This document shows, piece after piece, positions 1-25,445 of a DNA stretch of 25,445 bases. Both the position numbers and the translations under genes were made by a program. Position 1 is the stretch's first letter; each line of letters begins with the position of its first letter. Source of the stretch: Phycisphaerae bacterium (GTDB lineage: Bacteria > Planctomycetota > Phycisphaerae > Phycisphaerales > SM1A02); NCBI GenBank assembly GCA_002690755.1, contig NZFT01000019.1, positions 1-25,445 on the forward strand, written 5' to 3'. The notes under the pieces were generated by a model. The model saw only the letters and a list, made by a program, of their open reading frames with translations. It did not search any database and was not told the origin of the DNA.

Positions 1-1335
1 GGGCAGGGCCACTTCCGCCGTTGCGCCGGCCTCGCCATCGATCAGGACATCCATCTGGACCCGTTGCTCGGCCAGATAGGCCGCGTTCTCGAAGGCGATC
101 TCCTGCTGCCGGAGCATCAGTTCGGCCTCGCGTCGGCGCTTGATCTCCTCGGGGACCGCCAGGGCGGGATCCCGTTCCATCCTCCCGGCCGGCGTTCCGG
201 CTTCGGCCGAATATCGGAACACGCCCATCGCGTCGAATTCGATCTCGTCGATGAATTCGAGGAGCTGTTCGTGATCGACTTCCGTTTCGCCGGGGAAGCC
301 GGTGATGAACGTCGTTCGGATCGCCATGCCCGGAATCCGCTCCCGGAGCTTGAGTGCCAGCGTCCGCTGCTGCTCGGCCGTCACGTTCCGCCGCATCGCG
401 GTGAGCATCGCGTCGCTCGCATGCTGCAGGGGCATGTCGATGTAGTCCACGATCCTCGGGAGATCGCGGATGGCGTCGATCATCTCGTCCGTGAAGCTCG
501 TGGGGTACGCGTACATGAGGCGGGCCCGGCCGGCGTCGCCGCGCGATTCGCAGAGGTCGTTGATCGCCTTCAGCAGGCCGGCCAGTCCTCGGTCGTCACC
601 GACGTCCCGACCCCAGCTGGTCGTGTCCTGGCCGATCAGATTGAGTTCGACGCAGCCGTCGTCGAGCAGCCGCGCCGCTTCGTCCAACAGCACGTCGAGC
701 GGCTTCGATCGCATCTTGCCGCGTATCGATGGAATGGTGCAGAAGGCGCATTTCTGGTTGCAACCCTCACTCATGCGGAGGTACGCCCAGTGCCGGGGCG
801 TCAGGCGAAAGCGGTCGGCATCGTCTTCGAAGTAGCCGATTCCCTTCCCGTCGTCACCCGCGACCGTCAGTCCGACCACGTCGCGGCCGCGGTCGGCGGC
901 CGCCTGCAGGGCGTTGCCCGCGATCCAGTAGCGGGGTCCCTCCGCGTCGAGGCCCTCCCGCGTCGGAGGGCTCGTCGACACCGCGTCGACGATGCGGTCC
1001 CGATCGAACACGCCGATCATCGAGTCGATGCCGGGGGCCCAATCGAGAAGCTTGGCGCGGTGTCGCTGGACGAGGCATCCCGCCACGACGACCCGGCCGA
1101 TCTCGCCGCGTTCCTTTCGTTCGATCGCGTCACGCAGCACCGAGAGCGATTCCTCGCGGCTCGCTTCGAGAAACCCGCAGGTGTTCACGACGATCGCATC
1201 CGCGGGCGAGTCGCTGGGGACGACCTCCACGCCCGCCTCGCGAAGCGAGCCGAGCATGCGTTCACTGTCCACGAGGTTCTTGGGGCAGCCGAGGCTGACG
1301 AAGGCGACGGATGATGGTGTCTGGAGATCGCTCAC
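1..1335 (-). CDS. rimO: Ribosomal protein S12 methylthiotransferase RimO (3' end outside window)
   Basis: Radical-SAM enzyme that methylthiolates a conserved aspartate of ribosomal protein S12. Reading the minus strand from a GTG at 1335 gives 445 codons that run off the left edge. The N-terminal methylthiotransferase domain has the RimO-type start SLGCPKNLVDSE, and its three cluster cysteines are C17, C53 (NTCGF) and C87 (AGC). The radical-SAM motif CNQKCAFC is at about residues 192-199 and is followed by the family stretch LNLIGQDTTSWG. The SLGCPKN signature separates RimO from MiaB. E. coli RimO is about 440 residues, so only the last part of the C-terminal TRAM domain should be missing. 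No in-frame ATG lies upstream; the nearby ATG at 1344 is in another frame and hits a stop at once. No clear Shine-Dalgarno is seen. It lies 39 nt behind the nadD fusion, probably in the same transcript. Confidence 0.95.
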   Translation of the reverse strand, partial: MSDLQTPSSVAFVSLGCPKNLVDSERMLGSLREAGVEVVPSDSPADAIVVNTCGFLEASREESLSVLRDAIERKERGEIGRVVVAGCLVQRHRAKLLDWAPGIDSMIGVFDRDRIVDAVSTSPPTREGLDAEGPRYWIAGNALQAAADRGRDVVGLTVAGDDGKGIGYFEDDADRFRLTPRHWAYLRMSEGCNQKCAFCTIPSIRGKMRSKPLDVLLDEAARLLDDGCVELNLIGQDTTSWGRDVGDDRGLAGLLKAINDLCESRGDAGRARLMYAYPTSFTDEMIDAIRDLPRIVDYIDMPLQHASDAMLTAMRRNVTAEQQRTLALKLRERIPGMAIRTTFITGFPGETEVDHEQLLEFIDEIEFDAMGVFRYSAEAGTPAGRMERDPALAVPEEIKRRREAELMLRQQEIAFENAAYLAEQRVQMDVLIDGEAGATAEVALP

Positions 1336-1374
1336 TCGACCATGGTACGACGCCCGGCGGGATTCGCGCCGGAA

Positions 1375-2778
1375 TCAGGGAGATGCCTCGTAGAGTCCGA
1401 GCTCCTCGATGATCTCGAGGACGCCCTCCGGCAGCAGGGCCGAGACGTCCTCGCCCCGCGCACGGCGATCCCGGATCTCCGAGGAACTCACGCCTTCGGC
1501 CGCGAGGTCGAGCGTCCAGGTCGCCCAGCGCCCGGCGAGCCCCGGGTCGAAGTGATCCCGATATCTGGCCGCGAGCGAGGTGCGGGTCTCCGGAGGGCGG
1601 GGCATCACGATCGGTGGCGCCAGGGCGATGATCTTCCGCCAGTCCCGCCATCGATCGAAATCGAGGGCCTGGTCGCTTCCGATCAGGAGCCGGAGCCGGG
1701 GCCGCATCCGGAGGTCGAGTCCGTCCCGTTCCGCGGCCTCGACCACCTCGCGATGGATCGACTCCAGCGTGGCGAACGTGAAGCTCGGGCCGTCTCGATC
1801 GATCTCGCGTCGGTCGATCCGGGCCTTGATGGGTGGATGGCCCGGAACCGACGTCCGAAGGGCGAGGGCCGCCTCGAGCATCCGGACCCGGGCTTCGGGA
1901 TTCGCGGGAGGCGTGTCGACCTTGAGCGGATTGACGCGGGCGGGAACGAACACCACCTCGTCACAGCCGAGTCGGGCCGCGGCTTCGAACGGAAGCGTGA
2001 GATGTCCACGATGCGGCGGATCGAAGGAGCCACCGAACACGAGAATCGACCGCGGACCGATTCGCCGGCCGAACCGTTCGGGGCCCTCGCGGGCGTCCTT
2101 CGACTCCGGCGTTGAAATGGACAGATCTCGGAGGGCGGCGCCGAGCTGCATGAGGGCCGACCGGTACTGTCGGGCGAGAAGTCGCAAGGTCCCGAGCAGT
2201 GCCGGCCGTCGGAAGATCTCGCCGGCGACGCCACCCAGCCTGATGCGGCCGAGGTGATCGACGAATCGGTCGAGGGCCGCGGGAACCGCCTGGTCGGCGG
2301 GATCACCGACCACGCGAATGATCCCCCAGTCCCAATCCCGTTCCCGCGCCAGCTCCGCGAAGTGAAGGGACTCGAGGTCCACGACGACCGCGCCCGTGGT
2401 GCGGCCCAGCGCATGCTTGGCCTCGGCGCTCGCCACGACCCGGCCCGTGGTGGTCACGCGACCTCGGGTCGCATCCGCGATTCGGAGCCGGCGGCCGATC
2501 GGTGGTTCGAGCACGCGGCCGTGAGGATCGACGACCTCGTCGACCACCACGACATCCCCGGAGCCGAGACGCGCGTCGAGCCCGCCGGCGAGACCGACGA
2601 GCACGATGGGACCCTCGGGTTCGCCGTACTGGTCGGCCCAGCGGCGGATGCCTTCCCGTCCCGGACCACAGACATGGATCTGATCGTCGGCAACCCCGGC
2701 CGACGTGAGGACCTTCCGCTCGAACGCGAGCGGGGTCAGGAACGTCGTTCCGATGGCCCGTCCGTCTGGCGTCTCCAT
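1375..2778 (-). CDS. nadD: Nucleoside phosphorylase-like domain fused to nicotinate-nucleotide adenylyltransferase (NadD)
   Basis: A 467-residue protein with two enzyme-like halves. Residues 1 to about 215 resemble the phosphorylase superfamily (MTA/SAH nucleosidase and hopanoid-associated phosphorylase type): VGLAGGLDARLGSGDVVVVD at 61-80 is the family's glycine-rich region, and VVVDLESLHFAELA at 131-144 is at the place of the substrate-binding segment. Residues 245-464 are a full NadD: VFGGSFDPPHRGHL (247-260) is the nucleotidyltransferase GxFxPxHxGH motif, LLIGSDQALDF is at 364-374, and SSSEIRDR (431-438) matches the ISSTxIR motif. NadD makes deamido-NAD from nicotinate mononucleotide and ATP in the cytosol. 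The NadD half is certain; the substrate of the first half is unknown. No start with a ribosome-binding site is seen between the halves, so one fused product is likely. It lies between a small anchored protein gene and rimO on the same strand. Confidence 0.9.
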   Translation of the reverse strand: METPDGRAIGTTFLTPLAFERKVLTSAGVADDQIHVCGPGREGIRRWADQYGEPEGPIVLVGLAGGLDARLGSGDVVVVDEVVDPHGRVLEPPIGRRLRIADATRGRVTTTGRVVASAEAKHALGRTTGAVVVDLESLHFAELARERDWDWGIIRVVGDPADQAVPAALDRFVDHLGRIRLGGVAGEIFRRPALLGTLRLLARQYRSALMQLGAALRDLSISTPESKDAREGPERFGRRIGPRSILVFGGSFDPPHRGHLTLPFEAAARLGCDEVVFVPARVNPLKVDTPPANPEARVRMLEAALALRTSVPGHPPIKARIDRREIDRDGPSFTFATLESIHREVVEAAERDGLDLRMRPRLRLLIGSDQALDFDRWRDWRKIIALAPPIVMPRPPETRTSLAARYRDHFDPGLAGRWATWTLDLAAEGVSSSEIRDRRARGEDVSALLPEGVLEIIEELGLYEASP

Positions 2779-2818
2779 GCCGGAGAGGCTAACCGCCCGA
2801 AGGGTGTTCCGTTCGAAT

Positions 2819-3169
2819 TCAGTCGAACGCGTCGTACGGGGGGACGTCGGCGAGCTGCGTGGACGGTGCCGGGACGTTGAATGCGGCGATCATCTCGAAT
2901 TCGTTCTTGAATCGACCCACGGGGATCCCGGACTCGTCGAGGACCTCGTAGCCCGGCCCGTTCGGTCCGGGAATCACCCGAAGCGAAAGCTCCTGCCCGA
3001 TCAGCATGCCGAGATCCGGGGGCGTCATCACGGGTGCGAATTCGTCGGCGGTGGTGGTGTCGGGTCGGACGCCCCACGCGACGAGCAGGCTCGTGGTGAT
3101 CGCGGCGACGGCCATCAACGGACGGAAGACCCGAGGGTCCCGGCGAAGACGATGGAAGGAGATCTGCAT
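2819..3169 (-). CDS. Small signal-anchored protein of unknown function
   Basis: A 116-residue protein I do not recognise. A short basic N-terminus (HRLRRDPRVFR) precedes one hydrophobic segment at about residues 16-34, then a soluble acidic domain predicted to lie outside the cytoplasm. There is no lipobox cysteine. The C-terminal part (GYEVLDESGIPVGRFKNEFE) has the look of a small beta-rich domain. It is the first gene of a minus-strand group, 40 nt ahead of the phosphorylase-NadD gene. Base composition at third positions matches its neighbours, and the only alternative reading, in another frame, has no recognisable features. Function cannot be stated. Confidence 0.7.
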   Translation of the reverse strand: MQISFHRLRRDPRVFRPLMAVAAITTSLLVAWGVRPDTTTADEFAPVMTPPDLGMLIGQELSLRVIPGPNGPGYEVLDESGIPVGRFKNEFEMIAAFNVPAPSTQLADVPPYDAFD

Positions 3170-3299
3170 GCTTCACCCGTCGGCCCGGTGGGGGATCCGA
3201 TTGAGTCCATCCCCCGAGGTCCGTCAGGATCGACTGCCGGCGGGCCGCTCGATCCGGATCCGGCGAAGTTATCCGACGTCGGCGGCCGACTCGCTCGGC

Positions 3300-3327
3300 T
3301 TGCCGTGAGCGATTTGCTCGCTACCAT
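3300..3327 (+). promoter_or_regulatory. Candidate sigma-70-type promoter for tRNA-Glu
   Basis: TTGCCG (3300-3305) and TACCAT (3322-3327) are separated by 16 bp. Each matches the -35 or -10 consensus at four of six positions. Transcription would begin near 3334, about 25 nt before the mature tRNA end. The spacer contains an imperfect dyad, GAGC-GATTT-GCTC. Inferred from position and sequence only. Confidence 0.5.
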
Positions 3328-3358
3328 GCCTCCGCATCGGTTCGCCGACAGCTTGGCT

Positions 3359-3433
3359 GGCCCCATCGTCTAGTCAGGTCCAGGACACCAGGTTTTCATC
3401 CTGGGAACAGGGGTTCGAATCCCCTTGGGGTCA
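3359..3433 (+). tRNA. tRNA-Glu (anticodon UUC)
   Basis: A 75-nt cloverleaf. The acceptor stem is GGCCCCA (3359-3365) with TGGGGTC (3426-3432), containing one G-U pair at position 2, and the discriminator base is A3433. The anticodon stem CCAGG/CCTGG (3388-3392, 3400-3404) encloses loop TTTTCAT, so the anticodon TTC is at 3395-3397 and reads GAA/GAG. The T arm is AGGGG-TTCGAAT-CCCCT. The D-arm TCGTCTAG and the GGACACC segment are typical of bacterial tRNA-Glu. The 3' CCA is not encoded. Confidence 0.97.
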
Positions 3434-3435
3434 CT

Positions 3436-3517
3436 ATATGGGTCCCTTCCTACGGGACTCGAGAATGCGGGAGACCGCACGAGACAGTGTCCGAGGCACC
3501 GTCTCGAACTGGACCAG
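3436..3517 (+). ncRNA. Row of three hairpins in the tRNA-Glu trailer (possible structured RNA)
   Basis: Between the tRNA and its terminator lie three nearly adjacent hairpins. The first is a 7-bp stem with one G-U pair (3440-3446 with 3454-3460). The second is a 5-bp stem TGCGG/CCGCA with a GNRA-type GAGA tetraloop (3466-3479). The third is CGAGAC/GTCTCG with inner GTG/CAC across one mismatch (3480-3506). They would be co-transcribed with the tRNA. I do not recognise a named RNA family. It may be only a processed trailer; hairpins are easy to find in GC-rich DNA, but the tight tandem packing and the GNRA loop are unusual. Confidence 0.35.
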
Positions 3518-3551
3518 AAATCGCCTCCCTGCGAAGGGGGGCGATTTTCTT
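3518..3551 (+). terminator. Intrinsic terminator of the tRNA-Glu transcript
   Basis: A 12-bp stem (3518-3529 with 3536-3547, one G-U pair) closes a 6-nt loop TGCGAA. It runs into the T-rich tail TTTTCTT (3545-3551). It lies 114 nt before the M48 gene start, so the tRNA unit and the protease gene should be separate transcripts. Confidence 0.85.
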
Positions 3552-3664
3552 GGCGGTGGCTGCCCGCTTCGGCTTCTCACCGCCCTTTCGTTCGCACGGG
3601 GATCGCGCCCCGATCATCAGGTCGCCCCGCACCGTCCCGCGGGGCCGACGCCAGGAGCAGTTCC

Positions 3665-4486
3665 ATGTCGACTCGGAATCATCGGGTGTGCTTCACGACC
3701 TCCCTGATGGCCGCGATGCTCGTCGCGACCATCGGCTGCCAGCAGGTTTCAGGCACCGACCGGCGTCAGTTGAACACCTACACCGTCGCGGACGAGATCG
3801 CGCTGGGAGACGCGGCGTTCGATGAGATGCTCGCCTCCGCGACGCTCATCACCTCCGGAGAGGCGTTCGAGCAGGTGCAGCGGGTCGCCATGCGAATCGC
3901 CGCCTCCGCAGTGCGACTGCATCCCGAGATCGCCGATCGATTCGAGTGGGAAGTCGTCCTGATCGATGATGACGACGTCGCGAATGCGTGGGCGCTTCCC
4001 GGTGGGAAGATGGCGGTCTACACGGGGATCCTTCCGTACACCCGGAACGCGGACGGCCTCGCCGCGGTGCTGGGGCATGAGGCCGCGCATGTGATCGCCC
4101 GACATGGCGGTGAGAACATGACGCGTCAGACGCTCGCTGGACTTCTCACGGTGGGGGCCGCGCTGACCGTCGACCCGGATGATCGGGAGATGGTCGCGTT
4201 GGCGGCGGGGGCGTACGGCCTGCTCGGTGAACCGGCGTTCAGTCGGGCCCAGGAATCCGAGGCCGACGAGCTCGGGCTCTTTCTGGCCGCGGATGCCGGA
4301 TACGACCCTCGAGAAGCGGTCCTGCTCTGGCAGCGGATGGGGGAACGCGGGGGCGAACCGCTTGAGTTCCTCTCGTCGCACCCCGACAGCGAGACGCGGG
4401 TTCGACGACTGGAGGCGCTGATGCCACTGGCTCGGGAGATCCGCCGTCGGCGCGGTCTCGAGGGGCCGGCCCCGGACGCCCCGTGA
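3665..4486 (+). CDS. M48 family metallopeptidase, predicted lipoprotein
   Basis: A 273-residue periplasm-facing zinc protease of the M48 (LoiP/BepA-like) type, probably taking part in envelope protein quality control. The signal peptide ends in a lipobox-like ATIGC with C25 as the lipidated residue. The zinc motif HEAAH is at 138-142 (GHEAAHVIARH), and the third ligand lies in QESEADELG (196-204). The family segment SSHPDSETRVRRL follows at 237-249. The start is ATG 3665, preceded by AGGAG at 7-nt spacing. The reading frame is open further upstream, but that extension would run back into the tRNA and has no signal peptide, so it is rejected. It stands alone between the tRNA terminator and the acyltransferase gene. 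Substrate unknown. Confidence 0.92.
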   Translation: MSTRNHRVCFTTSLMAAMLVATIGCQQVSGTDRRQLNTYTVADEIALGDAAFDEMLASATLITSGEAFEQVQRVAMRIAASAVRLHPEIADRFEWEVVLIDDDDVANAWALPGGKMAVYTGILPYTRNADGLAAVLGHEAAHVIARHGGENMTRQTLAGLLTVGAALTVDPDDREMVALAAGAYGLLGEPAFSRAQESEADELGLFLAADAGYDPREAVLLWQRMGERGGEPLEFLSSHPDSETRVRRLEALMPLAREIRRRRGLEGPAPDAP

Positions 4487-4635
4487 TTCTCCTCGATCTT
4501 CGCGAAACGCTCGTCTGATCCAGACCTGAATCGGCGCATTCCGGCCCACAAGGCGTCACAATGCTCGCGACCGGAGTTCGACGGTATCCGCCACGGTGGC
4601 GGACGCGATCGGCAGGCCTCCCGAGGAGCTCGCTC

Positions 4636-6531
4636 GTGGCATCGAAGTCGTCATACACGCCGGTGACGCTCCCTAACCCCGGTCGCAACCGATTCCAGCG
4701 ATTGCTCTTCGAGGCGTTGCGGCCCGCGATCGACATGGGGCTCGGCCTCCGAAAGCTGAACGAGATCTATCGGGATGAAGTTCTGGCGACGGACGAATCG
4801 CTTCCTCCCGGCGAACGTTTTCTCCGAGGGTTCAACGCGGGCTACCTGACCGGGGACGAAGAGCTCGCCCGCATTCCGAAGACCGGTCCGCTGGTCGTCG
4901 TCGCGAACCACGCCTTCGGCGGGTTGGACGCGATGATCCTCGACGATCTCGTCGCCAAGGTCCGGCCCGACGTTCGATTCATCGCCAATTCGATTCTCGC
5001 CGAGGTTCCCGCCATCGGCCCCCGCATCTTCCCGGTCGATCCCTTCGGCGGCCGCGACGCCGCCCGACGCAACGCCGGCTCGCTCCGGCGGGCGAAGGCG
5101 TGGATCGCGGACGGCGGAAGTCTCGCGGTGTTTCCCGCCGGCGAAGTGGCGCACTCGACCTGGAAGCGACTCGCGGTCACCGATCCGCCTTGGAATCCGA
5201 TCATCGCGCGTTTGATCAAGTCGACGGGAGCCACCGTCGTGCCGGTCTTCTTCGAGGGTCGGAACTCGATGTTCTTTCAGGCGGCGGGACTGATCCACTC
5301 CCACCTGCGTTCGGTGCTGCTCGGGCGGGAGCTCCTGCGCATCCGCGGCCTACGCACCCGCGTCGCGATCGGCACGCCCCTGAGGGTCGACGAGCTCGAT
5401 CGTTTCGCGGCCCCCGAGGATCTCATCGAGTTCCTCCGACTCCGCACCTTCGTGCTCCGGTCGCGTCTCGAACGCGAGTCGTCGGAGGAGAGTCGGCGGC
5501 TTCATTCGATCGTACGCAAGATTCCGCTGCGCTCCCGGAAGCCCGAGCCGGTCCGCATGGAACCGGTGGCGACGAGCCCGGCAGACGATCCCGATCAACT
5601 CGCGTCGGAGATCCTCTCGCTTCCGCCGGAGCAGATCCTCGTCAAGCGGGGCGATCAGCGCGTGGTCTACGCCGAAGCGGATCAGATCCCGATGGTCCTT
5701 CAGGAGGTCGGACGTCTTCGCGAGCTGAGTTTCCGGGAGGTCGGCGAGGGCACCGGACGCTCGATCGATCTCGACGACTACGACCCGAGCTATCTGCATC
5801 TGGTGCTCTGGGACGAACGGTCGTCGTCGGTCATCGGGTCCTACCGGCTGGGGCGGACCGACGTGATCATCGATCAACACGGCATCGACGGCCTCTACAC
5901 CCGGACCCTCTTCGACTACGACGAATCGCTGATCCGCGAACTGGGGCCGTCGCTGGAGATGGGACGCTCCTTCGTTCACCCCGACTACCAGCGCCGGGTC
6001 GAGCCCTTGATGCTGCTCTGGAAGGGGATCTCCCGCTACGCCGGACGATTCCCGAGATACCGTCGACTCTTCGGACCGGTCTCGATCAGCGCGGAATACC
6101 ACGCCACCTCGACCCGACTGCTCCTTTCGTTTCTCAAGGCCACGAAACGGATCTCCCGGCTCGAGGGGCTGGTCCGGCCGAGGAACCCGGTGAATCTCGA
6201 GCAGCCGAGGGACTGGGATCCGTCCTCCCTGCGTTCGGTGCGCAAACTCAACGACATCGACGAACTGGTCAAGGAGATCGAGCAGGGTGAACGGTCCGTG
6301 CCCGTGCTGGTCCGCCAGTATCTCAAGCTCAATGCGGTCTTCCTCGGCTTCAACGTCGATCCGGAATTCAGCAACGTGGTCGACGGACTGGTGCTCGTCG
6401 ATCTGTTCCGGATGAATCCGAGGCTCCTGCGGTTCTACATGGGTGAGGATCTCGTCGACGACTTCGTCGCCATCCACTCGACCAGGGTCGGCGTCGAGGA
6501 GCCGGCGCACACCCTCGAGCCGATCGTCTGA
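4636..6531 (+). CDS. Bifunctional acyltransferase: PlsC-like domain plus GNAT-type N-acyltransferase (OlsF-like)
   Basis: A 631-residue fusion of two acyltransferase domains. Residues of about 80-265 form a lysophospholipid acyltransferase domain with the catalytic block NHAFGGLD (H92, D98; H-X5-D as seen in OlsF-type proteins) and a FPAGE block near 166-170. Residues of about 330-560 resemble the OlsB/GNAT acyl-ACP N-acyltransferase domain: RELSFREVGEGTGRSID, VIGSYRLG and LEMGRSFVHPDYQR. OlsF of Serratia joins the two steps of ornithine lipid synthesis in one polypeptide, so this protein may make an aminolipid at the inner membrane; the amino acid is not known. GTG 4636 is preceded by GAGGAG at 7 nt and is preferred. 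ATG 4561, in frame, would add 25 arginine-rich residues that do not look conserved. Its stop lies 5 nt before the next gene. Confidence 0.85.
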   Translation: MASKSSYTPVTLPNPGRNRFQRLLFEALRPAIDMGLGLRKLNEIYRDEVLATDESLPPGERFLRGFNAGYLTGDEELARIPKTGPLVVVANHAFGGLDAMILDDLVAKVRPDVRFIANSILAEVPAIGPRIFPVDPFGGRDAARRNAGSLRRAKAWIADGGSLAVFPAGEVAHSTWKRLAVTDPPWNPIIARLIKSTGATVVPVFFEGRNSMFFQAAGLIHSHLRSVLLGRELLRIRGLRTRVAIGTPLRVDELDRFAAPEDLIEFLRLRTFVLRSRLERESSEESRRLHSIVRKIPLRSRKPEPVRMEPVATSPADDPDQLASEILSLPPEQILVKRGDQRVVYAEADQIPMVLQEVGRLRELSFREVGEGTGRSIDLDDYDPSYLHLVLWDERSSSVIGSYRLGRTDVIIDQHGIDGLYTRTLFDYDESLIRELGPSLEMGRSFVHPDYQRRVEPLMLLWKGISRYAGRFPRYRRLFGPVSISAEYHATSTRLLLSFLKATKRISRLEGLVRPRNPVNLEQPRDWDPSSLRSVRKLNDIDELVKEIEQGERSVPVLVRQYLKLNAVFLGFNVDPEFSNVVDGLVLVDLFRMNPRLLRFYMGEDLVDDFVAIHSTRVGVEEPAHTLEPIV

Positions 6532-6536
6532 ATTCC

Positions 6537-8420
6537 GTGACACCATCGGTCGCGAAGTCTCGATGGCCCGATGCCCGGGCCCTCCGCGACGCGCTGGGCG
6601 TGATGCTCCTGATCGCCGCGGTCGTCTCCGGTTCCGCCCCGGTGACCGCGAATCCGACGTCGCGGACCCAGTCTCCGGCCTCGGAGACCTACGAGTCGAT
6701 CGGCGATCGCCGCCTTCGGTCCGCGATCGACGCGGTCTGGCCCGCGGCTCCGGCGGTCGACACCACCTCGCCGCCTCCGGATCTCGTCGAGCGGTCGGGG
6801 TTTCTGGTGCAGGTGACGCCGGTGATCGGTGAAGACGGAACGCCGCTCGAGGAGTGGGTGGTCGAGGAGGCGGATGGCTCGATCCTCGTGGTGGCCACCC
6901 GACGGGATTCCATCGCCCCGCGCCTGCGAAGCATGGTTCGACTGCGGGGACGGTTCGCGGGCGCCATCGAGACGCGGGCTCGAGACGGCCGGATTCGTCG
7001 ATGGCCGTTGTTCGTCGGCCGACCCCTCGAGCCCGGACCGCCCACGGAGGATCCGCGTCTCTGGATCACCGGCGCGGTCGCGATCCTCGCCCTCGGTCTC
7101 CTCGTTCTTCGTCGCCGCATCCGCCGAAGCGTGCCGGCATCCGTCGGGGCGGGATCTCCGTCGGCGCGGGATTCGAAGCCCGGTTCCGGAGTCCGGACCG
7201 CTTCCGAGCCGAAGAACCTCCCGTCCGATCCCGCCGACGCACTCGAAGTGCTTGCGGCCGGCCGCCAACCCCCGGAGCCTTTCGTCATGCATCGCCGTCG
7301 ACTCGAGTTCGAGCATGCGTCGACCACCGTTCTGGTGGGTCGGGGTCTGCTGCCGCGGGCCTGGGAACTGATCGCCGAGGCGATCGGTCGATCGACCGAC
7401 GTTCGGTCGTTCGTGGGCGTCGATCCGGGCCCCGAGCGGGTGGTCGAAGCGACGCACCTGCCGTCGCTGCTTGGGGGGCTCGAGGGCCTCGGCGATGCGG
7501 TGACTGCGAACGTGGAGGCGTCCGAATCCGCGAAATCGATGCCCGGCGTCGAGGCGCTCTGGGATCACATGCTCGAGTCCGGGATCGATCGTCGGTCGGT
7601 GGTCGTCGCGCTGGGTGGCGGAATCACGTGCGACGTCGTGGGCTATGCGGCGAGCGGTTGGATGCGGGGGATCTCGCTCGTGCTCTGTCCATCCACGCTG
7701 CTCGGGATGGTCGATGCCGCGATCGGTGGGAAGACCGGCGTGAATCGACGGCTTCCGAGCGGTGGACTCGGCAAGAACCTCGTGGGGGCGTTCTGGCCCG
7801 CCCGGCTCGTGATCTGCGATTGCGACGTCCTTCAGACGCTGGACGAGCGTGCGTTCCGGTCAGGTCTGGCGGAGTGCGTGAAGCACGCCGTCATCGAAGG
7901 TCCGGACGCGATGTCGTCGCTCGAACGGGAACTTCCCGGCGTGCTCGGTCGCGATCCGGAGGTGCTGAGCCGGTTCATCGACCGGTCGGCCGGCGTCAAG
8001 ATCGGAATCGTCGAGCGGGATCCACGGGAAGCCGGTGATCGGGCGCTGCTGAATCTCGGGCACACCTTCGCCCATGCGATCGAAAGCCGCACCGAACTGG
8101 GGCTCACCCACGGGGAGGCGGTGGCGATCGGGCTCGTCGCGGCCTGCCGTGCCGCGGTCGCCGCGGGGCTGCAGTCGGGCGGCGGGATGGAGGATCGGAT
8201 CCGAGCCGTCCTTCGAGCGGCCGGGCTTCCCACCGGGCTTCCGGGGGTCGGGGAGCCGGATCTCGATGACTTGATGGTCGCGATGCGCGTCGACAAGAAG
8301 GCGAGCCAGGGTCGAATTCGCCTGGTCCTTCCGAAGGGCATCGGGGATGTGGTGGTGTTCGAGGACCCCGGTGATGTCGTCATCCGGGCCGGCTGGCGTG
8401 CGGTGATCGACGACGGGTGA
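6537..8420 (+). CDS. aroB: Membrane-anchored extracytoplasmic domain fused to 3-dehydroquinate synthase (AroB)
   Basis: One 627-codon frame from GTG 6537. Residues 18-38 look like a signal peptide. Residues 85-165 form a small beta-rich domain. Residues 175-191 are a transmembrane helix followed by RRRIRR, so what follows should be cytosolic. After a disordered linker, residues 251-627 are a complete 3-dehydroquinate synthase of the shikimate pathway: VVVALGGGITCDVVG, CPSTLLGMVDAAIGGKTG (384-401), GLAECVKHAVI (443-453), and zinc histidines in NLGHTFAHAIE and THGEAVAIG. An in-frame ATG at 7287 (Met251) has GGAG 9 nt upstream and would give a soluble 377-residue AroB of normal length. The gene may therefore make a membrane form, a soluble form or both. 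The AroB call is firm. The N-terminal domain I do not recognise. Confidence 0.88.
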   Translation: MTPSVAKSRWPDARALRDALGVMLLIAAVVSGSAPVTANPTSRTQSPASETYESIGDRRLRSAIDAVWPAAPAVDTTSPPPDLVERSGFLVQVTPVIGEDGTPLEEWVVEEADGSILVVATRRDSIAPRLRSMVRLRGRFAGAIETRARDGRIRRWPLFVGRPLEPGPPTEDPRLWITGAVAILALGLLVLRRRIRRSVPASVGAGSPSARDSKPGSGVRTASEPKNLPSDPADALEVLAAGRQPPEPFVMHRRRLEFEHASTTVLVGRGLLPRAWELIAEAIGRSTDVRSFVGVDPGPERVVEATHLPSLLGGLEGLGDAVTANVEASESAKSMPGVEALWDHMLESGIDRRSVVVALGGGITCDVVGYAASGWMRGISLVLCPSTLLGMVDAAIGGKTGVNRRLPSGGLGKNLVGAFWPARLVICDCDVLQTLDERAFRSGLAECVKHAVIEGPDAMSSLERELPGVLGRDPEVLSRFIDRSAGVKIGIVERDPREAGDRALLNLGHTFAHAIESRTELGLTHGEAVAIGLVAACRAAVAAGLQSGGGMEDRIRAVLRAAGLPTGLPGVGEPDLDDLMVAMRVDKKASQGRIRLVLPKGIGDVVVFEDPGDVVIRAGWRAVIDDG

Positions 8421-8571
8421 ACCGGGCAGGGGGTCCTCCGAAGTTTCGCGGTTCGTCAAGTTTGGAGCGGAATCCGCCGCTCGGCCGATCTCTTCGAAGT
8501 TCGGGCCCGGGCTGCTCATCGTGAGGCACCGCGCCGCTTCGGCCGAAAACACCCGCGAGTATCGGTTACCC

Positions 8572-9897
8572 ATGCGGATCATCTCGATCGTCAACCAGAA
8601 GGGCGGTTGCGGCAAGACCACGACCGCCGTGAATCTCGCCGCCGTGCTCGCGTCCATAGGGCGTCGGGTCATGCTCGTGGATCTCGATCCTCAGGGGCAC
8701 TGTGCCGCGGCATTGGGCGTCCCCGAAGACGAGATCGAATACAGCAGCATCGATCTTCTCCTCGATCCCCCCGGGCATCCGCTCGCACCTTCACAGGTCG
8801 CGGGCATGACATGGGAGGTCGCGTACGGTCTGCGGCTTCTTCCCAGCACCGTCCGGCTCGCCCGGGCGGAAGCGCCCGGCGGGGGCCTCATGCAGGCCGG
8901 TGATCGAGATCGACGGTTGAAGCGGGGGTTGGAGGCGTTCGCGGACACGATGGACTACTGCCTGGTCGACTGTCCTCCGACCATCGGCATGCTCACCTTC
9001 AACGCGCTTCGCGCCGCCGACGAGGTCGTCGTGCCGGTCGAGACGGGTTTCCTCGCGACTCGTGGCGCGCACCGTCAGTGGACGACCCTGCGGGCGATGG
9101 CGGCGCGGATCGGCCGACCGATGCGGGCCCGACTCGTCCCGAATCTCCTTCATACCGAGCGAACCCTCGATCGAGATCTTCTGGACGCGATGCGGGATCG
9201 GTTCGGGTCCGGTGTCTCGCCCCATCCGATTCGAGATCACGTGGAGATCCGGGAGGCGACCGCTTTCGGTCGGGCGGTGATCGAACATGCCCCGGAATCC
9301 GAAGCGAGCGCCGACTATCAGCGGCTCGCGGCGTGGATCGAGACCGAATCGGCCACGGTGATCGAACCGCCCGGGGCCGAGGCGGAGCCGTCCACGGAGG
9401 ACCGTCCGGACGTCGATTCCACGTCGCCCGCGCTTGGTGACGACTCGGGGGTTCGCGAAGTCGAGATCTCCGGTCGTGCGGCCGAACTCGTCGGCCGGCT
9501 TCGACCCGGTGGCGGGGCCCGTCCCGCGGCCCCGATCCGACCCGAAGGCAACCGGGTGCGGATCGTCCAGCCCGCGATGCTCGGCGGTCACATCGCGGTG
9601 ACCGGCGATTTCAACCAGTGGCACGAGGCGGGGCTTCCGCTGCGACCGATCGAAGGCCATCTCGACGGCGATCGCTGGGTCGGGATCGAACTGCCGGTCG
9701 CAGGCTCGGTCCGCTACCGACTCGTGGTGGATGGGCGAACGATGCTCGATCCCGCGAACCCGCACGTGGCCGAAGGCCCCGATGGCCGACCGGCGAGCGT
9801 GCTGATGATCGACGCCACGACCTCCGGGGCGGCATCCGCGTCGCCCACCTTCGTGGACCTCGGCACCGCCGGAGGCGGTGATACCCTTTCGACCTGA
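8572..9897 (+). CDS. ParA/Soj-type ATPase with C-terminal CBM48 (glycogen-binding-like) domain
   Basis: A 441-residue fusion. Residues 1-258 are a ParA ATPase: deviant Walker A KGGCGKTTT (10-18), VDLDPQG (36-42), Walker B-like DYCLVDCPPTIG (128-139) and VPNLLHTERT near 189. ParA proteins dimerise on ATP and position DNA or other cargo. A low-complexity acidic/proline linker (259-325) leads to an early-set beta-sandwich of the AMPK-beta/CBM48 type at 328-413, marked by VTGDFNQW (343-350), RYRLVVDG (381-388) and DPANPHVAE (393-401). No ParB-like gene is adjacent. ATG 8572 is chosen because the P-loop strand starts there; GTG 8521 would add 17 residues with no homology. The pairing of partition ATPase and carbohydrate-binding fold suggests a cargo that is not DNA, but this is inference. 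The next gene is a P-loop-less relative. Confidence 0.85.
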   Translation: MRIISIVNQKGGCGKTTTAVNLAAVLASIGRRVMLVDLDPQGHCAAALGVPEDEIEYSSIDLLLDPPGHPLAPSQVAGMTWEVAYGLRLLPSTVRLARAEAPGGGLMQAGDRDRRLKRGLEAFADTMDYCLVDCPPTIGMLTFNALRAADEVVVPVETGFLATRGAHRQWTTLRAMAARIGRPMRARLVPNLLHTERTLDRDLLDAMRDRFGSGVSPHPIRDHVEIREATAFGRAVIEHAPESEASADYQRLAAWIETESATVIEPPGAEAEPSTEDRPDVDSTSPALGDDSGVREVEISGRAAELVGRLRPGGGARPAAPIRPEGNRVRIVQPAMLGGHIAVTGDFNQWHEAGLPLRPIEGHLDGDRWVGIELPVAGSVRYRLVVDGRTMLDPANPHVAEGPDGRPASVLMIDATTSGAASASPTFVDLGTAGGGDTLST

Positions 9898-9901
9898 CAT
9901 C

Positions 9902-9952
9902 GTTTCGACCCGACCTTGTTCGCGACGCCTTCCGGCGTCACTCGTTCGAAAC
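9902..9952 (+). other. Nested inverted repeat upstream of the MinD-like gene
   Basis: An outer pair GTTTCGA/TCGAAAC (9902-9908 with 9946-9952) encloses a perfect 6-bp hairpin GACGCC-TTCC-GGCGTC (9924-9939). It fills most of the 70-nt gap between the ParA-CBM48 gene and the next gene and ends 3 nt before the GGAG of that gene at 9956-9959. There is no T-tract, so an intrinsic terminator is unlikely. It could be an mRNA leader structure or an operator. Confidence 0.3.
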
Positions 9953-9967
9953 ACCGGAGCGTGAAGC

Positions 9968-11428
9968 ATGGATGCGGCCCGCGACCCCTTTGAAGAACTC
10001 ACCGATCTCTTCCTCAGCGATGATCCCACCCCGGATGCCTCGGAAGGAGACGCCACGTCCGCGACCGTCGCTTCGCCGGCCGAGTCGAAGCTGACCATCG
10101 CGATCTGCGGTCACCTGCCGGTGATGGCGGGGCTCTGGGTCACGCAGTACGCCGACCGGGTCGCGGAGGCGCATGGCTCGACCGGACTCGTTCGGCTGGA
10201 GGGTGGTCGTTGCTCGGTCGAGATCTTCCGATCATCGCGTCGCGTGGAACGGCCCCAGGGAGTCGACCTCGCCACCGCGTCCGGCGTGCTCGCCGAGGGG
10301 ATTCGACGGTGGGTGGTCTGTGTCGACGACCGCGATGCGGCGGAGGCGGTTCGCGCCGGCGCCGATGAAGTCGTCATCCTGACCGCGGCGGAGCGGCCCG
10401 CGGTGATCGAGGCCTACCGCCTCGCGAAGAGCGCGGCCGCGCGGGTCGCGGCCGAGCATCCGCTCGATCTCGGACTGGTCGTGGTCGGTGCCGATGAGGA
10501 TCGCGCCAGCGGCGCGGCGGGCGTGTTGTCCGAAGCCGCGAGTCGTCATCTCGATCGTCCGTTTCCCGTGGTGGCGACGGTTCGCCGGCTCGACGTGGTG
10601 GAGGGATCCCAGCGAATCATGTTCGAGGAGTCGGTCCGGCGAACCGCGCAGGAGGTGGTCACGTCGATTCGGGCTGCGCTCGACGTCGAGGGTTTCGAGT
10701 CACCGGAACCGGTTTCCACGCCAACGCCGTCCGCCGGCGATGCGGCACCCGACGGCGTCGGACTGCGACTCGCCGGTTTCGAGGAGTCGATTGATCACGA
10801 CGATCCACCGAAGACCGTCCGTCCCGCGCCGGTGCGTCGCACGGGGATCGGGATGCAGCCCCTCTTTCCCGGGGAGCCGCCGAAGCGAGCCGGGGTTCGT
10901 CCGGTCCGGCTGGGTCCGGCCCCGACCGGTGAGGCGGGCGTGCCCGCGTTCCGGTCGACCGATGAATCCCCGGCGTCCGAGATCGAGGCGTCGTCCGAAT
11001 CCTCGTTCGAAGACGGGTTCGATGTCGTGGAGGCCGTGCCGGCGGGCGAGGCCGCGGCGACCGGGTCGAGTGAGGCGACGGACTGGTCCCGATGGATCGA
11101 CGGCATTTCGGTCGCGAGATTCCGCTGTCCGATCGCCCCCGAGGTCGAATTCGGCCTCGACGAGGACGGCCGACTGCACCTGCTGTGCGGGCACTCGGCG
11201 ATCGAGTCCATGCGGGTCGCGGAAGCGTGGCTTCGTACGAACCGGGATCTCGTCGCGCTGGCCACCGGCTTCACCGGTGACGTGGTGCTTCACGTCTTCA
11301 CCCGCGATGCACCGGCGGTCGCCGACCTACACCGGACGGGGATTCGCCTCCATCTGCTCGTCGACGAAGGCGAAGACGGCCGCTGCCTGCCGTTGAACAC
11401 CGCATCGAACGCATCGACGCCCGCCTGA
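9968..11428 (+). CDS. MinD/ParA-fold protein without a P-loop, with a separate C-terminal domain
   Basis: A 486-residue protein. Residues 40-240 follow the MinD/FlhG fold: a first strand (KLTIAICGH, 41-49) where a P-loop would be expected, then ADEVVILTAAERPAVIEAYRL (132-152 region) and LDLGLVVVGADED (166-178), both typical of MinD strands. The Walker A lysines and glycines are absent, so ATP binding is doubtful. A long acidic/proline linker (about 240-375) leads to a C-terminal domain (375-470; WSRWIDGISVARFRCP, LHLLCGHSAIESMRVAEAWL) that I do not recognise. The start ATG 9968 has GGAG 8 nt upstream. It lies 70 nt behind the ParA-CBM48 gene on the same strand. A catalytic ATPase next to a degenerate relative suggests the two proteins form a mixed complex. 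Its function is unknown. Confidence 0.7.
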   Translation: MDAARDPFEELTDLFLSDDPTPDASEGDATSATVASPAESKLTIAICGHLPVMAGLWVTQYADRVAEAHGSTGLVRLEGGRCSVEIFRSSRRVERPQGVDLATASGVLAEGIRRWVVCVDDRDAAEAVRAGADEVVILTAAERPAVIEAYRLAKSAAARVAAEHPLDLGLVVVGADEDRASGAAGVLSEAASRHLDRPFPVVATVRRLDVVEGSQRIMFEESVRRTAQEVVTSIRAALDVEGFESPEPVSTPTPSAGDAAPDGVGLRLAGFEESIDHDDPPKTVRPAPVRRTGIGMQPLFPGEPPKRAGVRPVRLGPAPTGEAGVPAFRSTDESPASEIEASSESSFEDGFDVVEAVPAGEAAATGSSEATDWSRWIDGISVARFRCPIAPEVEFGLDEDGRLHLLCGHSAIESMRVAEAWLRTNRDLVALATGFTGDVVLHVFTRDAPAVADLHRTGIRLHLLVDEGEDGRCLPLNTASNASTPA

Positions 11429-11452
11429 TCCGCCGCTGGCCGGCCCCGCCGA

Positions 11453-12379
11453 TCAGCTCGTCGGGAAGAGCAGCTGGATCTGGAATCGAATCGTCCATTC
11501 GCCGACCGCGTCGGGACGGACCGCGTTGTAGAAGCCCTGCAACTGAATGTTCACCGGTTGCGAGCCGAGCCGCATGATGCGTCCGATGCCGCCGCCGAGC
11601 GGGATCGTCCACCGATCGTCCGAACTCGCCTCCCAGTCCGCGGTGAGCACCGGCGAGGTGGTCAGATACCAGCCCTTGTCCATGTTGTAGTTGACGAACG
11701 GCTGGAACAGGAAGGCGTTCACGTCGGCGGCGTCCGAGGGGCCCGCGTACGACCACACGTTCTGGACGAGCCCTCCAACCACCCAGGGGCCGTTCATGGA
11801 GAGCATCACCAGGCTCGGGCCGGCGGTCCACTTGTCGCTGCCCAGTCTCGCGGAGGAGGCGGTCGGGAACTGCAGGACCGGTCCGACGCCCCAGATCAGG
11901 CCGTCGGTCTTCGCCGGCGAGAAGAACCCCGTGAACTGAAGATTGCCGATTCCGAAGTCGCTGGAGATTCCACTGGCCGGCGACGGTGAGTTGACCACCG
12001 GCAGGATCGTGCGGGTGATCAGGTTGATGTCTTCGGTGAGGTTGATCGGGATCACCGGCTGGACGTTGAGCACCCACTGCGCGTTGTCGTTGGGTCCGGT
12101 CGGGAAGGTCAGGTTGTTCTGGAACGGCAGGCTGATCATGTCCGCGACCGGGTTCTGCGAGGCCTTTGCGAGGGCTTCGGTGTTCCCGGCGGTCGGATCG
12201 GCTTCGTATTCGGTGACCACGCCCTCGTCGTCATCACGGGTGCCCGTCGCGGTCGAGGCGGCGGACCCGTCATCCTGCAGCGCCAGGATTCCGGCCGCGA
12301 AGTCGAGCTCGACCGACGTGTCGGCGGCCAGGGGCGTGACGATGATGGAAAGGGCCAGGGTGGTGGTGAGCCGGTTCAT
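11453..12379 (-). CDS. Predicted outer-membrane beta-barrel protein (neuromedin U/transporter-like family)
   Basis: A 308-residue exported protein. The signal peptide is residues 1-19 (MNRLTTTLALSIIVTPLAA). After a short acidic segment comes the family landmark NPVADMISLPFQNN, then alternating amphipathic strands (WVLNVQPVIPINL, DFGIGNLQFTGFFSP, GVGPVLQFPTAS) and a C-terminal strand IRFQIQLLFPTS. This is the pattern of the bacterial proteins annotated as neuromedin U or transporter, taken to be barrels of the outer membrane; cargo is unknown. GAGGAGGT lies 4 nt before the ATG, the strongest ribosome-binding site in the window. The 63-nt gap to the upstream dipeptidase gene is unusually AT-rich (TATTTAATTC on the minus strand), so it may have its own promoter. 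It converges with the MinD-like gene, with 24 nt between the stops. Confidence 0.8.
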   Translation of the reverse strand: MNRLTTTLALSIIVTPLAADTSVELDFAAGILALQDDGSAASTATGTRDDDEGVVTEYEADPTAGNTEALAKASQNPVADMISLPFQNNLTFPTGPNDNAQWVLNVQPVIPINLTEDINLITRTILPVVNSPSPASGISSDFGIGNLQFTGFFSPAKTDGLIWGVGPVLQFPTASSARLGSDKWTAGPSLVMLSMNGPWVVGGLVQNVWSYAGPSDAADVNAFLFQPFVNYNMDKGWYLTTSPVLTADWEASSDDRWTIPLGGGIGRIMRLGSQPVNIQLQGFYNAVRPDAVGEWTIRFQIQLLFPTS

Positions 12380-12442
12380 GAAACCTCCTCGGTCGGACTT
12401 TTTCGTTGCAGGCGATCGCGCGTGTTGAATTAAATACCAGAT

Positions 12443-13438
12443 TCACCGATTCGGTGTTAGTAGTCGCTCGAGCCAGCGTCGCCAGTTCCCGGAACGGAAA
12501 CCGTGGCACGCATCGGCAGGCCATCCGCGGCCCGCGAGTCCCTCGGTCAGGCGATCGAGGTTGCGGAGATCCCGCAGGCCGATCGGAAGGGCCGAACCGG
12601 GAAAACCTCCGTCGGCATCGGAGCCGAGGCCGACGCGATCCCGACCGGCGATCGACGCCACGTGCTCGACGTGGTCCAGGCAGTCCTCGATCGTCGCGTC
12701 ACGATCTTCGCCGTGAAGGAAGCGGCCGAAGAGATTCAGTCCGATCACCCCGTCCCGCGCGGCGATGGCCTCGATCTGGTCGTCGCGAAGATGTCGTGGA
12801 TTTCGACCGGTGATCGCCGCGGCGTTCGAGTGGGTCGCGCACACCGGGCCTCGCGATCGGTGGAGCACGTCGTCGAACGCCGCTTCGGAAAGATGCGAGA
12901 GATCGTGGGCGATGCCATGTTCCTCGAACGCGTCGACGATGGCTTCGCCCGCCGGCGTGAGGCCGCCGGGGACGCCGTTTCCGCCGGCGTAACGGGAGCC
13001 TCGCGCCCAACTCAGGCCCACGATTCGAAGTCCGCGTCGGTGCCACGCGTCGACCGCGTCCGGGCCGGTGATCGGATCGGCGCACTCCATGAGGATCACC
13101 AGCCGGGGAACGTGTTCGTGATCGAGATCCGACCGGTCACGCACGATCCGCACCCGACCGGCCCGTTCCTCGGACTCGTACCACTCCAACTGCCGAAGGC
13201 CCGCGGTCTCCGCCGCGGCGGCGTCGTCCGCCGCGTAGGCGGCGGGTTCTTCGGCGGGGCCATCGCGTTCGGTGAAGATCGTCGCGAAGGCGGTGTGGAT
13301 CCGGGCATCGGCGAGATCGGGCCAGCTCACGGTCGCATCCAGGCCGGCCTCCCGGGTGCCGGTGAGGAAGTCGCGTCCCTCGCCGGCCAGATAGGCGAGG
13401 TCGAGATGAGCATCGATCCAGGCGAGGTCGTTCGGCAT
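12443..13438 (-). CDS. Membrane dipeptidase family (M19) metallopeptidase
   Basis: A 331-residue enzyme of the renal dipeptidase family, which hydrolyses dipeptides with two zinc ions. The ligands are in place: HLD (H11, D13; IDAHLDLAYL), bridging E118 (ILMECAD), H182 in HDLSHLS and H203 in ATHSNA, with the conserved DADGG region at D274 (GLGSDADGGFP). There is no signal peptide, so it is probably cytosolic, as many bacterial members are. The stop codon lies in a small inverted repeat, CACCGA-A-TCGGTG, followed by AT-rich DNA, which may weaken transcription into the next gene. It is divergent from the DUF2752 gene across a 120-bp gap. Confidence 0.9.
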   Translation of the reverse strand: MPNDLAWIDAHLDLAYLAGEGRDFLTGTREAGLDATVSWPDLADARIHTAFATIFTERDGPAEEPAAYAADDAAAAETAGLRQLEWYESEERAGRVRIVRDRSDLDHEHVPRLVILMECADPITGPDAVDAWHRRGLRIVGLSWARGSRYAGGNGVPGGLTPAGEAIVDAFEEHGIAHDLSHLSEAAFDDVLHRSRGPVCATHSNAAAITGRNPRHLRDDQIEAIAARDGVIGLNLFGRFLHGEDRDATIEDCLDHVEHVASIAGRDRVGLGSDADGGFPGSALPIGLRDLRNLDRLTEGLAGRGWPADACHGFRSGNWRRWLERLLTPNR

Positions 13439-13493
13439 CTCCGCATGCTACGTCGGCGTGATCGATCGGACCGACATGAAACCCGCCTCCCGA

Positions 13494-13519
13494 TGTCGCA
13501 ACCCAAGATCTTGGCGACA
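13494..13519. promoter_or_regulatory. Inverted repeat in the divergent promoter region (possible operator)
   Basis: TGTCGC (13494-13499) and GCGACA (13514-13519) flank a perfect palindrome CAAGATCTTG (13504-13513), with an AACC insertion on the left side. It lies between the divergent dipeptidase and DUF2752 genes, 40 bp before the latter. It could be a transcription-factor site. No regulator gene is adjacent. Confidence 0.3.
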
Positions 13520-13558
13520 TTCGTTGCCTCGTGATCGGGGCCTCGGTAGCCTGTTGGG

Positions 13559-14068
13559 ATGCCTGAAGCACCGGGGAACGCCATTCCGCCACCTCCACCG
13601 AGCGATTGGGCCGCGGTGGGCTGGGGCGGCGCCTCGCCGGAGAGGGCGATCGGACCGGTCCGGCTCGCTTCCGGGCTGGTCGCGTTGATCGCGGCGACGG
13701 TGCTCACGATCGCGTGGATCCTGGTGCCTTCCGATGACGGACTCGGAACGCATCGACAACTTGGAATGCCGCCGTGCAACTGGATCGTCGCGGCGAACAT
13801 GCCGTGCCCGACCTGCGGAATGACCACCGCGTTCAGCCATGCGGCGCACGGTGATCTTCCGGCTTCGTTCGGAACGCAGCCGATGGGTGCCGTCCTTGCG
13901 GTCGTCACCGCGGCCACCGTGCTGGTGGCGGGCTGGACGGCGCTCACCGGCTCGATGCTGGCACCGTTCCTCACCGGTCTCTTCGGACGCCGGCTCTTCT
14001 GGATCTCGATCGTCATGCTGCTGCTTGCATGGGGTTGGAAGATCATGGATCACCGGGGCGTCTTCTGA
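13559..14068 (+). CDS. DUF2752 family integral membrane protein
   Basis: A 169-residue inner-membrane protein. A proline-rich N-terminus is followed by hydrophobic segments at about 34-56, 108-128 and 146-161. The hallmark of the DUF2752 family, CPTCGMTTAF, is at 83-92, with an additional C73. The function of the family is not established; the cysteine pair suggests metal or redox chemistry at the membrane. ATG 13559 follows a short gap after the inverted repeat. The next genes, two lipoproteins, are on the same strand 88 nt downstream. Confidence 0.85.
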   Translation: MPEAPGNAIPPPPPSDWAAVGWGGASPERAIGPVRLASGLVALIAATVLTIAWILVPSDDGLGTHRQLGMPPCNWIVAANMPCPTCGMTTAFSHAAHGDLPASFGTQPMGAVLAVVTAATVLVAGWTALTGSMLAPFLTGLFGRRLFWISIVMLLLAWGWKIMDHRGVF

Positions 14069-14156
14069 TTCACGCCCCGCGTTCACTCGTCAGTCCCGTT
14101 TCTCCCACCGCCTCGTCCCGCTTCGACGTTCGCGGAACCCGCCCGAGACCACACTC

Positions 14157-14843
14157 ATGAACATGATTCATCGCGAACGCTCGATCGGATACCTCCGGGG
14201 CCTCGTCGCCCTCGCGGCGATCACGACCCTCGGCGTTCTCCAGGGATGCCAGATCTTCGGCGTCGCCAGCGTCATCGGTCAGAACATCGAACGCGAGAAG
14301 AAGATCGAGGTGCTCGCGGAGTACGACGGTCTTCGAAACCAGACCGTCGCGGTGCTCGTCCAGACCGACATGGCCACGCTCTACCAGTTCCCGAGCGTGG
14401 TGGCGGACATCGCGGTCAACCTCAGTCGCCGGATCCAGATGAACGTGGAAGGCGTCCAGGTGCTCAACCCCGCGGCCGTCCTCGACTGGACCTATCACCA
14501 GCCAGGCTGGGAGATGATGCCCTACGGCGAGGTCTGCGAAGAACTCGGCGTCGACCGCGTGGTGTGGATCGACGTCTTCGAGTTCCGCCTGAATCCGCCG
14601 GGAAACCGCTGGCAGTGGGAAGGCGTGGCGGGCGCCTCGATCGGCATCGTGGAGGCGGACGGCTTCGATGCCGACGCCTTCTCCGAGAACTACGACGTCA
14701 GTTCCGAATTCCCGAAGATCGCCGAACTCGGGCGGGAGAGCTCGACGGAGGCGAAGATCAAGACCGGCCTCCTCGCGACCTTCGTCCAGCAGGCCGGCTG
14801 GCTCTTCTACGACCACATTGAGGACAAGTATCCCGATGCATGA
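14157..14843 (+). CDS. Predicted lipoprotein of unknown function, first of a tandem related pair
   Basis: A 228-residue protein. The signal peptide ends in GVLQGC, with C31 as the lipidated residue. The mature part has an alpha/beta pattern: NQTVAVLVQTDM near 55, a helix SVVADIAVNLSRRIQ, a second strand GVQVLNP, and VDRVVWIDVFEF near 137. Strand order resembles small periplasmic proteins of the GNA1162/CsgG-like kind, but I cannot confirm this. ATG 14157 is used; a second ATG two codons later is also possible. The next gene overlaps its stop by 8 nt and follows the same strand pattern, so they are translationally coupled and probably work together in the envelope. Confidence 0.8.
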   Translation: MNMIHRERSIGYLRGLVALAAITTLGVLQGCQIFGVASVIGQNIEREKKIEVLAEYDGLRNQTVAVLVQTDMATLYQFPSVVADIAVNLSRRIQMNVEGVQVLNPAAVLDWTYHQPGWEMMPYGEVCEELGVDRVVWIDVFEFRLNPPGNRWQWEGVAGASIGIVEADGFDADAFSENYDVSSEFPKIAELGRESSTEAKIKTGLLATFVQQAGWLFYDHIEDKYPDA

Positions 14844-15534
14844 TTCACGACGCTCCACACGCCGCCTCGTCGGCATGCGATCGATGCTTTCGCTGCTGGT
14901 GGCGACCGCCGCCACCGGCCTTCTGGTCGGGTGCAACATCGTGGTTCCGGTGGCCTACGTGCTCGAGGGACCGGGGACGATCCCCGCGGCCTACGAACTC
15001 CGGGAGACCACGACCGCGGTCTTCGTCGACGACCCGACGAATGCGTTTCCGCGGACGGCGCTTCGGTCCATGGTCGGCGTGCAGATCACCGACGGGTTGA
15101 TCGCGAACGACGCGATCCCCTCCAACCTGATGGTCGATTCACGCGACGTGCTCGCCCTCACCCGGGCCCTGGAGACCAGCAACGATCGGGTGAGCATCGA
15201 ACGGATCGGTCGGGAGTCCGGGGTCGAGCAGGTGATCTACGTCTCCCTCGACGGCTTCGCGTTGACGCTCGATGGATTCACGCCGCGACCCACCGCGGTC
15301 TGCAGCATCAAGGTGCTCGATCTCGCCATGGGCTCCCGCGTGTTCCCGGCGGACGATCCCAACGGCCTCGAAGTCGTCGGACAGATCCGCGAGGTCGATC
15401 CGGAGAATTTCCAGAGCTTCGCGAAACGCCGCCGCGTCGAGGACGATCTCGCGATGCGTCTGGGGCGGAACGTGGGCGAACTCTTCTATGAACACGAACG
15501 CGTCGACCTCGGTGAGAACCTCGGCATCCGTTGA
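14836..15534 (+). CDS. Predicted lipoprotein of unknown function, second of a tandem related pair
   Basis: A 232-residue protein. The N-terminus is arginine-rich and leads to a hydrophobic signal ending in LLVGC with C33 as the lipidated residue. An alternative start at ATG 14875 would give a shorter, more usual signal peptide. The mature part mirrors the preceding protein: a strand TTAVFVDDPT, a helical region, a strand NLMVDSRDVLALT, and VEQVIYVSLDGF at the place of VDRVVWIDVFEF in the neighbour. The order and spacing point to a divergent paralogue rather than an exact duplicate. The ATG overlaps the upstream stop by 8 nt. I do not know the function. Confidence 0.78.
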   Translation: MHDSRRSTRRLVGMRSMLSLLVATAATGLLVGCNIVVPVAYVLEGPGTIPAAYELRETTTAVFVDDPTNAFPRTALRSMVGVQITDGLIANDAIPSNLMVDSRDVLALTRALETSNDRVSIERIGRESGVEQVIYVSLDGFALTLDGFTPRPTAVCSIKVLDLAMGSRVFPADDPNGLEVVGQIREVDPENFQSFAKRRRVEDDLAMRLGRNVGELFYEHERVDLGENLGIR

Positions 15535-15597
15535 TTCGTCGACCGGCGTCCCGGCCGGTGTTCCCGTCGGCGTTTTCGCACTCGCACTCGTGAAAGG

Positions 15598-16749
15598 ATG
15601 ATCCCCCGCATGTCCCGCGTGGTGCACGTCCTCGAACCCGACGCCCCCGGATGCGGACCCTCCACCTGGCGCGTGCTCGCGGACCTGCAGTCCGATGACG
15701 CCGTCTTCGTGCTCGGCGGTCGGGCCGCCGTGAAAGCGGTGGGTGATGCCGGCGTCGTCGTGACGGCATCCGTCCCGACGCCCCTTCGGACCCCACGCCT
15801 CGCCGGCCGCGCGGTCCGTCGCGCCCTGGTCGGGTGCTCGCCCGATCGCATCGTCGCCTGGTCCGAATCCGCACTGGTCGCGGCGCTCTCGTCGGGAACC
15901 ACCACGGAGGTGGTGGGGGTGGTCGCGGCCGTCGAGCCGCGGTCGCCGGTGATCGAGACCTCGCGTCGCGAGGTCGCGGCGGTCCATCCGATCGGATCGG
16001 AGACGGGGCCGGCGCTGGTTCGACGTGGATGGCGTCTGGGCTCCACCATCGCCGCGGCCGATCTGCCGGTCCGCGGCACGGATCATCCCGACCGTCGTCA
16101 CGCGCGGCGGGCGTCGATTCGCGGGCAATGGGGGATCGACGACGACCGTCTGGTGGTCGCGGTCACCACCGATCCCGTTCACGGATCCGACGTGTCCGCC
16201 GCCATGACCGCCGCCGCATCCGCGGCGGTCGCGGGTCGAGGACTCTGTCTCGTGGCGGATCCGGCCGGAATCAACGCCGTCGCGTCGTCGCATTGGCTCC
16301 GGGAGGGAGTCGGCCGGTTCGGCGGGGCGCCCGTCGGGCTGGTGCTCGACGCCCGGGTGCGGGATCCGAAATCCATCGCCTATGGCATCGACGTCGCGGC
16401 CCAGGTCGATTTCGCCCCGGCGGTAACGTTCACGCCACCGTCGGTCGTCGAGCTGCGGACCTGGCTCGCCTGCGGCGTCCCGGTGGTCGCCTCCGATCGT
16501 CCCAACGCGGCCTCCCTGGTTCGAGATCGCGTCGATGGACGGCTCCTGCCCCCCGGCGATCGCAACGCCTTCGTCCGGGTGCTGACGCGGCTCGTCGACG
16601 AGCCCGGGCTGGTGACCGACATGGCGCACGCCGCCGCCGCGACGCACGGCCGTGGTCTTCCGGTGCGACGTCCCCGCTGGCTTTCGAATTCCGAGGATCA
16701 GTCGGCGGGCGAAAGCAGCCCCGAGAATCCGATCGCGGCGTCCCGATAG
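15598..16749 (+). CDS. GT4-like glycosyltransferase-fold protein
   Basis: A 383-residue protein. The C-terminal half carries the donor-site segment of family-4 glycosyltransferases: PSVVELRTWLACGVPVVASD (281-300 region), then VDGRLLPPGDRNAFVRVL (312-329). The N-terminal half (VVHVLEPDAPGCGPSTWRVL) has the acceptor-domain start with a small-residue loop, but it is short and alanine/valine-rich. The glutamate-containing motif of typical members is weak (E285 only), so activity is uncertain. Start ATG 15598 or ATG 15610; AAAGG lies immediately before the first. The last 52 nt overlap the convergent amidohydrolase gene. It follows the lipoprotein pair by 63 nt. Confidence 0.7.
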   Translation: MIPRMSRVVHVLEPDAPGCGPSTWRVLADLQSDDAVFVLGGRAAVKAVGDAGVVVTASVPTPLRTPRLAGRAVRRALVGCSPDRIVAWSESALVAALSSGTTTEVVGVVAAVEPRSPVIETSRREVAAVHPIGSETGPALVRRGWRLGSTIAAADLPVRGTDHPDRRHARRASIRGQWGIDDDRLVVAVTTDPVHGSDVSAAMTAAASAAVAGRGLCLVADPAGINAVASSHWLREGVGRFGGAPVGLVLDARVRDPKSIAYGIDVAAQVDFAPAVTFTPPSVVELRTWLACGVPVVASDRPNAASLVRDRVDGRLLPPGDRNAFVRVLTRLVDEPGLVTDMAHAAAATHGRGLPVRRPRWLSNSEDQSAGESSPENPIAASR

Positions 16750-17795
16750 AGCGTGGCCAGATCCTTCGCCGGAATCGACATCCCACGAAGTCTCGGTGCA
16801 TCCATGGGGCCGAACCCGTCGGGATCGACGAGGGCGAGATCCGGATCGGCGATCGGGCTTTCACCGTCATGGTCGCTCTCCCACATCCGACGGAGCGCCC
16901 AATACCGGCTGGCATAGAGATCGAAGGCGTCGGTTTCGTTCGAGGCCTTCGCGGACATCACGTTCTCGGCATCGAGCGGATCGGCTCGAAGATGCTCATC
17001 GAGGGTGACGATGTCGGAACCGAAGAGGAGTCGGCCTCGGTGCCGGCGGAGAAAGGCGAGGAGATCCTCCGGCTCGTGTCTCGAGAGTTCGCGGACCATC
17101 CACTTCGTCGCGCTGGTGTCGAGGTGAAGGTTCGGATGGCGCTCGAGCAGGCCGTCGAGGAACTCGAGATCCTCCGGCCAACCACCCATGTGCGCGGCGA
17201 TGAAAGGAACCGGAAAGTTCGAGAGGGCCGCTTCCAGCGGCTCGTAGTGGGATCGCTTGTCACCGTACCGGGCTCGATCCGAATAGCGGGTGGCGAACCA
17301 GGTGTCGGGATCCGCGACATGCACCATGATCGCCATGCCGAGATCGACCGCGAGTCGCATGCCCTCGCGCCGGATCGGGGCATCGAGCCGCAGCAGCGCG
17401 GGATCGCCCGCCTCCTCGCCGAAGTCGATGATTCGCGGGGCGGCCCAGAACTTGACGATCCGCGCGCCTTTCGCGCGATACGCCTCGATGCGCTGCAGAT
17501 AGCCCTCGCCGTGGGCATGCCGACGATCGGGATTCCTGAAGTCCGGAACCGCAATCGGTTCGAATCGTCCCTGGAGCGAGGCTCGAACCGCGTCCACCTC
17601 GTCGATCGCGGTCATCGACCACACGGCTTCGACGCCGTAGAGATCCATGACCTCGGCGAAGAGTCGGCTCGCGTCGAGCCCGTTGATGTGGGTGTGCGCG
17701 TCGATGATCGGGACCGTCGGGGGGCCCATCCTCGCGGCCTCCGCCCGGTAGTCCAGTCCGAGTCGGTTCGATGTGGTCGGCGTGGCGTTCGTCAT
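16698..17795 (-). CDS. Amidohydrolase-2 family metal-dependent hydrolase
   Basis: A 365-residue TIM-barrel hydrolase of the amidohydrolase-related (PF04909-type) family. The N-terminal metal site is DAHTHING (H34, H36). Further metal or active-site positions are the histidine of MVHVADPDTW (near 157), AAHMGGWPEDLEFL (near 200) and the aspartate of LLFGSDIV (near 262). Substrate cannot be told from the sequence; relatives act on cyclic amides, decarboxylate aromatic acids or hydrolyse lactones. It is probably cytosolic, as there is no signal peptide. It lies 34 nt behind the flavin-reductase-like gene on the same strand and overlaps the GT4-like gene end to end. Confidence 0.85.
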   Translation of the reverse strand: MTNATPTTSNRLGLDYRAEAARMGPPTVPIIDAHTHINGLDASRLFAEVMDLYGVEAVWSMTAIDEVDAVRASLQGRFEPIAVPDFRNPDRRHAHGEGYLQRIEAYRAKGARIVKFWAAPRIIDFGEEAGDPALLRLDAPIRREGMRLAVDLGMAIMVHVADPDTWFATRYSDRARYGDKRSHYEPLEAALSNFPVPFIAAHMGGWPEDLEFLDGLLERHPNLHLDTSATKWMVRELSRHEPEDLLAFLRRHRGRLLFGSDIVTLDEHLRADPLDAENVMSAKASNETDAFDLYASRYWALRRMWESDHDGESPIADPDLALVDPDGFGPMDAPRLRGMSIPAKDLATLYRDAAIGFSGLLSPAD

Positions 17796-17829
17796 GGATG
17801 GGATGGTAGCCTTCGCCGCCGGGGTGGGA

Positions 17830-18456
17830 TCAGGACGACTCGTGGGATTCCGGGGCCTTGACGTCCGATGTCTCGGGCGTCGGCTTCGTGACTCGATTGT
17901 CGACCCCCGGTCGGGCCCGAGCCGGCTTCTTCACCTTCTTGGTCGCGACGCCGTTTCGACGCTTTCGCGCGGCCGGAACCGAATCGGCTTCGCAGGCTTC
18001 GGCCGCCGTCTCGATGACGCCGCCCGCCGTCACCCGTCCGATGTAGATCTCGTGATCCGCCTCGATGTCGAGGTGTCGGATGAGATCGCAGCGGACCCAG
18101 CTCGCCGAGGCGGTGGGAATCGGGATTCGTCCGGTGTCGGGGACGAGGCCGTGTCCGAGGAACGGATCCTCGCCACGAAGCTCACCCGGTCGGTTGAAGA
18201 GCCGCGACAGCATCAGATCGCGACCCCGAAGCTCGCACAATCCGAAGACCGCCGAATCACGGATGAGCGGGCTCAGAGCGTGGCCCTTCAGAACCGCGAC
18301 GGTGATCGTGATCGGTTCGTCGGCGCATTTCTGCACTCTGGAGACCAGCATTCCATTGCGTTGGTCACCGTGCGCGGCGGTCATCAGGAACCGCCCGGTG
18401 GGCATTCGCTCGGTCGCCATCATCAGTACATCTCTGCCGTTTGGTTCGAGCGTCAT
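17830..18456 (-). CDS. Flavin reductase-like domain protein with a basic C-terminal tail
   Basis: A 208-residue protein. Residues of about 10-150 match the FMN-binding split-barrel flavin reductase family: NGMLVSRVQKCADEPITITV (34-53), a hydrophobic-plus-polar stretch HALSPLIRDSAVFGLCEL (59-76) and ADHEIYIGRV (133-142), the place of the usual GDHxxxxGxV. It probably binds FMN and may reduce it or carry it. Residues 160-208 form a Lys/Arg/Pro-rich tail that is likely disordered and could bind nucleic acid. Start ATG 18456 is chosen; ATG 18486 would add ten residues. The frame is open much further upstream, but that part is antisense to mraZ. It is divergent from mraZ. Confidence 0.8.
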   Translation of the reverse strand: MTLEPNGRDVLMMATERMPTGRFLMTAAHGDQRNGMLVSRVQKCADEPITITVAVLKGHALSPLIRDSAVFGLCELRGRDLMLSRLFNRPGELRGEDPFLGHGLVPDTGRIPIPTASASWVRCDLIRHLDIEADHEIYIGRVTAGGVIETAAEACEADSVPAARKRRNGVATKKVKKPARARPGVDNRVTKPTPETSDVKAPESHESS

Positions 18457-18625
18457 GCCATTCCAGGGTTGCGACCCCCGCTTCATGCGGGGCGGTGGAT
18501 CGGTGGGCGGACTGTGGAGATCATGCGCCCGAAATCGGAAAAATCCATAACTCCATTCCAAACAGAGGTTTGTCATCTTTGCCGAGCGAGTCGTGGGGCA
18601 CTTGGGGGGAAGAAAATCCATGAAA

Positions 18626-18676
18626 TGGGCAAAAGTGGGTGATTGTGTTGAAGAGTGTGGCGATGTGGAGTATTCT
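18626..18676 (+). promoter_or_regulatory. mraZ promoter overlapped by a phased array of MraZ-type boxes
   Basis: Five TG-starting pentamers recur at exact 10-bp steps: TGGGC (18626), TGGGT (18636), TGTTG (18646), TGTGG (18656) and TGGAG (18666). MraZ is known to bind direct GTGG/TGGG repeats spaced 10 bp in front of its own gene. A promoter fits inside the array: TTGAAG (18648-18653), 17 bp, TATTCT (18671-18676), each matching consensus at four of six. Binding would block RNA polymerase directly, which implies autorepression. The surrounding DNA is the most AT-rich part of the window. Confidence 0.75.
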
Positions 18677-18746
18677 CCGGCCGGCATCGTGTGACGGCCT
18701 CGGAAGGTCGACACCTTTCGACTTCGGACCTGCGGAGTACTGATGC

Positions 18747-19217
18747 GTGCTTTTTCTCGGCGAATTCGAGCACACCATCGACACGAAGAATCGGCTGGCC
18801 ATCCCAGCCGAGCTTCGCGACGTGCTCGACGAGGCGACGCACGGATCCGCGTTCGTCGCGGCACCGGGATCGAACGGGACACTCTGGCTCTGGCCGGAGC
18901 GGACCTTCGCGGAACTCGCATCGAAACTCGGCGGCACGCTGCTCGGCGAAGAGGAACTCGTCGCCTTCGATCAGGCGATCTTCTCGCAGTCCGCACGCTG
19001 CACCATCGATTCGGCAGGCCGGGTTCGACTTCCGGAGCGTCTGCTCGGGAAGTTCGGACTGTCCGGGAGCGTGATGGTGCTCGGCGTCCGGGATCATCTC
19101 GAACTCGTTCCGCCCGACGCCTGGCGGGAGAAGCAGGCGGCCCTGCCTTCCGACGGGGACGTCTGGCGACGGGCTCGTGCCGCGCTGGCCGAGCGATCGA
19201 AACGGGAGGACCGATGA
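18747..19217 (+). CDS. mraZ: Transcriptional regulator MraZ (orphan)
   Basis: A 156-residue DNA-binding protein with two SpoVT-AbrB domains. It starts with the family sequence LFLGEFEHTID, and the two DxxxR motifs are DTKNR (12-16) followed by LAIP, and DSAGR (88-92) followed by VRLP. MraZ forms rings that bind repeats upstream of the dcw cluster. The start is GTG 18747, with GGAG 10 nt upstream; ATG 18743 is in another frame. Length is slightly above the usual 143-152. Unusually, no rsmH, ftsL or other dcw gene follows: the next 370 nt hold the GGA-hairpin region and a terminator. A perfect GGGAGG-ACCG-ATG overlaps the mraZ stop (ATGA at 19214), perhaps a relic of a former coupled gene. Confidence 0.93.
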   Translation: MLFLGEFEHTIDTKNRLAIPAELRDVLDEATHGSAFVAAPGSNGTLWLWPERTFAELASKLGGTLLGEEELVAFDQAIFSQSARCTIDSAGRVRLPERLLGKFGLSGSVMVLGVRDHLELVPPDAWREKQAALPSDGDVWRRARAALAERSKREDR

Positions 19218-19246
19218 GGACCTCCGCGAACCCATTCAGAACCAAC

Positions 19247-19626
19247 GGCGGAACTTCCGCCCAGCAGTCATGCGGCCATGGATCGGCCGCCGGACGCATC
19301 GTCGGCACGCGGTCGAGTCGACGATGCGAGCAGTTCGTGTCGCGAGGGTCAAGGATGACCGTCGCGGCTCGTGTTTCGGCCGCAAACGCCTTGTTTTCTC
19401 GGGCATCGCGAACAGGGGGGCACCTGGTTCGCGGACCCCGGGCCAAGGATGGCCCGGATCTGGGTTGCTTCGAGGATCAAGGATGATCCCGGAGCACGTC
19501 GGGGCATCCGCCCCGACCTCCCTCGACCTGCTTGGTCGGTTCGAGGGCTTTCGGCCATGAGCGGGGGCTCGATGGCTGCTTCGCTTCGCCGCCCGCGTCG
19601 TCGACAGACGACGCGGGCGTTTCATT
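19247..19626 (+). ncRNA. Candidate CsrA-sequestering RNA (CsrB/RsmZ-like), or mraZ 3' UTR acting as one
   Basis: No convincing gene fills 19218-19734. On the plus strand it folds into consecutive hairpins, four of which show GGA in the loop. These are GCGGCC-ATGGATC-GGCCGC (19272-19290); CGCGA-G-GGTC-AAGGAT-GACC-G-TCGCG (19341-19366); CCGGGCC-AAGGAT-GGCCCGG (19438-19457); and GGATC-AAGGAT-GATCC (19474-19489). Three loops with their closing pair read CAAGGATG, matching the CARGGAUG core of the CsrA consensus, on stems of different sequence. Other stems lie at 19247-19261, 19498-19517 (8 bp, loop ATCC) and 19521-19548. The 5' end is unknown; the 3' end is the terminator at 19590-19626. csrA lies on the opposite strand, 109 nt beyond. 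The role as a CsrA sponge is inferred from the motif, its repetition and the neighbour. Confidence 0.65.
19590..19626 (+). terminator. Strong intrinsic terminator of the mraZ/GGA-hairpin transcript
   Basis: A perfect 13-bp stem (19590-19602 with 19607-19619) and tetraloop GACA are followed by TTTCATT. The other side of the stem has no T-tract, so it works in the plus direction. It shows that a plus-strand transcript covers the region after mraZ. Confidence 0.9.
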
Positions 19627-19640
19627 GGCTCGCGTCGACC

Positions 19641-19670
19641 TGAAACAAGAAGCCACCGCGATCTGCGGTG
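19641..19670 (-). terminator. Probable intrinsic terminator of csrA
   Basis: On the minus strand CACCGC-AGATC-GCGGTG is followed by GCTTCTTGTTTC. It lies 65 nt after the csrA stop and just before the opposing plus-strand terminator, so the two units are insulated from each other. Confidence 0.6.
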
Positions 19671-19734
19671 TCCTCTTCGGTCGGTCGTTTTCGAATAGCG
19701 CCGGATCTTCGCCGGGGATCGATCGGTGCGAGCG

Positions 19735-19959
19735 TCAGGCTTCGGAGGCAGGACGTATCTGGCCCGCGACGGGTGGCGCTTCCTCATCGGCCACGATCTG
19801 CTCCGCGACTTCACGACGGTGCACCGCGACCTCTCGGGGAAACTCGAAGGCGAGTCGAACCCGGTCGCCCTTGATCACCGCCACCCGGACGACACCAAGA
19901 GGTGACGCGGGATCTCCGATGATGACTTCCTCGCCTTCGCGGCGGGTGATGACGAGCAT
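19735..19959 (-). CDS. csrA: Carbon storage regulator CsrA
   Basis: A 74-residue RNA-binding protein. The family start MLVITRREGEEVIIGD (1-16) carries the RNA-contact residues at positions 4-7, and FPREVAVHRREV has the conserved VAVHR with its RNA-binding arginine. An insertion-like GDPASPLGVVRV makes the first turn a little longer than in E. coli CsrA (61 residues), and about a dozen residues are added at the C-terminus. CsrA binds GGA in hairpin loops and blocks or stabilises mRNAs. ATG 19959 is preceded by AGGAGG; an upstream in-frame ATG at 20061 is rejected because it lacks a ribosome-binding site and adds no family sequence. The convergent RNA at 19247-19626 carries its likely binding sites. 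No fliW is seen nearby. Confidence 0.95.
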   Translation of the reverse strand: MLVITRREGEEVIIGDPASPLGVVRVAVIKGDRVRLAFEFPREVAVHRREVAEQIVADEEAPPVAGQIRPASEA

Positions 19960-19962
19960 GAT

Positions 19963-19978
19963 CAGGGCCTCCTGCCTG
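19963..19978 (-). promoter_or_regulatory. csrA ribosome-binding site in a GGA-loop hairpin (autoregulation candidate)
   Basis: On the minus strand CAGG-CAGGAGGC-CCTG places the whole AGGAGG Shine-Dalgarno in an 8-nt loop, 3 nt before the ATG. A GGA in a loop that is also the ribosome-binding site is the arrangement CsrA uses to repress translation. The stem is only 4 bp, so the structure is modest. Confidence 0.45.
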
Positions 19979-20047
19979 CGAACCACCCTCGGAGGGGTTC
20001 GACCGGGACGTCGGTGTCTCGGCCGGAGAGGGGTGGTCGCCGAGATC

Positions 20048-20074
20048 GTTCGGCTCCACACAGCCTAGCCGAAC
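20048..20074 (-). other. 8-bp inverted repeat upstream of csrA
   Basis: GTTCGGCT/AGCCGAAC form a perfect stem around an 11-nt loop, 89-115 nt before the csrA start and downstream of the NifU-like gene. No T-tract follows in either direction, so it is not a clear intrinsic terminator. It could be part of the csrA leader or an operator. Confidence 0.3.
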
Positions 20075-20099
20075 CACGCGGATTGCAGAAGTCGGTATC

Positions 20100-20119
20100 G
20101 GTGGATTTCATCATCCACC
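20100..20119 (-). terminator. Weak terminator candidate after the NifU-like gene
   Basis: GGTGGAT-GATGAA-ATCCACC on the minus strand, a 7-bp perfect stem, starts 7 nt after the stop codon. The tail is not T-rich, so termination may be weak or Rho-dependent. Confidence 0.35.
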
Positions 20120-20126
20120 AGCGGCA

Positions 20127-20375
20127 TCACTCGGCGGCGATGACGTTCGTCACCTCGGGGACCATGCTGCGCAGATTCCGCGCAATACCTTCACGAAGCG
20201 TCATTTCGCTCGACGGACAACCGATGCAGGCTCCGAGAAAGCGGATCATGACGACCCCCTCCTCGGAGATTTCGAGGAGCTCGAAGTCGCCGCCATCCTC
20301 CTGCACCGCCGGCCGGATGCGGTCGAGGACCGCCTCGACTCGAGACTGTAGGGATTCGGATGGTGAATCGGTCAT
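20127..20375 (-). CDS. NifU C-terminal-type Fe-S cluster scaffold protein
   Basis: An 82-residue protein that is just the NifU/NfuA C-terminal domain. The helix VLDRIRPAVQEDGGDFELLEI and the cluster motif GACIGCPSSEMTL give the two ligand cysteines C50 and C53; a dimer would hold one 4Fe-4S cluster for transfer to client proteins. Length is typical of single-domain Nfu proteins. ATG 20375 has AAGGA about 10 nt upstream. It is upstream of csrA on the same strand with a 167-nt gap. It is divergent from the lipoprotein gene at 20545. No suf or isc genes are seen in the window. Confidence 0.93.
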   Translation of the reverse strand: MTDSPSESLQSRVEAVLDRIRPAVQEDGGDFELLEISEEGVVMIRFLGACIGCPSSEMTLREGIARNLRSMVPEVTNVIAAE

Positions 20376-20544
20376 GGAAGAAACGTCCTTGAGGAGCCCG
20401 GAACCCGGTCGATCGTGGCTCTTCCGGAGCCGCGTTCAGTGATTGCGATGATAGAGTCATCGGACGACCTTCGCCGAACCACCGACTTTTCGGTGATGGC
20501 GTGACGCGCGATTCGTTCCCATAGGGCATGGAGGCCTGAGCGAC

Positions 20545-22038
20545 GTGATCCCGAAAAAGTTTCGTCACCTGGCCTCGAGCGGCCCCGGACGCGATCCGAA
20601 TCCCGATTGGGCCGTCCGCTCGATGGCACCCATCCTGATCCTCGGCCTGCTGCTCGGATGGCCCGGCTGCGCTCCTCGATCGATCGAGGATCCGGTCGCG
20701 GTCCTCGCCGACCCGGAGGAGACCTCCGGCCGCCACGCGGCCGCGATGCGAATGCTGGAGGCGACCACGGAGCCGGATGCCACCAGTCGCGCCCTGAAAC
20801 GCATGATCATCGCCGACGGCTACACCGTCGACGTTCGGCAGATGGCGTACGACCGGATGAAGATCATCGATCCGGAGGGGCTCCAGCGGCTGCTGGAGAT
20901 CCAGATGCCGAAGGTCGATGCGATCCAGTGGCGGGCGCGACTCTGTGTACTGATCGCGGCGGAGCCCTGGATCGACATGACGCCGACGCTCATCCGGGCG
21001 TGGGCGAGACCGATGCCGAACTGGGTGGAGGATCCCAAGGATCGTCCGGAGCGACTGGCCCTGATCGAGATGTACGGCGAGGACCGGCTCGCCGACGTGC
21101 TGGTGCAGGTCATGCTCGACGCCGATCCGGTGGTCGCCGCCAATCTGCGGGCGCGATGCTGGGAGTTGCTCGTGGCGGAGGGGCGACGCGATCGCGTGGT
21201 GGAACTGCTGGCGAGCAGCGACGTCTCGCCGCGTGACGGCATGTTCCGAGATCTCCGGGAGGTCTCGGAACGCACCGGAATCATTCCCGCGAATCGCGAG
21301 GAGATCATCTGGGCCCGCACGCTCTGCCGGCCCGAGAACGCCGGCTTCCTCGACGCGGCGGCCGCGGCGTGCGATCGCGTGCCGGCGTCGCGACGGCCAT
21401 CGCTCGAGCTTCGCGATCTGGGCGTGCTGGTGGCGGCGATGCGTCTCGATCCGGCGCTCGTCGAGCAGGGCGAGGCCACGCTCTACGAGGCCCTTCGAAA
21501 GGACGTCGACGTCGATGGCAGGCGTCTGTATTCCGCGAACTTCACAGGCTGGAACAACACCCACACCGAGCGACTCCGGGAGGTCCGCGAGAAACTCGAC
21601 TGGGGCGACCTGCTCGCCGTCAGGATCGCGGTCGAATCGCTTGGAATCGACGCAGTGCGCGGCCATCTCTTCCGGTATGCGGAGCGTGATCTGCTCGATG
21701 AGAGCACGGAGTTCGGCGGTGTCATCTCGGTCGACGATCAGGGGCGCATCGAAGTGCTCGAGTTCAAACCGCGGCTCCGACGCGGCGACAATCGATTCGA
21801 GGCGACGCAGGAGATGTTCGACGCGGCGTACACCGGCGTCTTCCACTTCCACAATCACGCGCAGAAATACGACAACCGGGACTACGCCGGGCCGCACATG
21901 GGCGACTTCGCCTACGCCGAGGCGACGCGGGCGAACTGCCTGGTGTTCACGTTCATCGACAGTCGGACCATCAACGCCGACTTCTACCGCCACGGCGGGG
22001 TGGTGGTGGATCTCGGCACCTTCCAACGGCCGGACTGA
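20545..22038 (+). CDS. Large lipoprotein with a JAMM-like C-terminal domain
   Basis: A 497-residue protein. The signal peptide ends in LLGWPGC with C42 as the lipidated residue. Residues 50-310 are mainly helical and repeat-like (HEAT/TPR-style spacing), with no family I recognise. Residues 385-490 look like a JAB/JAMM fold: EFGGVISVD (389-397) as the glutamate strand, VFHFHNH (432-438) as the histidine motif, GPHMGD (449-454) as the distal aspartate with a longer loop than usual, and VFTFIDSRT and GGVVVDLG as closing strands. If correct it would be a zinc isopeptidase or peptidase facing the periplasm. GTG 20545 with GGAGG 10 nt upstream. It is followed 40 nt later by an M48 membrane protease in the same operon. 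Confidence 0.75.
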   Translation: MIPKKFRHLASSGPGRDPNPDWAVRSMAPILILGLLLGWPGCAPRSIEDPVAVLADPEETSGRHAAAMRMLEATTEPDATSRALKRMIIADGYTVDVRQMAYDRMKIIDPEGLQRLLEIQMPKVDAIQWRARLCVLIAAEPWIDMTPTLIRAWARPMPNWVEDPKDRPERLALIEMYGEDRLADVLVQVMLDADPVVAANLRARCWELLVAEGRRDRVVELLASSDVSPRDGMFRDLREVSERTGIIPANREEIIWARTLCRPENAGFLDAAAAACDRVPASRRPSLELRDLGVLVAAMRLDPALVEQGEATLYEALRKDVDVDGRRLYSANFTGWNNTHTERLREVREKLDWGDLLAVRIAVESLGIDAVRGHLFRYAERDLLDESTEFGGVISVDDQGRIEVLEFKPRLRRGDNRFEATQEMFDAAYTGVFHFHNHAQKYDNRDYAGPHMGDFAYAEATRANCLVFTFIDSRTINADFYRHGGVVVDLGTFQRPD

Positions 22039-22078
22039 CTTCATCCCCGATCGTCGGTCCCGATGCGGAACCAATCGC

Positions 22079-23581
22079 GTGCAGGTCCTGCTCATCATCC
22101 TTGCCGCCGTCGTGCTGCTTCCCGCGCCGGAAGGCGGGTTTCCCGCTCGGCTCGAGCCGCTCGCGAGCATCGGTCTGGTGCTGGGAGGAATGGTCACCCT
22201 GCTCCTCGTCGCGGCGTTGAACGCCCGGCTGCTTCAGGATCGACTCGCGGGAGATCGACCGCTTCGGCAATTCGAACGTGCGGCGCGAAGTCTTCGGTTC
22301 GTCCAGTGGGCCGCGGTGGGGATCGTCGCGGCGGGCGTCCTGGCGACCGGCTTCCGCGAGGCGGTCCGGGGTTACGTGGGCGACTTTCTGATCATCGACG
22401 AGGCCGTGACGATGGCGCCGGCGTTGTTCGCGCTCGCCGCCGCCTGGTGGATCTTCCATCCCTTCGAGGTCCGGGCCCGCGATGCGACGCTGATCCGCCG
22501 CCTGGATGAAGGACTTCCCGTGCATGCGGCTCCGTCCCGGGGCGCCTGGGTGGCGATGCAGTTCCGAACCCAGGTCCTCATTCTGCTGGTGCCGCTCGGC
22601 CTGCTGGCGGTGACCGGGGAACTGTTCGAGGCGCTGATGACGCGAACGACGTTCGATCCCCCGGCCTGGATCGCCACCGCGGTACCTGCGTCGGTGATCG
22701 TTCCCATCGCGATTCTCGCGCCGGCGATGGTGGTCCGGCTTCTCGGCGCCCGACCGCTGCCGGAGGGGGAGGTCCGCACCACGCTCGAATCAATGTGCGA
22801 CCGCGCGGGGGTCCGGGTCCGGAACATCCTGCTCTGGCCGACGGGCGGACGGCTGGTGAACGCCGCGGTCACGGGATTCGTCGGTCGCCTTCGCTGGGTC
22901 CTGCTCACCGATGGTCTGCTCGAGACGCTCCGACGGGAGCAGGTGATGGCGGTGATGGCGCATGAACTCGCCCACGCGCGGCGACGTCACATGCCCTGGA
23001 TGGGCGTGGGGCTCGTCGCGATGAGCATGGTGCTGGCGGAAGCGATCGATCCACTGCTCGCCGCCGCTCGTTCCGCCCGGATCGATGCGGGGGGCGTCGA
23101 CGCGGCGATCATCGCCGATCTCTGGTGGATGGACATCGGCGCCACCGTCGTGGTCCTCACGGGCACCCTGCTCGGCTTCGGCTGGATCTCCCGCCGGTTC
23201 GAACGACAGGCGGACGCGTTCGCGGCGGTCCGGATGTCGGTCGACGCGGACGACCGTCCGCTCGACACGGTCTCGGTCGACGGCGTCGACGCGATGCGGT
23301 CCGCCTTGACCGCGGTGGCGGGGGTCAATGGCGTCGACCTCAAGCGCTTCACCTGGCGACATGGTTCGATCGCGTCGCGACAGCGACACCTGCTGGAACT
23401 GATCCACCGGCCGGTGGACCGACTTCCGATCGATCGCGTGGTCCGGACCATCGAGATCGCTTCGGTGGTGGCGATCGCGCTGGTGGTGGGGCGTTGGTAT
23501 CTGTCCACGTCGTCGGAACCGTCGATTTTCGAGGATCCGGGGTTCGGAACGCCCGAAATCGCGCTCGTCGGGCGAGAATGA
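22079..23581 (+). CDS. Integral-membrane M48 family zinc metalloprotease
   Basis: A 500-residue inner-membrane protease of the HtpX/Ste24 superfamily. Hydrophobic segments lie at about 2-15, 28-48, 76-92, 108-126, 164-182 and 198-220, ahead of the catalytic domain. The zinc motif is HELAH (295-299, MAHELAHARRRH), with the third ligand E375 in RRFERQADAFA. Two further hydrophobic stretches lie at 306-320 and 352-370. Such enzymes remove damaged membrane proteins. Start GTG 22079 gives a hydrophobic N-terminus (MQVLLIILAAVVLL). The frame is open far upstream, but that is antisense or out-of-frame overlap with the lipoprotein gene. It is 4 nt before dapF, so it is co-transcribed with it. Confidence 0.9.
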   Translation: MQVLLIILAAVVLLPAPEGGFPARLEPLASIGLVLGGMVTLLLVAALNARLLQDRLAGDRPLRQFERAARSLRFVQWAAVGIVAAGVLATGFREAVRGYVGDFLIIDEAVTMAPALFALAAAWWIFHPFEVRARDATLIRRLDEGLPVHAAPSRGAWVAMQFRTQVLILLVPLGLLAVTGELFEALMTRTTFDPPAWIATAVPASVIVPIAILAPAMVVRLLGARPLPEGEVRTTLESMCDRAGVRVRNILLWPTGGRLVNAAVTGFVGRLRWVLLTDGLLETLRREQVMAVMAHELAHARRRHMPWMGVGLVAMSMVLAEAIDPLLAAARSARIDAGGVDAAIIADLWWMDIGATVVVLTGTLLGFGWISRRFERQADAFAAVRMSVDADDRPLDTVSVDGVDAMRSALTAVAGVNGVDLKRFTWRHGSIASRQRHLLELIHRPVDRLPIDRVVRTIEIASVVAIALVVGRWYLSTSSEPSIFEDPGFGTPEIALVGRE

Positions 23582-23585
23582 CGAC

Positions 23586-24509
23586 ATGCGATTCGTCAAG
23601 ATGCACGGTCTGGGCAACGACTACGTCTTCGTCGACGGCCGCACCACGAAGGTCGAAGATGCATCCGGTCTGAGTCGCCGGGTGAGCGATCGACATCGTG
23701 GCGTCGGAAGCGACGGGTTGATCGTCATCGACCCACCCGAGGACCCGGTGAACCATGCCCGGATGCGGATGTTCAACGCCGACGGAAGCGGCGGGGAGAT
23801 GTGTGGAAACGGAATCCGGTGCATCGCGAAATTCCTGGTCGATCGCGGGATCACCGAGGACGAGACGCTGCTGATCGAGACCGACGGCGGCCTCCGCCGG
23901 CTCGGTTGGAGCCGGGGCGTTGACGGACGCGTCGACACCGTCGAGGTCGACATGGGACCGCCGACGCTGGCCGCCGATCGAATCCCCGCCATGCTGCCCG
24001 GAATGGAGTCGGCGTCGACCGCGATCGAATGGGCGTTCGATCCGGAGGCCTTCGAACTCGATGCGACGACGATGAGCGGGGCGGGCATCGTCTCGCGACT
24101 CACGCTGGTGTCGATGGGGAATCCGCACGTGGTGATCCGTTGCGAAGACGTCGACGCCGTCCCCCTCCACCGGGTCGGCCCCGTGATCGAACGGCACGCG
24201 TGGTTTCCGAACCGGATCAACGTTCATTTCGTTGAAGCGGGGGATCCGGGCTCGGTCCGGGTCGTGACCTGGGAGCGTGGAAGCGGACCGACCCGGGCCT
24301 GTGGAAGCGGTGCGTGCGCGGTGTGCGTGGCCGGCGTCCTCGGAGGCTGGGCGACATCGCCGCTTCGCGCCACGCTGCCCGGCGGGACGCTCGAGCTCCG
24401 CTGGTCGGGTGAGCATGGGGCGTCCGTGATGATGACGGGGCCCGCGACCGAAGTCTTCGAAGGTGAAATCGAACTGGCCGGAACCGACCGGCAGGAAATC
24501 AAACCATGA
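23586..24509 (+). CDS. dapF: Diaminopimelate epimerase
   Basis: A 307-residue cytosolic enzyme that converts LL- to meso-diaminopimelate for lysine and peptidoglycan synthesis. It begins with the family motif FVKMHGLGNDYVFVD. The two catalytic cysteines are C73 in NADGSGGEMCGNGIRC and C239 in RACGSGACA, and the substrate-binding MGNPH is at 177-181. Length is slightly above the usual 270-285 because of an insert near residues 130-165. The ATG is 4 nt after the M48 stop, and its stop overlaps the next start as ATGA, so it is translationally coupled to the M20 gene. A complete DapF suggests the organism makes meso-diaminopimelate. Confidence 0.97.
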   Translation: MRFVKMHGLGNDYVFVDGRTTKVEDASGLSRRVSDRHRGVGSDGLIVIDPPEDPVNHARMRMFNADGSGGEMCGNGIRCIAKFLVDRGITEDETLLIETDGGLRRLGWSRGVDGRVDTVEVDMGPPTLAADRIPAMLPGMESASTAIEWAFDPEAFELDATTMSGAGIVSRLTLVSMGNPHVVIRCEDVDAVPLHRVGPVIERHAWFPNRINVHFVEAGDPGSVRVVTWERGSGPTRACGSGACAVCVAGVLGGWATSPLRATLPGGTLELRWSGEHGASVMMTGPATEVFEGEIELAGTDRQEIKP

Positions 24510-25445
24510 CCATCCGACTCGATCGACTCGACGATTTCGAACGGCGCATCGCCGAAACGGTTCAAGCCCGCGACGCCCGGATGCGTGAGGAACTCGCGGC
24601 CATGGTGGCGATTCCCACGGGCTTCAATCACACCCCCGGACTCGATGCACTGCGCGACCTGCTCGCGGATCGGCTCGTGGGAATCGATGGTGTCCTCGAA
24701 CGGATCCCGGGGATTCCGAGGCCGGGTTGGATCAAGATCCGCACCGGTTCCGACGATCCCGAGGCGGCCGCGGTCACCGAGGACGTGCCGCCGATGCTGG
24801 TCGCCCGGCATGCGGTGGGCGACGGGCGGGAGGCGACCCGGCTCATGGTCTGCGGCCATCTCGACACGGTGCATGATCCGGCCGGTCCCTTCCAGGCGCT
24901 GGTGGAGGCCGCCGACGGCATCGCCCACGGCCCCGGCGCGATGGACATGAAGGGTGGACTGCTGGTCGCGATCTCCGCCCTCGAAGTGCTGCACGAACTG
25001 GGGCGCGAACTCGATTGGACGGTCGCGCTGGTTCCCGACGAGGAGACGGGAACCTACTTCTCGGAGAAGGCGTTGCTCGACGTGGCGAGGGGCCACGATG
25101 TCGGTCTGGTCCTCGAGCCGGCGTTGGTCGACGGCTCGCTGGTGGTCGAACGAATGGGCTCGGGCGCCTTCATGATCGAGGCCCATGGCCGGGCCGCCCA
25201 CGTCGGCCGGGCGTTCGCGGAAGGTCGCTCCGCGGTGGTGGCCCTCGCCCAGGCGATTCTCGAGATCTCCGCCCTCGCCGATCCGGACGCAGGTCGCATC
25301 GTGAACATCGGTCCCATGCATGGCGGCCAGGTCACCAACGCGGTCGCCCATCACGCCCGGTGCTGGGGAAACGTCCGGTATCGCGACGAGGCCGCCCGGG
25401 TGGCGCTCGACGCGGAGATCCGAGCGGTGGTCGACCGGCTCAACG
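24506..25445 (+). CDS. M20 family metallopeptidase (3' end outside window)
   Basis: The first 313 codons of a zinc peptidase of the M20 family (carboxypeptidase G2/DapE/ArgE relatives). Metal and catalytic residues are GHLDT (H118, D120), GAMDMKGG (D147) and PDEETGT (E179, E180), followed by the dimerisation domain (AHGRAAHVGRAFAEG). Its order of motifs looks closest to the glutamate carboxypeptidase group. The ATGA overlap with dapF raises the possibility of an N-succinyl-diaminopimelate desuccinylase (DapE-like) role, but the sequence alone does not settle this. The right edge cuts it; relatives are 370-420 residues. Confidence 0.88.
   Translation, partial: MTIRLDRLDDFERRIAETVQARDARMREELAAMVAIPTGFNHTPGLDALRDLLADRLVGIDGVLERIPGIPRPGWIKIRTGSDDPEAAAVTEDVPPMLVARHAVGDGREATRLMVCGHLDTVHDPAGPFQALVEAADGIAHGPGAMDMKGGLLVAISALEVLHELGRELDWTVALVPDEETGTYFSEKALLDVARGHDVGLVLEPALVDGSLVVERMGSGAFMIEAHGRAAHVGRAFAEGRSAVVALAQAILEISALADPDAGRIVNIGPMHGGQVTNAVAHHARCWGNVRYRDEAARVALDAEIRAVVDRLN

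Follow-up and report, generated by a model that had tools for sequence, protein, structure and literature searches.

A predicted CsrA-sponge-like RNA downstream of mraZ in planctomycetes of the order Phycisphaerales

The small RNAs RsmX, RsmY and RsmZ as well as CsrB and CsrC carry multiple GGA hairpins and titrate CsrA or RsmA; the planctomycete locus described here likewise has multiple GGA hairpins, and titration of CsrA is what we propose for it. To our knowledge, none of these RNAs has a tie to mraZ. The CsrA site has been given as ANGGAN (PMC7652899), and the hexaloop CANGGANG has been named for CsrA/RsmE (PMC4894983). RsmW of Pseudomonas aeruginosa is an RsmA-binding RNA with GGA loops that originates from the 3'-UTR of a small upstream gene, with no terminator in between (PMC4950607); it differs from our candidate in that it comes from another phylum and its upstream gene is not mraZ. 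RsmU of Xanthomonas also sequesters RsmA, is processed from an mRNA 3'-UTR and is absent from Rfam, but it belongs to the mRNA of a comEA-like gene and is reported to be limited to one genus (PMC7694677), whereas the linkage to mraZ described below extends over a family and, in weaker form, over a class. In Campylobacter jejuni the leader of the flaA mRNA, which has adjacent GGA hexaloops, titrates CsrA together with FliW (PMC4894983). This leader is the nearest precedent for an RNA and FliW acting in one cell; it is, however, a 5' leader, itself a CsrA target with two sites, whereas here a terminated region after mraZ carries four. GGA-rich Csr sRNAs were also predicted by machine learning in the fliW-bearing genome of Geobacter sulfurreducens (PMC5568370, PMC11934962). 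UpsM of Rhodobacter sphaeroides is an sRNA from the dcw/mraZ transcript and likewise mraZ-linked, but it derives from the 5' leader (PMC5089854), and a term count in the accessible text of that paper returned no mention of CsrA. The TwoAYGGAY motif, tabled for human gut, Gammaproteobacteria and Clostridiales (PMC2864571), was considered as an identity for our region and set aside, with no Rfam match and other taxa listed.

A 2015 study proposed BarA-UvrY-driven sRNA antagonists of CsrA as a gammaproteobacterial feature; it described BarA-UvrY and FliW as strongly anti-correlated and suggested that other groups including Planctomycetes may use FliW (PMC4682653). The gene fliW is absent from Gammaproteobacteria (PMC7652899). 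Judged by title and the start of the abstract, none of the open-access papers among the matches listed described any Csr sponge from Planctomycetota, from Phycisphaerae or with a tie to mraZ, and the accessible parts of four papers that name these groups (PMC9029176, PMC10729762, PMC11607428, PMC12316311) report no such RNA.

We analysed 25,445 nt of contig NZFT01000019.1 from a Phycisphaerae bacterium (assembly GCA_002690755.1; Planctomycetota, Phycisphaerales, SM1A02), a stretch that at its full length is called the window below. The original prediction for this DNA was a CsrB/RsmZ-like CsrA sponge RNA beside csrA. Its structural elements were all recovered, namely four hairpins with A(A/T)GGAT loops on differing stems, a 13-bp perfect terminator and csrA as convergent neighbour (Table 1). 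It had not mentioned mraZ directly upstream, nor that the genome has another csrA at a different place, next to fliW. The mraZ product matched the NCBIfam MraZ equivalog models at scores under their cut-offs. Upstream of this gene lies the pair TGGG-N6-TGGG, which we take to be MraZ-box-like; the window holds three matches to this pair, with 0.71 expected by chance. The tail of the terminator is a modest U tract. A promoter scan of positions 18500-20200, covering the sigma-70 type only, found no sigma-70-like promoter.

Table 1. Features at the mraZ-csrA1 locus of the window (contig NZFT01000019.1).
Feature	Position	Strand	Evidence or remark
MraZ-box-like pair TGGG-N6-TGGG	18626..18639	+	5' of mraZ
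mraZ, division/cell-wall cluster transcriptional regulator, 156 aa	18747..19217	+	PF02381, 73.2 bits
Proposed CsrA-binding (sponge) RNA region	19218..19626	+	fold, genus alignment, covariation
Small hairpin directly 3' of the mraZ stop	19247..19261	+	fold and alignment; sister species has a hairpin of different sequence in the same place
CsrA-site hairpin 1 (putative), GCGGCC-ATGGATC-GGCCGC, 6-bp stem	19272..19290	+	
Spacer hairpin without GGA loop	19295..19328	+	two-sided changes in 3/11 pairs
CsrA-site hairpin 2 (putative), core GGTC-AAGGAT-GACC within longer stem	19339..19368	+	
GC-rich hairpin CGCGAAC/GTTCGCG, no ANGGA loop	19407..19433	+	nearly invariant in genus
CsrA-site hairpin 3 (putative), CCGGGCC-AAGGAT-GGCCCGG	19438..19457	+	
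CsrA-site hairpin 4 (putative), core GGATC-AAGGAT-GATCC	19466..19496	+	
Intrinsic terminator, 13-bp perfect stem 19590-19619, TTTCATT tail	19590..19626	+	
csrA1, divergent CsrA paralogue, 74 aa	19735..19959	-	PF02599, 52.1 bits; convergent to RNA

The four A(T/A)GGAT loops lie within positions 19272-19496, and three of them are CANGGANG hexaloops on unrelated stems. Because the stems within one molecule are unrelated, the hairpins do not form a repeat family. In the output of the folding program three of the loops are AGGA tetraloops with a closing A-U pair; the GGA is unpaired either way. The sequence CAAGGATG occurred four times in the 25-kb window, three times within this stretch, with 0.43 occurrences expected. 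Folding of the 380-nt stretch was far more stable than expected (z = -6.4), as was that of hairpins 2, 3 and 4 (z = -5.1, -3.6 and -4.1, respectively) and of the terminator (z = -6.0), while hairpin 1 alone was not unusual (z = -1.4). The GC-rich hairpin at 19407-19433 exposes the loop region AGGGGGGCACCT, which is not an ANGGA site. In the own genome (722,632 bp scanned on both strands, window included) three ANGGA hairpins per 250 nt were found clustered at just one further place. This second cluster, on the minus strand (L246, 17653-17752, contig C5 of genome G000), has weak stems.

The likeness to CsrB and RsmZ held for the multiple GGA hairpins and, in the case of CsrB, did not extend to detail. 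No sponge family, CsrB, CsrC and RsmX/Y/Z included, reached threshold in Rfam searches of the window at gathering and relaxed thresholds and of six relatives at gathering threshold; only a tRNA elsewhere reached a threshold. The best sub-threshold match, and the sole resemblance to a sponge, was RsmW (RF02809) with 27.8 bits against a gathering threshold of 52 (E 0.0088). The hairpin scanner that found four sites here found none of the seven and five ANGGA motifs of Escherichia coli CsrB and CsrC in a hairpin. With this positive control failing, the scanner must be regarded as detecting only the longer-stem hexaloop type, and the architecture of the region described here differs from that of CsrB and CsrC.

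Conservation of the GGA loops in relatives, the absence of which the original prediction had named as refuting it, was found in the genus as well as the family. We searched 61 genomes, the own genome included, at the DNA level and obtained long matches in six of the seven other genomes of the same genus, with 77-94% identity; the seventh (G003) is uninformative, as its contig ends 116 nt past csrA. Beyond the genus there were no long matches among the 61 genomes, and short matches in five. In the alignment of the seven genus sequences the loops keep ANGGA(T/C) and the stems vary. Six named helices were paired in 99.8% of 420 cells. Changes on both sides of a pair were seen in 22 cells, compared to 8.4 in shuffles, with none of 500 shuffles reaching 22, and this covariation signal vanished when pairing partners were slid. 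Further pair types, one of five covariation measures, were not above shuffles (18 versus 22). Since the genus sequences fall into two clades, these counts rest on few independent changes. Two-sided changes were distributed over hairpin 1 (2/6 pairs), hairpin 3 (2/7), hairpin 4 (1/12) and the terminator (2/12), while hairpin 2 showed one-sided changes only in its 12 pairs, with one broken cell. Indels not divisible by three in the alignment argue against a reading frame. A 38-base block (19557-19594) that runs into the terminator stem and contains no ANGGA hairpin was invariant in all seven genus members.

Similar hairpins were found throughout the family. Among 80 named csrA1 loci, several of them cut short by contig ends, clusters of at least three hairpins per 250 nt faced csrA convergently at 37 and stood in tandem on its upstream side at 16, giving 53/80 in total, with none on either of two control strands (0/80 each). 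A search for mraZ at 132 loci gave 101 with mraZ, 100 of them with 400 nt after the gene, and 61 after removal of near-duplicates. On the sense strand after mraZ, every one of the 100 loci had one or more hairpins; two or more were present in 96, and three or more in a cluster in 78. The opposite strand never had two. The 61 non-redundant loci together showed 192 ANGGA hairpins in sense and 5 in antisense orientation, compared to a mean of 10.1 and a maximum of 20 in 100 dinucleotide shuffles, and at least three sites were present in 45 of them (median site spacing 48 nt). Of 342 ANGGA occurrences, 192 were located in the loop of a hairpin, compared to 0-20% for 14 control pentamers. The hairpins used 162 distinct stem arms and had the flank consensus C-A-N-G-G-A-Y-G, with C preceding in 174 of the 192, G following in 152 and the loop ending in a pyrimidine in 162; the scan favours G-C pairs, but neither their orientation nor C on the 5' side. 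Under a strict definition (CANGGANG hairpins) there were 148 sense and no antisense cases in 27,450 bases after mraZ, while the own genome held 31 in 1,445,264 bases of strand, which corresponds to an approximately 250-fold excess per kilobase over this background. At least one strict hairpin was present in 60 of the 61 loci and at least three in 30, with one locus having none. A terminator followed within 260 nt of the last hairpin in 36 of the 61 loci and was not found by the same rule in 25. The loops and covarying stems in the genus, together with the strand-specific CANGGANG hairpins in the family, strongly support the central prediction of a CsrA-sponge-like RNA in a planctomycete.

The constant neighbour of the hairpins is mraZ, not csrA. 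In the order's other sampled families mraZ is separated from csrA, and there were still 23 strict hairpins sense and none antisense after mraZ in 20 loci (present in 5/6 loci of f2, 1/1 of f3, 3/5 of f5, 3/4 of f6 and 0/4 of f4). One locus of f6 (L168) carries five strict CANGGANG hairpins after mraZ, with csrA elsewhere in the genome. The predicted placement beside csrA thus held within the family (f1) and not as a constant association, and we dropped csrA adjacency as a defining feature of the RNA because families f2-f6 keep hairpins after a distant mraZ. In class members outside the order, 22 strict hairpins were sense and none antisense, with 15 of 27 loci having them, while 27 loci from outside the class had none on either strand. 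The loci of these class and phylum samples were not drawn at random but taken as the top-scoring MraZ matches from 81 and 79 genomes, respectively; 27 loci were left in each once three members of the order and one locus lacking post-mraZ sequence had been excluded. A looser hairpin rule gave 10 sense and 3 antisense hairpins in 28 loci of the phylum set, partly in reading frames. Putative CsrA-site hairpins linked to mraZ are thus found so far only in this class. Their presence after mraZ in the order families and the class indicates that the sites go with mraZ and that csrA1 adjacency is a feature of the family. One exception was genome G036, in which mraZ is on a different contig from csrA1 and its hairpins. 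In three members of other families of the class (L190, L197, L206), where rsmH (PF01795) comes after mraZ, hairpins occupy the interval between these two genes or are found in the vicinity of small reading frames, so the sites may have begun as cis elements.

Based on these genomic patterns we consider it likely that the region encodes a CsrA-titrating RNA of a new family, for which transcription, CsrA binding and titration are predicted. This RNA is probably the 3' end of the mraZ transcript. The first hairpin started at or before the mraZ stop in 9 of the 61 loci, in seven of which it spans the stop codon and in two of which it lies inside mraZ, and a terminator between mraZ and the first hairpin was found in only one (absent in 60/61, as in sponges derived from mRNA 3' ends); both observations favour one transcript with mraZ. 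In 45 of the 61 loci the 250 nt upstream of mraZ contained a MraZ-box-like pair, and on the other strand such a pair was present in none. Positions 19218-19626 would be transcribed from the plus strand as the end of this message, perhaps then processed, and the RNA would end at the terminator stem. The four ANGGA hairpins would serve as high-affinity sites by which the RNA may bind one or two CsrA dimers and draw CsrA off mRNAs by titration, in the manner of gammaproteobacterial RsmX/Y/Z, RsmW and CsrB. An RNA of this kind would present three to four sites to CsrA dimers. Should it indeed belong to the mraZ message, its abundance would vary with the transcription of that gene.

An alternative, which we regard as possible without favouring it, is an independent sponge gene whose own promoter would lie within or just after mraZ; this would be compatible with the core claim of a CsrA-titrating RNA. 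RsmY and RsmZ are independently transcribed (PMC4950607), and the median of 69 nt from the mraZ stop to the first hairpin in the 61 loci would leave room for a promoter. The sigma-70 scan, however, gave no candidate at this locus, and first hairpins that reach into mraZ do not fit well with a separate gene.

Which CsrA protein the RNA might serve is a further question, as the same genome encodes two. The original prediction had expected FliW-type control in this group, and on another contig we found fliW, csrA2 and a flagellin gene in a row. At this second locus (contig C30 of G000, approximately 10761-12074, L069) ANGGA hairpins occur upstream of fliW and just before csrA2, which suggests CsrA control of both genes. 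The csrA1 product of the window carries a CsrA domain that includes the N-terminal RNA-binding strand, has a four-residue insertion relative to E. coli-type CsrA and matched a CsrA homologue in the PDB with 41 bits. Against the NCBIfam CsrA equivalog (cut-off 73 bits) CsrA1 scored 53.1 bits, under the cut-off, and the canonical CsrA2 91.5 bits, over it. All 53 type-1 CsrA proteins had R at the place of R44, as placed by motif. Asparagine at the FliW contact position N55, placed by distance from R44, was found in none of the 53 CsrA1 proteins and in all 17 CsrA2 proteins fetched. N55 is needed for FliW antagonism of CsrA (PMC11934962), and by its sequence CsrA1 of the window does not show the mark of a FliW-controlled CsrA, N55 with the C-terminal motif after it.

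Genome content also bears on this division. Among 35 family genomes with a csrA1 locus, 32 had at least two hairpins on one side, 26 of these together with fliW; the other three were G003, with its contig end, and G019 and G030, whose loci are long enough and showed a single hairpin each. Four genomes (G008, G012, G024, G034; 93-96% complete) kept csrA1 and the hairpins, and no fliW, second csrA or flagellin was found in them. These four are probably non-flagellate, and the same search found flagellin in all eight fliW-bearing family genomes. Two more genomes without fliW and second csrA (G002 and G004, 88% and 68% complete) were excluded from this loss argument. The likely main client of the RNA would be CsrA1, encoded next to it and without the residue for FliW contact, and FliW would serve CsrA2 at the flagellar locus. 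We think it rather unlikely, although compatible with the core claim, that the sponge mainly serves the FliW-linked CsrA2, or both CsrAs equally, with FliW and RNA acting on one protein. CsrA2 is the better match to the CsrA model, and family f5 has only CsrA2-like proteins and yet keeps some sites after mraZ, which argues against a strict pairing of CsrA1 with the sponge. Against CsrA2 as the main client stand the four genomes that kept csrA1 and hairpins without it, and the adjacency of the hairpins to csrA1 in f1.

Less probable still is a purely cis-acting element, in which CsrA would bind the 3' end of the mraZ mRNA for stability or processing, with no titration in trans. The linkage of the hairpins to mraZ across family and order, the seven first hairpins that span the mraZ stop, the single intervening terminator in 61 loci and the sites between mraZ and rsmH in three class members would all fit such an element. 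At least three sites in 45/61 loci and 162 distinct stem arms, however, seem to go beyond the needs of a cis switch, and the linkage to csrA1 in f1, in two gene orders, would be left unexplained by cis control of mraZ. We give very little weight to an action of the RNA on csrA itself, be it antisense to its 3' end or as a leader: csrA1 does converge on it here, and other genomes have csrA1 in tandem on its downstream side, but in the window and in tandem loci such as L023 and L060 the RNA would stop at a terminator short of csrA1, and the hairpins stay with mraZ, away from csrA, in order families f2-f6. It is hardly credible that the hairpins arose by chance or belong to some generic structured or repetitive element, for instance a group of terminators or a mobile hairpin repeat. 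In this GC-rich genome hairpins do form readily, and the scanner, which misses E. coli CsrB and CsrC, cannot count as a validated detector of sponges, but this reading is already contradicted by the 148-to-0 strand asymmetry, the shuffles, the control pentamers and the background of the own genome.

Returning to the CsrA-titrating RNA that we prefer, we propose tentatively, and with somewhat less than even confidence, that in Phycisphaerales the transcript of an autoregulated mraZ has a second function as a CsrA sponge, through which a cell-division regulator would set the amount of free CsrA, and that CsrA1 is under control of the RNA and CsrA2 under that of FliW. As 26 of the 35 family genomes combine fliW with two or more ANGGA hairpins next to csrA1, the question of side-by-side control is directly testable. 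Titration of CsrA by RNA may have evolved on several occasions, and here it would be tied to a cell-division gene. If this is true, an RNA-sponge arm and a FliW arm of CsrA control would be operating in one cell.
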